Source of the DNA: Pseudomonas fluvialis
Lineage (GTDB): Bacteria; Pseudomonadota; Gammaproteobacteria; Pseudomonadales; Pseudomonadaceae
Assembly (NCBI RefSeq): GCF_002234375.1
Contig: NZ_NMQV01000005.1
Span: forward strand, 186,001-250,000
Length of the DNA stretch: 64,000 nucleotides
Direction: 5' to 3'
Of this stretch, positions 1 through 64,000 are shown one piece after another. The first letter of the stretch is position 1; each line of letters begins with the position of its first letter. The notes under the pieces were generated by a model. It was not told the DNA's origin, made no database searches, and was given only the letters and a program-made list of their open reading frames with translations. Position numbers and translations under genes: made by a program.

Positions 1-7
1 TGAACAT
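1..7 (-). CDS. mlaC: MlaC, start only (partial)
   Basis: Only the first two codons (Met-Phe) lie in the window; the gene runs off the left edge on the minus strand. A strong GGAGG sits just upstream of the ATG, and the position is directly downstream of mlaD in a run of mla genes, where mlaC, the periplasmic phospholipid carrier, is normally found. The identity rests on gene order alone. Confidence 0.5.
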
Positions 8-38
8 CTGTTTTTCCTCCAGGCAGCCCGCGCCGCCA

Positions 39-506
39 TCACTCGCTGTCTTTGTTGACCGAATTAAGCATGAACTTACCGATCAGGTCCTCGAGAACCA
101 GAGCCGACTGGGTGTCGTGGATGGTACTGCCGTCCACCAAAACCTCTTCTTCACCCCCTACGCTCAGGCCGATGTACTTCTCGCCGAGCAGGCCCGCAGT
201 AAGAATCGAAGCTGTCGAGTCGACCGGCAGGTTATCGACGCGCTTGTCGATCTCCAGAGTCACACGCCCCATGTAGCTGTCACGATCCAGATCGATGGCC
301 GTGACCTTGCCGACCACCACGCCGGCCATGGTGACCTTGGCCCGTACAGTCAGGCCGGAGATGTTGTCGAAATAGGCCTGTATGCGATAGGTCTCGGCGC
401 TCGGGCTGACCGTCAGCCCGCTGACCCGCAGGGCCAGCAGCAACAACGCCAGCAGTCCGGCCAGCAGGAACAGGCCGACACCGATTTCCAGGGTGCGGTT
501 TTGCAT
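39..506 (-). CDS. mlaD: MlaD, phospholipid-binding MCE-domain subunit of the Mla transporter
   Basis: MlaD is the inner-membrane-anchored periplasmic ring of the MlaFEDB complex, which moves phospholipids between the inner membrane and MlaC to keep outer-membrane lipid asymmetry. The 155-residue protein has one N-terminal membrane segment (about residues 8-26), then a single MCE domain with the family motif GLTVRAKVTMAGVVVGKV near residues 51-68 and an LLGEKYIGL stretch. The length fits single-MCE MlaD proteins. It overlaps the end of mlaE by one base (TGATG), suggesting translational coupling. Confidence 0.95.
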   Translation of the reverse strand: MQNRTLEIGVGLFLLAGLLALLLLALRVSGLTVSPSAETYRIQAYFDNISGLTVRAKVTMAGVVVGKVTAIDLDRDSYMGRVTLEIDKRVDNLPVDSTASILTAGLLGEKYIGLSVGGEEEVLVDGSTIHDTQSALVLEDLIGKFMLNSVNKDSE

Positions 507-1303
507 CAGAAGTCTCCAAACATCAGGGCAGTCAGGATGAAGTCCAGTCCCAGCACGGCAAGCGAGGCATAGACCACGGTACGGGTTGTGGCACGACTGA
601 TACCTTCCGAGGTGGGTTCGCAGTCATAGCCCTGGAATACCGCAATCCAGGTCACCACGAAGGCAAACACCACGCTCTTGATCACGCCATTGAGCACATC
701 GTCATAGAAGCTGACACTGTTCTGCATGTTGGCCCAAAACGAGCCCTCATACACACCCAGCCAGTCGATCGCGACCATGGCGCCCCCCCAGATTCCCACC
801 ACACTGAAAATGGCGGCGAGCAGCGGCATGGAAATGAAGCCGGCCCACAGGCGCGGCGCGATGATGTACTTGAGCGGATCGACGCCGATCATCTCCAGGC
901 TGGAAATCTGCTCGGTGGACTTCATGTTGCCGATTTCCGCGGTCAGCGCCGAACCGGCACGCCCGGCGAACAGCAGGCCGGTGACCACCGGCCCCAGCTC
1001 ACGCAGCAGCGTCAGCGCGACCATCTGCCCGACGGCCTGCGCCGAACCGTAGTCAACCAGAATGCTGTAGCCCTGCAGGGCCAGCACCATACCGATGAAA
1101 ACGCCGGCGACGATGATGATCGGCAGAGACAGCACGCCCACGCCATACAGCTGCTTGACCAGCAGGGCAAAACCATTGCGCGTACCGCTGCGACCGATCA
1201 GCGCATGACCGAGGAACAGCACGGCACGCCCCATGGCCTGCAGCACCGCCAGGCCACTGACGCCGAGCAGACGCACCCGTTCCAACAGGCTGCGGCGCTT
1301 CAT
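506..1303 (-). CDS. mlaE: MlaE, permease of the Mla phospholipid transporter
   Basis: This is the integral-membrane permease of the MlaFEDB ABC transporter. The 265-residue product has several hydrophobic segments and the MlaE/YrbE hallmarks: an [18 protein letters not shown] segment, a conserved [19 protein letters not shown] stretch near residues 100-120 and [11 protein letters not shown] after it. This cytoplasmic coupling region contacts the ATPase. The ATG overlaps the mlaF stop by four bases and its own stop overlaps mlaD, so mlaF-E-D-C reads as one operon. Confidence 0.95.
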
Positions 1304-2112
1304 TGCGCACCTCCCAGCAAGTCGCTCCGATAATCCACGGCGGGGAAATGAAAAGGCACCGGTCCATCAGGAATCCCCTGCATGAACTGGCGAATCTGCG
1401 GATCCTCAGAGACCATCAGTTCCGCCGGCGTGCCATGCCCCAACACCCGTGCATCACCGACCACATAGATATAGTCGGCAATGCTCGCCGTCTCGGCGAG
1501 GTCATGGGATACCACGATGCTGGTAATTCCCAGCGCATCGTTGAGCAGCCGAATCAGGCGCACCAGCACCCCCATGGCAATCGGGTCCTGACCGACGAAC
1601 GGTTCGTCATACATGAGAATCTGCGGATCCAGAGCAATCGCCCGAGCCAGTGCTACACGACGCTTCATACCGCCCGACAATTCGTCCGGCATCAGTTCCA
1701 CGGCACCTCGCAAGCCCACCGCCTGCAACTTCATCAGCACGATGTCGCGGATCATTTCCTCCGGCAGGTGCGTATGCACGCGCAGCGGAAAGGCTACGTT
1801 CTCGAATACATTGAGATCGGTAAACAGCGCGCCGCTCTGGAACAGCACACCGAACTGCTTGCGCATGTGAAACAGCTCGCTACGCGACAGTTGCGGCAGG
1901 TTGCACTGGTTCACCCATACCTCGCCGGCATGTGGGCGCAACTGCGCAGCAATCAGGCGCAGCAAGGTGGTCTTGCCGCAACCGGACGGCCCCATGATCC
2001 CGGTGACCTTGCCACGCGGGATACGGATATCCACCTTGTCGAAAATGGTGCGCGCACCGCGCCGAAAGGTCAGTCCTTTCAGTTCGACGGCATAGGCATT
2101 ATCGACGCTCAT
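1300..2112 (-). CDS. mlaF: MlaF, ATPase of the Mla phospholipid transporter
   Basis: MlaF is the cytoplasmic ATPase that powers phospholipid movement by MlaFEDB. The 270-residue product carries Walker [10 protein letters not shown] (residues 41-49), the ABC signature LSGGMKRR, Walker B ILMYDEP and the switch His in VVSHD. Two ATGs are adjacent (2115 and 2112). An AAGGAG lies about five bases before the second, so 2112 is preferred; the reading frame open further upstream lacks family similarity. It is divergent from kdsD, with about 210 bp between the two starts holding both promoters. Confidence 0.95.
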
Positions 2113-2288
2113 CATCTCTCCTTGGCGACCCTCGTCCTGTCGCTGGCCGGGCCGGCATCTCGCGCCCCGGCGAATTGGCCGCGCACTATACCACCGCCCC
2201 CCGCGCACCCCAACCTGGCAACATCCGGCAGCATCTGCAGCGCACAGCCTGCAACACAGGCACTGGCAGGCATACCGGGCTTTGGCGG

Positions 2289-2294
2289 TATACT
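2289..2294 (+). promoter_or_regulatory. Candidate -10 box of the kdsD operon
   Basis: A TATACT hexamer lies about 30 bp before the kdsD ATG in the mlaF-kdsD divergent region. It is a good sigma-70 -10 match, but no convincing -35 is seen at 16-18 bp upstream; the closest, CTGGCA, is about 20 bp away. This is inference from sequence only. Confidence 0.35.
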
Positions 2295-2324
2295 CTGCAT
2301 CTTTTGTTGCCAGCTGTTACGCCC

Positions 2325-3299
2325 ATGACCGACACACGCACCCTGCTGCACTCCGCGCAACGCACCATCGACTTGGAACGCCAAGCCATCGACAGCCTGC
2401 GTGCCCGCCTCAACGGCGACTTCACCCGTGCCTGCGAGCTGATCCTCGCCTGCAAGGGCCGCGTGGTCGTGGTCGGCATGGGCAAGTCCGGGCATATCGG
2501 CAACAAGATAGCCGCCACCCTGGCCAGCACCGGCACCCCCGCCTTCTTCGTGCATCCCGCCGAGGCCAGTCACGGCGACATGGGCATGATCACCCGTGAT
2601 GACCTGGTGCTGGCCCTGTCCAACTCGGGCAGCACCTCGGAAATCGTCACGCTGCTACCACTGATCAAGCGCATGGGCATCACCCTGATCAGCATGACCG
2701 GCAATAGCGCCTCTCCGCTGGCACAGGCCGCGGAAGTCAACCTTGACGCCAGCGTCGAGCAGGAAGCCTGCCCGCTGAACCTGGCACCCACCGCCTCCAC
2801 CACGGTCAGCCTGGTGCTCGGCGATGCCCTGGCCATTGCCCTGCTCGAGGCACGCGGCTTCACCGCCGAAGACTTCGCCTTCTCGCATCCCGGCGGAGCC
2901 TTGGGCCGGCGCCTGCTGCTCAAGGTTGAGCACGTCATGCACAGCGGCGAGCGCCTGCCTTGCGTCGCCCGCGGCACCTCGCTGCGTGAAGCCCTGCTGG
3001 AAATGACCCGCAAGGGACTGGGCATGACGGTAATTCTTGAAGGTGACGGCTGCCTGGCCGGCGTCTTCACCGATGGCGACCTGCGCCGCACGCTGGACAA
3101 GGGCATTGACCTGCGCAGCGCGGCAATCGACGAGGTGATGACCCCGCACGGCAAGACCGCTCGCCCCGAGATGCTCGCCGCGGAAGCCTTGAAAATCATG
3201 GAAGACCACAAGATCAACGCCCTGGTGGTAGTCGACGGCAACGACCGTCCGGTGGGCGCCCTGAACATGCACGATCTGTTACGTGCCGGAGTTCTCTGA
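2325..3299 (+). CDS. kdsD: KdsD, D-arabinose 5-phosphate isomerase
   Basis: KdsD interconverts D-ribulose 5-phosphate and D-arabinose 5-phosphate, the first step of Kdo synthesis for the LPS inner core. The 324-residue protein has an N-terminal SIS sugar-isomerase domain (about 40-175; motifs VVVVGMGKSGHIGNK and ALSNSGSTSEI) and two C-terminal CBS domains (about 208-320). The ATG at 2325 gives the usual family length and starts at the expected MTDTRTLL region; upstream in-frame codons look non-coding. It begins a plus-strand run through kdsC and lptCAB, with two bases between its stop and kdsC. Confidence 0.96.
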   Translation: MTDTRTLLHSAQRTIDLERQAIDSLRARLNGDFTRACELILACKGRVVVVGMGKSGHIGNKIAATLASTGTPAFFVHPAEASHGDMGMITRDDLVLALSNSGSTSEIVTLLPLIKRMGITLISMTGNSASPLAQAAEVNLDASVEQEACPLNLAPTASTTVSLVLGDALAIALLEARGFTAEDFAFSHPGGALGRRLLLKVEHVMHSGERLPCVARGTSLREALLEMTRKGLGMTVILEGDGCLAGVFTDGDLRRTLDKGIDLRSAAIDEVMTPHGKTARPEMLAAEALKIMEDHKINALVVVDGNDRPVGALNMHDLLRAGVL

Positions 3300-3301
3300 A
3301 C

Positions 3302-3826
3302 ATGAGCAATGCCCTACTGCAACGCGCCAAGGCCGTACGCCTGGCCATTTTCGACGTCGACGGCGTGCTGACCGATGGGCGCCTGTATTTCCTGGCCGAC
3401 GGCAGTGAATTCAAGACGTTCAACACACTGGACGGCCACGGCATCAAGATGCTGATCGCCAGCGGCGTACAAACCGCGATCATCAGCGGACGCAGTTCGC
3501 CAGTGGTTGAACGACGCGCCGCCAACCTGGGCATCCAACACCTCATCCAGGGGCGTGAGGACAAACTGGTGGTACTGGAGCAGCTGCTCGGCGAACTGGG
3601 CCTGGGTTACGAGGAAGTTGCCTACCTCGGCGACGACCTGCCCGACCTGCCGGTGATCCGCCGGGTGGGCCTGGGCATGGCCGTAGCCAGCGCTGATGCC
3701 TTCGTACGCCAGCACGCTCACGGCATTACCAGTGCCGCCGGCGGTGCGGGCGCCGCACGCGAGTTCTGCGAACTGATCATGCGTGCCCAGGGCACCCTCG
3801 AACAGGCACAGGCGGCCTACCTGTGA
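3302..3826 (+). CDS. kdsC: KdsC, 3-deoxy-D-manno-octulosonate 8-phosphate phosphatase
   Basis: KdsC is a HAD-family phosphatase that releases Kdo from Kdo-8-phosphate. The 174-residue length is typical for this tetrameric cap-less HAD enzyme. HAD motif I is FDVDGVLTDG near residue 17, motif II is the Ser in AIISGRSS, and motif III/IV is VAYLGDDLPDLPV with the metal-binding aspartates. Its stop overlaps the GTG of lptC by three bases. Pairing with kdsD and lptCAB is the conserved gammaproteobacterial order. Confidence 0.96.
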   Translation: MSNALLQRAKAVRLAIFDVDGVLTDGRLYFLADGSEFKTFNTLDGHGIKMLIASGVQTAIISGRSSPVVERRAANLGIQHLIQGREDKLVVLEQLLGELGLGYEEVAYLGDDLPDLPVIRRVGLGMAVASADAFVRQHAHGITSAAGGAGAAREFCELIMRAQGTLEQAQAAYL

Positions 3827-4401
3827 AACGACCGAACAAAAACCTGCGCCCGGTCCTGTTGGGCTTGCCGGTGCTTATTGGTCTGCTGGCGCTGGGCTAC
3901 TGGAACATCCGACCGGAAACCTTTCTGGCCCGGACCGCCAACACCAGCAGCGCCGAGCAGGTGGACTTCTACATCATCGGCACGGAAACCGTGCAGTACC
4001 AGGCCGACGGCACCCTCGACTACCGCCTGCAGGCCCCGCGCCTGGAGCACCTGCAGCGCAGCGAACTAACCCTGGTCGAGCAGCCCGACCTGCTGCTATA
4101 CCGCGGCAACCCACACCCCTGGCATGTACAAAGCACCCGCGGCGAAGCCAAGGGCGACGGCAGCGAGGTGGAACTGATCGACAATGTACGCATTGCCCGT
4201 ACCGACGCACGCGGCCGCCCGACCCTGCTGACCACCAGCCGGCTGACGGTTTTTCCCGACAAGGAATATGCCGAAACCCGGCAAGCCGTTAGAATCGACG
4301 CCGCCAACGGGGTGACCACGGCACAAGGAATGAAAGCGTACCTGCAAGACAGCCGGATGCACCTGCTGTCCAACGTAAGAGGCCAGCATGAGGTTCGATA
4401 A
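3823..4401 (+). CDS. lptC: LptC, inner-membrane LPS transport protein
   Basis: LptC passes LPS from the LptB2FG extractor to LptA. The 192-residue product has one N-terminal membrane helix (about residues 11-25) and a periplasmic beta-jellyroll region with weakly conserved LptC features such as YRLQAPRLEHL and a later FPDKEYAETRQAV segment. The start is GTG, within the GTGA overlap with the kdsC stop, so translation is probably coupled. The 3' end overlaps lptA by 14 bases. Primary sequence is poorly conserved in this family; gene order makes the call secure. Confidence 0.93.
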   Translation: MKRPNKNLRPVLLGLPVLIGLLALGYWNIRPETFLARTANTSSAEQVDFYIIGTETVQYQADGTLDYRLQAPRLEHLQRSELTLVEQPDLLLYRGNPHPWHVQSTRGEAKGDGSEVELIDNVRIARTDARGRPTLLTTSRLTVFPDKEYAETRQAVRIDAANGVTTAQGMKAYLQDSRMHLLSNVRGQHEVR

Positions 4402-4918
4402 CCCAATCCCCCTGTTTTTTTCGCTCGCCCTGGCCTGCGCCAGCAGCGTCGCCATGGCCCTGCCCAGCGATCGCGAGCAACCCATCCGCGTGCAGGCCGA
4501 CAGTGCCGAACTGGACGAACGCCAGGGTGTAGCCGTTTACCGCGGCAGCGTGGTGATCACCCAGGGCACCCTGAAGATCACCGGCGACACAGTGACCATC
4601 ACCCAAGACAAGAATGGTGATATCGAAGTGTTCACGGCGGTCGGCAATCGCGCCTACTACGAACAAAAGCCGGCCGTCGACAAGGACATCGTCAAGGCCT
4701 ACGGCCGCACTATCCAGTACTTTGCCGCCAACGAACGGATCATCCTTATCGATCAGGCCAAGGTCGTGCAGCAGGGCAACACCTTCGAGGGCGAAAAAAT
4801 CGTCTATGACACGCGCCGCCAGATCGTCAACGCCGGTCGTGCCAGCGGCAATGCCATCAGCACGCCGCGTCCGCGCATCGACATGATCCTGCAACCGCGC
4901 AAGAACCAGGCCCAATAA
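4388..4918 (+). CDS. lptA: LptA, periplasmic LPS transport bridge protein
   Basis: LptA polymerises into the periplasmic bridge carrying LPS to LptDE. The 176-residue precursor has a signal peptide ending near VAMA (about residue 24), followed by the OstA-type beta-jellyroll with [22 protein letters not shown], typical of LptA N-termini. The start lies inside lptC, and the stop TAA overlaps the lptB ATG by one base. Confidence 0.95.
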
Positions 4919-5643
4919 TGGCAACTCTCCAAGCTCAGCACCTGGCCAAGAGCTACAAAGGCCGCCAGGTGGTTCGCGACGTCAGCCTCAGCATCGACAG
5001 CGGGCAGATCGTCGGCCTGCTCGGCCCCAACGGCGCCGGCAAAACCACCTGCTTCTACATGATCGTTGGCCTGGTACAGGCTGATCAGGGGCGCATCCTC
5101 ATCGATCAGCAGGATCTCAGCCACCAGCCCATGCATGGCCGCGCCCGTGCCGGCATCGGCTACCTGCCCCAGGAGGCCTCGATCTTTCGCAAGCTGAGCG
5201 TTGCCGACAACATCATGGCGATCCTGGAAACCCGCAAGGACCTCGATCGCGCCGGTCGCCGCCAGGCCCTGGAGGACCTCCTGCAGGAGTTCCATATTCA
5301 CCACATTCGTGACAGCCTGGGCATGAGCCTGTCCGGCGGCGAACGGCGCCGCGTGGAAATTGCCCGCGCCCTGGCCACCGAACCCAAGTTCATCCTGCTC
5401 GACGAACCCTTTGCCGGTGTCGACCCCATCTCGGTGGGCGATATCAAGCAGATCATCCACCACCTGAAGAATCGCGGCATCGGCATCCTGATCACCGACC
5501 ACAATGTCCGCGAGACCCTCGACATCTGTGAAACCGCCTATATTGTCAGCGAAGGGCGACTGATTGCCGAAGGTAACGCTGAAGCCATTCTGGCCAACCA
5601 GCACGTCAAGGAAGTCTACCTCGGCCACGAGTTCCGCTTATAA
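4918..5643 (+). CDS. lptB: LptB, LPS export ABC transporter ATPase
   Basis: LptB is the ATPase of the LptB2FG complex that extracts LPS from the inner membrane. The 241-residue protein has Walker [10 protein letters not shown] (residues 36-44), signature [15 protein letters not shown], Walker [14 protein letters not shown] and the H-loop ITDHNVRET; the [12 protein letters not shown] stretch is characteristic of LptB. It is one base into the lptA stop and 137 bp before rpoN, a lptB-rpoN order widely conserved in proteobacteria. Confidence 0.97.
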
Positions 5644-5780
5644 AGCCGCGCCTCTCAGGCAACGACCTGCTAGGCAAAGCGCAAAAAATCAGGCATATAT
5701 CTTGCTTCCTGGCGGCGCCTCAAGGCGCCCTGTAGTGGATGGCGCGAAGGCGCCGGCAAACAAGGTGCTAGCCCCCTGCT

Positions 5781-7271
5781 ATGAAACCATCGCTCGTACT
5801 CAAGATGGGCCAGCAGCTGACGATGACACCGCAGCTGCAACAAGCCATTCGCCTGCTTCAGCTCTCGACACTGGACCTGCAGCAGGAAATCCAGGAAGCG
5901 CTGGAATCCAACCCGATGCTCGAACGCCAGGAAGAAGGCGAAGACTTCGACAACAGCGACCCGCTGGCCGAAGGCGACAGTCTGACCCTGACCAGCCCGC
6001 AGGAAATTGCCAGTACCAGCAGCGAACAACACGAAGCACAGCTCGAAGAAGGTGAGTGGCACGAGCGCATTCCCAGCGAACTGCCGGTCGATACCGCCTG
6101 GGAAGATGTCTACCAGACCAGCGCCAGTAGCCTGCCGAGCAATGATGACGATGAATGGGACTTCACCAGCCGCACCAGCAGCGGCGAAAGCCTGCACAGC
6201 CATCTGCTCTGGCAGCTCAATCTGGCGCCGATGAGCGACAAGGACCGGCTGATCGCGGTCACCCTGATCGATTGCATGAACCCCCAGGGTTACCTTGAGG
6301 AAACCCTTGAAGAAGTCCTCGAAGCCTTCGATCCCGAACTGGATGTCGAACTCGACGAGATCGAGGCCGTTCTGCACCGCATCCAGCAATTCGAGCCCGC
6401 CGGTATTGGCGCACGCGATTTGCGTGAGTGCCTGCTGCTGCAACTGCGTCAACTGCCTGCGCAAACCGCCTGGCTGGAAGAAGCCAAACGCCTGGTCGAG
6501 GAACATCTTGACCTGCTGGGCAGCCGTGACTATGCCGCACTGGGACGGCGCCTGCGCCTCAAGGAAGACGAACTGCGCCAGGTCGTCGAACTGATCCAGC
6601 GCCTCAACCCACGCCCCGGCGCACAGATCGAAAGCAGCGAACCCGAATACATCGTGCCCGATATCATCGTGCGCAAGGACAATGAGCGCTGGCTGGTCGA
6701 ACTTAACCAGGAGGCCATGCCACGCCTGCGCGTCAACCCACAATACGCCGGTTTCGTACGCCGCGCCGACTCCAGCGCCGACAACACCTTCATGCGCAAC
6801 CAGCTGCAGGAAGCCCGCTGGTTCATCAAAAGCCTGCAGAGCCGCAATGAAACCCTCATGAAGGTGGCGACCCAGATCGTCGAACACCAACGCGGCTTCC
6901 TCGACTACGGTGACGAGGCCATGAAGCCGCTGGTGCTGCATGACATTGCCGAAGCAGTGGGCATGCACGAGTCAACCATTTCGCGGGTTACCACGCAGAA
7001 ATACATGCACACCCCACGGGGCATTTACGAACTGAAATACTTCTTCTCCAGCCATGTGAGCACGGCAGCAGGCGGCGAATGCTCGTCCACTGCAATACGT
7101 GCCATCATCAAGAAACTGGTGGCGGCGGAGAACAGCAAAAAGCCATTGAGCGACAGCAAGATCGCTGGTCTACTGGAAGCACAAGGCATTCAGGTAGCCC
7201 GCCGTACAGTGGCCAAATACCGCGAGTCACTGGGTATTGCACCCTCCAGCGAACGCAAGCGGCTACTCTGA
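5781..7271 (+). CDS. rpoN: RpoN, RNA polymerase sigma-54 factor
   Basis: RpoN directs polymerase to -24/-12 promoters that need an AAA+ activator. The 496-residue protein has the Gln/Leu-rich region I (residues 1-50, including [15 protein letters not shown]), an acidic region II, and the C-terminal RpoN box [10 protein letters not shown] near residue 473. Within this window the clearest RpoN target is the crcZ promoter at 19633-19648, activated by CbrB. It is followed by hpf, ptsN, rapZ and ptsO, the classic rpoN neighbourhood. The 137 bp upstream of it contain short GGCGCC inverted repeats but no clear terminator. Confidence 0.98.
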
Positions 7272-7370
7272 ATACACTCAGACAACGGCCGGAAATTGAT
7301 TCAGGCCAAGTAATTACCCCGACGGCTGAGCTAGCCTGTCACTACCCACCGGGCAACAAGGAGAAGCGGT

Positions 7371-7679
7371 ATGCAAGTCAACATCAGTGGACACCAACTG
7401 GATGTGACCGACGCCCTGCGCGACTACATCGGCGAGAAACTCAGCCGTCTGGAGCGCCATTTCGACAAGATCACCAACGTGCAGATCATCCTTGAGGTCG
7501 AGAAGCTCAAGCAGAAAATCGAAGCCACCCTGCACATCGCCGGCGGCGAAGTCGTCGCCAACGCCGAGCATGAAGACATGTACGCGGCCATTGATCTGCT
7601 GGCTGACAAACTGGACCGCCAGCTGATCAAGCACAAGGAAAAGCACCTCGACCGCCAGCAGGGCGCAACCGTCCGCTGA
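7371..7679 (+). CDS. hpf: Short-form ribosome hibernation promoting factor HPF
   Basis: HPF binds the 30S decoding region and promotes ribosome dimerisation in stationary phase. The 102-residue protein has the sigma-54 modulation/S30EA fold: MQVNISGHQLDVTDALRDYI at the N-terminus and a basic helix around LERHFDKI. It lacks the long-HPF C-terminal dimerisation domain, so it is the short form expected in gammaproteobacteria. A good AAGGAG precedes the ATG. It lies 99 bp after rpoN and 4 bp before ptsN. Confidence 0.94.
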   Translation: MQVNISGHQLDVTDALRDYIGEKLSRLERHFDKITNVQIILEVEKLKQKIEATLHIAGGEVVANAEHEDMYAAIDLLADKLDRQLIKHKEKHLDRQQGATVR

Positions 7680-7683
7680 TCCC

Positions 7684-8148
7684 ATGATCCGTCTCGAAAA
7701 TATCCTGACCCCCGGCCGTTCCCTGGTGAACGTGCCGGGCGGCAGCAAGAAACGCGTCCTCGAACAGATCGCTCAGCTGATTGCCCGCGACCTGCCCGAC
7801 CTGGATGCACAACAAATCTTTGAAAGCCTGATTGCCCGCGAGAAGCTTGGCTCGACCGGCTTTGGCAACGGCATCGCCATTCCCCACTGCCGTCTACCCG
7901 GTTGCAGCCAGCCACTGAGCGCCGTGTTGCGCCTGGATGCCCCCGTGGACTTCGACGCCATCGACGGCGCCCCGGTGGATCTGCTGTTTGTCCTACTGGT
8001 TCCGGAAGCAGCTACCGACGAACACCTGGAACTACTCCGACAGATCGCCAGCATGCTCGATCGCGCCGACGTACGGGAACGCCTGCGCCAGGCCGACAGC
8101 AACGAGGCCCTGTTGCAGGTGGTACTGGCCGTGCAGAGCGGCAGTTAA
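7684..8148 (+). CDS. ptsN: PtsN, EIIA-Ntr of the nitrogen phosphotransferase system
   Basis: PtsN is the terminal regulatory phosphoacceptor of PtsP-PtsO-PtsN, linking carbon/nitrogen state to potassium, phosphate and sigma-54 functions. The 154-residue EIIA type-2 domain has the phosphorylated histidine at H68 within [11 protein letters not shown]. Its phosphodonor PtsO is encoded two genes downstream (9025-9297). Confidence 0.96.
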
Positions 8149-8156
8149 GCCTGGCC

Positions 8157-9014
8157 ATGCAGCTGATCATCGTCAGCGGCCGCTCCGGCTCGGGCAAGAG
8201 TACGGCACTGGATGTGCTGGAAGACCATGGTTTCTACTGCATCGACAACCTGCCGGCAGCGTTGCTGCCGGAATTGGCCGAACGCGCTCTGCTGCATACC
8301 GAACTGATGCATCCACGGGTCGCCGTATCCATCGATGCGCGCAATCTACCCAGCCAGTTGCAACGCTTTCCCGAACTCCTGGCTGACGTACGCGCCCGGC
8401 ATATCCAATGCCATGTCCTGTATCTGGATGCTGCTGACGAGACCCTGCTCAAGCGCTTTTCCGAAACCCGACGCCGCCACCCGCTGACCAACGACCAGCG
8501 CTCACTGGGCGAGGCTATTGCCGACGAGAAGGTCCTGCTCGGCAGTATTGCCGACCTGGCCGACTTGCGTATCGATACTACCCAGCTGAACCTCTATCAG
8601 CTGCGCGATATTCTCAAGCTGCGTCTGCTCAACACCCCCGAGCCCGGCACCGCATTCCTGATCGAGTCCTTTGGCTTCAAGCGCGGTGCCCCCGTGGATG
8701 CCGACCTGGTATTCGATGTGCGCTGCCTACCCAACCCCTACTGGAAGCCTGAACTGCGCGCCCAGTCCGGACTGGATCAGGGCGTACAGGAATACCTGGC
8801 CGCGCAGAGCGATGTCGGCGAAATGCTTAACGACCTGCTGGCCTACCTGCACAAGTGGCTGCCACGCTTTGCCGCGAGCAATCGCGCCTATGTCACCGTG
8901 GCTATTGGTTGCACTGGCGGCCAACACCGCTCGGTCTACCTGGCCGAACGCCTCGGACAAGCCTTGCGTCCACTGCTGAAGAACGTGCAAATTCGCCATC
9001 GCGATCTGCACTAA
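8157..9014 (+). CDS. rapZ: RapZ, RNase adapter / P-loop nucleotide-binding protein
   Basis: RapZ-family proteins bind nucleotides and, in E. coli, deliver the GlmZ sRNA to RNase E to control glucosamine-6-phosphate synthesis; in Pseudomonas the role is less clear. The 285-residue product starts [16 protein letters not shown], with Walker A at residues 8-16, and has the conserved C-terminal [14 protein letters not shown] motif. The ATG at 8157 gives the usual length; the frame extends upstream into ptsN without homology. Confidence 0.95.
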
Positions 9015-9024
9015 GGACCAGCCC

Positions 9025-9297
9025 ATGCCCGCGCGCGACATCACCATCATCAACAAGCTCGGCCTGCATGCCCGCGCCGCGGCCAAGTTCGTCGGCGTGG
9101 CCAATCGTTTCCCCTGCCAGATTCGCCTGGGGCGCTGCGACAGCAGCCTGGTGGATGGCAAAAGCATCATGTCGGTAATGATGCTGGCGGCCGGCAAGGG
9201 CACGCCGCTACGCCTGCATGGTGAAGGCGAACAGGCCGAAGAAGCGCTGGACGCGCTGTGCGCGCTGATCGAGGACTTCTTCGAGGAAGGCGAATAG
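9025..9297 (+). CDS. ptsO: PtsO, NPr (HPr-like carrier of the nitrogen PTS)
   Basis: PtsO carries phosphate from PtsP to PtsN. The 90-residue HPr fold has the active-site histidine H15 in NKLGLHARAAAK and the conserved serine region KSIMSVMML. It closes the rpoN-hpf-ptsN-rapZ-ptsO block, ten bases after rapZ. The 102 bp to the convergent pmbA end hold nothing I can name. Confidence 0.96.
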   Translation: MPARDITIINKLGLHARAAAKFVGVANRFPCQIRLGRCDSSLVDGKSIMSVMMLAAGKGTPLRLHGEGEQAEEALDALCALIEDFFEEGE

Positions 9298-9399
9298 CGA
9301 CTGCACGTCGCAAGCACATCAACGGCCCGTCCACGGCCCGCCTGAGCAACCAAGCCCCGCCGCGATGTGCAGTGCAGGGCTGGTGTTTACACCCTGCTC

Positions 9400-10746
9400 T
9401 TAACTGCCCGCCACGGTCATCCGTTCGATCAGCAGCGAACCGCTACGCACATTGCCGCGCCACTCCAGATCAGCGCCCACCGCGACTATCTGGCGGAACA
9501 TATCGCGCAGGTTTCCGGCGATCGTCACTTCCTCGACGGGGAACTGGATCTCGCCGTTTTCCACCCAGAAGCCTGCCGCTCCCCGCGAATAGTCACCGGT
9601 CACCAAGTTCACGCCCTGCCCCATCAGCTCGGTGACCAGCAGGCCACGCCCCATCTGCCGCAGCAGCGCGGCCTGGTCATCCGTGCCATGGCTGACGAAC
9701 AGGTTGTGCACACCGCCCGCATTGGCGGTGCTGGGCATGCCCAGCTTGCGCCCGGAGTAGGTACCCAGCACGTAGGAGACCAGACGCCCCTGCTCAATGA
9801 ACGCCTTGTCGTAGGTGGCCAGACCATCGCCGTCAAACGCCGCACTGGCCAGTCCACCCGGCAGCCGCGGGCGTTCATCGATGGTCATCCACTCCGGGAA
9901 CAGCGTCTGGCCCAATGCATCCACCAGGAACGAGGAGCGCCGGTACAGGTTGCCACCGGAAATCGCCGCCAGCAGATGACCAAACAGGCCACCAGCCAAT
10001 TCGGCGGCAAACAGCACCGGCACCTCGCAGGTCGGCACCGAACGCGCACCCAGACGCCGAACCGCCCGTTCAGCAGCACGCCGACCAATCAGCTCGGGGC
10101 TTTCCAGGCGCTCAGCGCGACGGTTCACGTCATACCAGTAGTCACGCTGCATCTGCCCGGCCTGCTCGGCAATCATCACGCAGCTCAGGCTGTGCCGGCT
10201 GCTGGTGTAGCCGCCGATGAAGCCGTGACTGTTGCCATAGACCCGGCAGCCCTGGTGACTGGACAAGCTGCTGCCATCGGCATTGCGGATGCGCGGATCA
10301 TGGGCAAACGCTGCGGCCTCGCACTGCAGGGCCAGCTCGATGGCCTGCTCAGGCTCGATCGACCAGGGATGGTAAAGATCCAGGTCGGGCAGCTCGCGGG
10401 CCATCAACGCCGCGTCGGCCAGGCCAGCGCAGTCATCCTCGCTGGCATGCTGGGCAATCGCCAGCGCGGCGGCCACGGTTTCGCGAATGGCCTCTGTGCC
10501 GCTGGCCGAGGTGCTCGCCGAACCTTTGCGCTGCCCTAGATAGAGGGTAATGCCAAAGCCCTGGTCACGATTGAACTCAACGGTCTCCACCTCACCCTGG
10601 CGTACACTGGTGGTCAGCCCCTGCTCCAGCGACACCGCCACCTCGCAGGCACTGGCGCCCTGCCGGCGCGCCTCATCGATAATCTGTTCGACCTGCTCGG
10701 CCAGCTGTTGCTGAGCTTGCGGCCCTACCCCTTGCACTGCACTCAT
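9400..10746 (-). CDS. pmbA: PmbA/TldE, metalloprotease-related protein
   Basis: PmbA (TldE) pairs with TldD in a heterodimeric protease that matures microcin B17 in E. coli and degrades unfolded or antitoxin proteins; TldD carries the metal site. The 448-residue product shows family blocks such as [11 protein letters not shown] and [17 protein letters not shown]. tldD is not in the window. It is divergent from darP, an arrangement common in Pseudomonas. Confidence 0.95.
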
Positions 10747-10830
10747 TGCCTTACTCCACTACCCGGCAGTCGCTCGGACAAGCGCTGCCGGACTGGTTAT
10801 CATGGGCAGGTTTCCCACTGGACCCTGCCC

Positions 10831-11352
10831 ATGGCCGATTTTTTCGATGACGACTTCTCTGGCGAGAAGAGCAAATCCCAGATCAAGCGCGAACTGCACG
10901 AACTGCAGGAGCTGGGCGCGCGCCTGACCACCCTGACGCCCGACATGCTGGCCAAGTTGCCACTCAGCGACGCCCTGCACAAGGCATTGCTCGACGCCCC
11001 CAAGCACCATGCGCATATTGCCCGCAAACGCCACCTGCAATACATCGGCAAACTGATGCGCAGCGCTGATGTCGAGGCGATTCGCGCGCTGGTCGACCAG
11101 CTGGACGCCTCCACCCGCGAATACAACGAACGCTTCCATGCCCTGGAGCGCTGGCGTGACCGCCTGCTCAATGGCGATGACCAGACCCTCGAACAGTTCG
11201 TCAGCGACTACCCGGATACCGACCGCCAGCACCTGCGCGGGCTGATCCGCCATGCCCAGCATGAAGCGGCCCACAACAAGCCACCGGCCGCCGCACGCAA
11301 GGTCTTCAAGTACATCCGCGAACTCGACGAGCGCCAGCGCGGCTTGCGCTGA
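10831..11352 (+). CDS. darP: DarP (YjgA), 50S ribosome assembly factor
   Basis: DarP/YjgA is a small basic and acidic helical protein that associates with late 50S precursors. The ATG at 10831 gives a 173-residue protein beginning [20 protein letters not shown], a typical start with acidic head and KSxIKRE motif; a longer open frame upstream overlaps the pmbA start and is not credible. The product is helical, rich in Arg, Leu and His. Confidence 0.92.
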
Positions 11353-11363
11353 AGGCCCCCAGC

Positions 11364-12074
11364 CTAAGCGCAGGACACCGGCAGAGACTCGCGCAGCCAG
11401 ACACCCTGTACATCCAGGTGGCTGGCATAGGCCAGGAACTCGACCCCGGCGTCCCGCGCTCGGCGGCACTCGGCGGCATACGCGGGATCAATTTCCTCGG
11501 CGACCCGCACAGCATCGACCCCGCTGAGGTTGACACAGTACAGCTGCACAGCCCGTACGCCTTGCTGAGCCAGACGCGCCAGCTCGCGCAGATGCTTGCA
11601 GGCCCGCACGCTGCGCGCATCGGGAAAAGCCGCCAACGGGCTGTTGGCAAAGCCCAGGGTGACGCTCTTCACCTCGACATAGGCCGGCCCGCCGGGGTAG
11701 TCCAGACAAAAGTCCACGCGGCTGTTTTCCTCGCCAAACGGCACTTCACGACGCAGCCGGGTGAAGCCTGCCAGCTCACTGATCACCCCCTGCAGCAGCG
11801 CCTCCTCCACCAGCGCATTGGCGCGCGCGGTATTCACACAGGCCAGGCGCCCCTGCGGGGTTTCCACCAGTTCCCAGGTGCCCGGCAGCTTGCGTCGGGG
11901 GTCCTGCGAGCGACTGAACCACAAACGAGCACCTTCGCCCTGGCAGTTGAGCATCGAGCCGGTGTTGGCGCAGTGGATGGTCAGCAACTCGCCCTGCGGC
12001 GTCTCGACATCGGCCAGGAAGCGCTTGTAACGGCGCAGCAGGCGCGCTTCCTGCAAGGGCGGATCAAAGTGCAT
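11364..12074 (-). CDS. sfsA: SfsA, sugar fermentation stimulation protein homologue
   Basis: SfsA proteins (236 residues here) are nuclease-like DNA-binding proteins; E. coli SfsA was named for stimulating maltose genes and its true role is unclear. Conserved blocks are [28 protein letters not shown] and YVEVKSVTL (restriction-nuclease-like core E-V-K). The start at 12074 overlaps the end of the upstream aminotransferase by 11 bases, suggesting co-transcription. It converges with darP. Confidence 0.93.
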
Positions 12075-13245
12075 GACCTGACCACTGACGCAGACCGCGG
12101 GCAATCCGCTCGACCGCCTGTTCCAGACGCGGCAGGCTTTGCGTATAGGCAAAACGCACATGCCGGCTCGCCAGGTGCTGGCCAAAATCCAGCCCCGGGG
12201 TAAAGGCCACATGCTGCTCTTCGAGAAAATAGCGGCAGAAGGCAAAGGCATCGTCGGTGAAGGCCGAAACATCGGCATACAGATAGAACGCCCCCTGCGG
12301 TTCTACCGCGATGGCAAAACCCAGCTCGCGCAACGCAGGCAGCAAGTAGTCGCGGCGCTCGGCAAAGGCCTGGCGACGCTGCTCGAAAATCGCCTGGCTT
12401 TCATCGCTGAAGCAGGCCAGCGCCGCATATTGGGCGATGCTCGGCGCGCTGATATAGAGGTTTTGCGCCAGTTTCTCCAACTCGCCAAGCGCATCGTCAG
12501 GCGCCACCAGCCAGCCGAGACGCCAGCCGGTCATGCCGAAATACTTGGAAAAGCTGTTGAGGACAAACGCCTGGTCATCCACCTGCAACACCGTATCGGC
12601 CGTGCAGCCGTAGGTCAGGCCGTGATAAATCTCATCCACCACCAGATGCCCGCCACGCGCTTTCAGCGCGCCGGACAGCGCGGCCAGCTCGTTTGCCTGC
12701 AACAGGGTGCCGGTCGGGTTGGCGGGCGAAGCAACCAGAGCCCCGACGCTGTCGGCATTCCAATACTGTGCCACGCTGCCTGCATCCAGCTGGTAGCGCT
12801 GCTGCGGACCGACCGGCACCAGTTGCGCACTCGCCTCGACCAGCCGCAGGAAGTGCCGGTTGCAGGGATAGCCCGGATCAGCCAGCAGCCAGTGTTTGCC
12901 CGGATCAACCAGCAAGGCAGCGGCCAGCAACAAGGCACCGCTGCCACCGGGGGTAATCAGGATGCGTTCGGCGTCGACCGACACCCCGTAGCGCTGCGCA
13001 TAAAAACCGGCAATTGCTTCGCGCAGCGCCGGCAGGCCGCGGGCCGCGGTGTAGCGGGTGTGCCCGGCGGCCAGCGCCGCCTGGCCGGCACGCACAATCG
13101 GCTCGGCCGTGGAAAAGTCCGGTTCGCCGATCTCCAGATGGATCACATCATGCCCGGCCGCCTGCAACTGGTTGGCACGCGCCAACAGCGCCATGACATG
13201 GAAAGGTTCGATGGCGCGACTGCGCGCACTGTAAATCCGGGCCAT
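12064..13245 (-). CDS. PLP-dependent class I/II aminotransferase
   Basis: This 393-residue fold-type I aminotransferase has the IGEPDF substrate-domain motif, an SPANPTG block, the D-x-[10 protein letters not shown] motif and the PLP-lysine region [16 protein letters not shown]. The substrate cannot be read from sequence; relatives annotated as valine-pyruvate or aspartate/alanine transaminases are possible. The ATG at 13245 fits family length, though the frame extends upstream to 14121 without homology. It is followed by sfsA (11-base overlap) and divergent from dksA. Confidence 0.88.
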
Positions 13246-13437
13246 TGGCCTATCCTTCAAGGATAAAACACGCGATTGTACCCAAGGCCTGCCAAAGCGG
13301 CAGCACGTGCGACATGCGGGAGTGGCATCGTTGCTAGGCTTCTGGTAAGTTCGCCCGCTCGCAGCCGCAGGGCTCGCACCGCGAGCAAGGGACACGCCCC
13401 TGCGCGATGGATTAGAGCAAGTGAGAGGCAGCCATCC

Positions 13438-13881
13438 ATGGCCACAAAAGCAAAGCAACAAAACAGCCAACTGATTCGTGGCTTCGAACCCTACAAAGAA
13501 AAGAAGGGCGAGGAGTACATGAGCGAGGCCATGCGCGCCCACTTCACCGACATCCTCAACAAGTGGAAACTTGAGTTGATGCAGGAAGTGGATCGCACCG
13601 TGCATCACATGCAGGACGAAGCCGCCAACTTCCCCGACCCGGCCGACCGCGCCAGCCAGGAAGAAGAGTTCAGTCTTGAACTGCGCGCCCGCGACCGCGA
13701 GCGCAAACTGATCAAGAAGATTGACGAAACCCTGCAACTGATCGAAGACAACGAGTACGGCTGGTGCGACTCGTGTGGCGTCGAAATCGGCATCCGCCGC
13801 CTGGAAGCCCGTCCGACAGCGACCCTGTGCATCGACTGCAAGACCCTTGCGGAAATCAAGGAAAAGCAGCTCGGCTCCTGA
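13438..13881 (+). CDS. dksA: DksA, RNA polymerase-binding transcription factor
   Basis: DksA binds the polymerase secondary channel and, with ppGpp, tunes rRNA and amino-acid promoters. The 147-residue protein has the coiled-coil tip with the paired aspartates in FPDPADRASQEEE and the four-cysteine zinc finger CDSCGVEIGIRRLEA...CIDC. The ATG at 13438 matches the standard length. The leader before it (about 190 bp from the divergent aminotransferase) contains a GCTCGC/GCGAGC inverted repeat near 13372-13386 whose role I cannot assign. A strong hairpin follows the gene. Confidence 0.97.
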   Translation: MATKAKQQNSQLIRGFEPYKEKKGEEYMSEAMRAHFTDILNKWKLELMQEVDRTVHHMQDEAANFPDPADRASQEEEFSLELRARDRERKLIKKIDETLQLIEDNEYGWCDSCGVEIGIRRLEARPTATLCIDCKTLAEIKEKQLGS

Positions 13882-13899
13882 GGCCACTCGCTGCAGCAC

Positions 13900-13931
13900 G
13901 ACGGGGCGCCAAGGCGCCCCGTCGGCATTTT
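13900..13931 (+). terminator. Rho-independent terminator after dksA
   Basis: An 11-bp GC-rich stem (GACGGGGCGCC / GGCGCCCCGTC) with a two-base loop ends at 13923 and is followed within a few bases by ATTTTG. It lies between dksA and gluQ, whose start is 40 bases on. The U-tract is short, so some read-through into gluQ is likely, as seen in other dksA-gluQ operons. Confidence 0.65.
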
Positions 13932-13973
13932 GCAGACTGGCATGTATCTGCCACAGCCAGTAGCCTGCACGCC

Positions 13974-14858
13974 ATGACCGACTCTGCCTACATCGGGCGT
14001 TTCGCCCCGACGCCCAGCGGCTATCTGCACTTCGGCTCGCTGGTCGCCGCCCTGGCCTCCTACCTGGATGCCCGCCATGCCGGCGGCCAGTGGCTGCTGC
14101 GCATGGAGGACCTCGACCCACCCCGCGAGATGCCCGGCGCGCAGGCGGCCATCCTGCGCACCCTGGAAGACTACGGCTTCGAATGGGATGGTCAGGTGCT
14201 CTACCAGAGCCAGCGCCTGGCGGCCTACGCCGCGGTTGTCGAACAGCTGCTGGAACGTGGCCTGGCCTATGCCTGCACCTGCTCGCGCAAGCAACTGGAA
14301 GGCCATGCCGGCCGTTACCCCGGCACCTGCCGCGCAGCCGGTCATGCCCTACAGGGTACAGCCATCCGCCTGCGTGTCCCGGACTGCACCTACCACTTCA
14401 CCGATCGCGTGCAGGGTATGTTCAGCCAGGCACTGCAAGAGGCCGGCGATTTCATCATTCGCCGCCGCGACGGCCTGTTCGCCTACCAGCTGGCAGTGGT
14501 TGTGGATGACGCCTGGCAAGGTGTGACCGATGTCGTGCGCGGCGCCGACCTGCTCGATTCCACGCCACGCCAACTCTACCTGCAACAACTGCTCGGCCTG
14601 CCGCAACCGCGCTACCTGCACGTTCCGCTGATCATCCAGCCGGACGGACAGAAGCTGGGCAAGCGCTACCGTTCGCCACCGCTGCCCGCGCAACAGGCTG
14701 CCCCCCTGCTGCTGCGCGCCCTGCGTGCGCTCGGCCAGCAGCCTCCCGGAGCGCTGCACGACGCCATGCCGCACGAGGTGATGCGCTGGGCCATCACGCA
14801 CTGGCAGGCGGCGCGCATTCCACGCTGCGCGAGCCTGGCCGAAGCACAATTGCCGTGA
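13974..14858 (+). CDS. gluQ: GluQ-RS, glutamyl-Q tRNA(Asp) synthetase
   Basis: GluQ-RS charges glutamate onto queuosine-34 of tRNA-Asp. The 294-residue product corresponds to the catalytic core of glutamyl-tRNA synthetase without an anticodon-binding domain: FAPTPSGYLHFGS (HIGH region) near residue 10, the zinc site with CTC and a downstream GTC cysteine near residues 100-120, and KLGKR replacing KMSKR. dksA-gluQ linkage is conserved in gammaproteobacteria. Confidence 0.95.
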   Translation: MTDSAYIGRFAPTPSGYLHFGSLVAALASYLDARHAGGQWLLRMEDLDPPREMPGAQAAILRTLEDYGFEWDGQVLYQSQRLAAYAAVVEQLLERGLAYACTCSRKQLEGHAGRYPGTCRAAGHALQGTAIRLRVPDCTYHFTDRVQGMFSQALQEAGDFIIRRRDGLFAYQLAVVVDDAWQGVTDVVRGADLLDSTPRQLYLQQLLGLPQPRYLHVPLIIQPDGQKLGKRYRSPPLPAQQAAPLLLRALRALGQQPPGALHDAMPHEVMRWAITHWQAARIPRCASLAEAQLP

Positions 14859-14936
14859 CGACGCCACGCAGCACTCGCCAAGCCGAAGCCCAGCGCTTAT
14901 AACTGGCAGCCTGCTGCCTGAGACTCATCGCTCGTC

Positions 14937-15113
14937 ATGTACATCTATCGCCTTGTGCTGATCCTGGTGGTCGGCATCTACCTGTTCTCTCCAGCCATCA
15001 TGGACTGGTGGATCGAGCCCAGCGGCGCCTGGTATCGCCCCTACCTGCTGTGGCTGATCCTCATCGTGGTAACCCTTATCCTGCAGAGCCAACGCGATGC
15101 TGACGAGCTTTGA
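14937..15113 (+). CDS. cbrX: CbrX, small membrane protein upstream of CbrA
   Basis: This 58-residue ORF encodes two hydrophobic segments (about residues 5-20 and 36-50) separated by a short Trp-rich loop (MDWWIEPSGAW), and ends QSQRDADEL. Its stop lies 17 bases inside cbrA. Pseudomonas species carry a small gene cbrX at exactly this position, whose translation is coupled to cbrA. I assign it on position, size and overlap. It is absent from simple ORF lists because of its size. Confidence 0.85.
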   Translation: MYIYRLVLILVVGIYLFSPAIMDWWIEPSGAWYRPYLLWLILIVVTLILQSQRDADEL

Positions 15114-18045
15114 CCTCGGCCAACTGATCCTGATCAGTTGCCTCTACCTGCTAACCCTGTTCGGTGTTGCCTGGATCAGCGACCGTGGCCTGATTCCGCG
15201 CTGGATCATGCGTCATCCGCTGACCTACACCCTGTCACTGGGGGTCTACGCCAGTGCCTGGGCCTTCTACGGCACCGTAGGCATGGCCTACCAGTACGGC
15301 TATGGATTCCTGGCCAGCTTTCTCGGGGTGTCCGGTGCCTTCCTGCTGGCTCCAGTGTTGCTCTACCCGATCCTGCGCATTACCCGCACCTACCAGCTGT
15401 CCTCGCTGGCTGACCTGTTCGCCTTCCGCTTTCGCAGTAGCTGGGCGGGCGCTTTGACCACCCTGTTCATGCTGCTCGGCCTGCTGCCGCTGCTGGCCCT
15501 GCAGATCCAGGCCGTCGCCGACTCGGTAGGCATCCTCACCCGCGAACCACTGCAGGAGCGCTTTGCCCTGGGTTTCTGTGCGTTGATCACGCTGTTCACC
15601 ATGTTGTTCGGCGCACGCCATATCGCCACCCGCGAGAAACACCAGGGACTGGTCTTCGCCATTGCCTTCGAATCGCTGGTCAAGCTGCTCTGCCTGGGCG
15701 CCATTGGCCTGTATGCGCTGTATGGCGTGTTCGACGGCCCGCAGGAACTGCAGGTCTGGCTACAACAGAACCAAGCCAGCCTCAGCGAATTGCACACGCC
15801 CCTGCAGGAGGGACCATGGCGCACCCTGCTGCTGGTGTTCTTCGCCTCGGCCATCGTCATGCCGCACATGTATCACATGACCTTCACGGAGAACCTCAAC
15901 CCACGCGCCATGGTCAGCGCCAGCTGGGGCCTGCCGTTGCTGCTGTTGCTGTTCAGCCTGGCGGTACCGCTGATCCTCTGGGCCAGCCTGCGCCTGGGCG
16001 CTACCACCAACCCGGAATACTTCACCCTGGGCCTGGGCATGGCACTGGATAATGATCTGCTGGCCCTGGTCGCCTACGTCGGCGGCCTGTCTGCCGCCAG
16101 CGGCCTGATCATCGTCTCGACCCTGTCACTGTCCGGCATGGTGCTCAATCACCTGGTGCTGCCGCTGTACCAGCCACCTGCTGGCGGCAACATCTATCGC
16201 TGGCTGAAATGGACACGTCGCCTGCTGATCATTGCCATCATCATGGCCGGCTATGGCTTCTACCTGCTGCTGGCAGCCGAACAGGACCTGGCCAACCTGG
16301 GCATCGTCGCCTTCGTGGCCACACTACAGTTTCTCCCCGCCACGCTCTCCGTTCTCTACTGGCCCAGCGCCAATCGCCGCGGTTTCATCGCCGGCCTGCT
16401 CACCGGCATCGCCCTGTGGCTGGTCAGCATGCTGCTGCCGCTGATCACTGAACTGCAAAGCCTGCACCTGGCCGGTTACACCCTGCACCTGGACAGTAAC
16501 AACTGGCACCTCGCCGCCATCGCCTCACTGGCCGCCAACGTCACGGTGTTCACCCTGGTTTCGCTGTTCAGCCGCAGCAGCGCCGAGGAACAAAGCGCCG
16601 CCGACGCCTGCACCGTGGATAACGTTCGTCGCCCGCAGCGACGCGAACTGCTGGCCAATTCGCCGCAGGAATTCGCTGCGCAACTGAGCAAGCCACTGGG
16701 CGCCATCACCGCTCAGCGCGAAGTCGAGCAGGCCCTGCAGGACCTGCAACTGCCGTTCGACGAGCGCCGCCCCTACGCCCTGCGCCGTCTGCGCGACCGC
16801 CTGGAAGCCAACCTGTCCGGCTTGATGGGGCCCAGCGTGGCACAGGACATGATCGAAACCTTCCTGCCCTACAAATCCGGCAGCGAAAGCTACGTCAGCG
16901 AAGACATCCACTTCATTGAAAGCCGCCTGGAGGACTATCAGTCGCGCCTCACCGGCCTGGCCGCTGAACTGGACAGCCTGCGCCGCTACCACCGGCAAAC
17001 CCTGCAGGAACTGCCCATGGGGGTCTGCTCACTGGCCAAGGACCAGGAAATCCTCATGTGGAACCGCGCCCTGGAGCAACTCACCGGAATATCTGCGCAA
17101 CGCGTGGTCGGCTCGCGGCTGGGCAGCCTGGAAGCGCCCTGGCGCAACCTGCTGGAAGAGTTCAGCCGACAGAGCGAGCCGCACCGCCACAAGCAGCGCC
17201 TGAGTGTCGATGGCCAGGCACGCTGGCTGAACCTGCACAAGGCGGCCATTGAGGAACCACTGGCTCCCGGCAACAGCGGCCTGGTAATCCTCGTCGAGGA
17301 CGTCACCGAAACCCGTCTGCTGGAAGATCGCCTGGCCCACTCCGAGCGACTAGCCAGCATTGGCCGCCTGGCCGCCGGCGTGGCCCATGAAATCGGCAAC
17401 CCCATTACCGGCATCGCCTGCCTGGCGCAGAACCTGCGTGAAGAGCGGGAGGGCGATGCGGAGATCAACGAAATCAGCAGCCAAGTCATCGAGCAGACCC
17501 GCCGGGTGTCACGCATCGTCCAGTCGCTGATGAACTTTGCCCATGCCGGCGGCCGCCAGCAAAGCAGCGAGCCGGTGTGCCTGGCCGCAGTCACCGAGGA
17601 AGCCATTGCCCTGCTCTCGCTCAACCGACATGCCGTGGACGTCGAATTCCGCAACCAGTGCGACCCACAACACTGGGTGGATGGCGACTCGCAACGCCTG
17701 GCGCAGGTCATCATCAACCTGCTGAGCAACGCCCGCGATGCTTCTCCCGCCGGCGGACTGATCCGCATCAGCAGCCAGGCCAGCGAGCACAGCGTGGAGT
17801 GGCTGGTGGAAGATCAGGGCAGCGGGATTCCCAAGGCGATTCGCCAGCAGGTTTTCGAGCCCTTCTTCACCACCAAGGACCCTGGCAAAGGCACCGGGCT
17901 CGGCCTGGCGCTGGTCTATTCAATCGTGGAAGAGCATTATGGACAGATCAGCATCGACAGCCCGGTCGATCCGCACAGCGGGCGTGGCACACGCCTGCGG
18001 ATCAGCCTGCCGCGCCATGTCGACACGACGTCCCCAGCGAACTAG
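15097..18045 (+). CDS. cbrA: CbrA, membrane sensor histidine kinase for carbon/nitrogen use
   Basis: CbrA with CbrB controls use of many carbon and nitrogen sources and drives crcZ. The 982-residue protein begins with a sodium/solute-symporter-like membrane domain of about 13 helices (residues 1-500), then a linker, a PAS region (about 630-745), the phosphoacceptor domain with H764 in [12 protein letters not shown], and an HATPase domain with GSGIPKAIR and [15 protein letters not shown] boxes. The start overlaps the end of cbrX. CbrB begins 43 bases after its stop. Fusion of a transporter to a kinase suggests transport or substrate binding as the sensory input, which remains inference. Confidence 0.97.
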
Positions 18046-18088
18046 CAGGCCGTAACCAGGCCGCCAGACCGTCGAGAGAAACGCATTG

Positions 18089-19498
18089 ATGTCACACATC
18101 CTCATCGTCGAAGACGAAACCATCATCCGCTCGGCCCTGCGCCGTCTGCTGGAGCGCAACCAGTATCAGGTCAGCGAGGCAGGCTCGGTACAGGAAGCCC
18201 AGGAGCGCTTCAACATCCCCGGATTCGACCTGGTGGTCAGTGACCTGCGCCTGCCGGGCGCGCCCGGCACCGAACTGATCAAGTTGGCCCAGGGCACCCC
18301 GGTGCTGATCATGACCAGTTATGCCAGTCTGCGTTCGGCCGTGGACTCGATGAAAATGGGTGCCGTCGATTACATCGCCAAACCCTTCGACCACGACGAA
18401 ATGCTCCAGGCCGTGGCGCGTATCCTCAGCGAACGCCAGCGCGTCGAGCGCGGCCCAACCAGCGTCGAACAGTCCTCCTCGCCCACTGGCACACCGCCCA
18501 GCCAGGCCACTGGCGAGCTGGGCATCATCGGTTCCTGCGCGCCCATGCAGGAGCTGTACAACAAGATTCGCAAAGTAGCCCCCACCGACTCCAACGTACT
18601 GATCCAGGGCGAGTCGGGCACCGGCAAGGAACTGGTGGCACGCGCCCTGCACAACCTGTCACGGCGAGCCAAAGCGCCACTGATTTCGGTGAACTGCGCC
18701 GCCATTCCGGAAACCCTCATCGAATCCGAGCTGTTCGGCCATGAAAAAGGCGCCTTTACCGGAGCCAGCGCCGGCCGGGCCGGCCTGGTCGAGGCCGCCG
18801 ATGGTGGCACCCTGTTCCTTGACGAGATCGGCGAACTGCCTCTGGAGGCGCAGGCCCGCCTGCTGCGGGTGCTCCAGGAAGGCGAGATCCGCCGGGTCGG
18901 TTCAGTACAGTCACAGAAAGTCGATGTGCGCCTGATCGCCGCGACCCACCGCGACCTCAAGGCCCTGTCGAAGATCGGCCAGTTCCGCGAAGACCTCTAC
19001 TACCGGCTGCATGTGATATCTCTGCGCCTCCCCCCGCTGCGCGAACGCGGCAATGACGTGCTGGAAATCGCACAATCCTTCCTCGCCCGGCAATGTCAGC
19101 GCATGGAGCGTGAACCACTGCATTTTGCCAGCGAAGCTGAACAGGCGATTCGCCAGTACAGCTGGCCGGGTAACGTGCGGGAACTGGAGAACGCCATTGA
19201 ACGCGCGGTGATTCTTTGCGAAGGCCCGCAGATTTCCACCGAACTGCTGGGTATCGATATCGAGCCGGATCTCGAAGTCGACGGCGATCCTTTCGCCAAC
19301 AGCGCGGCCGCCGTCAGCCTGGAGCCCAGTGAAGACCTGTCGCTGGAGGATTACTTCCAGCACTTCGTGCTCGAGCACCAGGATCACATGACCGAGACCG
19401 AACTGGCCCGCAAGCTGGGCATCAGCCGCAAGTGCTTGTGGGAGCGCCGCCAGCGCCTGGGTATTCCGCGCCGCAAGAGCGCAGCGGGCAGCGAATAA
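18089..19498 (+). CDS. cbrB: CbrB, NtrC-family sigma-54-dependent response regulator
   Basis: CbrB is the response regulator of CbrA. In the 469-residue protein the receiver domain has phospho-acceptor D52 (VVSDLRLPG), the AAA+ domain has Walker A GESGTGKE and the sigma-54-contacting GAFTGA loop, and the C-terminus has a Fis-type HTH ([19 protein letters not shown]). The ATG at 18089 is preferred; a TTG codon directly precedes it in frame. It activates the crcZ -24/-12 promoter just downstream. A terminator hairpin follows at 19539-19575. Confidence 0.97.
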
Positions 19499-19538
19499 TC
19501 CGCAACCAGCCTGTTACCCACAGGCCGAGACGTAACAG

Positions 19539-19575
19539 AACCGGGGCTTACGGTAACGAGGCCCCGGTTTTTTTA
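19539..19575 (+). terminator. Rho-independent terminator after cbrB
   Basis: A nine-base stem (AACCGGGGC / GCCCCGGTT) encloses a loop of about a dozen bases and is followed by a run of T residues. It separates the cbrB transcript from the independent crcZ promoter about 60 bp downstream. Confidence 0.85.
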
Positions 19576-19632
19576 TGCTCATTCAGCAATGGAAAAAACA
19601 TAACTCATTGTTTTAAAAGAAAAAACAAAAAC

Positions 19633-19648
19633 TGGCACAGCAAATGCT
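19633..19648 (+). promoter_or_regulatory. Sigma-54 (-24/-12) promoter of crcZ
   Basis: TGGCAC, five bases, then ATGCT: the GG pair at 19634-19635 and GC pair at 19646-19647 are exactly 12 bases apart, as RpoN requires. Predicted transcription starts near 19659. In Pseudomonas the crcZ promoter is RpoN-dependent and CbrB-activated; both genes are in this window. CbrB sites would be expected in the AT-rich stretch about 19575-19632, but I did not find a clear consensus. Confidence 0.88.
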
Positions 19649-19658
19649 TTATATCAGG

Positions 19659-20020
19659 CACAACAACAAGAAGAACCGCACACCCATAACAAGAACAACA
19701 CGCAACGACTCCAGCACAACAAGAACAACAAGGCGGAGGCGCAGCTAACTGATTCTTTTGGAGAGGGTTGGTCGGCCGGGGAATCCCGGCAGCAGTCCGA
19801 GAACAATAAAACTGCCTCAAGGCAGCGCCCGAACTGCAAAGAGCCTTGGCTCCGAGACCCACCAGCGACCAAAGCAATCCGTTTGCTCTTACCCCTCGAT
19901 CTGAGGGCTGTCCCAGGTCACAAGCCAGTGGGACCGGGTCAAACAACAAGAAAAGCAAGCCCACGACAATAATAACAATAGAGCACGCAGTGATTTGAGG
20001 GGGAGCCTAGGCTCCCCCTT
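19659..20020 (+). ncRNA. crcZ: CrcZ, small RNA that titrates Hfq/Crc
   Basis: CrcZ relieves carbon catabolite repression by sequestering Hfq-Crc through repeated A-rich motifs. About 360 nt are bounded by the sigma-54 promoter and a hairpin at 19998-20020. I count six A-rich AAnAAnAA-type tracts: 19662-19675, 19688-19699, 19718-19732, 19802-19811, 19942-19954 and 19966-19980. This motif content, in an otherwise GC-rich genome, together with placement between cbrB and pcnB, identifies CrcZ. The stretch has no credible protein; a 119-residue minus-strand frame across it is an artefact of the repeats. The 114 bp after it lead into pcnB. Confidence 0.93.
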
Positions 20021-20022
20021 GT
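19998..20022 (+). terminator. Terminator of crcZ
   Basis: A near-perfect palindrome with ten-base arms (AGGGGGAGCC / GGCTCCCCCT) ends the A-rich CrcZ region. The T tract is short (TT then GTGCTT), so termination may be incomplete; read-through into pcnB is possible. Confidence 0.75.
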
Positions 20023-20134
20023 GCTTCCTGGACTACCCACTTCGTTCACCCTGCCGGCGAGCGGTGCTAGAATCCGCGGCACTTCTGCGGTCAAGCCTGT
20101 AAACGGCCGCCTCATTCGCCACACAGTGCCCCCC

Positions 20135-21541
20135 ATGCTGAAAAAGCTGATCCAGTCTTTGCGTTCACCACGGAAACGCCAGCCCCATCCACGCACCACG
20201 CCGCTGGTGCTCAGCAAGCGCCAGCATCCGCTGGGGCGCCAGCAGATCAGTCGTAACGCGCTGAGCGTGATCGAACGACTGCAGCACTCCGGTTACCAGG
20301 CCTATGCCGTGGGTGGCTGTGTGCGCGACCTGCTGCTCGGCCTGCCCCCCAAGGACTTCGATGTAGCGACCAGCGCCACCCCGGAACAGGTACGCGCGGC
20401 GTTTCGCAATGCCCGGGTGATCGGCCGGCGCTTCAAGCTGGTGCACGTGCACTTTGGCCGCGAAATCATCGAAGTAGCGACCTTCCGCGCCGGCCATGTC
20501 GAGCAGGCACGCCCCGACAACCAGCAGTCGGCGCATCACGAAAGCGGACGCATCCTGCGCGACAACGTCTACGGCACCCTCGAAGAAGACGCCGAGCGCC
20601 GCGACTTCACCATCAACGCGCTGTATTACGACCCGGGCAGCGAGCGCATCCTCGACTACGCGCATGGTGTCCACGACATTCGCAATCAGCTGATTCGCCT
20701 GATCGGCAACCCCGAGCAACGCTACCAGGAAGACCCGGTACGCATGCTGCGCGCGGTACGCTTTGCCGCCAAGCTGGACTTCGACATCGAGCGGCACACC
20801 GCAGCCCCGATTCGCCGCCTCGCCCCCTTGTTGCGCGACATTCCGGCGGCACGACTGTTCGAGGAAGTACTCAAGCTGTTCCTCAGTGGCCAGGCCGAGA
20901 TCACCTTCGACCTGCTCTGCCAGTACGACCTGTTCGCCCCGCTGTTCCCGGCCAGCGCCAAGGCGCTGCAGCGCAACCCGCGCTACAGCGAGGCACTGAT
21001 TCGCCAGGCACTGATCAATACCGACCAGCGGATTGCCGAGGGCAAACCGGTCACCCCGGCCTTCCTGTTCGCCGCCCTGCTCTGGCCGGCACTGGCACCG
21101 CGCGCGGCACAACTGCAGGAGCGCGGCCTGCCGGCCAGCGTGGCCTTGCAGGATGCGGCTCAGGAACTGGTCATCGAGCAATGCAAGCACACCGCCGTAC
21201 CCAAGCGCTTCACCATCCCCATGCGGGAAATCTGGGACATGCAGGAACGCCTGCCTCGGCGCAGCGGCAAGCGTGCCGACCTGTTGCTGGAGAATCCGCG
21301 TTTCCGCGCCGGCTACGACTTCCTGCTACTGCGCGAAAGTGCCGGCGAGCAGACCGATGGCCTGGGCGAATGGTGGACGCTCTACCAGGAGGCCAGCGAC
21401 AGCCAGCGGCGCCAGATGATTCGCCAGCTAGGCCAGCGCGACAGTGCCACGCCAGATGAGCCCGCCAGTGCCGCACCACGCAAACGTCGCCGTGGCGGCA
21501 AGCGGCGACGCGGGCCACGTAGCGAGCAGGCAGGCGAGTAA
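20135..21541 (+). CDS. pcnB: PcnB, poly(A) polymerase I
   Basis: PcnB adds 3' poly(A) tails that promote RNA decay. The 468-residue class II nucleotidyltransferase has GGCVRDLLLGLPPKDFDV with catalytic aspartates, an RRDFTINALYY block and an EDPVRMLRAVRFAAKL block, and a basic C-terminal tail (RKRRRGGKRRRG) typical of PcnB as opposed to tRNA nucleotidyltransferase. The ATG at 20135 matches family length. folK follows directly. Confidence 0.95.
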   Translation: MLKKLIQSLRSPRKRQPHPRTTPLVLSKRQHPLGRQQISRNALSVIERLQHSGYQAYAVGGCVRDLLLGLPPKDFDVATSATPEQVRAAFRNARVIGRRFKLVHVHFGREIIEVATFRAGHVEQARPDNQQSAHHESGRILRDNVYGTLEEDAERRDFTINALYYDPGSERILDYAHGVHDIRNQLIRLIGNPEQRYQEDPVRMLRAVRFAAKLDFDIERHTAAPIRRLAPLLRDIPAARLFEEVLKLFLSGQAEITFDLLCQYDLFAPLFPASAKALQRNPRYSEALIRQALINTDQRIAEGKPVTPAFLFAALLWPALAPRAAQLQERGLPASVALQDAAQELVIEQCKHTAVPKRFTIPMREIWDMQERLPRRSGKRADLLLENPRFRAGYDFLLLRESAGEQTDGLGEWWTLYQEASDSQRRQMIRQLGQRDSATPDEPASAAPRKRRRGGKRRRGPRSEQAGE

Positions 21542-21542
21542 G

Positions 21543-22052
21543 GTGCCACAGGTATACATCGGTCTGGGCAGCAACCTTGCCCAGCCCCTGGCACAACTGC
21601 GCGATGCCTGTCAGGCGCTGGCCAGATTGCCCGACAGTCAATTGCTGGCTCTGTCTTCGGCCTATGCCAGCGACCCTCTCGGCCCGCCCGACCAGCCCCG
21701 CTACCTGAATGCCGTGGCCGGCCTGCACACCCAACTGGCCCCACTAGCGCTGCTCGACGCCCTGCAAGGCATCGAGCAGGCCCACGGCCGTCAACGCAAG
21801 GCGGAGCGCTGGGGGCCGCGCACCCTCGACCTGGATATCCTGCTGTATGGCGAGCAGCGTATCGACCTACCACGCCTGCAGGTACCGCACTACCACATGC
21901 ACGCCCGCGCCTTCGTGCTCTATCCGCTGGCAGAGATCGCCGGGGAACTGATCCTGCCCGACGGACGGCGGCTGACCGAACTGCTCGCACAGTGCCCTTA
22001 CCAGGGCCTGGAGCGCCTGGAAGAGCGCCTGCTCGACGAGGTAACGGCGTAA
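21543..22052 (+). CDS. folK: FolK, 6-hydroxymethyl-7,8-dihydropterin pyrophosphokinase
   Basis: FolK transfers pyrophosphate from ATP to hydroxymethyl-dihydropterin in folate synthesis. The 169-residue product contains VYIGLGSNL at the N-terminus and the signature [13 protein letters not shown]. The start is a GTG one base after the pcnB stop, suggesting coupled translation; upstream in-frame codons lie in pcnB. The order pcnB-folK-panB is conserved in Pseudomonas. Confidence 0.94.
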
Positions 22053-22155
22053 CACCGGGGTAACACCCGCAATTGACTTGGCGCCCCCCCATCTGGACTA
22101 TAGGCGTCCCGTTGCCCCGAGCCCCGTGCCGGCGGCGCCGATGAGGACGAGAAAA

Positions 22156-22956
22156 ATGCCCGCTGTAACCCTGAGCACCCTGCAGGCGCTCAAGCAAAAA
22201 GGCGAAAAAATCGCCATGCTCACGGCCTACGATGCCACGTTCGCCAAACTGGCCTGCCAGGCCGGGGTCGATGTGCTGCTGATTGGCGACTCACTGGGCA
22301 TGGTAGTGCAAGGCCATGACAGCACACTGCCGGTCAGCCTGGCCGACATGGTTTATCACACCGCTGCCGTCAAACGTGGCAACCAGGGCGCGCTGATCCT
22401 CAGCGACCTGTCGTTCATGAGCTACGCCAACCTGGAGCAGACCTACGCCTCCTGCGCAGCATTGATGCAGGCCGGCGCGCACATGGTCAAGCTGGAAGGC
22501 GCCGCCTGGCTGGCCGAGCCGATCAGCCGCCTGGCCGAACGCGGCGTACCGGTCTGCGCACACCTCGGCCTGACCCCGCAGTCGGTCAATGTGTTCGGTG
22601 GTTACAAGGTGCAGGGGCGCGGCGAAGCCCAGGCGCGCCAACTGCTCGCCGATGCCATGGCTCTGGAGCAGGCCGGCGCGGCGATGCTGCTGCTGGAATG
22701 TGTGCCCAGCGCACTGGCCGCCGAAATCAGCCGTGCCGTACAGATCCCGGTAATCGGTATTGGTGCCGGCGTGGATACCGATGGCCAGGTATTGGTCATG
22801 CACGACCTGCTGGGCCTGTCGCTATCCGGGCGCACGCCGAAATTCGTGAAGAACTTCATGAGCGGCCAGGACAGCCTGCTCGGCGCCTTCAGCGCCTATG
22901 TCCGCGCGGTCAAGGCCGCCGAGTTCCCTGCCGCCGAACACGGATTCTCCGCATGA
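22156..22956 (+). CDS. panB: PanB, ketopantoate hydroxymethyltransferase
   Basis: PanB adds a hydroxymethyl group from methylene-THF to 2-ketoisovalerate, the first pantothenate step. The 266-residue TIM-barrel shows [33 protein letters not shown] and KLEGA metal/substrate motifs. Of two nearby ATGs (22141, 22156), the second has GAGGA at good spacing. A TTGACT hexamer at 22074-22079 with a weak -10 around 22097-22105 could be its promoter. PanC starts inside its stop (ATGA). Confidence 0.95.
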
Positions 22957-23804
22957 TCACCGTCAAGAGCCTGCGCGAACTGCGCGCCGCCGTCAGCCGT
23001 GCCCGCAGCGAGGGCAAGCGTATCGCCCTGGTACCCACCATGGGCAACCTGCACGCCGGGCACATCGCTCTCGTGGAAAAAGCCACCCAGCGCGCTGATT
23101 TCGTGGTCGCCAGCATCTTCGTCAACCCGTTGCAGTTCGGCGCCAACGAAGACCTCGACAAATACCCACGCACCCTGGTCGCCGATCAGGAAAAGCTGGT
23201 CGGCGCAGGTTGTCACCTGCTGTTCACCCCTGATGTCGAGGAAGTCTACCCGGACGGCATGCAGCAGCAGACACGCGTCAGCGTGCCGCTGGTTTCCGAA
23301 GGTTTGTGCGGCGCCAGTCGCCCTGGACACTTCGAGGGCGTGGCCACGGTGGTCTGCAAGCTGTTCAACATGGTGCAACCCGACCTGGCGCTATTCGGCG
23401 AGAAGGACTTCCAGCAACTGGCGGTCATTCGCAAGCTGGTGCGCGACCTCAACCTGCCCATCCAGGTCATGGGCGAGCCCACCGTGCGTGCCGCCGACGG
23501 CCTCGCGCTGTCGTCACGCAACGGTTATCTGAACGAAAGCCAACGCGCCCTGGCGCCCCTGCTGTATCGCACCCTGCAGCAACTGGCCGAAGAGATCCGT
23601 CGCCAGCCGTCTGCGCAGTCCACTCTGCTGGCTGCCGCCCGCCAGCAACTTGAGGATGCCGGGCTGCGCCCCGACTACCTGGAGCTGCGTGAGGCCGTCC
23701 AGCTGCGCGAGGTACAGGACAGCGATCGCCAGCTGGTCCTGCTCGCCGCCGTATACCTAGGCACAACCCGACTGATCGACAACCTGCAGTTCAGTCTCGA
23801 CTGA
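22953..23804 (+). CDS. panC: PanC, pantothenate synthetase
   Basis: PanC ligates pantoate and beta-alanine using ATP. The 283-residue product has [10 protein letters not shown] (HIGH-like motif), FGEKDFQQL and the KMSKS-like LSSRNGYL. It overlaps panB by four bases; panD, which supplies beta-alanine, is 79 bp downstream and panE is elsewhere in the window (34650), so four pantothenate genes are present. Confidence 0.96.
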
Positions 23805-23883
23805 ATCCCTGCGTGCTGCGCTTGATCGGCGCAGCCCCCTTAGGCACACTCTGCCGCCGCCGCGTCCCGAGGAGGAAAACGCC

Positions 23884-24264
23884 ATGCACGCCATCATGCT
23901 CAAGGCCAAGCTGCACCGCGCCGAAGTCACCCACGCCGTGCTCGACTACGAAGGCTCCTGCGCCATCGACGGCCAATGGCTGGACCTGGCCGGCATCCGC
24001 GAATACGAACAGATCCAGATCTACAACGTCGACAATGGTGAACGTTTCACCACCTATGCCATCCGTGGCGAGGAAGGCTCGCGGATCATTTCGGTCAATG
24101 GCGCCGCGGCACACAAGGCCAAGGTAGGCGACCGGGTGATCATCTGCGCCTATGCCCACTACAGCGAAGCCGAGCTGGAGCACTTCCAGCCGCGCATGCT
24201 GTACATGGCGCCCGGCAACGAGCTGAGCCACACCAGCAACGCGATTCCCGTGCAGCTCGCCTGA
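23884..24264 (+). CDS. panD: PanD, aspartate 1-decarboxylase
   Basis: PanD makes beta-alanine from aspartate with a pyruvoyl cofactor. The 126-residue proenzyme has the self-cleavage site G24-S25 in YEGSCAID, with a catalytic Tyr and Arg nearby in the standard fold. A GAGGA precedes the ATG. It is followed by a terminator at 24291-24314. Confidence 0.96.
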
Positions 24265-24290
24265 AACCCGGCAACTGCGGTTAGAATCAG

Positions 24291-24314
24291 GCCCGGTCAG
24301 CACCGGGCTTTTTT
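24291..24314 (+). terminator. Rho-independent terminator after panD
   Basis: A seven-base stem GCCCGGT / ACCGGGC with a four-base loop is followed by six T residues. It closes the panBCD transcript before pgi. Confidence 0.85.
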
Positions 24315-24355
24315 CTGCCCGGGCATTTCCCGCAGGACATAAGGACTTTGCCGGC

Positions 24356-26020
24356 ATGGCGCATTTTCTCAACCCCGTGGACATCACCGCCCTGCCCGCC
24401 TGGCCGGCCCTGCATGCGCAGCGCCAGGCCATGCAGCATTTCAACCTGCGCGAAGCCTTCGCCAGCGATGCGCAGCGCTTCGAGCGCTACTCCCTGGAAA
24501 GCTGCGGACTGTTTCTCGACTACTCGAAGAACCTGATCGACGAGCAGAGCCTCGCGCTGCTCCTGCAACTGGCCGAGCAGGCTGGCTTGTCCCAAGCCAT
24601 CGGCGCGCTGTTCGAGGGTGCCGAGGTCAACGCCTCGGAACGCCGCCCAGCCCTGCACACGGCCCTGCGTCGCCCGGTTGGCCAGCCACTGTACCTGCAG
24701 GGCAAGGACTTGATGCCGCAGGTCCACCAGGTGCTGCAACAGATGACCGAACTGGTTGCGCGCATCCATAACGGGCTGTGGCGCGGCTACAGCGAGCAGG
24801 CCATCACCGACGTGGTCAACATCGGTATCGGCGGCTCGTTCCTCGGACCGCAACTGGTTTCCGAAGCGCTCCAGCCGTTCAACCAGAAGGGCGTGCACTG
24901 TCACTACCTGGCCAACATCGATGGCAGCGAGTTCCGCGAAGTCACCGCCCAGCTGAATGCCGCCACCACCCTGTTCATCGTTTCCAGCAAGTCCTTCTCG
25001 ACCCTGGAGACCCTGAAGAATGCCGAGGCGGCACGCGCCTGGTACTTCGCCCAGGGGGGCAGCGAAAGCGGCCTGCACCGGCACTTTGTCGCCGTCACCA
25101 GCCACCCGCAGGCGGCCATCGACTTTGGCATGCGTGCCGAGAACATCTTCCCGCTGTGGGACTGGGTGGGCGGACGCTACTCGCTGTGGTCGGCCATCGG
25201 CCTGCCCATTGCCCTGACCATCGGCATGTCCAACTTCAAGGAACTGCTGGCCGGCGCGTACTGCATGGACCAGCATTTCCTGCAGGCGCCGCTGGCCCGC
25301 AACATGCCGGTACTGCTGGCCCTGCTGGGCCTGTGGTATGGCAGCTTCTGGGGCGCGCAGAGCCATGCGATCCTGCCCTACGACTATTACCTGCGCAATT
25401 TCACCGACCACCTGCAGCAACTCGACATGGAATCCAACGGCAAGTCGGTACGCCAGGACGGCAGCCCACTGCACACGCCGAGCGGCCCGGTGATCTGGGG
25501 GGGCGTCGGCTGCAACGGCCAGCATGCCTACCACCAGTTGCTGCACCAGGGCACGCCGCTGATTCCCGCCGACTTCATCGTGCCGGTGGTCAGCCATCAG
25601 CCGCTGGCCGATCACCACCAGTGGCTGTATGCCAACTGCCTGTCGCAGAGCCAGGCGCTGATGCACGGCAAGACCCTCGCCGAGGCCGCCGCCGAACTGC
25701 GCGCCCAGGGCCTGGACGAGCAGGACGTACAACGCCTGGCCCCACACAAGGTGATTCCCGGCAACCGGCCGAGCAACACGCTGATTCTGGAGCGTGTCAG
25801 CCCGCGCCGCCTCGGCGCACTGATCGCCCTCTACGAACACAAGGTCTATGCACAGAGCGTGCTGTGGGGCATCAATGCCTTCGACCAGTGGGGCGTAGAA
25901 CTGGGCAAGCAGCTGGGACGTCAGGTCTATCAGCACCTACAGGGCCAGGACAGTGGACAGCCACTGGATGCCTCCACGGCCGGCCTGGTGAGTTTCTTCC
26001 GTAACCGCCATCGCGGCTGA
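24356..26020 (+). CDS. pgi: Pgi, glucose-6-phosphate isomerase
   Basis: Pgi interconverts glucose 6-phosphate and fructose 6-phosphate. The 554-residue protein carries both family signatures, [15 protein letters not shown] and the [14 protein letters not shown] block, plus the catalytic Glu and His regions ([13 protein letters not shown]). Placement after panD is shared with other pseudomonads. Confidence 0.96.
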
Positions 26021-26103
26021 ACTGGCCGCTCTAGCGCGGCTGTGCCAAGATGGCCGGTGTTTTCGGCCCACCCTGCCCGCACGCGGGCGCAGAGGAGAAT
26101 TGC

Positions 26104-27285
26104 ATGCAAGACGTCGTCATCGTAGCCGCCAGCCGTACCGCCATTGGCAGCTTCCAGGGTTCACTGGCGAATGTCGCCGCCGTAGACCTGGGCGCCGCGG
26201 TCATCCGCCGCCTGCTGGAGCAAACCGGGCTGGAGGCGGCCCAGGTTGACGAGGTAATCCTTGGCCACGTACTGACCGCCGGCGCCGGGCAGAACACCGC
26301 CCGCCAGGCCGCGCTCAAGGCCGGCCTGCCGCACGCCGTACCGGCGCTCACCCTGAACAAGGTCTGTGGCTCCGGCCTCAAGGCCCTGCACCTGGCCGCC
26401 CAGGCGATTCGTTGCGGTGACGCCGAGGTGGTAATCGCCGGCGGCATGGAGAACATGAGCCAGGCGCCCTATGTCATGCCCGCCGCACGCACCGGCCAGC
26501 GCATGGGCCACGGCAAGCTGATCGACACGATGATCCAGGACGGCCTGTGGGACGCCTTCAACGACTACCACATGGGCATCACCGCCGAGAACCTGGTGGA
26601 CAAGTACGCCATCAGCCGCGAGGAGCAGGATGCCTTCGCCGCCGCCTCGCAGCAGAAGGCTGTGGCCGCCATCGAAGCCGGGCGCTTCGCCGATGAAATC
26701 ACCCCGATCCTCATCCCCTCGCGCAAAGGCGAACCGGTCAGCTTCGCCAGCGACGAGCAGCCGCGCGCTGGCACCACGGCCGAGTCGCTGGCCAAGCTCA
26801 AGCCGGCCTTCAAGAAGGATGGCAGTGTTACCGCCGGCAACGCTTCCAGCCTCAACGACGGCGCCGCTGCCGTGCTGCTGATGAGCGCCAGCAAGGCCCA
26901 GGCCCTCGGCTTGCCGGTACTGGCGCGCATTGCCGCCTACGCCAATGCCGGCGTCGATCCGGCAATCATGGGCATCGGCCCGGTCGGCGCCACCCAGCGT
27001 TGCCTGAGCAAGGCTGGCTGGCAACTGGCCGACCTCGACCTGATCGAAGCCAACGAAGCCTTCGCCGCCCAGGCCCTGGCCGTAGGCAAGGAGCTGGGCT
27101 GGGATGCCGCCAAGGTCAACGTCAACGGCGGCGCCATCGCCCTCGGCCACCCCATTGGCGCCTCCGGCTGTCGCGTACTGGTGACCCTGCTGCACGAGAT
27201 GATCAAGCGCGACGCCAAGAAGGGCCTGGCCACGCTGTGCATCGGCGGCGGTCAGGGTGTAGCACTGGCCATCGAGCGCAGCTGA
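26104..27285 (+). CDS. Acetyl-CoA acetyltransferase (thiolase)
   Basis: This 393-residue thiolase catalyses reversible condensation of two acyl-CoA molecules. All catalytic residues are present: nucleophile C88 in [11 protein letters not shown]349 in [14 protein letters not shown] and C379 in CIGGGQGVA. Length and the [11 protein letters not shown] stretch fit acetoacetyl-CoA thiolases of the PhaA/AtoB type. No phaB, phaC or ketone-body genes are adjacent, so its pathway is open. A GAGGAGAATTGC precedes the ATG. Confidence 0.9.
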
Positions 27286-27312
27286 TCCTGGCGCAATACG
27301 CCACAGCGCAGC

Positions 27313-27348
27313 CCTGTAGCACAGGAGCGAGCCCTGCTCGCGAATAGG
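27313..27348. repeat. REP-like palindromic element
   Basis: An inverted repeat GCGAGC-CCT-GCTCGC (27327-27341) sits within a sequence resembling the common Pseudomonas REP core (AGGAGCGAGC...GCTCGCGAA). It lies in the 162 bp between the thiolase stop and the methyltransferase start. A single unit is present, with no adjacent REP transposase. Confidence 0.6.
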
Positions 27349-27383
27349 TGTAGCGCTCGGAAGCTGCGCTGATCACGAAGTCA

Positions 27384-27408
27384 CGCCGGCCTGGAGCCGG
27401 CGTTTTTC
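27384..27408 (+). terminator. Rho-independent terminator after the thiolase gene
   Basis: A seven-base stem CGCCGGC / GCCGGCG with a five-base loop is followed by five T residues. It lies just before the methyltransferase ATG at 27448. Confidence 0.75.
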
Positions 27409-27447
27409 TTGGTAGACTGCGCACCCGTTCATTTCGAGACGCCGCGC

Positions 27448-28464
27448 ATGTCCTCTCTCGACCAGGCGCTGCGCGCCGCCCTTGATGCCCGCCGGCCGCT
27501 GCTGGCCGAGCTGCACCAACAACAGACCGATTGCTATCGGCTGTTCCACGGCAGCCAGGAAGGCCAGCCCGGCCTGACCGTGGATCGCTATGGCAGCCAG
27601 CTGCTGGTACAGAGTTTCCACCAGCCACTGACCCGCGAAGCCCTGCTGGACCTGCATGCCCTGTGCTGCGCACAACTCGCCAGCCCGTTGCAGCTGGTTT
27701 ACAACGACCGTAGCGCTGGCAACTCGCGTATCGACCGGCGTGACAGCGTGTACAGCGCCAGCGCCGAGGCACTGGCCGATCAGCAGGGCCAGGAATGGGG
27801 CATCCACTACCGGGTGCGCGGCCGGCATGCCGGGCAGGATCCGCTGCTGTTCCTCGATCTGCGCCAGGCACGTGCCTGGGTCAAGGCCAACAGCGCCGGG
27901 CAACGCGTGCTCAACTTGTTCGCCTACACCTGTGGTGTCGGCCTGTGTGCCGCCGCCGGTGGCGCCCGCGAGGTGGTCAACCTCGACTTTGCCGAGGGCA
28001 ACCTGCAGGTTGGCCGGGAGAATGCCCAACTCAACCCGCACTTGCCGGCCATGCAGTTCGTGCAGTCCGACTATTTTCCGGCCATCCGCCAGTGGGCCGG
28101 CCTGCCCCTGGCGCGGCGCCGCGGCCAGGCCCTGCCGGCTTACCCGCGCCTGGAACAACGCAAGTTTGATATGGTGTTCCTCGATCCGCCGGCCTGGGCG
28201 CGCAGTGCCTTCGGCACGGTGGACCTGCTGCGCGACTATCAGAGCCTGCTCAAACCGGCGATCCTCACCACGGCACGTGACGGCATCCTGGTCTGCAACA
28301 ACAACCTGGCCAAGGTAGCCTTCAGCGACTGGCTGGAACAGGTATTGCGCTGCGCCAGCAAACTGGGTCGCCCGGTGCGCGACTGGCAACAACTACTGCC
28401 AGCCGCTGACTTTCCCTCGCACGACGCTCAACCGCCGCTGAAGACGCTCATTCTGCGCTTCTGA
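27448..28464 (+). CDS. Class I SAM-dependent methyltransferase, RlmI/RlmK-like
   Basis: The 338-residue protein has the C-terminal methyltransferase core of the RlmI/RlmK (YccW) 23S rRNA cytosine methyltransferases: the SAM motif VLNLFAYTCGVGLCAAAGG near residue 155, VVNLDFAEGNLQVGRENA and the motif IV MVFLDPPAWARS. It lacks the N-terminal PUA domain of RlmI. An rRNA target is likely but which base cannot be read from sequence. Confidence 0.82.
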   Translation: MSSLDQALRAALDARRPLLAELHQQQTDCYRLFHGSQEGQPGLTVDRYGSQLLVQSFHQPLTREALLDLHALCCAQLASPLQLVYNDRSAGNSRIDRRDSVYSASAEALADQQGQEWGIHYRVRGRHAGQDPLLFLDLRQARAWVKANSAGQRVLNLFAYTCGVGLCAAAGGAREVVNLDFAEGNLQVGRENAQLNPHLPAMQFVQSDYFPAIRQWAGLPLARRRGQALPAYPRLEQRKFDMVFLDPPAWARSAFGTVDLLRDYQSLLKPAILTTARDGILVCNNNLAKVAFSDWLEQVLRCASKLGRPVRDWQQLLPAADFPSHDAQPPLKTLILRF

Positions 28465-28550
28465 TCATTCGTCGCCCGGCCCAGGCGTGCCATACTCGAG
28501 CGAGCTGGCATGCCAGCGCGTTTATGCATGAGTCACAAAGGCCGTTAGCC

Positions 28551-31478
28551 ATGCCCAAAGGATTGACCCGCGCCCTGCGCGCGCTTGCCGTAACCCTCAC
28601 CCTCTACAGCCTGCTGGGCTTTCTGCTGATTCCCGGTCTGGCCCTGCGCCTGATCAACCAGCAGCTCAGCCTGCAGGCCAGCGAAGCTGCCAGTCTGCAA
28701 CGCCTGCAGCTCAATCCCTTCACCCTGGAAGTACAGGCCTGGGGGCTACGTATCGGCACACCCGAGCAGGAGCCGATTCGTCTCGAGCAGCTGTATGCCG
28801 ACCTGCAATGGAGCAGCCTGTGGCAAGGTCGCCTGAACCTAGGTGAAGTACGCCTGCAGCAGCCGCAGATTGCCGTAGCCTTTGCCGCGGACGGTCAACT
28901 CAATCTGGCACAGCTGTTCAAACCCGGCCCGACCAGCGAGCCGCCCAGCGAATCCGCTGACAGCCCCATGCCCGCAATACGTCTGGAGCGTCTAGCCATC
29001 CGCCAGGGCGCCCTGGCCTTCGCCGACCAGCGCCTCGCCGAACCCATTGCCCTGGACTACCAGGACCTCGATCTGCAGCTGCTGCACCTCGACACCCGCG
29101 CCACGGAGCACGCCGCACTGCAGCTCAGCGCCCAGGGAGCGCAAGGTGGCAAGCTCGACTGGCAGGGTACGCTGCAGCTGCAACCGCTGCAGTCCAGCGG
29201 CCAGCTCAGCCTGCGCGATGTGCAACTGCAGGCGCTCTGGCCTTATGTCCGCGAACATCTGCCGCTGCAGCTGAAGGGCGGAGAACTACAGGTAGCCGCT
29301 CAGTACACTCTGGATCTCAGCCAGGGCACCGACCTGCGCCTGCAACAGCTGCATACCCGCCTGAACGCCCTGGCCCTGCACAGCGACAGCGACCAGCCCC
29401 TGCTCAAGCTGGCCAGCCTGGAATTGCACGATGGACAACTGGACCTGGCCAAGCAGCAGCTGCACCTCGGGCGTATCGATAGCCAGGCACTGCAAGCCTG
29501 GCTAAGCCGCGAAGCCGACGGCCAGCTGAACTGGCAGAAAGTGCTGGCTCAACCGCCTGGCCGCACGACCCCCGCTGCGCCGCCCGCAGCTACGCCGCCA
29601 AACGAGTCCAGTGAAACGGCTGAAACGGCTGAAACGGCTGAAACGAGTAACCAGCCCTGGCATATCCAGGTCAAGGCGCTTGACCTGCGTGATTACCAGC
29701 TGCACCTTGCCGACCACACCGTCAATCCACCGCTGGCCCTGGAGCTGAGCCAGCTGCAACTGAGCCTGCAGAACTTCGACAGCCGCTCAGCCCAAGCCTT
29801 CCCGGTCAGCCTGCAGAGCCAGGTCGGCAAACAGGGGCGCCTCAAAAGCAGTGGCCAGATACAACTGCAACCCCTGGCCGTGGAGCTGACCATCGATGCC
29901 CAGCAGCTCGATCTACGCCTGGCTCAGGGCTATCTCAATCCGTATGTGCGCCTTGAGCTGCGCAGCGGCCTGCTCGGCAGCCAGCTGCAGGTCAGCCTGC
30001 GCGACGGCACGCCCCTGCAACTGCAGGTACGCGGCGCCGCGCAGGTCGAGCAACTGCACAGCCTCGACAAGCTCAAGGGACGCGATTTCGTACGCTGGAA
30101 AAAACTCAACCTCGACGGCCTGGATTACCAGCACGGCGAGCACCTGCACATCGCCAGCGTCGACCTGCAACAGCCCTATGTGCGCTTCATCATCAATGAA
30201 GACCGCACCACCAACCTGGGTGAACTGCTGATACCCCAGCCCGCCAGCGCGCCTCCCGCAGCCGCCCCGGGCAGCCCCCTGGCCCTGCGCATCGGCGGTA
30301 TCGCCATCAACGACGGCTCGGCAAACTTTGCCGACTTCAGCCTGATGCCCAGCTTCGCCACCGCCATCCAGCAGTTGCACGGACGCATTGGCATGCTCGA
30401 CAGCCAGCGCAACAGTGCCGCCCGCGTGGATATCAGCGGCAAGGTCGACAAATATGCGCCGGTAAGCATCAAGGGCCAGCTCACCCCCTTCGACCCGCTG
30501 GCCAAACTGGACATCGCTACCCAGTTCAAGCGCGTCGAACTGACCACCCTGACCCCCTACTCCGGCAAGTTCGCCGGCTACCGCATTCGCAAGGGCCGGC
30601 TCAACCTCGACCTGCACTATCGCATCGAACAGGGCAAGCTGAATGCCGACAACGCTGTGGTGCTGGAGCAGCTGCAACTGGGCGAGAAAGTCGACAGCCC
30701 GGATGCCGTCGACCTGCCCATCCGTCTAGCCGTGGCCCTGCTCAAGGATACCGAAGGCAAGATAGAGATCCGCCTGCCCGTGCAGGGCGATCTGAACAAC
30801 CCCGAGTTCAGTGTCATGCCGATCGTCTGGCAGACCCTGCGCAACCTGGTCTTGCGCGCTGCCCAGGCGCCCTTCAAGTTCGTCGCCGGGCTAGTCGGCG
30901 GCAACAACGCCGACCTCAGTGTGGTGCCCTTCGCCGCCGGCAGCCAGCAACTGGATGGTGCGGCCCAGGACAATCTACGCACGCTGGGCAAAGCGCTGCA
31001 GGACCGCCCGGCATTGCGCCTGGAAATCGAAGCGCTGGCCAGCACGGCCGCCGATGGCCCGCACGTCGCTGCAGCCCGCCTGGAGCGCGAATACCAGTAC
31101 ACCTGGTACCGTCTCCTGCAACGACGTGGTGAGCGAGTGCCCGCCTCGGCACGTGAACTGCAGGTTCCCGAAGACGACAAGCCGGCGCTGCTGGAAGGCA
31201 TCTATCGCGCGCGCCTCAAGCAACAGCCCCCAGCGGCCTGGCGCGAGCTAGACGATGAGCAACGCACTGCGCAACTGCGCCAGGCCCTGCTGCAACACTG
31301 GCAAGGCAGCAACCTGCTACTGCGCCAACTGGCACAGACCCGTGCTACCGCCATCAAGGACTTCCTGGTCAGTGAAGCCGGCCTGGAAGACAGCCGCGTC
31401 TATCTGCTCGACGTCAGCGTCGAAGCCGGCGAGCCCGAGCGGGCCAGCGAAACCCGCCTGCATCTGGATAGCCTATGA
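28551..31478 (+). CDS. DUF748 / AsmA-like envelope protein
   Basis: A 975-residue protein with one N-terminal membrane segment (about residues 15-33) and a very long periplasmic beta-rich region composed of AsmA-like repeats (LQLNPFTLEVQAWGLRIG near residue 50; SVDLQQPYVRFIINEDRTTNLGEL near 550), consistent with DUF748 (TamB/AsmA-type bridge-like lipid-transport folds). The C-terminal part resembles an OmpA-like tail (FAAGSQQLDGAAQDNLRTLGKAL). Function is not known; lipid transfer across the envelope is inference from the superfamily. A 9-bp tandem repeat lies within it, and it overlaps the next gene by four bases. Confidence 0.8.
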   Translation: MPKGLTRALRALAVTLTLYSLLGFLLIPGLALRLINQQLSLQASEAASLQRLQLNPFTLEVQAWGLRIGTPEQEPIRLEQLYADLQWSSLWQGRLNLGEVRLQQPQIAVAFAADGQLNLAQLFKPGPTSEPPSESADSPMPAIRLERLAIRQGALAFADQRLAEPIALDYQDLDLQLLHLDTRATEHAALQLSAQGAQGGKLDWQGTLQLQPLQSSGQLSLRDVQLQALWPYVREHLPLQLKGGELQVAAQYTLDLSQGTDLRLQQLHTRLNALALHSDSDQPLLKLASLELHDGQLDLAKQQLHLGRIDSQALQAWLSREADGQLNWQKVLAQPPGRTTPAAPPAATPPNESSETAETAETAETSNQPWHIQVKALDLRDYQLHLADHTVNPPLALELSQLQLSLQNFDSRSAQAFPVSLQSQVGKQGRLKSSGQIQLQPLAVELTIDAQQLDLRLAQGYLNPYVRLELRSGLLGSQLQVSLRDGTPLQLQVRGAAQVEQLHSLDKLKGRDFVRWKKLNLDGLDYQHGEHLHIASVDLQQPYVRFIINEDRTTNLGELLIPQPASAPPAAAPGSPLALRIGGIAINDGSANFADFSLMPSFATAIQQLHGRIGMLDSQRNSAARVDISGKVDKYAPVSIKGQLTPFDPLAKLDIATQFKRVELTTLTPYSGKFAGYRIRKGRLNLDLHYRIEQGKLNADNAVVLEQLQLGEKVDSPDAVDLPIRLAVALLKDTEGKIEIRLPVQGDLNNPEFSVMPIVWQTLRNLVLRAAQAPFKFVAGLVGGNNADLSVVPFAAGSQQLDGAAQDNLRTLGKALQDRPALRLEIEALASTAADGPHVAAARLEREYQYTWYRLLQRRGERVPASARELQVPEDDKPALLEGIYRARLKQQPPAAWRELDDEQRTAQLRQALLQHWQGSNLLLRQLAQTRATAIKDFLVSEAGLEDSRVYLLDVSVEAGEPERASETRLHLDSL
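29613..29639 (+). repeat. 9-bp tandem repeat (three units) inside the DUF748 gene
   Basis: Three perfect copies of GAAACGGCT encode repeated Glu-Thr-Ala in an otherwise low-complexity linker (PPAATPPNESSETAETAET). The repeat lies in the disordered stretch between beta-rich segments. Being a multiple of three, gain or loss of a unit would keep the frame. Confidence 0.9.
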
Positions 31479-31786
31479 ACCACTACCGTGCGCTACCTCA
31501 CCTAGCCCTCACCCTTCTGCTGCTGAGCGGAGCCAGCCTGCCAGCGCAGGCCGACAGCCTGCGCTGCGGCAGCAGCCTGGTAAGCGAGGGTGATCGCAAG
31601 TTCGAAGTACTACAGGCCTGCGGCGAGCCGCGCTACCGCGACCCGGTAGGCTATACCCTCGGCCCTTACGAGCGCCGCGAGCTGCTGATCGAGGAATGGG
31701 TGTACGGCCCGAACAACGGCATGCTCAATATCCTGACCTTCGAAGGTAACCGCCTGGTGCGCATCGAACGCAAGAGGAACCGCTGA
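31475..31786 (+). CDS. DUF2845 periplasmic protein, first of two
   Basis: A 103-residue protein with a signal peptide ending near PAQA (about residue 26), followed by the DUF2845 pattern: RCGSSLVSEGDRKFEVLQACGEP with paired cysteines, then an EEWVYGPNNGMLNILTFEGNRLV strand pattern (in SmpA/OmlA-like fashion). Function is unknown. It begins in the DUF748 stop (ATGA) and is followed two bases later by a paralogue, so the three genes are probably one operon. Confidence 0.85.
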   Translation: MNHYRALPHLALTLLLLSGASLPAQADSLRCGSSLVSEGDRKFEVLQACGEPRYRDPVGYTLGPYERRELLIEEWVYGPNNGMLNILTFEGNRLVRIERKRNR

Positions 31787-31787
31787 G

Positions 31788-32096
31788 ATGTCGCCCCGCC
31801 ACCTGCTGAGCCTGGTTTTGTTGCTGGGCAGTCCCGCACTGCTCCAGGCCGCCTCCACCCACCGCTGCGGCAACCAGCTGGTCAGCCTGGACGACAGCAG
31901 CCATGAAGTACACAGCAAGTGCGGCGAACCCAACAGCCGCGACCCGCTGGGCTACCGGGAACGCCGCGACGACTACGGTTTCCTTCACGAAGTGGCCGTC
32001 GAGGAATGGAGCTACGGGCCGTACAATGGCATGTACTACTTCCTGCGTTTCGAGGGTAACCGCCTGGTGCGCATCAGCAGCCGGCGTGGCCGCTGA
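31788..32096 (+). CDS. DUF2845 periplasmic protein, second of two
   Basis: A 102-residue paralogue of the preceding gene: signal peptide ending near LQAA, then HRCGNQLVSLDDSSHEVHSKCGEP and EEWSYGPYNGMYYFLRFEGNRLV. The same two-cysteine spacing and C-terminal strand are retained. The pair looks like an old tandem duplication. No function is known. Confidence 0.85.
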   Translation: MSPRHLLSLVLLLGSPALLQAASTHRCGNQLVSLDDSSHEVHSKCGEPNSRDPLGYRERRDDYGFLHEVAVEEWSYGPYNGMYYFLRFEGNRLVRISSRRGR

Positions 32097-32107
32097 CGCG
32101 CCGCCCG

Positions 32108-32941
32108 TCACGCCTGGCGCAGGTGCACCACGCGCTGCGGAAAGGGGATCTCGATACCGGCCGCAGCCAGACGCTGCTGGGCCTGCTCGGTAAAGGCAAA
32201 CAGCACTGGCCAGTAGTCCGGCGAATTGACCCACAGGCGCAACGATAGGTTGATGGCACTGTCGCCCAGCGCGGTTACCACCACCTGTGGCGAGGGATCA
32301 CGCAGCACCCTGCTGTCCTCGGCCACCGCCAGCAACACGCTGCGGGCCTGCTGCACATCGCTACCGTAGGCAATGCCCAGGTTGATGTCCACACGACGGG
32401 TCGGCTGCCGCGAGTGGTTGATGATCACCCCGTTGGACAGGCTGCCATTCGGCAATACCAGCAGTTTGTTGTCGGCACTGCGCAGCGTCGTGTGGAAGAT
32501 CTGGATACTGTCCACCGTACCACTGACCCCCTGTGCCTCAATCCACTCCCCCACCCGGAAAGGGCGAAACAGCAGAATCAACACCCCGCCGGCAAAATTG
32601 CCCAGGCTGCCCTGCAACGCCAGGCCGATAGCTAGGCCGGCGGCACCGATCACGGCAATGAACGACGTGGTCTCCACGCCGATCATCGAGGCCACGCTAA
32701 CCAGCAGCAGGACCTTGAGCAGGATGTTCGCCAGGCTACCGATAAAACCATGCAGGGTTGGGTCCACCTGACGCGACTGCAGCAAATTGCCGACCCGTCG
32801 GGTCAAACCGTTGACCAGCCACCAGCCCACCGTCAGGGTCAGCAAGGCCAGCAGCAACTGTCCGGCATATTGCATGACAACCGGCAGCCAGGCCTCCGAG
32901 CGATCCAGCCAGTGTTCCAGTTGTTGCACGTTCATCTCCAT
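32108..32941 (-). CDS. MscS-family small-conductance mechanosensitive channel
   Basis: This 277-residue channel of MscS size has three N-terminal membrane helices, a pore helix with the glycine/alanine pattern GAAGLAIGLALQGSLGNFAGG and the following FRPFRVGEWIEAQGVSGTV beta domain. It releases osmolytes on hypo-osmotic shock. The ATG at 32941 has AAGGAGG five bases upstream, so it is preferred to the ATG two codons further in. It lies downstream of yajQ on the same strand, separated by a strong terminator. Confidence 0.92.
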   Translation of the reverse strand: MEMNVQQLEHWLDRSEAWLPVVMQYAGQLLLALLTLTVGWWLVNGLTRRVGNLLQSRQVDPTLHGFIGSLANILLKVLLLVSVASMIGVETTSFIAVIGAAGLAIGLALQGSLGNFAGGVLILLFRPFRVGEWIEAQGVSGTVDSIQIFHTTLRSADNKLLVLPNGSLSNGVIINHSRQPTRRVDINLGIAYGSDVQQARSVLLAVAEDSRVLRDPSPQVVVTALGDSAINLSLRLWVNSPDYWPVLFAFTEQAQQRLAAAGIEIPFPQRVVHLRQA

Positions 32942-32963
32942 GCCTACCTCCTTGGTTTGCCAC

Positions 32964-32999
32964 AAAAAAAGACGTCGCCTGGCGCAACCAGGCGACGTC
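32964..32999 (-). terminator. Rho-independent terminator after yajQ
   Basis: Reading on the minus strand, a 12-bp stem (GACGTCGCCTGG / CCAGGCGACGTC) with a five-base loop is followed by seven T residues. It ends the yajQ transcript about 25 bases before the mscS start. Confidence 0.92.
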
Positions 33000-33046
33000 C
33001 ATTGTCCGACCCGCGACAAGCCACCGGGTTCCCCCGGCGCTGCGCA

Positions 33047-33526
33047 TCAGTCGCGGAAGTTGTTGAACTGCAAGGGCATCCCCAGGCTTTGCGTGCGCAG
33101 CAGGGCAATCACTTCCTGCAGCTCATCGCGTTTCTTGCCGGTCACCCGCACCTGCTCACCCTGAATGGCCGCCTGCACCTTGATCTTCGAGTCCTTGATC
33201 AACGCGACGATCTTTTTCGCCAGCTCCTTGTCGATCCCCTCGCGCAGCAGCACCTCCTGCTTCATGACCTTGCCCGAGGCATAGGCGTCCTTGACTTCCA
33301 GGCACTGGCAATCGATCTTGCGTTTGATCAGGCTGCCGCGCAGGATGTCGAGCACCTGCTCAAGCATGAACTCGGCCTCGGCGGTAATCGTCACGGTCTT
33401 GTCCTTGTGCTCCAGGCTGCATTTGCCACGCAGGTCGAAGCGCCGCTCCAGTTCCTTAACAGCGTTGTCCACGGCATTGGTAACCTCGTGCTTGTCCAGT
33501 TCGGACACCACGTCGAACGAAGGCAT
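33047..33526 (-). CDS. yajQ: YajQ-family cyclic-di-GMP-binding protein
   Basis: YajQ-family proteins (159 residues here) bind nucleotides; the Xanthomonas homologue XC_3703 binds cyclic-di-GMP and acts with a LysR regulator. The start [15 protein letters not shown] is diagnostic, and an AGGAGAG sits upstream of the ATG at 33526. Conserved C-terminal blocks include [25 protein letters not shown]. It is divergent from the response regulator at 33690. Confidence 0.93.
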
Positions 33527-33689
33527 GAAAACTCTCCTGATAAACGGTACGAAGCCCATCACGGATGGGGCGTACCTGGCTTGACGATAAAAAGGCCGGC
33601 TCATTATAACTGAGCCTCCCAAAACACTGCGGATTCGGCAGCCATGCCACCTCATGATCCGCTCCGCCTCAGCGACCAGCGAGACACGC

Positions 33690-34649
33690 ATGCCCAATCC
33701 TCAACTCAGCATCCTGGTGGTGGACGACGCCAAGTTCTCCAGCGCCATGATCGGCCGCAGCCTGCGCCAGGCCGGCTACCAGGACATCCGCTTTGCCCAC
33801 AGCGCGGCCGATGCCCTGCAGCAGCTGGAACAGCGCCCGGCCAGCGTGTTGCTCGCCGACTGGCTGATGCCGGAAACCGACGGCCTGCAACTGACCGCCC
33901 AGGTACGCCAGCTCGACGAAAGCATCAACCACTACACCTATGTCATCCTGCTCACCGGCAAGGAAGGCGACAACGCCCTCAGCGAAGCCTTCGACCACGG
34001 TGTCGACGACTTCATCAACAAGGGCCAGATGAACGAGCAGTTGCTACCCCGGGTCTTTGCCGCTGATCGCCTGTGCAACACCCTGCAGCGCCTGCTCATC
34101 GAAAACCGCCTGCTCACCCAGAACATCGCCAGCCTCGAACAGCGCAATCTGGTCGACCCACTGACCGGGCTGGGCAATGCCCGCCTGCTGCAACAGCGCC
34201 TGCAGGACAGCCTACGCCAGGTCGACACCCGCGGCGGCGCCGTATGTTTCCTGCTGGTCGCCCTGCAGGGCGTGGACAACCTGCGCCTGCAACATGGCCC
34301 TGCCTATCTACAGGAACTGCAGCGTGGCGTGGCCCGCCGCCTGCAGCAACTGGTCCGCCCGCTGGATGTGCTGGCGCGCCTGGACGACGAGCACTTTGCC
34401 GTCATCACCCTGCTGGAAAACCTCCAGGAATGCTCGCCGACCAGCTTCAAGCGCCTGCATGAGGGGCTCAATCTCAAGGCCTTCAAGACCAGCGAAGGCT
34501 TTGTCAGCGTCAAGGCGGCCATCGCCCTGGTCGGCATGGACGGCAAGGCGCTACCGATCAATGCCGAGCAACTGTTCGCCGAAGCCCGCCAGTTGCTTCC
34601 GGAAGCCATTGCCAGCGGCCGCATGGCTGCCACCCGCCTGCCTCACTGA
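33690..34649 (+). CDS. Response regulator with degenerate GGDEF domain
   Basis: The 319-residue protein has a receiver domain (residues 7-125; phospho-acceptor Asp in [19 protein letters not shown] loop), a short linker, and a diguanylate cyclase-like domain starting [12 protein letters not shown]. The signature GGDEF is replaced by LDDEH, so cyclase activity is unlikely; it may act as a c-di-GMP/GTP binding or protein-interaction module. panE follows immediately (ATG adjacent to the stop). The histidine kinase at 35612 is a plausible partner. Confidence 0.88.
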
Positions 34650-35555
<906 letters not shown>

Positions 35556-35611
35556 GCTGGCGGCCGTCCGGCACACAGGCTACCCTGCCGCACAGCCGTG
35601 GAGACTGCCGT

Positions 35612-37630
35612 GTGAACAAGCTGCGTCAACGCCTCGACAACCTGCCGGTCGGCCACAAGCTGCTGGCAGCCCTGCTGGTGCTCCTGCTGGCCGTACTGCT
35701 GCTGGCCAACCTGGCGTTCATCAGTGCCGCCTACTGGATCTCCCGGGAGAGCCTGACCCCTCAATCGCTGCACACCCTGGCTCGCCTGATCGCCAGCCCG
35801 GCCCTCAGCCAGCAGGCGCTGAGTTCGCCACAGGCCGCGCAGGCCGTGCTGCAGCACCTGGATAGCTATACCAGCCTGCGTGCCGCCGCACTGTACGACC
35901 GCCAGGGCAACCTGCTCGCGCAACTGCAGCGCGGCAGCCCCTTGCCACTGCCGGAACAGGCCAGCGCACTGGCCAACTGGCAACAGCAGGAGTTTCGCGC
36001 CAGCCTGCTGCAGGCCCTGCCCGAACAGGCCAGGCAGCCCGGCTACCTGCTCCTGGTGGCCAGTAGCGAAGTACCGGGCGCCTTCTATACCGGTACGCTC
36101 AGCGCCAGCCTGGTGATCCTGCTGTGCAGCCTGCTGTTCGGCGTCTGGGTATTGCGCCAGGTACGCCGCCTGATCACCCGGCCGATCCGCCGCCTGGAAG
36201 AGTTGTCGCAGCGGGTCACCCGCGAAGAAAACTATGCACTGCGCGCCCGCCCCGGTAATCAGGACGAGATCGGCAGCCTGGCCACGGCCTTCAACACCAT
36301 GCTCGAACGCATGGCCAACCGCGAACGCGAGCTGCAGGAGGCCCATGCACAAACCCGCCAGCAGAGCGAGGCGCACGAGCGCAGCAACCGTAAGCTGGCC
36401 CTGGAAGTGCAGGTGCGCAGCAAGATCGAGAAGAAGCTCACCGGTTTCCAGAAATACCTCAACGACATCATCGACTCCATGCCCTCGGCACTGATCGCCG
36501 TCGACGAGCAACTCTATGTCAGCCAATGGAACCAGCAGGCCAGCCGCCTGGCCGGCTGCACGGCCGAACAGGCCCTGCACCGCCCCTGTACCCAGGCCTT
36601 CGCCGCGCTGCGCGATTACCTGCTGCCCTTGCAGCAGTGCCTGGCCCGCCAGCAGGTACAGCGTATCGAGCGGGTCTGCTGGCCCGATGCCCAGGGCCAG
36701 CCACGTCACTATGACCTGACCCTCTACCCACTGAGCGGCAAACATGGTCTGGTGATCCGCATCGACGACATCACCGAACGTCTGGCCATGGAGGCGCTGA
36801 TGGTACAGTCGGAAAAGATGCTGTCGATCGGCGGCCTGGCAGCCGGCATGGCCCATGAAATCAACAATCCACTGGGCGCCATCCTGCACAATGTACAGAA
36901 CATCCGCCGGCGCCTGTCTGTCGACCTGCCCCGTAACCAGGACGCTGCACTGAGCAGCGGCGTGCGCCTGGAAGCAGTCAACCATTACCTGCAGGCGCGT
37001 GACATCCCCCACCTGCTGGAAGGTATCCAGCAGGCCGGCAGCCGGGCCAGTCGCATCGTGCGGCACATGCTCAGCTTCAGCCGGCGCAGCGACCACCTGT
37101 TGCACCCCTGTGCACTGGAGCCCCTGCTCGAGCAAGCGCTGGAAATCGCCGGCAACGACTTTGCGCTGGTCGAAGGCCTGGATTTCCAGCACCTGCACAT
37201 CGAGCGCGACTATGCCAGCGACCTGCCCGCCGTGCCGGTGATTGCCAGCGAACTGGAACAGGTGCTGCTCAACCTGCTGAAGAACGCTGCGCAGGCCATC
37301 CAGCAGCGCCCCGCAGGTAGCCCGCCCGGACGCATCCTGCTGCGCACCCGACGCTGTGGTGCCTGGGCGCAGATCGAGTTGCAGGACAATGGCATGGGCA
37401 TGGATGACGCGGTACGCAAGCGTATCTTCGAGCCGTTCTTCACCACCAAGGATGTCGGCCAGGGCAGCGGCCTGGGCCTGTCAGTGTCGTATTTCATCAT
37501 CACCAACAACCACAAGGGGCAGATGGACGTACAGGCCCGCCCCGGCCAGGGCACCTGCTTCACCCTGCGCCTGCCGCTACCTGGTGTTTTACCGTCGCCC
37601 CCTGCACAAGCAGGGGCAGACACGGAATAA
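35612..37630 (+). CDS. Membrane sensor histidine kinase with HAMP and PAS domains
   Basis: The 672-residue kinase starts at a GTG (VNKLRQRL); the open frame upstream overlaps panE and is not credible. Two membrane helices (about 17-40 and 162-185) bracket a periplasmic sensor domain, followed by HAMP (TRPIRRLEELSQRV), a PAS region (about 285-390), HisKA with phospho-acceptor H415 in GMAHEINNPLGAI, and HATPase (NLLKNAAQA; GMGMDD; GSGLGLSVSY). No response regulator is fused. The REC-GGDEF gene two positions upstream is a candidate partner. Confidence 0.9.
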   Translation: MNKLRQRLDNLPVGHKLLAALLVLLLAVLLLANLAFISAAYWISRESLTPQSLHTLARLIASPALSQQALSSPQAAQAVLQHLDSYTSLRAAALYDRQGNLLAQLQRGSPLPLPEQASALANWQQQEFRASLLQALPEQARQPGYLLLVASSEVPGAFYTGTLSASLVILLCSLLFGVWVLRQVRRLITRPIRRLEELSQRVTREENYALRARPGNQDEIGSLATAFNTMLERMANRERELQEAHAQTRQQSEAHERSNRKLALEVQVRSKIEKKLTGFQKYLNDIIDSMPSALIAVDEQLYVSQWNQQASRLAGCTAEQALHRPCTQAFAALRDYLLPLQQCLARQQVQRIERVCWPDAQGQPRHYDLTLYPLSGKHGLVIRIDDITERLAMEALMVQSEKMLSIGGLAAGMAHEINNPLGAILHNVQNIRRRLSVDLPRNQDAALSSGVRLEAVNHYLQARDIPHLLEGIQQAGSRASRIVRHMLSFSRRSDHLLHPCALEPLLEQALEIAGNDFALVEGLDFQHLHIERDYASDLPAVPVIASELEQVLLNLLKNAAQAIQQRPAGSPPGRILLRTRRCGAWAQIELQDNGMGMDDAVRKRIFEPFFTTKDVGQGSGLGLSVSYFIITNNHKGQMDVQARPGQGTCFTLRLPLPGVLPSPPAQAGADTE

Positions 37631-37665
37631 TGCCCGCCCCGTCATGTCGAGAAGGACTGCCAGTC

Positions 37666-38241
37666 ATGGGCTATCGCCTATCGAAGATCTACACCCGCAC
37701 CGGTGACCAGGGTGAAACCGGGCTGGCCGATGGCCGCCGGGTTGCCAAGGATCACCCACGTATCGAAGCCATCGGCGAGGTGGACATGCTCAACAGCCAG
37801 CTGGGCCTGCTGATCGCCGAACTGGTCGAACAACAGAGCATGTGGCCGGCCCTCGGCGAACTGCTCGAGGTCCTCGAGCCTTGCCAGCATCGCCTGTTCG
37901 ATCTGGGCGGCGAGCTGGCCATGCCCGAATACCAGGCCCTGCAGGACAGCGACATCGAGGTCCTCGAACAGGCCATCGACCGCTGGAACGAAGAGGTCGG
38001 CCCGCTCAAGGAATTCATCCTGCCGGGCGGCTCACGACTGCTCGCCCAGGCGCATGTCTGCCGTAGCCAGGCGCGCACCGCCGAACGCCGCTGCCAGCAG
38101 CTCAACGCCCTGGAGCCGCTACGTGGTACGGGCCTGGCCTACCTCAATCGTCTCTCCGACCTGCTGTTTGTCGGCAGTCGGCTGATTGGCAAGCGCATGC
38201 ATATTGGCGAAATCCTCTGGCGCGCCGCCGAGCGTCGCTGA
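37666..38241 (+). CDS. PduO-type cob(I)alamin adenosyltransferase
   Basis: The 191-residue protein transfers the adenosyl group of ATP to cob(I)alamin or cob(I)yrinic acid diamide. Family motifs are SKIYTRTGDQGETGLADG at the N-terminus, EAIGEVDMLNSQLG, the catalytic R in CRSQARTAERR, and LNRLSDLLFV. The start at 37666 is chosen for the conserved N-terminus and an upstream GAAGGA. No other cobalamin genes are nearby. Confidence 0.92.
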   Translation: MGYRLSKIYTRTGDQGETGLADGRRVAKDHPRIEAIGEVDMLNSQLGLLIAELVEQQSMWPALGELLEVLEPCQHRLFDLGGELAMPEYQALQDSDIEVLEQAIDRWNEEVGPLKEFILPGGSRLLAQAHVCRSQARTAERRCQQLNALEPLRGTGLAYLNRLSDLLFVGSRLIGKRMHIGEILWRAAERR

Positions 38242-38262
38242 CCCCGACCTGCCCGGCGGCCG

Positions 38263-41200
38263 CTACTCAAGGATGAACAGGGCCGCCCCGCTGAAACGCG
38301 CAGCGAATGAGGCTGCCGGCATAGGCCGACCAAACAGGTAGCCCTGTACCTGGTCGCAGCCATGCTCGCGCAGGAAGTCCAGCTGCGCCTGCTCTTCGAC
38401 ACCTTCGGCAATCACCCGCAGATTGAGACTGTGCGCCATGGCGATGATGGCGCGGGCAATCTGCGCATCCTGCTCGCCATCGGGAACCCCGTCGACAAAG
38501 CTGCGGTCGATCTTCAGCACATCGATGGGAAACTGCTTGAGGTAGTTGAGCGACGAATAGCCGGTACCGAAGTCATCCACCGCCACCCCCACGCCCAGGC
38601 GCTTGAGGCCACGCAAGACCTGCAGGGTTTCAGCCACATCACGCATCAGGATACTTTCGGTCAGCTCCAGCTCCAGGGCCGCCGGCGCCAGGCCGACCTG
38701 CGCCAGGGTGGCGGCGATCCGCGCCCCCAGCTGGCCATCGGCAAACTGCCGCGCCGACAGGTTGATCGACACCTTGGGTAATTGCAGGCCCGCCATCTGC
38801 CAGGCCTGTAGCTGACGGCAAGCCTCCTGCAACACCCAGTCACCGACCTGCACCACCAGGCCCAACTCCTCCAGCGCCGGCACGAACTCATCGGGGCGCA
38901 CCAGGCCGCGGCGGGGATGTGCCCAGCGCAGCAGAGCCTCGGCCCCGATCAGGCGCTTGCCGTCACCGGAAAACTGCGGCTGGTAGTACAGGCAGAACTG
39001 CCCGGCTTCCAGGGCATGGCGCAGGTCGCTTTCCAACTCCAGGCGCTCCAGCGCGCGGGCGTTCATCTCGGCCTGGTAAAACTGAAAGTTGTTCTTGCCC
39101 TTTTCCTTGGCGTGATACATCGCGGTATCGGCATTCTTCATCAACTGGCTGAGTTCAGTGCCATCCTGCGGGGCCAGCGCGATGCCGACACTGGCACTGA
39201 TGAAGAACTCGCGCCCCTCCAGTACGAAAGCCTGCTGCAGGCGTTCCAGAATACGCTCGGCAACCCGGATGGCCCGGTGCAGCGCCTGGTCGCGGCTTTC
39301 CTGGGCGACCAGCAACAGGGTGAACTCGTCGCCGCCCATGCGCGCCACCGTATCTTCATCGGCCACGCAGGTCAGCAGGCGCTGGGCAACTTCCTTGAGC
39401 ATGCGGTCACCCGCCGCGTGGCCCAGCGAGTCGTTGATCGGTTTGAAGCGGTCCAGGTCGAGGAACATCAATGCCACCCACTGCTCATGCCGTGCAGCAT
39501 GCTGCAGCGCGGTATGCAGGCGGTCCTGGAACAGCGTGCGGTTGGGTAGCTGGGTGAGGTTGTCGTAATAGGCCAGTCGATGGATACGCTGCTCGCTGGC
39601 CTTGCGCTCACTGATGTCGTTGAAGAAACACACGTAGCTGACCAGGTCGCCATCATCATCGCGAATTGCGGTAATCCCGACCCAGGCTGGGAAAGGCTCA
39701 CCCTGTTTGCGGCGCAACCACAACTCCCCCTCCCAGCTGCCTTGCTCGGCCAGGCGCTGGCGGATGAACTGCAGGCTGGCAACCTGCTGGCGGTCAGCCA
39801 TGAGCATGGCCGGTTGCTGGTCGATCACCTCGCCACTGGCAAAACCGCTGATGCGCCCGAAGGTTTCGTTAACCTGCACGATGTAGCCGACCAGGTCGGT
39901 CACCATAATCGCCGCGGTAGAGTGTTCGAACACCGTGGCCGCCATGCGCAGCTGTTTCTCGGCGCGGCGCTGCTGGCTGATGTCGCGCCCCACGCCGAGC
40001 AGGCCGAGCAAGCGCTGTTGTTCGTCCCAGAGCAGGCTGACCCGCAGCTCGACGGGAATCTTCTTGCCATCGGCACGCAGGCAGTCGAGGACGAACACCT
40101 CGGTATTGAAACGCGCCCGCCAGGCCTGCAGGCGCGCCGGCTGTCCCTGCAACTGGCGAACCTGGGCAAGCAGCGCGAGCAGAGGTTGCAGCTGCGCCGG
40201 CACGGCGATCAGGCTGTCGAAACCATGTGCCAGCAGCCAATCGCCATCGTAGCCGAAGAGTTTTTCTGCAGAAGGGCTGACGTAGTTCAGGCGCAGGTCA
40301 CGGTCGGTGGTGACGATCACATCGCTGGTGCTTTCCGCCAGTAGCCGGTAGCGCTGTTCGTTGGCACGCAACGCCTCGCGGGCGGCAATCTGCTCGGTAA
40401 TGTCCTTGGCGATACCGATCAGCCGGCTGACCCGCCCGTTGTGATCGCGACTGAGCGCCTGCTCGCGGATGTCGAACCAGTGCCAGTGCCCGTTACGATG
40501 TCGCCAGCGCAGCTCGAACTGCATCAGCTGGCCATTGCCAATCACCTTCTGCAAATTACGCAGGCGCCCGTACAGCTCCCCGTCGTCGGGGTGCAGCAGT
40601 TTCTCCCAGGGATTGTTGCCCAGCGCACGCCACTGCGCCGTGTCGTAGCCCAACTGCGTCATCAGGTGATTGTTGCTGAACAGCACGCGACGTCCGGGAA
40701 TATCGTGCACATACAACAGGTCGGGCACGGCACGAATCACTTCACCCCAGAAGTGCTCACGCTCGACCAGGGCCAGCTCGCTGCTCTTGCGGCTGCTGAT
40801 GTCACTCATGCTCAGGGTGACCGCATCCAGATCAGCCACGTTATCCGGCAGATTGAGGGTCAGCCACAGGTAGCGCGTCTCCCCCTGGGCAGTACGAATG
40901 CAGCTTTCCATGGCCAGGTGCTGCGGACGCCCGAGCAGTGCCACCAGCAAATGCAGGCGCGCCGAGCCGGCCTCCAGCGGACCATGGTCGATCAGTAGCC
41001 GCCAGGCCTGGCGGGCATCAGCCACCCCCAGCAACTGTTTGCCCAGCTGATTGATCTCGCTGATGCGCAGCAGTTGCAGCAACTCGGCATGACGCTGGCC
41101 ATCCTCCGCCAACCAGTCGAGCAACTGTGCCTGGTCGCGCACCTGCAGTTGTTGCAGGCGCTGACGCAAGGCACTGAGGTCGAGCACGCACAAACCGCAA

Positions 41201-42465
41201 CCGGCCCCCTGGAAAATATCCTGGTAACGCCGCCGGGTGTCATCGAGCACCGCCAGGGCCTGCTGCTGCTCGGTGACATCACGCAACACCCAGACCAGCC
41301 CGAGACGCTCACCAGCATCCTGCAACTCGCTGCGGTGCACGGCAAACAGACGCGTCGTGCCATTTTGCAGCAGCGGCAATAGCTCATCCTCGCTCGACGC
41401 GTCAGCATCCAGCTGCACGCCAGGCAGCAGCTCAGCCAGGCGATACTGGCCGGCCTGGGCGGAGCTCAGGCCAAACATCTGTTCGGCACGCCGATTGAGA
41501 AAACGCAGCTGGCCCTGACAGTCACTGACCAGCACCTGCTCGTCGATCGCCGCCAGAGCACTGGCGGCCTGCAACAGCGAGCGCTGCGAGCCGGCATGCA
41601 ACTCGCGCAGGCGGCGCTGCTCACGCAACAGCGCATAAAGCACCAGCAAGGCCAGCAGCAGGCACAGCACGAAGAACAGCAGCTGCATGGCCAGCGACTG
41701 CCGCCACCCCTGCAACAGGCCGGGTGCCGGACTCAAGGCAATGATCTCGCCATCGCTGTGCGGCAGGGGCAGACGGCGCAGGCTGCGAGCCGCCTGCTCG
41801 GCACTCAGCGGGGCGGGTTGTACACGCCCTCCGCGACTGTGCCAAAGCACTTGCTGGCTGACCTGATCGAACAGCAGCCATTGCGCCTGTTCGCTCTGGC
41901 TGGCCGGCAACCACAACGGCAAGGCCTGCGCATGCATGCGCAACAGCCAGTAGTGCCCCGGACGTTCCGCCTGACGCAGACTCATCTGCAATAACTGCGG
42001 CGCCTCCAGCCAGCTTAGGTAATAGGGCTGCTCACCCTGTCGCTGCCGTATGGTTTGCCACATCTCGACCGGCAAGGCCGGCTCGGCACTGTCCACCAAC
42101 CCTTGTGGGCCAACCCAGGCCAGGCTGTGCAGGTTGGGGAACAGCTGCTGCAGACTGAACAGCAGCTCGTCACGCAGCGCGCCCTGCAGCGGCTGCGCCG
42201 CCTGCCGACTGAGCAGGGCACTGGCTACTTGCGCCTTGAGCTCAAGGGTCAGGCTCACCTGACTGAGCAGTTGCTCGGCACTATCCAGGCTGCGTTGCTG
42301 CGCGGCTTCCTGCGCCTGCCGGTACTGCTGGTGCAGCTGCCAGGCAAGTAGCAACAACATCACCAGCAACAGCACGACCAGCATGCCCTGGTAGGCGCCA
42401 CGCCCCTGGGAGGGAGGCTGAACCGGTGTGGCTGGCATGTGTGCAAGATCGGACAAGGACAACAT
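38263..42465 (-). CDS. Membrane GGDEF-EAL protein with five PAS domains
   Basis: A 1400-residue protein with two membrane helices (about 27-47 and 262-282) flanking a periplasmic CHASE-like sensor region, five PAS domains, a GGDEF domain with intact GGDEF (near residue 1044), and a C-terminal EAL domain with EALLRWAHP and [27 protein letters not shown] (metal and catalytic residues present). Synthesis and degradation of c-di-GMP are both possible. The ATG at 42465 is chosen; a GTG at 42522 and an ATG at 42438 are alternatives, with no strong SD for any. Multiple PAS domains imply redox, oxygen or ligand sensing. Confidence 0.9.
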
Positions 42466-42575
42466 TCCCGTAGTCAGCCGGCAGGCACCGGATGAATTGA
42501 TACATGAAGAAGGCAAACCCACGCCCGGCGCATGGCCGGAGGCTTACAGAAAAAGCAAAAACAATGCCGCATCGC

Positions 42576-42789
42576 ACGGCCTGCTAGCAGGTCGTTGAAA
42601 AACGTAGGCGAGGCAGGCAAGACAAGGCGAAAACGGCCGCAACGTAGCGAAGCGGAGTAATAGCCGCAGGCTGGCCCGCAGGGCGAACGCAGTGAGTCAA
42701 AAGCGCAGTTTACGTGTTGTAAATGAGCATTTTGAGGCTGTTTTCAACGCTGTATTGCCAACGCAGGTAGTTTTCCAACGGCCTGCTAG
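42576..42789. repeat. MITE-like inverted-repeat element, non-coding
   Basis: The ends are imperfect inverted repeats of about 20 bp: CTAGCAGGTCGTTGAAAAAC at 42584-42603 and its near-complement at 42770-42789. ACGGCCTGCTAG (12 bp) occurs as a direct repeat at 42576-42587 and 42778-42789, and the left end includes the perfect palindrome CCTGCTAGCAGG. The interior is non-coding and distinctive. The element fills most of the 533-bp divergent gap between the GGDEF-EAL gene and ettA. It probably belongs to a dispersed Pseudomonas repeat family; this is recollection, not a search. The rest of the gap (42790-42998) holds the ettA promoter region, where I see nothing definite. Confidence 0.7.
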
Positions 42790-42998
42790 ACACAGGCAGC
42801 ACCACCAGTCTGACCATCCGGCACATCAGGGGTTGCCTGCCAACCTGCAAGAATGCCGATTTCACCGGCAAAGTGCCAGCCGCAGGCGCCGGGTGGTTTG
42901 CCCTGTCTGGCGCATTCCGGTAGCTTTGCGCCACGCGCGCGCGGGCGAGCCAATCGCCGCCAACGCGCTTTAATTTCAGATCGCTAGCAAGGTCCGTC

Positions 42999-44666
42999 AT
43001 GGCTCAATACGTCTACAGCATGCATCGGGTGAGCAAGGTCGTTCCCCCCAAGCGTGAAATTCTCAAGGACATCTCTCTGTCGTTTTTCCCTGGCGCCAAG
43101 ATCGGTGTGCTGGGCCTGAACGGCGCGGGTAAATCTACCCTGCTGCGCATCATGGCCGGCGTCGATACCGAGATCGACGGCGAGGCCCGGCCGATGCCGG
43201 GCATCAAGGTCGGCTACCTGCCGCAGGAGCCGCAGCTCGACCCCAGCAAGACGGTGCGCGACATCGTCGAAGAGGCCGTAGGCGAGATCAAGCAAGCCCA
43301 GGCGCGCCTCGACGAGGTGTACGCCGCCTACGCCGAGCCGGATGCCGACTTCGATGCGCTGGCCGCCGAGCAGGCCAAGCTGGAAGCCATCCTGCAGGCC
43401 TCCGACGGCCACAACCTGGAGCGCCAGCTGGAAGTGGCCGCCGACGCTCTGCGCCTGCCGCCATGGGACGCCAAGATCGAACACCTGTCCGGTGGCGAGA
43501 AGCGCCGCGTGGCGCTGTGCCGCCTGCTGCTGTCGGCACCCGACATGCTGCTGCTGGACGAACCGACTAACCACCTGGACGCCGATTCGGTGGCCTGGCT
43601 GGAGCGCTTCCTGCACGACTTCCCCGGCACCGTGGTAGCCATTACCCACGACCGTTACTTCCTCGACAACGTCGCCGGCTGGATTCTCGAGCTCGACCGT
43701 GGCCACGGCATCCCCTACGAGGGCAACTACTCCGGCTGGCTGGAATCCAAGGCCAACCGCCTGGCCCAGGAAGCCAAGGCCGAAGCCTCGCACGCCAAGG
43801 CCATGAAGGCCGAACTGGAATGGGTACGCCAGGGCGCCAAGGCGCGTCAGGCCAAGTCCAAGGCGCGCCTGCAACGCTTCGAGGAAATGCAGTCGCAGGA
43901 ATTCCAGAAGCGCAGCGAAACCAACGAGATCTACATCCCGGCCGGCCCGCGCCTGGGCGACAAGGTCATCGACTTCCATAACGTGTCGAAGTCCTTCGGT
44001 GATCGCGTGCTGATCGACGACCTGTCCTTCAGCATCCCCAAAGGCGCCATCGTCGGCGTGATCGGCGGCAACGGTGCCGGCAAGTCGACCCTGCTGCGCA
44101 TGATCACCGGCAAGGAGCAGCCGGATTCCGGGACCATCGAGATCGGTGAAACCGTGCAGATCGCCAGCGTCGAACAGAGCCGCGACATGCTCGACGGCAG
44201 CAAAACCGTGTGGGAGCAGATCTCCGACGGCTTCGACATGATCAAGGTGGGCAATTACGAGGTGCCGTCGCGCGGCTACGTCGGGCGCTTCAACTTCAAG
44301 GGCGCCGACCAGCAGAAGTTCGTCAAGGACCTCTCCGGCGGTGAGCGCGGCCGCCTGCACATGGCCCTGACCCTCAAGCAGGGCGGCAACGTGCTGCTGC
44401 TCGACGAACCGTCCAACGACCTCGACGTGGAAACCCTGCGCGCCCTGGAAGAAGCGCTGCTGGACTTCCCCGGCGCGGCCATCGTGATTTCCCACGATCG
44501 CTGGTTCCTCGACCGTATCGCCACGCACATCCTCTCCTACGAGGACGACGGCAAGGTCAACTTCTTCGAAGGCAACTACAGCGAATTCGAAGCCGACCGC
44601 AAGAAGCGCCTGGGCGATGCCGCTGCGCAGCCGCACCGCGTACGCTACAAGAAGCTAGCCCAATAA
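42999..44666 (+). CDS. ettA: EttA, ABC-F energy-dependent translational throttle
   Basis: EttA binds the ribosome E site and gates the first peptide bond according to the ATP/ADP ratio. The 555-residue protein contains two ABC domains: Walker A GLNGAGKST (39-47) and GGNGAGKST (about 355-363), signatures LSGGEKRRVALC and LSGGERGRLHMA, a P-site tRNA interaction motif (linker rich in Lys/Arg, near 260-320) and no membrane segments. Very biased codon use suggests high expression. A terminator follows. Confidence 0.95.
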   Translation: MAQYVYSMHRVSKVVPPKREILKDISLSFFPGAKIGVLGLNGAGKSTLLRIMAGVDTEIDGEARPMPGIKVGYLPQEPQLDPSKTVRDIVEEAVGEIKQAQARLDEVYAAYAEPDADFDALAAEQAKLEAILQASDGHNLERQLEVAADALRLPPWDAKIEHLSGGEKRRVALCRLLLSAPDMLLLDEPTNHLDADSVAWLERFLHDFPGTVVAITHDRYFLDNVAGWILELDRGHGIPYEGNYSGWLESKANRLAQEAKAEASHAKAMKAELEWVRQGAKARQAKSKARLQRFEEMQSQEFQKRSETNEIYIPAGPRLGDKVIDFHNVSKSFGDRVLIDDLSFSIPKGAIVGVIGGNGAGKSTLLRMITGKEQPDSGTIEIGETVQIASVEQSRDMLDGSKTVWEQISDGFDMIKVGNYEVPSRGYVGRFNFKGADQQKFVKDLSGGERGRLHMALTLKQGGNVLLLDEPSNDLDVETLRALEEALLDFPGAAIVISHDRWFLDRIATHILSYEDDGKVNFFEGNYSEFEADRKKRLGDAAAQPHRVRYKKLAQ

Positions 44667-44685
44667 AAGGGCGCAAGCCGCACCG

Positions 44686-44714
44686 AAACGGAGCCTTAAT
44701 GGCTCCGTTTTTTC
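44686..44714 (+). terminator. Rho-independent terminator after ettA
   Basis: A ten-base stem AAACGGAGCC / GGCTCCGTTT with a five-base loop runs into six T residues. Confidence 0.9.
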
Positions 44715-44761
44715 TTGTTTTCACACAAGCTTTTATGTTTTTGCACCAAAAAAGTACATGA

Positions 44762-46192
<1,431 letters not shown>

Positions 46193-46201
46193 CCCCGCCG
46201 A

Positions 46202-46234
46202 CGCCTGCCCGAGCCATCTGGCCCCGGGCAGGCG
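46202..46234. terminator. Possible bidirectional terminator between gdhA and the DUF4105 gene
   Basis: A ten-base inverted repeat CGCCTGCCCG / CGGGCAGGCG lies in the 50-bp gap between two convergent genes. No U-tract is visible on either side, so it may act weakly or only stabilise 3' ends. Confidence 0.4.
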
Positions 46235-46242
46235 CTCCCCGC

Positions 46243-48087
46243 TCAATAGTGATACCAGCGCAGCTGTAGCTGCACCTCGTTCTGCGCTGGCGTCCACTGA
46301 CTAAACTCACGGCGCGCCGCCAGGCGTAGCGCCAGATCAGCACCCAACTCCCACTGCTGTTGCAGCGCCAGACTGCGGCGTACCTCGCCATTGGCAAAGT
46401 AGTCGCCACGCCCCTCGAGGCTCAGATTACCCAGCCCGTTGCGCCACAAGATCCCCGTATTGAAACCCACCGCCGGCTCCAGCAGGTTGCCGAACTGGGC
46501 ATTGTGCTCAACCCGCGCCGTACCCATAGCGAAGCCCAGCAGCCTCTCGCTCAGTTGCCAGCTGCCGCCGGCACCCCCGCTGAGATGCCCGACCAGCTCG
46601 CGCTGGCCGTCCTCGCCCGGCACACGCTCCAGGCCGCCGCCGACCTGCCAGCTGATCGGCTGCAACAGGCGGTTGCGCGGAGTCAGCGAGCGAATATTGG
46701 CCAGGTCCAGGCGCTGCAGCTGCCAGTGGTTGCCTTCGTACTGACGCACCTGCATCCCCAGGATCTCGATCTGCGCACCCAACGGGAAGCCCTGCGCGTT
46801 GTCGTTGAGGTCGTGATAGGCCATGCGCAAGCCGTACTCGGCGTAGCTGCGCCCCTCCTGGCTACCCAGGGCAAGTTGCCAGGTACGTGACTGATGCCCC
46901 TCTTCCGGCAACCCCGGCCGCTCGACCTGCAAGGGCTCGGGAGGGTTGCGGTTGATGGACTGCAACAGACGCAGGCTGCGCTGTGCCACCTGGCTGTCAC
47001 GCGCCTCACCCGTCGCCTGGTAGCGCAGCAAACGATAGGCGGTATCCTGCACCTGGGCCTGACGCGGCAAGGGCAGCGCGCGGAACTGTGCGTCCTCCAG
47101 CCGGGCAGGATCATCGGCCAGGCGCAGAGCCCAATCTTGTTCAGTGGCGTCCAGCCCGGCACTGCGGGTCAGCAGTTCACGCTCGCGCGACGGCCGGTAG
47201 TCGATCTGCTCGACCAGCCCCGCCTGCTTGACGGCCTTGACCGTATCGGCGGGAATCGCGGTCAGCGGGAACTGCTCGGTCAGCCGCAGGCCGGGACGGG
47301 CAATCTCGAGGAGTTCCAGCAGGCGATAGGAGCAGTTTTCGTCAAAGAAGTAATAGTCGAAGCGAACCTGCTTGAGTTCCCAGACATGCTCGACCATGCG
47401 CTGGGTTTCCTCGGCCGAGAGATTCAGCCGGTACTCCCACAAGTCACGGTTTTCCAGACGACTGTACTCGCTGAGTTTCTCGCGGTAGGGCAGCAGGGCA
47501 AACAGCCCGGGGTAGCCACCCATCAGGCCTTTCCAGGCATACAGGATGCTGTTGTCGCTACCCTCGATATAGGCGCCGAAATTCAGCGCATAGCTGAGCA
47601 TCGCCGTGCTTTGCGCAAAGTCTGGCGGGTCGATGCGCAGCAACGTGTGTCCGAACATCGACGAAGGACTATTCAGGTAGGCCGCGGGGAATACCAAAAC
47701 CGTGCTGTGCGGATTGACGTCGGCCAGCCAGGCTTCGTATTCACTGCAGGTCACCGCCGGCAGATCATCCAGCTGCAACTGCTCGCGCAGCCAGCGGGTA
47801 CGCGCCGGGTAGCGGCACTGCGCATGCTGATCGGCGTCGCTCAGCGGCGCGTACAGGGCCGCCAGGGTCGCACGCAGTTCGGCCTGCGGATCGTGCGCGC
47901 CCTGCTCGGCGAGGAAAAACTGCGCATCGTCGACATGGCTACGCCAGCCACCCAGGCGCGCCGCTTCGTAATGTCCCAGTGCCAGCCAGAACGGCTGTTC
48001 AGCCAGTTCGGCCAGAGGCAACGCGGACGCAGCCGCCTGAGCGCCGCCAGCGCTGGCCAGGAGCAGCGGCAAGAAAAATCTTCGCAT
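46243..48087 (-). CDS. DUF4105 (Lnb N-terminal-like) periplasmic/outer-membrane protein
   Basis: A 614-residue secreted protein with a signal peptide (MRRFFLPLLLASAGGAQA). The N-terminal half carries the DUF4105 domain, seen in SPSSMFGHTLLRIDPP near residue 145 and FDENCSYRLLELLE near 255, reminiscent of a papain-like/NlpC fold. The C-terminal half has amphipathic strand repeats that could form a beta-barrel (ends QLQLRWYHY, aromatic-terminal). It lies 70 bp downstream of a DUF3015 gene on the same strand, so the two probably form an operon. Function unknown. Confidence 0.8.
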   Translation of the reverse strand: MRRFFLPLLLASAGGAQAAASALPLAELAEQPFWLALGHYEAARLGGWRSHVDDAQFFLAEQGAHDPQAELRATLAALYAPLSDADQHAQCRYPARTRWLREQLQLDDLPAVTCSEYEAWLADVNPHSTVLVFPAAYLNSPSSMFGHTLLRIDPPDFAQSTAMLSYALNFGAYIEGSDNSILYAWKGLMGGYPGLFALLPYREKLSEYSRLENRDLWEYRLNLSAEETQRMVEHVWELKQVRFDYYFFDENCSYRLLELLEIARPGLRLTEQFPLTAIPADTVKAVKQAGLVEQIDYRPSRERELLTRSAGLDATEQDWALRLADDPARLEDAQFRALPLPRQAQVQDTAYRLLRYQATGEARDSQVAQRSLRLLQSINRNPPEPLQVERPGLPEEGHQSRTWQLALGSQEGRSYAEYGLRMAYHDLNDNAQGFPLGAQIEILGMQVRQYEGNHWQLQRLDLANIRSLTPRNRLLQPISWQVGGGLERVPGEDGQRELVGHLSGGAGGSWQLSERLLGFAMGTARVEHNAQFGNLLEPAVGFNTGILWRNGLGNLSLEGRGDYFANGEVRRSLALQQQWELGADLALRLAARREFSQWTPAQNEVQLQLRWYHY

Positions 48088-48157
48088 GGGGGGACAACCG
48101 GAAAAAGCAGCGGCGACCGATGTGCACCGGCCGCCGCGGGGAGGGTCAGAACGCCAA

Positions 48158-48646
48158 TCAGGCCTGCTTGGCGTACTTGGCCAGGCGCGCGTCAGCCTTC
48201 AGCACGGCCAGCGTGGCTTCATGCACCTGCTGCTCGTTGACATCGGCAGCGCTGAAAATCTCGCTGAAGTGCGCCTGGGTCACCGCGGCAAAATGCGCGC
48301 GGTCTTCCGGCGCCACGCCCAGTACCACGGCATAGGTGGTCAGCGCTTCGCCTTCACCCTTGGCCATGTCTTCGGACAGCTCGTCCATGATGCCGCTGAG
48401 TACCAGCATCGGCTTGCCACCGTAGGTCAGTACGCCGCTGGTGGAGCAGCCGTTGGTGCCCGAGGTCATGCCGAAGGTGGCGTTGCCCGAGGTGCCGTTA
48501 GTGGTGGAGGCGACAAAGTGCGAGGGCATGCCGCTGTGGCCCTTGAACAGCATGTTGCCCCAGCCACAGTTCGGGCCGCCCGGAGCCTCGGCAAAGGCGC
48601 TGGCGGAGGTGACTGCAAGCAAGCTAGCAAACAGAACTCGTTTCAT
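48158..48646 (-). CDS. DUF3015 periplasmic protein
   Basis: A 162-residue protein with a signal peptide (cleaved near ASAFA, residue 19) followed by CGWGNMLFKGHSGMPSHFVASTTNGTSGNATFGMTSGTNGC, characteristic of the DUF3015 family of small exported proteins. The ATG at 48646 has AAGAGA nine bases upstream. The two cysteines could form a disulfide. Function unknown; likely cotranscribed with the DUF4105 gene. Confidence 0.85.
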   Translation of the reverse strand: MKRVLFASLLAVTSASAFAEAPGGPNCGWGNMLFKGHSGMPSHFVASTTNGTSGNATFGMTSGTNGCSTSGVLTYGGKPMLVLSGIMDELSEDMAKGEGEALTTYAVVLGVAPEDRAHFAAVTQAHFSEIFSAADVNEQQVHEATLAVLKADARLAKYAKQA

Positions 48647-48838
48647 ATGCTGATCTCTTCTTCTGGTCATGGGGTCGGCGTCATTGCCAACCTGTGTGTC
48701 AGCATTTTGCAAGCGCCGCGCCCTGTCAAGGCGCAGAGCCGGCAATAGCCCGCAAAATACAACGTTTGATCCATGTCACGGCGCCCATCACCACACGCGC
48801 CACACTGATAGCACTCTCCTGCACACCGAGGTGCCCGC

Positions 48839-49162
48839 ATGTCTACGTTCGACCCCGCCGCCGCACTGGAACAACTGCTTGCCGAATACAGCCAGCGCGC
48901 TGCGGCGATTCGCCACGACCTTGGCAAGGCGCACGCTGCCGACTTCGCCGAACAGGCCGTGGAACGGCAAAACGACGAGGTACTCAATGCCCTGCTCGCC
49001 GAAGCGGAAGCCGGCATGCGCCTGGTGGGCCTGGCCCGCCTACGCCTGGCCGAGGGCCGCTACGGCCTGTGCCAGCGCTGCGGTGAAGCCATCAGTCCCG
49101 CCCGCCTGCAAGCCCTGCCGGCGGCGGAATACTGCCTGCACTGCGCCGACCAGGCGAGCTGA
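48839..49162 (+). CDS. Small TraR/DksA-type zinc-finger protein
   Basis: A 107-residue protein with an N-terminal helical region (EQLLAEYSQRAAAIRHDLGKAHAADFAEQAVERQNDE) and a C-terminal CxxC...CxxC zinc finger (CQRCGEAISPARLQ...YCLHC). It is shorter than DksA and lacks the DPADRAS tip motif, but keeps an acidic tip with AEQAVERQND. This places it with TraR/YbiI-like factors that could bind the RNA polymerase secondary channel; role unproven. It is adjacent to a Lon-like protease gene. Confidence 0.85.
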   Translation: MSTFDPAAALEQLLAEYSQRAAAIRHDLGKAHAADFAEQAVERQNDEVLNALLAEAEAGMRLVGLARLRLAEGRYGLCQRCGEAISPARLQALPAAEYCLHCADQAS

Positions 49163-49307
49163 CAGGCCTCGGGAAACGCCGGCAAGGACGCTCCAGGCTG
49201 CCTGAGTGCAGCCGGCCAACCTTGCTGGCGGGGCAGGTGACGGCCAGAATGTTCGCCCAATGCAGTGATGTGCCTGCGCATTCGCCCCACCGCCCCCAGG
49301 ATTCACC

Positions 49308-51776
49308 ATGCCCGATACCCTTGCCAACGCGCTGCGCCTGCCCGTGCAGTCCCTCGCCCGCCCGTTCAGCCCCGAGCAGTTCAGCTTTGCCAGCACCGAT
49401 GAACTGGAACCGTTCCGCGGCGTGCTCGGCCAGGAGCGCGCCGTGGAAGCCATGCAGTTCGGCGTGGCCATGCCGCGCCCCGGCTACAACCTGTATGTCA
49501 TGGGCGAGTCGGGCACGGGACGCTTTTCCTTCAGCCAGCGTTACCTGCGTGCCGAAGCCAAGCGCCAGCCCACCCCGGGCGACTGGCTGTATATCAACCA
49601 TTTCGCCGAACCCCGCGAGCCCCATGCGCTGGGTCTGCCGGCAGGACAGGCGGCCAGCTTCTGCAATGAGATCAGCCAGCTGATCGACAACCTGCTCGCC
49701 ACCTTCCCGGCGGTGTTCGAGGCGCCGACCTACCAACAGAAGAAAAGCGCCATCGACCGCGCCTTCAACCAGCGTTACGACCGCGCCCTGGACAACCTGG
49801 AAAAGCGTGCGCTGGAAAAGAACGTCGCGCTGTACCGCGACAGCAGCAACATCGCCTTCACCCCCATGCAGGAAGGCAAGGCGCTGGATGAGGCCGAGTT
49901 CGCTCAGCTTCCCGAAAGTGTCCGCGAGCAGTTCCACGAGGACATCGCACAGCTCGAGGAGTGCCTCAACGAGGAACTGGTCAACCTCCCGCAATGGAAG
50001 CGCGAGTCAAGCAACCAGCTACGCCAGCTCAACGAGGAAACCATCAGCCAGGCCCTGGCCCCGCTGCTCGACCCGCTGCTGCAACGGCATGCCGACAACC
50101 CCGGCATCCTCGCCTACCTGCAGGCCATGCACGACAACCTGCGGCGCACCGTGGTCGATCAACTGGTCGACGACAGCAAGCCCGAACTGCAGCGGCGCGA
50201 GCTGCTCGAAGAGCAGTACGCCCCCAACCTGCTGGTCGGCCATGCCGAGGGCGCCGGCGCGCCGGTGATCTTCGAGCCGCACCCGACCTACGACAACCTG
50301 TTCGGGCGCATCGAGTACAACACCGACCAAGGCGCGCTCTACACCAGCTACCGCCAGCTGCGCGCCGGTGCGCTGCACCGTGCCAACGGCGGCTACCTGA
50401 TCGTCGAAGCCGAGAAACTGCTCTCCGAACCGTTTGTCTGGGACGCCCTCAAGCGCGCCCTGCATTCGCGCCAGCTGAAGATGGAAGCGCCGCTGGTCGA
50501 ACTGGGGCGCATCGCCACGGTCACCCTCAATCCGCAGCGCATCCCCTTGCAGGTCAAGGTGCTGATCATCGGCTCCCGCGAGCTGTACTACACCCTGCAG
50601 GACCTCGACCCGGACTTCCAGGAGATGTTCCGCGTCCTGGTGGACTTTGACGAAGAGATCCCCCTGGCCGAGGACAGCCTGGAACAGTTCGCCCAGCTGC
50701 TGAAAACCCGTACCAGCGAAGAAGGCATGGCCCCGCTGAGTGCGGCCGCCGTGGCCCGCCTGGCCACCTACAGCGCGCGCCTGGCGGAACACCAGGGACG
50801 CCTGTCGGCACGCATCGGCGACTTGTTCCAGCTGGTCAGCGAAGCGGATTTCGTCCGTCAGCTGGCCGGTGCCGAGCTGACCGACGTCGGCCATATCGAA
50901 CGCGCCCTCAAGGCCAAGGCCGACCGCACCGGACGCGTGTCGGCGCGCATTCTCGACGACATGCTCGATGGCACCATCCTTATCGACAGCGCCGGCGCGG
51001 CCATCGGCAAGTGCAACGGCCTCACCGTACTGGAGGTGGGCGACTCGGCCTTCGGTGTGCCGGCGCGAATTTCCGCCACCGTCTACCCGGGCGGCAGCGG
51101 CATCGTCGATATCGAGCGCGAGGTCAACCTCGGCCAGCCGATTCACTCCAAGGGCGTGATGATCCTCACCGGCTACCTGGGCAGCCGCTACGCCCAGGAG
51201 TTTCCCCTGGAAATTTCCGCAAGCATCGCCCTGGAACAGTCCTACGGCTACGTCGATGGCGACAGCGCGGCCCTCGGCGAGGTCTGTGCACTGATCTCGG
51301 CACTGGCCCGTGCGCCGCTCAAGCAGTGCTTTGCCATCACCGGCTCGATCAACCAGTTCGGCGAAGTGCAGGCGGTCGGCGGGGTCAACGAAAAGATCGA
51401 AGGCTTCTTCCGCCTGTGCCAGGCGCGCGGGCTGAGCGGCGAGCAGGGCGTGATTATCCCGCGTGCCAACGTCAGCAACCTGATGCTCGACGAACGCGTG
51501 CTGCAGGCAGTGCACGCCGGACAGTTCCACGTATTTGCCGTCAGCCATGCCGACCAGGCACTCAGCCTGCTGGCCGGCGAGGCGGCTGGCGAGGCCGATG
51601 CGCAGGGGAATTTCCCCGAGGGCAGCCTGAATGCCCGCGTGGTAGCCCGCCTGCGCGAGATTGCCGAGCAGGGCCTGGACGACGACAACGACAAGGCCGA
51701 AGAAGCCCCGGTCAGCAAATCGCGGCGCACCCGCCAACCGGCCGCGGACAAAGCCAAGAGCGGCGACGGCGCCTGA
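49308..51776 (+). CDS. Lon-like ATP-dependent protease (LonB/YcbZ type)
   Basis: The 822-residue product has an N-terminal AAA+-like region (Walker A-like GESGTGRFSF near residues 66-75, with Arg in place of the invariant Lys), a middle AAA_32-type region, and a C-terminal Lon protease domain with the catalytic Ser in YVDGDSAALGEV and a Lys in VNEKIEGFF. The family is annotated as 'Lon protease family' or YcbZ/LonH. A C-terminal basic tail follows. Substrates unknown. Confidence 0.88.
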   Translation: MPDTLANALRLPVQSLARPFSPEQFSFASTDELEPFRGVLGQERAVEAMQFGVAMPRPGYNLYVMGESGTGRFSFSQRYLRAEAKRQPTPGDWLYINHFAEPREPHALGLPAGQAASFCNEISQLIDNLLATFPAVFEAPTYQQKKSAIDRAFNQRYDRALDNLEKRALEKNVALYRDSSNIAFTPMQEGKALDEAEFAQLPESVREQFHEDIAQLEECLNEELVNLPQWKRESSNQLRQLNEETISQALAPLLDPLLQRHADNPGILAYLQAMHDNLRRTVVDQLVDDSKPELQRRELLEEQYAPNLLVGHAEGAGAPVIFEPHPTYDNLFGRIEYNTDQGALYTSYRQLRAGALHRANGGYLIVEAEKLLSEPFVWDALKRALHSRQLKMEAPLVELGRIATVTLNPQRIPLQVKVLIIGSRELYYTLQDLDPDFQEMFRVLVDFDEEIPLAEDSLEQFAQLLKTRTSEEGMAPLSAAAVARLATYSARLAEHQGRLSARIGDLFQLVSEADFVRQLAGAELTDVGHIERALKAKADRTGRVSARILDDMLDGTILIDSAGAAIGKCNGLTVLEVGDSAFGVPARISATVYPGGSGIVDIEREVNLGQPIHSKGVMILTGYLGSRYAQEFPLEISASIALEQSYGYVDGDSAALGEVCALISALARAPLKQCFAITGSINQFGEVQAVGGVNEKIEGFFRLCQARGLSGEQGVIIPRANVSNLMLDERVLQAVHAGQFHVFAVSHADQALSLLAGEAAGEADAQGNFPEGSLNARVVARLREIAEQGLDDDNDKAEEAPVSKSRRTRQPAADKAKSGDGA

Positions 51777-51826
51777 CCCAGGCGGCTGCTAAGCTGCGGA
51801 TAAGCCCCGCTGCGAGGACTGCCGCC

Positions 51827-52162
51827 ATGCCGACGACCTTCTGTCTGATCCGCGACTGCCTCGGCCTGCGCCTGCGCATCGAATGCCAGGCCCGCGCCCT
51901 GCGTGATGGCAGCGGCCTGTGGTGGATACTATGTGCCGCCGGCCGCGATGGCGAACCAGTCAGTGCGCTGCGCAGCCAGGGTCCGTTCCACGGTGAACTA
52001 CAGGCGCAGCGCGGGCTGCAAGCCATCATCGCCAACCTGCAGGCGCTGGGTTACCAGAGCAGCGCCCAGCCAGCACTGTGGAGCCTGCCGCTCCAAGCCG
52101 AGCTACGCCGTCTCCAGCACCAGCCGCATAGCCGTCCCTGGCATTGCCCGCAACATCTGTGA
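51827..52162 (+). CDS. Conserved hypothetical protein
   Basis: A 111-residue protein starting [23 protein letters not shown], 50 bp after the Lon-like gene and before the TIGR00645 gene. The same trio order occurs in P. aeruginosa (genes PA4576-PA4574 as I recall), which supports a real gene. No recognised domain; mixed alpha/beta composition. The start lies in an ORF open further upstream through the protease gene's 3' end. Confidence 0.65.
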
Positions 52163-52235
52163 ATGGGCTCGCGCTTGTCTGGATTGGGGCCACGGGTATA
52201 CTTGCGACCCGTTTTTTCCGGCTTGGAGTCACCCC

Positions 52236-52730
52236 ATGGAACGCTTTCTGGAAAACGCCATGTATGCCTCGCGCTGGCTGCTGGCGCCCATCTATTTCGG
52301 CTTGTCGCTTGCCTTGCTGGCCCTGGCACTGAAGTTCTTCCAGGAAGTCTTCCACATCCTGCCCAATGTCTTCAGCATGGCCGAGGCCAACCTGATTCTG
52401 GTGCTGCTGTCGCTGATCGACATGGCCCTGGTCGGTGGCCTGCTGGTGATGGTGATGATTTCCGGCTACGAGAACTTCGTTTCGCAGCTGGACATCGATG
52501 AAGGCAAGGAGAAGCTCAACTGGCTGGGCAAGATGGACTCCGGCTCGCTGAAGATGAAAGTCGCGGCATCCATCGTGGCCATCTCCTCGATCCACCTGCT
52601 CAAGGTATTCATGGATGCCAAGAACATCCCCGACAGCAAGCTGATGTGGTACGTCATCCTGCACCTGACCTTCGTCGCCTCGGCGTTCGCCATGGGCTAT
52701 CTGGACAAGCTGACCAAGCATGACCACTGA
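52236..52730 (+). CDS. TIGR00645 / UPF0114 family membrane protein
   Basis: A 164-residue integral membrane protein with three or four hydrophobic segments, starting [18 protein letters not shown], the family hallmark, and containing [23 protein letters not shown]. Function is unknown. Its start is 73 bp after the preceding conserved gene. The N-terminus matches the family well. Confidence 0.9.
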
Positions 52731-52834
52731 GTGAACGCCACTTGTCATGCCGATGACGGCCTTTCATATGCCAGCGCCCCAACCTTGAGTTAGAATGCCC
52801 GCCTTTTTCCAGCATCGCCCCGCAGAGGACTGCC

Positions 52835-54088
<1,254 letters not shown>

Positions 54089-54103
54089 TACACTGCGTTA
54101 CCT

Positions 54104-54128
54104 GAGTGGCAGGCCCAACCTGCTACTC
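54104..54128 (+). terminator. Weak hairpin after glyA
   Basis: A ten-base stem GAGTGGCAGG / CCTGCTACTC (one G-U pair) with a five-base loop lies between glyA and tRNA-Trp. No real U-tract follows, so it may be a processing signal or read-through hairpin. Confidence 0.35.
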
Positions 54129-54139
54129 ATTCACTGTTT

Positions 54140-54215
54140 AGGCCAGTAGCTCAATTGGCAGAGCGGCGGTCTCCAAAACCGCAGGTTGGGGGTTCGATTC
54201 CCTCCTGGCCTGCCA
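54140..54215 (+). tRNA. tRNA-Trp (CCA anticodon)
   Basis: A 76-nt cloverleaf including an encoded 3' CCA: acceptor AGGCCAG / CTGGCCT, D-arm around GCTCAATTGGCAGAGC, anticodon loop CTCCAAA with anticodon CCA, and T-arm with GGTTCGATTCC. Bases are closely similar to bacterial tRNA-Trp. It is located between glyA and mapZ, not next to secE/tuf where many gammaproteobacteria keep tRNA-Trp; whether it is the only copy cannot be told. Confidence 0.97.
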
Positions 54216-54222
54216 AACAGGC

Positions 54223-54256
54223 AAAGGCCCGGCATAGCACTATGTCGGGCCTTTGT
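54223..54256 (+). terminator. Rho-independent terminator after tRNA-Trp
   Basis: A 14-bp stem (AAAGGCCCGGCATA / TATGTCGGGCCTTT, one G-U pair) with a four-base loop follows the tRNA by seven bases; a short T-rich tail (GTGTTTT) comes after. Confidence 0.75.
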
Positions 54257-54358
54257 GTTTTACCCGACCCAGTCTTGCCCTGCACTCCCCGCACCAGCCA
54301 TGCGTTGGCGTTGCCACGCCACGCACACGCCGTACAACGTCTTCTGCCCGACACTTGC

Positions 54359-54364
54359 TATAGT
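54359..54364 (+). promoter_or_regulatory. Candidate extended -10 promoter of mapZ
   Basis: TATAGT preceded by TGC (extended -10) lies 28 bp before the mapZ ATG. No good -35 is present. A GTACAA hexamer at 54332-54337 sits near -27 relative to this box; see findings. Confidence 0.5.
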
Positions 54365-54391
54365 GTGGAAAACCCAGTCAGGAGTGCAGCA

Positions 54392-54760
54392 ATGACCGAT
54401 ACCAGCCAAGAGCGCCGGCGCTTCCAGCGCATTGCCTTCGACGCCGCCACCGTGCTCAGCCAGGGGGATCATCAGTGGCCGGTAGAATTGCTCGACATCT
54501 CCCTGCGCGGCCTGCTGGTACGCTGCCCGGCAATCTGGCACGGCGATCCGCAACAACCCTTCACGGCACGCCTGAGCCTGGATGACGGCACCCAGGTACA
54601 GATGGACGTCCAGCTCACCCGCGACAGCCAGGGACTACTGGGCTTCCTCTGCCAGCACATCGATCTCGAATCGATCAGCCACCTACGCCGCCTGGTCGAA
54701 CTCAACCTGGGCGACAGCAGCCTGCTGGAACGCGAGCTCGCCGCCCTCAGCGACAACTGA
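54392..54760 (+). CDS. mapZ: MapZ, PilZ-domain c-di-GMP effector of chemotaxis
   Basis: MapZ (PA4608 in P. aeruginosa) binds c-di-GMP and inhibits the chemotaxis methyltransferase CheR1, changing motor switching. The 122-residue protein is a single PilZ domain: RxxxR at R9-R13 (RRRFQR), DxSxxG at D35-S37-G40 (LLDISLRGL), and a C-terminal [20 protein letters not shown] stretch that matches MapZ closely. The start at 54392 follows GGAG at spacing nine or so. A terminator follows at 54780. Confidence 0.93.
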
Positions 54761-54779
54761 CACTGCTGCCCACCTGCAC

Positions 54780-54803
54780 AGCGCCGCCTCCGGGCGGCGC
54801 TTT
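54780..54803 (+). terminator. Terminator after mapZ
   Basis: An eight- or nine-base stem AGCGCCGCC / GGCGGCGCT with a short loop is followed by TTTGCT. It separates mapZ from the repeat-rich promoter of the next operon. Confidence 0.65.
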
Positions 54804-54824
54804 GCTGTGTGCCCGCCATCTTTA

Positions 54825-54921
54825 TGTACAACTTTTCCGACCTAACTGTACAAAAGCATTGACTTGTACAACAGCACACCTAAGATGAACACAAGCTGTA
54901 CAACAAATCAGATTTGTACAA
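54825..54921 (+). promoter_or_regulatory. Five TGTACAA direct repeats, probable LitR/MerR operator
   Basis: TGTACAA occurs at 54825-54831, 54847-54853, 54865-54871, 54897-54903 and 54915-54921, all on the plus strand, with start-to-start spacing 22, 18, 32 and 18. They span and flank the candidate promoter at 54859-54886. Light-responsive MerR-family regulators of the LitR/CarH class bind direct or inverted TGTACA-like repeats over promoters, and a LitR-type gene is in this operon. The last two copies lie downstream of the -10, as expected for a repressor. Confidence 0.75.
54859..54886 (+). promoter_or_regulatory. Sigma-70-like promoter of the photoprotection operon
   Basis: TTGACT (54859-54864), a 16-base spacer and TAAGAT (54881-54886) give a good consensus promoter about 54 bp before the rudS ATG. 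One TGTACAA follows the -35 immediately and two more lie after the -10, so a bound repressor would block polymerase. Leader length is about 47 bp. Confidence 0.7.
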
Positions 54922-54939
54922 CACATCCTAGGAGGCCCC

Positions 54940-55899
54940 ATGCATACGTCGATGCCCAAGCCCAAGCTCGCCATCAGCGCCTGCCTGCTCGGCGCCAACG
55001 TGCGCTTCAACGGCGGCCACAAGGAATCGCGCCTGTGCAGCCAGAGCCTGGCCGAACATTTCGAGTTTGTTCCGGTATGCCCGGAAGTCGGCATCGGTCT
55101 CGGCACCCCCCGCCAACCGATCCGCCTGGTCGGTGATGCGCAATCTCCGCGTGCCGTAGGGACCGTCCAGCGCGAGCTGGATGTCACTGATGCGCTGCGC
55201 GACTACGCCGAACGCATGGCCGGCGAACTCGACGATATCTGCGGGCATATCCTCATGCAGAGGTCGCCGTCCTGCGGCATGGAGCGGGTCAAGCTCTATC
55301 AGGACAATGGTTATCCGGCCGAGGGAGGGGCAGCCGGTATCTATGCAGCCCGTTTCATGGCGCTGCGCCCCGACCTGCCGGTAGAAGAAGACGGCCGCCT
55401 GAACGACCCGGTGCTGCGTGAGAACTTCATCACCCGTGTATACGCCTATGCCGAATGGCAACGCTTGTGCCGAGCCGGCCTGAGCCGACGTGGCGTGCTG
55501 CAATTTCACGCACGCTACAAGTACCAGCTGCTGGCCAATAATCCGCAGGCCTACAAAGAACTGGGCCGGCAACTGGCCAGCATTGCCCAGCATGACCTTG
55601 AGCAGTTTGCCGCCGACTATTTCAGCCGCCTGATACAGGCCTTGCGTCGTACCGCCAGCCGCGGCAGCCACAGCAATGTACTGCAGCACCTGTTCGGTTA
55701 CCTCAAGCATGCACTGAGTGCCGAGGAGAAGCGCGATACCGTGCAACTCATTGAGCAGTACCGGGAAGGCATCGTCCCGCTGGTGGTTCCGCTGACTCTG
55801 CTCAAGTACCACTTCCGTCGCCATCCGCATCCCTATGTGGCGCAGCAGGCTTATCTGCAGCCGCATCCGGAGCGCCTCAGCCTGCGCAACGCGCTCTAA
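54940..55899 (+). CDS. rudS: TudS-DUF1722 fusion, RudS-like tRNA 4-thiouridine desulfidase
   Basis: The 319-residue protein has an N-terminal DUF523/TudS domain (residues 1-145) with candidate 4Fe-4S cysteine ligands C15 (ISACLLG), C47 (VPVCPEVGIGLGTPR) and C112 (RSPSCGMERV), and a C-terminal DUF1722 domain (about 190-310) ending with an HPHPYVAQQAYLQPHPERLSLRN tail. This architecture matches RudS, reported in P. putida to convert s4U to uridine in tRNA. s4U is the near-UV-absorbing tRNA base, so removal fits a light operon. In E. coli a DUF1722 gene (ybgA) lies next to phrB. Start ATG has AGGAGG at good distance. Confidence 0.82.
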   Translation: MHTSMPKPKLAISACLLGANVRFNGGHKESRLCSQSLAEHFEFVPVCPEVGIGLGTPRQPIRLVGDAQSPRAVGTVQRELDVTDALRDYAERMAGELDDICGHILMQRSPSCGMERVKLYQDNGYPAEGGAAGIYAARFMALRPDLPVEEDGRLNDPVLRENFITRVYAYAEWQRLCRAGLSRRGVLQFHARYKYQLLANNPQAYKELGRQLASIAQHDLEQFAADYFSRLIQALRRTASRGSHSNVLQHLFGYLKHALSAEEKRDTVQLIEQYREGIVPLVVPLTLLKYHFRRHPHPYVAQQAYLQPHPERLSLRNAL

Positions 55900-55902
55900 A
55901 CC

Positions 55903-56832
55903 ATGCAGCCCGAAGATTACAGCAGCGCACTGGCTGCCGGCTGGTTGCCGATTCGTGACGTGGCCCGGCAGACCGGCGTCAATCCGGTCACCTTGCGCGC
56001 CTGGGAGCGACGCTATGGCCTGCTGCAACCACAGCGCACTGGCAAGGGCCACCGCCTGTATCCACCGGGCCAGGTGGAGCGCATCCGACAGATTCTCACC
56101 TGGCTGGGGCGCGGCGTCTCGGTCGGCCAGGTCAGCGAGTTGCTGCAACGCCAGGAACACCAGCCGCTGGCGCACAACCTCTGGCAGGAGCAGCGCCAGC
56201 AGCTTCTGCAAGCCATCGCCGAGCAAGCCGAGCGACGCCTGGATGACCTGTTCAACCAGGCGCTTACCCTCTATCCACCCGCTACCCTCTGCGCACAGCT
56301 GCTCCTGCCGTTACTCGACAGCCTGCAGCAACGCTGGCAAGGCCAGTTCGGCGCCGAGCTGGAGCGGGTGTTTTTTCACTCCTGGCTGCGCAGCAAACTC
56401 GGCGCGCGCCTCTATCACCAGAATCGCCAGCTGGGCGGTGCCCCGCTGCTGCTGGTCAACCTCTCGCAGCGTCCGCTTGAGCCTGGCCTCTGGCTGACCG
56501 CCTGGCTATGTGTCAGCGCGGCCTGCCCCAGCGAGGTATTCGACTGGCCGCTGCCGGCCAATGAACTGCTGCTGGCCATTGAACACATGCAGCCGCGAGC
56601 CCTGCTGCTGTATGCCAGCGACAGCCTGCCGAGCCCCCTCCTGCAACAACAACTGCCCCGTTTGCTGGCCAGCAGTCCGGTGCCGCTCTTGCTCGCCGGC
56701 CCAGCCAGCCAGATTCATGCAGCGAGCCTGCAGGACCTGCCAGGCCTGCACCTGGCTGCCGGCCCGCTGGCCGCCCTGCACAGCCTGCAACATCTGGAAC
56801 TGCTTGGCAGCGCACAAGGATCACCCGCATGA
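55903..56832 (+). CDS. litR: MerR-family light-response regulator, class II LitR-like
   Basis: The 309-residue protein has an N-terminal MerR HTH (PIRDVARQTGVNPVTLRAWERRYG with the RLYP wing) and a C-terminal region of CarH/LitR organisation (helical bundle about 85-165, Rossmann-like about 180-300). I do not see the EXXH and DXHXXG-type cobalamin-binding histidine motifs, consistent with class II LitR proteins of Pseudomonas, which respond to light with a separate LOV protein. It is directly after rudS (3 bp) and overlaps phrB by four bases. Probable target: the TGTACAA repeats upstream of rudS. Confidence 0.82.
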   Translation: MQPEDYSSALAAGWLPIRDVARQTGVNPVTLRAWERRYGLLQPQRTGKGHRLYPPGQVERIRQILTWLGRGVSVGQVSELLQRQEHQPLAHNLWQEQRQQLLQAIAEQAERRLDDLFNQALTLYPPATLCAQLLLPLLDSLQQRWQGQFGAELERVFFHSWLRSKLGARLYHQNRQLGGAPLLLVNLSQRPLEPGLWLTAWLCVSAACPSEVFDWPLPANELLLAIEHMQPRALLLYASDSLPSPLLQQQLPRLLASSPVPLLLAGPASQIHAASLQDLPGLHLAAGPLAALHSLQHLELLGSAQGSPA

Positions 56833-58259
56833 CTCAGCTCTACTGGTTGCGCAATGACCTGCGCAGTACCGATAACACGGCACTCAACGCAGCCATGGCC
56901 AATGGCCCGACCGTAGCCCTGTATGTGCTGAGCCCGGCCCAGTGGCAGGCGCACCACGACTCGCCGAACAAGGTCGATTTCTGGCTGCGTAACCTGCACG
57001 CACTGCGCGACGAGCTCAACGCCCTCGGCGTACCACTGCTGATTCGCCAGGTCGAGCACTGGCAGGACATTGGCGAGCTGCTCCTCACCCTCTGCCAGCA
57101 ACTGCAGGTACGTGCCGTGCAGGTGAACGCCGAATACGGCGTCAATGAAACCCGTCGCGATCAGTCGGTAGCCGCCTGCCTGGCCCGCGCGGGCGTCGCC
57201 TGGCATAGCCATCTCGACCAGTTGCTGTTCGCCCCTGGCAGTCTGCTGACCCAGTCTGGACAGTGCTTCCAGGTGTACAGCCAGTTTCGCAAGGCCTGCT
57301 ATCGACAACTCGCCCGTCACCTGCCAACGCCCCTGCCACGCCCGCGTGCGCAACCCGCGCTGCCCCTGGCCAGCGATCCGCTGCCCGAGCAGGTGAGTGG
57401 CTTTGCCCGCCCCACGGACAGTCTGCGCCAGCTCTGGCCGGCCGGCGAACAGCAAGCCCTGCAACGTCTGCAGCGCTTCGCCGAAGCGCGGCTGGAGGAC
57501 TACGACCGCCAGCGCGACCTGCCGGCCCTGCCCGGTACCAGCCAGCTGTCGCCCTATCTGGCGGCCGGCGTACTGTCGCCCCGCCAATGCCTGCACGCGG
57601 CGCTGCAGCACAACCAGGGCGAGTTCGAAAGCGGCAACCCCGGGGTGGTCTGCTGGATCAACGAACTGCTCTGGCGCGAGTTCTACAAACATATCCTCGT
57701 CGCCCATCCCCGCCTCTCCATGGGCCGTGCCTTTCGCCACGAGACCGAGGCACTGGCCTGGCGCGATGCCCCACACCAGCTGCTGGCCTGGCAGGAAGGA
57801 CGCACCGGTTTCCCGCTGATCGATGCGGCCATGCAGCAGTTGCGCGCCACCGGCTGGATGCACAATCGCCTGCGCATGGTCGTCGCCATGTTCCTCTGCA
57901 AGAACCTGCTGATCGACTGGCGACATGGCGAGCGCTTCTTCATGGAGCAGCTAATCGACGGCGACCTGGCCGCCAACAACGGCGGTTGGCAGTGGAGCGC
58001 CTCGACCGGCACCGATGCCGTGCCCTACTTCCGCCTGTTCAACCCGGTTACCCAGTCGCAGCGCTTCGACCCGGACGGGACCTTCATTCGCCACTGGCTG
58101 CCGGCCCTGGCCGGTCTGAACAAGCGCGACATCCATGACCCAGCGCGGCTCGGCGGTCTGTTCGGGATAGCCGACTACCCACGTCCGCTGGTCGACCTGG
58201 CGGCCAGCCGCAGCCGCGCACTGGCCGCCTTCAAGGCCCTGGAGCGCAGCCATGAGTGA
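56829..58259 (+). CDS. phrB: Class I CPD photolyase
   Basis: PhrB repairs cyclobutane pyrimidine dimers in DNA using blue light. The 476-residue product has the N-terminal antenna-binding domain (starts LYWLRNDLRSTDN) and C-terminal FAD domain with RTGFPLIDAAMQQLRATGWM, HNRLRMVVAMFLCKNLL and the NGGWQWSASTGTDAVPYFR signature. It overlaps litR by four bases and the next gene by eight. Confidence 0.96.
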   Translation: MTQLYWLRNDLRSTDNTALNAAMANGPTVALYVLSPAQWQAHHDSPNKVDFWLRNLHALRDELNALGVPLLIRQVEHWQDIGELLLTLCQQLQVRAVQVNAEYGVNETRRDQSVAACLARAGVAWHSHLDQLLFAPGSLLTQSGQCFQVYSQFRKACYRQLARHLPTPLPRPRAQPALPLASDPLPEQVSGFARPTDSLRQLWPAGEQQALQRLQRFAEARLEDYDRQRDLPALPGTSQLSPYLAAGVLSPRQCLHAALQHNQGEFESGNPGVVCWINELLWREFYKHILVAHPRLSMGRAFRHETEALAWRDAPHQLLAWQEGRTGFPLIDAAMQQLRATGWMHNRLRMVVAMFLCKNLLIDWRHGERFFMEQLIDGDLAANNGGWQWSASTGTDAVPYFRLFNPVTQSQRFDPDGTFIRHWLPALAGLNKRDIHDPARLGGLFGIADYPRPLVDLAASRSRALAAFKALERSHE

Positions 58260-58677
58260 ATTCCTGCGCCACTTCGCCCAGCGTTTCGCCAGTCTGGATG
58301 CCGCACACTTGCACCAGCTCGCGGAGCTGTACAGCGAGGACATCCTGTTCCGCGATCCGCTGCACGAGATACAGGGCCTGGCGGCCCTGCAGCGCTACTT
58401 TGCCGAGCTGTACAGCAACGTGCGCGAACTACGCTTCGATGTCTACGCCTTCGACACCCTGCGCGAAGGCGAAGGCTACCTGCGCTGGACCATGAGCTAC
58501 CGCCACCCGCGGCTGGCAGGTGGTGCGCTGATCCGCGTGGACGGTTGCTCGCACCTGTTGTGGCGAGATGGCCGGGTCTACCGCCATCGCGACTATTTCG
58601 ATGCCGGCGCCCTGCTGTATGAACACCTGCCACTACTCGGGCGGGTGATTGCCTGGTTGAAACGGAGGTTGGCATGA
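58252..58677 (+). CDS. NTF2/SnoaL-like protein in the light operon
   Basis: A 141-residue single-domain protein with NTF2/SnoaL-like features (FAQRFASLDAAHLHQLAELYSEDILFRDPLHEIQG; LIRVDGCSHLLWRDGRVYRHRDYFDAGALLYE). Members are either enzymes (isomerases, cyclases) or scaffolds; function here unknown. It starts eight bases before the phrB stop and overlaps the SDR gene by four. Confidence 0.82.
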   Translation: MSEFLRHFAQRFASLDAAHLHQLAELYSEDILFRDPLHEIQGLAALQRYFAELYSNVRELRFDVYAFDTLREGEGYLRWTMSYRHPRLAGGALIRVDGCSHLLWRDGRVYRHRDYFDAGALLYEHLPLLGRVIAWLKRRLA

Positions 58678-59450
58678 GCTGGACGGAACAACGGATCTGG
58701 CTGACCGGTGCCAGCAGTGGTATCGGTTTGGCACTGGCCGAACAGTTGCTCGAGCGGGGCGCACGCCTGGCCCTCAGCGCGCGACGTGAGGCGCCGCTGC
58801 AGGCCCTTGCCGAACGTTATCCCGGACAGGTGCTGGTCCTGCCGGGCGACCTCGGTCAGGAGAGCCAGGTACAGGCCATCGCCCAGGCCATCGATGCCCA
58901 CTGGGGCGCACTGGATATGCTGCTGTGCAATGCCGGCAGTTGCGAATATGTCGAAGCGGGCGCTTTCCAGGCAGCCAGTATCGAACGCATGCTGCGTAGC
59001 AACCTGCTGTCGGTGGCCTATGCCATCGAGGCGGGCCTGCCGCTGCTGCGCCGCGGCCGACAGGCGCAACTGGTCGCGGTGGGCAGTTCGGTCACCTACC
59101 TGCCGCTGCCCCGCGCAGAAGCCTACGGCTGCTCCAAGGCCGGCCTGCGCTACCTGCTGCAAAGCCTACGCATTGCCCTGGCCAGTGAGGACATCGCAGT
59201 CACGCTGATCAGCCCCGGCTTTGTCGACACCCCGCTGACCCAGCGTAACGATTTCCCCATGCCGATGCGCTGGACAGCCGAGCGTGCCGCCAGCGAGATC
59301 ATCACGCGCCTGCCGGCGCGCCCGCTGGAAATCCGTTTCCCCGGCCCCTTCATCAGCCTGCTGCGCCTGCTGGGCAGCCTGCCGCAACGTTGGCAGCTGG
59401 CCATTGGCCGCCGCCTGGCGCGCCCCGTTCACAAGGAATCACGACCATGA
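58674..59450 (+). CDS. Short-chain dehydrogenase/reductase
   Basis: A 258-residue SDR with the cofactor motif TGASSGIG (residues 11-18), the NAG motif LLCNAGS, catalytic Ser in VAVGSSVTYLP and YxxxK in AYGCSKAG. The substrate is unknown; company with a Cfa-like gene and a FAD enzyme suggests lipid or alcohol/ketone chemistry. It overlaps its neighbours by four bases on each side. Confidence 0.92.
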   Translation: MSWTEQRIWLTGASSGIGLALAEQLLERGARLALSARREAPLQALAERYPGQVLVLPGDLGQESQVQAIAQAIDAHWGALDMLLCNAGSCEYVEAGAFQAASIERMLRSNLLSVAYAIEAGLPLLRRGRQAQLVAVGSSVTYLPLPRAEAYGCSKAGLRYLLQSLRIALASEDIAVTLISPGFVDTPLTQRNDFPMPMRWTAERAASEIITRLPARPLEIRFPGPFISLLRLLGSLPQRWQLAIGRRLARPVHKESRP

Positions 59451-60694
59451 AGATCGCCATCATCGGCAGCGGCATTGCCGGCCTGACCTGCGCCTACCTG
59501 CTCAATCGCCGCCATGCCATCACCCTCTTCGAAGCCGAGTCCTGGGTAGGCGGGCATACGCATACCGTACCGGTCAGCCTGGATGGCCAGCACTACGCCA
59601 TCGACACCGGCTTTATCGTCTTCAATGACTGGACCTATCCAAACTTCATCCACCTGCTGCGCCAGCTTGGCGTGCGCTACCAGCCCACCGAGATGAGCTT
59701 TTCCGTACACGACCCACGTAGCGGCGTGGAGTACAACGGCAATAACCTCAACAGCCTGTTCGCCCAGCGCAGCAACCTCCTGTCACCGCGCTTCTGGGGC
59801 ATGCTGCAGGATATCTTGCGCTTCAACCGCGAAGCGCTGCGTGACCTGGAGGAAGGGCGCATCGCCGCCGACCTGACCCTGGGCCAATACCTGCAGCAGA
59901 ATGGCTATGGGCAGCGTTTCATCGACCACTACATCGTGCCGATGGGCGCAGCGATCTGGTCGATGTCGCTGGAAGGCATGCTCGGCTTCCCCCTGCAATT
60001 CTTCGTGCGGTTCTTCCGCAACCACGGGCTGCTCTCGGTGAGTGATCGCCCTCAGTGGTATGTCATCGAGGGCGGCTCCAGTGCCTACGTGGAACCGCTG
60101 ACCCGCGACTTCCTGCAGCACATCCGCAGCAACTGCCCGGTACAGCGCATCGAACGCGATGCCAGCGGCGTCACCGTACACAGCGCAGCGGGTAGCGAAC
60201 GCTTCGACAAGGTAGTACTGGCCTGTCACAGCGATCAGGCGCTGGCCCTGCTGGCAAAACCCAGCGAAGCCGAACAACAGATTCTCGGAGCCCTGCCCTA
60301 CGCCGAGAACGATGTGGTGTTGCACACCGACACCCGCCTGCTGCCGCGCCGCCCGCTGGCCTGGGCCAGCTGGAACTACCGGCTGGGCGGACCACGCCAG
60401 CAGCCGGCGGCGGTCACCTACAACATGAACATCCTGCAGGGCATCAAGGCCCCGCAGACCTTCTGCGTCAGCCTCAACCAGAGCGAGGCGATCGCACCCG
60501 ACAAGGTGCTGGCGCGCTTTCGCTATGCCCATCCACAGTACAGCCTGGCCGGCATGGCCGCCCAGGCACGCTGGGAAGAAATCCATGGTGTGCAGCACAG
60601 CTACTATTGCGGCGCCTACTGGGCCAACGGTTTCCACGAGGACGGCGTGGTCAGCGCGCTGCGCGTGGCCAGCGCCTTCGGGGAGCAACTGTGA
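59447..60694 (+). CDS. FAD-dependent oxidoreductase (amine-oxidase family)
   Basis: The 415-residue protein has the dinucleotide-binding motif IIGSGIAGLTCAYLL at residue 4 and GGHTHTVPVSLDGQHYAIDTGFIVFND, which place it in the flavin amine-oxidase/phytoene-desaturase-like superfamily. The ATG at 59447 overlaps the SDR stop by four bases. It is cotranscribed with DUF1365 and a Cfa-like gene, the combination seen in several light- or singlet-oxygen-responsive bacterial loci; a role in fatty-acid oxidation or desaturation is inference. Confidence 0.88.
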   Translation: MKIAIIGSGIAGLTCAYLLNRRHAITLFEAESWVGGHTHTVPVSLDGQHYAIDTGFIVFNDWTYPNFIHLLRQLGVRYQPTEMSFSVHDPRSGVEYNGNNLNSLFAQRSNLLSPRFWGMLQDILRFNREALRDLEEGRIAADLTLGQYLQQNGYGQRFIDHYIVPMGAAIWSMSLEGMLGFPLQFFVRFFRNHGLLSVSDRPQWYVIEGGSSAYVEPLTRDFLQHIRSNCPVQRIERDASGVTVHSAAGSERFDKVVLACHSDQALALLAKPSEAEQQILGALPYAENDVVLHTDTRLLPRRPLAWASWNYRLGGPRQQPAAVTYNMNILQGIKAPQTFCVSLNQSEAIAPDKVLARFRYAHPQYSLAGMAAQARWEEIHGVQHSYYCGAYWANGFHEDGVVSALRVASAFGEQL

Positions 60695-61503
60695 GCGCGC
60701 TACAGCACAGCGCGCTGTACCTCGGCCAGGTTGGGCACCGGCGTTTTGCTCCGCGTGCGCACGCCTTCAACTATGCCATCGGCCTGTTCTACCTCGACCT
60801 CGACGAACTGCCGCAGCTCCTGCAACTCAGTCGCTGCCTGGGCTCGCAGCGCTGGCGGCCACTGGCGTTCCGCGAGCAGGACTACCTGCCGGGCCTGACC
60901 GGCAGCGGCCTGTCACTGCGTGAAGCGGTGCGCCAGCGTCTGCACGAGGCGCTCGGCCGCGATATCGACGGCCCGGTCCGTCTGCTCACCCAGCTGCGCT
61001 GCTGGGGACTGAGTTTCAACCCGGCCAGTTTTTTCTACTGTTTCGATCGCCAGGAACAGTTGCAGGCGATCCTCGTCGAGGTCAGCAATACCCCCTGGCG
61101 CGAACGCTATCACTACGTGCTACCCGCCCAGGGCGACGGCCCGCAGTTCTTCGCGGTGGCGAAGTGTTTCCATGTCTCGCCCTACCTGCCCCGCGAGGTG
61201 GATTACCACATGCACTTCAGCCCACCGGGCCAGCGCCTGGGCATTCACATGGCCGACTGGCAGGGCCCGCTCAAGCTGTTCGATGCCAGCCTCAGCCTGC
61301 GCCGCGAGCCACTGGACCAGCGCAGCCTGCATCGCTACCTGCGGCATTTTCCGTGGATGACCGGCAAGGCCGTGCTAGGCATCTACTGGCAGGCCTTGCG
61401 CCTGCTGCTCAAACGTACCCCCATCCATGACCATCAGGCGGCCCTGGGCCAGTTCCAGGTCGCTCAGTTTCGTCACAAGGAGTCAGCCGATGAAAACCTC
61501 TAG
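60691..61503 (+). CDS. DUF1365 family protein
   Basis: A 270-residue protein that starts at GTG within a GTGA overlap with the previous stop. It contains family blocks RRFAPRAHAFNYAIGLFYLDLDEL and LTQLRCWGLSFNPASFFYCFD, and HVSPYLPREVDYHMHF. DUF1365 is commonly linked to FAD oxidoreductase and Cfa-like genes; activity unknown. It overlaps the Cfa-like gene by 14 bases. Confidence 0.88.
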   Translation: MSALQHSALYLGQVGHRRFAPRAHAFNYAIGLFYLDLDELPQLLQLSRCLGSQRWRPLAFREQDYLPGLTGSGLSLREAVRQRLHEALGRDIDGPVRLLTQLRCWGLSFNPASFFYCFDRQEQLQAILVEVSNTPWRERYHYVLPAQGDGPQFFAVAKCFHVSPYLPREVDYHMHFSPPGQRLGIHMADWQGPLKLFDASLSLRREPLDQRSLHRYLRHFPWMTGKAVLGIYWQALRLLLKRTPIHDHQAALGQFQVAQFRHKESADENL

Positions 61504-62761
61504 CCTCACCGGCAAAGCGCGCCTGTTCAGCCACACCGGCCTGGCCAATGGCCTGCTGCGCAGCGCGGTATTGCGCCAGCTTGGCCAACTGCGCCATGGC
61601 CAGCTGCGCGTCATCGAACAGGGCGAAAGCATGGAGTTCGGCCCGGGTGGGCACGGTCCGCATGCCGAGATCGAAATTATCGACAGCGCTGCCTGGGGCC
61701 TGATCGCCGGCAACGGCTCGATCGGTGCCGGCGAGGCCTATATCCATGGTTACTGGTGCAGCCCCGACCTGACCGCCGTGGTGCGCCTGTTCGTCGCCAA
61801 TCTCGACGTACTCGACGCCATGGAGCGTGGCCTGGCCAGCCTCGGCCGACCGCTGGTCAAGGCCCTGCACTGGCTCAACCGCAATACCCGCAGCGGCGCG
61901 CGCCGCAATATTGCCGCGCACTATGACCTGGGTAATGCCCTGTTCGAGCAGTTCCTTGATCCGACCATGATGTATTCGGCGGCGATGTTCCCGCCCGGTT
62001 GCGACGACCTGGAGCAGGCGCAACTACACAAGCTGGAGCGCATCTGCCAGAAGCTCGACCTCAAGCCCAGCGATCACTTGCTGGAAATCGGCACCGGCTG
62101 GGGCAGCATGGCCATCTATGCCGCCAGCCACTACGGCTGCCGGGTGACCACCACCACCCTGTCGCGCGAGCAGTTTGCCTACACCCAGGCGCGCATCGAG
62201 GCTCAGGGCCTGCAGGATCGTATCACCCTGCTGTTAGAGGACTACCGCGACCTGCGTGGCGAATACGACAAGCTGGTGTCGATCGAGATGATCGAAGCGG
62301 TGGGTCATCGTTTCCTGCCCACCTATTTCCGCCAGTGCGCAAGCCTGCTCAAACCCGACGGGTTGATGCTGCTGCAGGCCATCACCATCCGCGAGCAGCG
62401 CTATGAAATGGCCCGCCGCTCGGTGGACTTCATCCAGCGTTACATCTTCCCCGGCGGCGCCCTGCCCTCGGTACACAAGATGCTGGAAATCGTTGGCCGC
62501 GACACGGACCTCAACCTGCACCACCTGGAAGATTTCGGCCTGCATTACGCCCGCACCCTGCGCCACTGGCACGAACGCCTGCGCCAGGCGCGCGGCAAAC
62601 TGGCCGAACTGGGCTACGACGAGTACTTCTTCCGTCTCTGGGAGTTTTACCTGTGCTATTGCGAAGGCGGCTTCCTCGAGCGCAGCATCGGCACCGCGCA
62701 CCTGCTGCTGGCCAAGCCGCAGGCCCGGCCATTGCCGCTCCTGGGAAAGTTCGATGAATAA
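61490..62761 (+). CDS. Cfa-like SAM-dependent fatty-acyl methyltransferase
   Basis: The 423-residue protein belongs to the cyclopropane-fatty-acid synthase family: SAM site LLEIGTGWGSMAIYAA (near residue 198), IAAHYDLGNALFEQFLD, EDYRDLRGEYDKLVSIEMIEAVGH and RYIFPGGALPSV. By eye against E. coli Cfa, C139 is Ala (MYSAAMF), H266 is Gln (LLQAI), while E239 (MIEAV), I268 and Y317 (HYARTL) are kept. C139 and H266 bind bicarbonate in Cfa, so the product may not be a cyclopropane ring. It has AAGGAG before the ATG and overlaps both neighbours. Confidence 0.88.
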   Translation: MKTSSLTGKARLFSHTGLANGLLRSAVLRQLGQLRHGQLRVIEQGESMEFGPGGHGPHAEIEIIDSAAWGLIAGNGSIGAGEAYIHGYWCSPDLTAVVRLFVANLDVLDAMERGLASLGRPLVKALHWLNRNTRSGARRNIAAHYDLGNALFEQFLDPTMMYSAAMFPPGCDDLEQAQLHKLERICQKLDLKPSDHLLEIGTGWGSMAIYAASHYGCRVTTTTLSREQFAYTQARIEAQGLQDRITLLLEDYRDLRGEYDKLVSIEMIEAVGHRFLPTYFRQCASLLKPDGLMLLQAITIREQRYEMARRSVDFIQRYIFPGGALPSVHKMLEIVGRDTDLNLHHLEDFGLHYARTLRHWHERLRQARGKLAELGYDEYFFRLWEFYLCYCEGGFLERSIGTAHLLLAKPQARPLPLLGKFDE

Positions 62762-63263
62762 ACTGCTGCTCAACGCCCTGCTGTTTCAGCTCGGCTGGTT
62801 CCTCTGCGTATTCGCCGCCCAGCAGCCCTGGTTGCTGCTCGGCGTGCCGTTGCTGCTGGCCATCCACCTGCGCTGGGTGGCCGGCTGGCACGCCGAAGGC
62901 CGTCTACTGGTCAGCGTGCTGCTGAGCGGCGCGGCACTGGACAGTACCTTGCTGCAAATGGGCGTGCTCGACTTTGCTGGCGACAGCCTGCTGCTGCCAC
63001 TCTGGCTGGCCACCCTGTGGCTGCTGTTCGGCACCACGCTCAATCATTGCCTGGCCTGGAGCGCACGGCCCTGGTGGCGTGCCAGCCTGCTCGGCGCATG
63101 TGGCGGGCCGTTGTCCTACTACGCTGGCGCGCAACTGGCCGGTGTCGGGATGCCGCTGGGCCTGTGGCCCAGCTTGCTGATCCTCGCCGGCTGCTGGGCC
63201 GTCTTGCTACCGCTGCTGCATGGTTTCGCCAGCCTGCAACGGCAACGTCTGGCCAGTCAGTGA
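62754..63263 (+). CDS. DUF2878 membrane protein
   Basis: A 169-residue protein with about five hydrophobic segments; starts MNKLLLNALLFQLGWFLCVFA and has RPWWRASLLGACGGPLSYYAG, typical of DUF2878. It often accompanies Cfa-like and DUF1365 genes. Its start overlaps the Cfa-like stop by eight bases. It ends the operon, 15 bp from the convergent tatE stop. Confidence 0.85.
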   Translation: MNKLLLNALLFQLGWFLCVFAAQQPWLLLGVPLLLAIHLRWVAGWHAEGRLLVSVLLSGAALDSTLLQMGVLDFAGDSLLLPLWLATLWLLFGTTLNHCLAWSARPWWRASLLGACGGPLSYYAGAQLAGVGMPLGLWPSLLILAGCWAVLLPLLHGFASLQRQRLASQ

Positions 63264-63278
63264 CCCACCCTCAGGCGC

Positions 63279-63437
63279 TTAGGATTTCTCACCGGGCTGT
63301 TCGTCACTGCCCACCGCACGGCGAAAGCCCTTGATGGCGCCTCCCAGGTCGCTGCCCAGGCCACGCAGGCGCTTGGTGCCGAACAGCAGGGCAACGATCA
63401 GCAAAATGATCAGCAATTGCCAGACACTGATTCCCAT
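63279..63437 (-). CDS. tatE: TatE/TatA-family translocase subunit of the nos cluster
   Basis: A 52-residue protein ([20 protein letters not shown]) with one N-terminal membrane helix and the [23 protein letters not shown] amphipathic hinge typical of TatA/E. It follows nosL on the minus strand, 15 bp away, with GAGGAG before the ATG. In P. stutzeri a tatE gene ends the nosRZDFYL-tatE cluster, and N2O reductase NosZ is a Tat substrate, so tatE is favoured over general tatA. Confidence 0.85.
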
Positions 63438-63452
63438 GGTCCTGCTCCTCGA

Positions 63453-64000
63453 TTAATGGTGCGCGTGGGCGTCATGGCCGGCTTCGGCAGCCTGGCTGTC
63501 GGTTTGCTGGCTCATGGGCGCATGCCCATGTCCCATGGCGGCGCCCTGTTGCAGCAACTCAGCCGTGATGTCGTCGATGCGCAGCACCTGACCGCCCTGC
63601 ATCTGCGCGAACTGCTCGGCAGCCGCCTGCTCGGCAAAGGAAGCCAGCGGCACACCCATCGCCCCCTGCAGGTTGGGCGCTACCACGTAGTAAGCCGTGC
63701 TGGCGTCGATCAGGTGCTCATCATCGGGAGCCTGCCAGTCGCTGCGCGCCATGTCATGCACAAACATTTTTGCCGTGGCCAGGCGGTTTTCCGGCTGCAG
63801 CCACCAGCCAAACATTTCCGCACTGGAACAGAACTTGCGCACCGCGCCACGCTTTTCCACCGCCTGCCCTTTGGCTCCGGGGAACTCTTCGATGATCATG
63901 CCGCAGACATGGCATTCATCACTGTCATGGATGGCTACCGGCACGATCTCGCGTACCTCTTCGGCTTTTTCCCCACACCCGGCCAGCAGGCTGGCACCCA
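63453..64000 (-). CDS. nosL: NosL, copper-binding lipoprotein for N2O reductase assembly (5' end beyond window)
   Basis: The visible 182 codons start inside the signal peptide: SLLAGC lipobox at the window edge, then the copper motif DECHVCGMII, FCSSAEMFGW and MFVHDM segments, and a His-rich tail ending HGHAPM...HDAHAHH. NosL delivers Cu(I) for the Cu-Z site of NosZ. The translation start is outside the window; any internal GTG start (63944) is downstream of the lipobox. The next gene is tatE. Confidence 0.93.
   Translation of the reverse strand, partial: GASLLAGCGEKAEEVREIVPVAIHDSDECHVCGMIIEEFPGAKGQAVEKRGAVRKFCSSAEMFGWWLQPENRLATAKMFVHDMARSDWQAPDDEHLIDASTAYYVVAPNLQGAMGVPLASFAEQAAAEQFAQMQGGQVLRIDDITAELLQQGAAMGHGHAPMSQQTDSQAAEAGHDAHAHH

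Follow-up and report, generated by a model that had tools for sequence, protein, structure and literature searches.

The window, i.e. the complete 64-kb stretch of DNA that was analysed, contains a run of nine genes on the forward strand, for which the Pfam matches gave the following order: rudS (54940..55899), encoding a 2-thiouracil desulfurase (TudS) domain fused to DUF1722, as in the tRNA 4-thiouridine desulfidase family (family function according to PMC11417400); litR1 (55903..56832), which takes the position of PplR1/PmlR1 and encodes a MerR-type HTH (MerR_1) followed by a four-helix B12-binding_2 domain; phr (56829..58259), encoding a DNA photolyase; and the genes for a SnoaL-like protein (58252..58677), a short-chain dehydrogenase (58674..59450), a FAD-dependent amine oxidoreductase-like protein (59447..60694), a DUF1365 protein (60637..61503), a CMAS-family methyltransferase (61490..62761) that is likely the counterpart of P. 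mendocina ufaM, and a DUF2878 protein (62751..63263), the final gene of the run. The nine genes presumably form a single transcript. RudS strips 4-thiouridine from tRNA and, as is the case here, rudS is reported to share an operon with the genes for LitR and PhrB (PMC11417400); RudS_KT is PP_0741 of P. putida, and the same source brings forward the idea that light-driven RudS helps against the effects of near-UV on tRNA (PMC11417400). The rudS promoter is preceded by a PilZ gene and a tRNA-Trp gene. The latter, tRNA-Trp(cca), is located at 54140-54215, between glyA and the PilZ gene and about 0.6 kb 5' of the promoter, and the operon downstream of it opens with a gene from a tRNA-editing family (rudS). 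A GC-rich hairpin 3' of the PilZ gene (AGCGCCGCC-TCCG-GGCGGCGCT, 54780-54801) is possibly a terminator that insulates what we argue below to be a light promoter.

The first-pass annotation had pointed to five same-strand copies of TGTACAA within the 97 bp of 54825-54921, and these were recovered, on the forward strand, with starts at 54825, 54847, 54865, 54897 and 54915 and successive spacings of 22, 18, 32 and 18 bp, which is the 18-bp spacing twice plus 22 and 32 that had been listed. The promoter that the repeats frame was also found as described (TTGACT-N16-TAAGAT, 54859-54886): the -35 hexamer occupies 54859..54864 and the -10 hexamer 54881..54886, with a spacer of 16 bp. The rarity presumed for such a 7-mer was borne out as well. 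There were ten matches to TGTACAA on both strands of the window, whereas 100 dinucleotide-preserving shuffles of the window averaged 1.55 (sd 1.37) and had no more than 5, so that ten was never reached. Seven of the ten matches fall in the promoter stretch, five on the forward strand and, TTGTACAA being a palindrome, two on the reverse strand. A mononucleotide estimate based on the composition of 54761-54939, motifs counted in, gave an expectation of ~0.005 copies per 97 bp and a chance of ~3e-14 for five or more.

Four of the five copies pair up as two TGTACA-N12-TGTACA units: operator site 1 (54847..54870), which has the -35 hexamer between its halves, and operator site 2 (54897..54920), which lies in the leader, downstream of the likely transcription start and upstream of the ATG. 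Both sites are conserved in relatives. The transcription start would lie near 54893, a position that rests on P6650 (48 bp before the ATG). The remaining copy is a solitary half-site (54825..54831, forward strand) that lies 22 bp upstream of site 1 and has no partner at 18 bp. This organization is very similar to that of promoter P6650 of Pseudomonas mendocina NBRC 14162, where a TTGACT-N16-TATGAT promoter has Site 1 over the -35 and Site 2 downstream of the start and ahead of the ATG, each with the sequence TGTACA-N12-TGTACA (PMC9758184). The sites occupy the same positions and the -35 hexamers are identical, whereas the -10 hexamers differ (TAAGAT versus TATGAT) and a fifth half-site is without mention in the available part of the text on P6650. 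Both pairs are exact instances of the consensus of P. putida KT2440 PplR1, T(G/A)TACA-N12-TGTA(C/T)A (Sumi et al. 2020, as quoted in PMC9758184). The operator thus defined, with one site over the -35 of a sigma-70-type promoter and one between its (itself inferred) start and the ATG, heads a litR1-phr-...-ufaM operon; the P. mendocina operon PME6650-PME6610 likewise comprises nine genes, with named functions that match, and its phrB and ufaM are induced 25- to 33-fold in the light (PMC9758184).

The conservation of the dual site was inspected upstream of rudS in the genus (59 genomes, 58 with a match) and in the family (148 genomes, 133 with a match). The resulting 159 upstream regions (59 loci from both searches and 100 retrieved by coordinates, oriented by tblastn) leave out two genus genomes, whose matches were partial, and, in the family, 28 of the 133 with a match (eight of them partial). 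At least one exact TGTACA was present within 200 bp upstream in 150/159 loci and none in 9/159, compared to 0/159 for a 210-bp coding control, so that the repeats are indeed conserved upstream of orthologous operons. The distances between TGTACA pairs peak at 18 bp (152 pairs), 50 bp (79, or 134 when 49 and 51 are included) and 32 bp (55), and the spacing between the two units is usually 50±1 bp over the 159 promoters. The four half-sites are mismatch-free in 55/159 promoters and both dyads have at most four mismatches in 24 positions in 120/159; seven or more mismatches were counted in 22/159, the same range as in 60 mononucleotide-shuffled controls (seven or more). The architecture script limited the inter-unit distance to 47-53 bp, and two loci with four exact half-sites (G028 and G159) were therefore scored as misses, their 18-28-18 arrangement adding up to 46 bp. 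A -35/-10 pair at offset 12 with a 16-bp spacer was found in 75 of the 120 dual-site loci. Site 2 lies at a variable distance from the gene (sd about 12 bp, taken from the aligned first residue), versus an sd of 1.0 for the inter-site distance within the bounds set by the script (47-53 bp). Among the named loci from the genome collection the dual site was scored in 25/32, the other seven remaining below the threshold in the stretch examined. The core is a short palindrome, which might raise the suspicion of coincidence or of a simple-sequence artefact, but the shuffle statistics, together with the concentration of TGTACA at fixed-spacing peaks upstream of rudS and its absence from the coding controls, leave such an explanation with a practically negligible probability.

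The palindromic core also implies that a direct and an inverted reading are both possible in one and the same sequence. The first-pass annotation had chosen the former, in which LitR would bind as a CarH-like tandem array in an 18-bp instead of an 11-bp register. This choice is backed by the five 7-mers being identical on one strand, by the operators of the CarH family, which are tandem 11-bp direct repeats of nnnnTnnACAn (PMC9304148, PMC8156234), and by the history of the CarA inverted repeats, which were once proposed and later re-read as direct (PMC9304148). We compared the two halves within 238 pairs at 18-bp spacing, where neither half was allowed more than one mismatch; removal of near-copies at 75% identity left 128 pairs. 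In these 128 pairs the left half changes at position 2 (G>A, 22) and position 6 (A>G, 4) and the right half at position 5 (C>T, 17) and position 1 (T>C, 9), whereas the crossed cases amount to one (left position 5 to T) and zero (right position 2 to A); a single class, right position 3 T>C (5), does not mirror, as it has no left counterpart. With core and flanks included, the inverted mapping had a summed column divergence of 0.358 and the direct mapping one of 1.134. Their difference had a bootstrap interval of 0.55-1.02, with 0/500 replicates at or below 0, although the bootstrap overstates the certainty because related sequences are not independent. The mirror pattern is displayed by both sites separately, including site 2, which is free of internal promoter elements, and some single columns of site 1 fit the direct mapping equally well or better. 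Of the left halves, 67% have the A three bases upstream of the T, and 54% of the right halves are followed by its mirror T. A forward A before the right half is found in 51% overall (93% in site 1, 33% in site 2), a figure that follows from the TTGACT in site 1; this A of the hexamer, three bases ahead of the right half, is one of the site 1 columns that fit the direct mapping equally well or better. The published class II consensus is self-complementary.

Since the halves vary as mirror images (TRTACA-N12-TGTAYA) over the 159 rudS promoters, we consider the unit an inverted repeat and a tandem array of direct repeats unlikely, and a CarH-like direct-repeat assembly was set aside. Each unit resembles a face-to-face arrangement of two CarH-type half-sites. 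The half-site itself is shared with the operators of Class I CarH proteins (Thermus, Bacillus, Myxococcales), which have TnnACA preceded, three bases upstream of the T, by an A (nAnnTnnACAn; PMC8156234), and so are the overlap with the -35 and the dark repression that is a feature of CarH (PMC9304148, PMC8156234). The arrangement is not that of a Class I operator: the facing half-sites are in an 18-bp register and those of CarH are tandem direct repeats at 11 bp. The first-pass annotation was thus right about the protein family and wrong about the geometry. Its suggestion that assembly differs from that of CarH probably holds; the 18 bp that prompted it is not odd, being that of the published class II LitR site (PMC9758184). 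A literature search outside Sumi et al. 2020 retrieved no printed description of the site as inverted, which could still be published, and the terms 'inverted', 'palindrom' and 'direct repeat' have a count of zero in the available text of PMC9758184.

Extra exact half-sites such as the one at 54825 are rare (17 in 120 loci). Five of them sit 22 or 23 bp outside a unit: the one in this promoter, those in L062 and L064 (-22/-23) and those in L117 and L120 (+23). As L062 and L064 share one genus and L117 and L120 another, these represent perhaps three independent cases. The half-site at 54825 is a possible auxiliary contact.

We then searched this genome (3.29 Mb, 69 contigs) for the proteins that make up the circuit. 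The open reading frame at 55903-56832 is a genuine LitR-like gene, with MerR_1 and B12-binding_2 matches, and in the absence of a PF02310 match its product has the composition of a class II LitR protein. Its nearest solved relatives by sequence are 3whp and CarH (5c8d), with E about 4e-15. Class I CarH/LitR photosensors combine a B12-binding domain with the capping motif Wx9EH (CarH: PMC8156234), a combination not present in LitR1: in the alignment to CarH the W and E match and the position of the H is an R (read by eye). The site is in keeping with a CarH/LitR-family regulator, as expected in the first-pass annotation. LitR1 itself is probably not the photosensor, a role that falls to a short LOV protein in P. 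mendocina (PMC9758184). CarH senses light by B12, in contrast to the class II system considered here; for class II regulators the sources diverge, adenosyl-B12 dependence being given in PMC11417400 and B12 being described as not required in PMC9758184.

A second LitR (LitR2; G000:C45:105250-106095) has 40% identity to LitR1, and a third, weaker match covers the HTH part. The ~6 kb around LitR2 contain a gene encoding a short LOV protein, a DCC1-like gene and folM, folE and folX (fol genes named by family and gene order), and LitR2, the short LOV and the fol genes are likewise found together at a separate locus in P. mendocina (PMC9758184). The short LOV protein is of the PmSB-LOV type: it has 148 aa, a LOV core with cysteine at the adduct position (Cys53) and PAS-family matches alone, no output domain being present, and its residues 1-147 match best to solved chains titled 'Sensory box protein'.

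A genome scan yielded candidate sites at folM and cryB and no large TGTACA regulon. Exact TGTACA-N12-TGTAYA occurs in two places, both in the rudS promoter. Allowing up to one mismatch to TRTACA-N12-TGTAYA gave nine places, compared to two for a reversed control pattern: two in the rudS promoter, two before folM, one before a small gene and cryB, and four others. Three of these four lie inside ORFs of at least 120 codons (L015, L016, L221) and at the last one (L021) the script found no ORF of at least 120 codons; all four were taken for chance. The two-mismatch set of TGTACA-N12-TGTACA (at least 109 places versus 46 for the control) was too large for use. The candidate sites at folM and cryB carry one mismatch each, and one of those at folM reads TGTACA-N12-GGTATA, as it does before folM in P. 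mendocina; the folM and cryB units are the remaining two light-induced units named for that species (PMC9758184). Upstream of cryB (L223:2949-2985) TATACA is succeeded by TGTGCA in a step of 11 bp and by TGTATA in a further step of 18 bp, the outer two elements forming a 10-bp perfect inverted repeat (CTATACATAA/TTATGTATAG).

The distribution of the parts was tabulated for 105 family genomes with a rudS promoter, in which close short LOV and LitR1 were called by author-set E-value cuts; the LOV calls concern partly draft genomes, and many genomes counted as LOV-less have more distant LOV domains. LitR1 and LOV occur together in 58/105 genomes, 53 of which have the dual site and all 58 of which have at least two LitR matches. 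The other genomes have LOV without LitR1 (17, dual site in six), LitR1 without a close LOV (24, of which 11 score for the dual site, L129 being doubtful) or neither (six, dual site in one, L171). The second LitR and the short LOV thus co-occur across genomes, which agrees with LitR2 as the partner of LOV.

These data also bear on the possibility that another TGTACA-liking regulator owns the promoter and that LitR is merely adjacent. The 17 genomes with a short LOV and no LitR1 by the cut, including the six that score both dyads, would fit such a regulator, but none of the 17 is without a LitR match at E 1e-15 or better. Where LitR1 and LOV are both lacking, only L171 passes the threshold, one of its half-sites carrying three mismatches, and the genomes of L171 and L170 still show a weak LitR match. 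Given that binding of PmlR2 to the motif has been shown directly (PMC9758184), we regard another owner as very improbable and keep to control by LitR.

LitR1 and the operator persist in genomes that lack both LOV and the second LitR: each of the 24 genomes with LitR1 and no close LOV has one LitR match, and all four half-sites are perfect in six of them. The remaining 13 of the 24 all have one or more pairs at 18 or 19 bp whose halves deviate at no more than one position each, and two of these genomes (L109 and L163) have four exact half-sites at 18-28-18. Upstream of rudS in the LOV-less L122, L123, L129 and L140 there is a single exact 19-bp pair and not two at 18 bp. Around LitR1 in LOV-less genomes (L224-L240, n = 17), 14 loci have rudS, litR and phr without the other operon genes, two (L233, L234) have the whole operon and one (L232) has litR1 alone. 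Two of three LOV-positive loci carry the whole operon and the third (L241) has rudS, litR, phr and no more, which rules out loss of the distal genes as a mark of LOV-less genomes.

The promoter is very probably the blue-light operator of a conserved rudS-litR-phr-...-ufaM-type operon, under control of class II LitR. In P. mendocina the class II LitR PmlR2 gives one broad DNase I footprint over both P6650 sites, its binding is lost once both halves of Site 2 are changed, and it represses transcription in vitro; blue-lit PmSB-LOV binds the N-terminal HTH domain of PmlR2 and relieves the repression (PMC9758184). By analogy, in the dark the class II LitR repressors (LitR1 from the operon and LitR2 from elsewhere) would bind both mirror-image sites, where occupancy of site 1 would cover the -35 and that of site 2 the first transcribed bases, blocking access of RNA polymerase. 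Upon blue-light illumination the short LOV protein would form its flavin adduct, bind the HTH domain of LitR and disable it, upon which the photolyase, RudS (the tRNA 4-thiouridine desulfidase) and the products of the lipid genes would be made; LitR1 made from the operon may then reset the system. One LitR dimer per dyad seems plausible: the N-terminal domain of PmlR2 behaves as a species of 22 kDa, likely a dimer, which fits a dyad site, and the C-terminal part of PmlR2 forms large oligomers above 440 kDa, so that more than two subunits may assemble (PMC9758184). The LOV-LitR complex remained on the DNA in gel shift, whereas binding was inhibited in surface plasmon resonance (PMC9758184), and the last release step is thus tentative even in P. 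mendocina.

Several observations count against the light-operator reading: the promoters with seven or more mismatches, those without any TGTACA and the seven named loci that were missed; the half-site at 54825, for which the reading does not account; and the fact that the footprinted protein is PmlR2 and not the counterpart of LitR1. The anatomy of the promoter, its conservation, its mirror symmetry and the co-occurrence of every protein part in a single genome are established by computation, and footprint, repression and LOV anti-repression are established in P. mendocina (PMC9758184), as which this strain would be expected to behave.

The operator type was already known from related Pseudomonas and it is well supported that this promoter is a further instance, which places the tRNA desulfidase, photolyase and lipid-modifying genes of the strain under a known blue-light switch. 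What is gained is a testable geometry (two facing CarH-type half-sites per unit, with a distance of about 50 bp from unit to unit) in a class of repressors that by sequence has CarH as its closest solved relative. The LOV-less genomes with intact operators in turn pose the question of how LitR1 is released when the known type of partner is missing. Since 11 of these 24 single-LitR genomes, one of them doubtful, score for both operator units, the known release mechanism may not apply there, and we tentatively put forward, as a possibility that we rate somewhat below even, a second wiring of the circuit, in which LitR1 of LOV-less Pseudomonadaceae would be switched by another sensor or signal, or would itself sense something.
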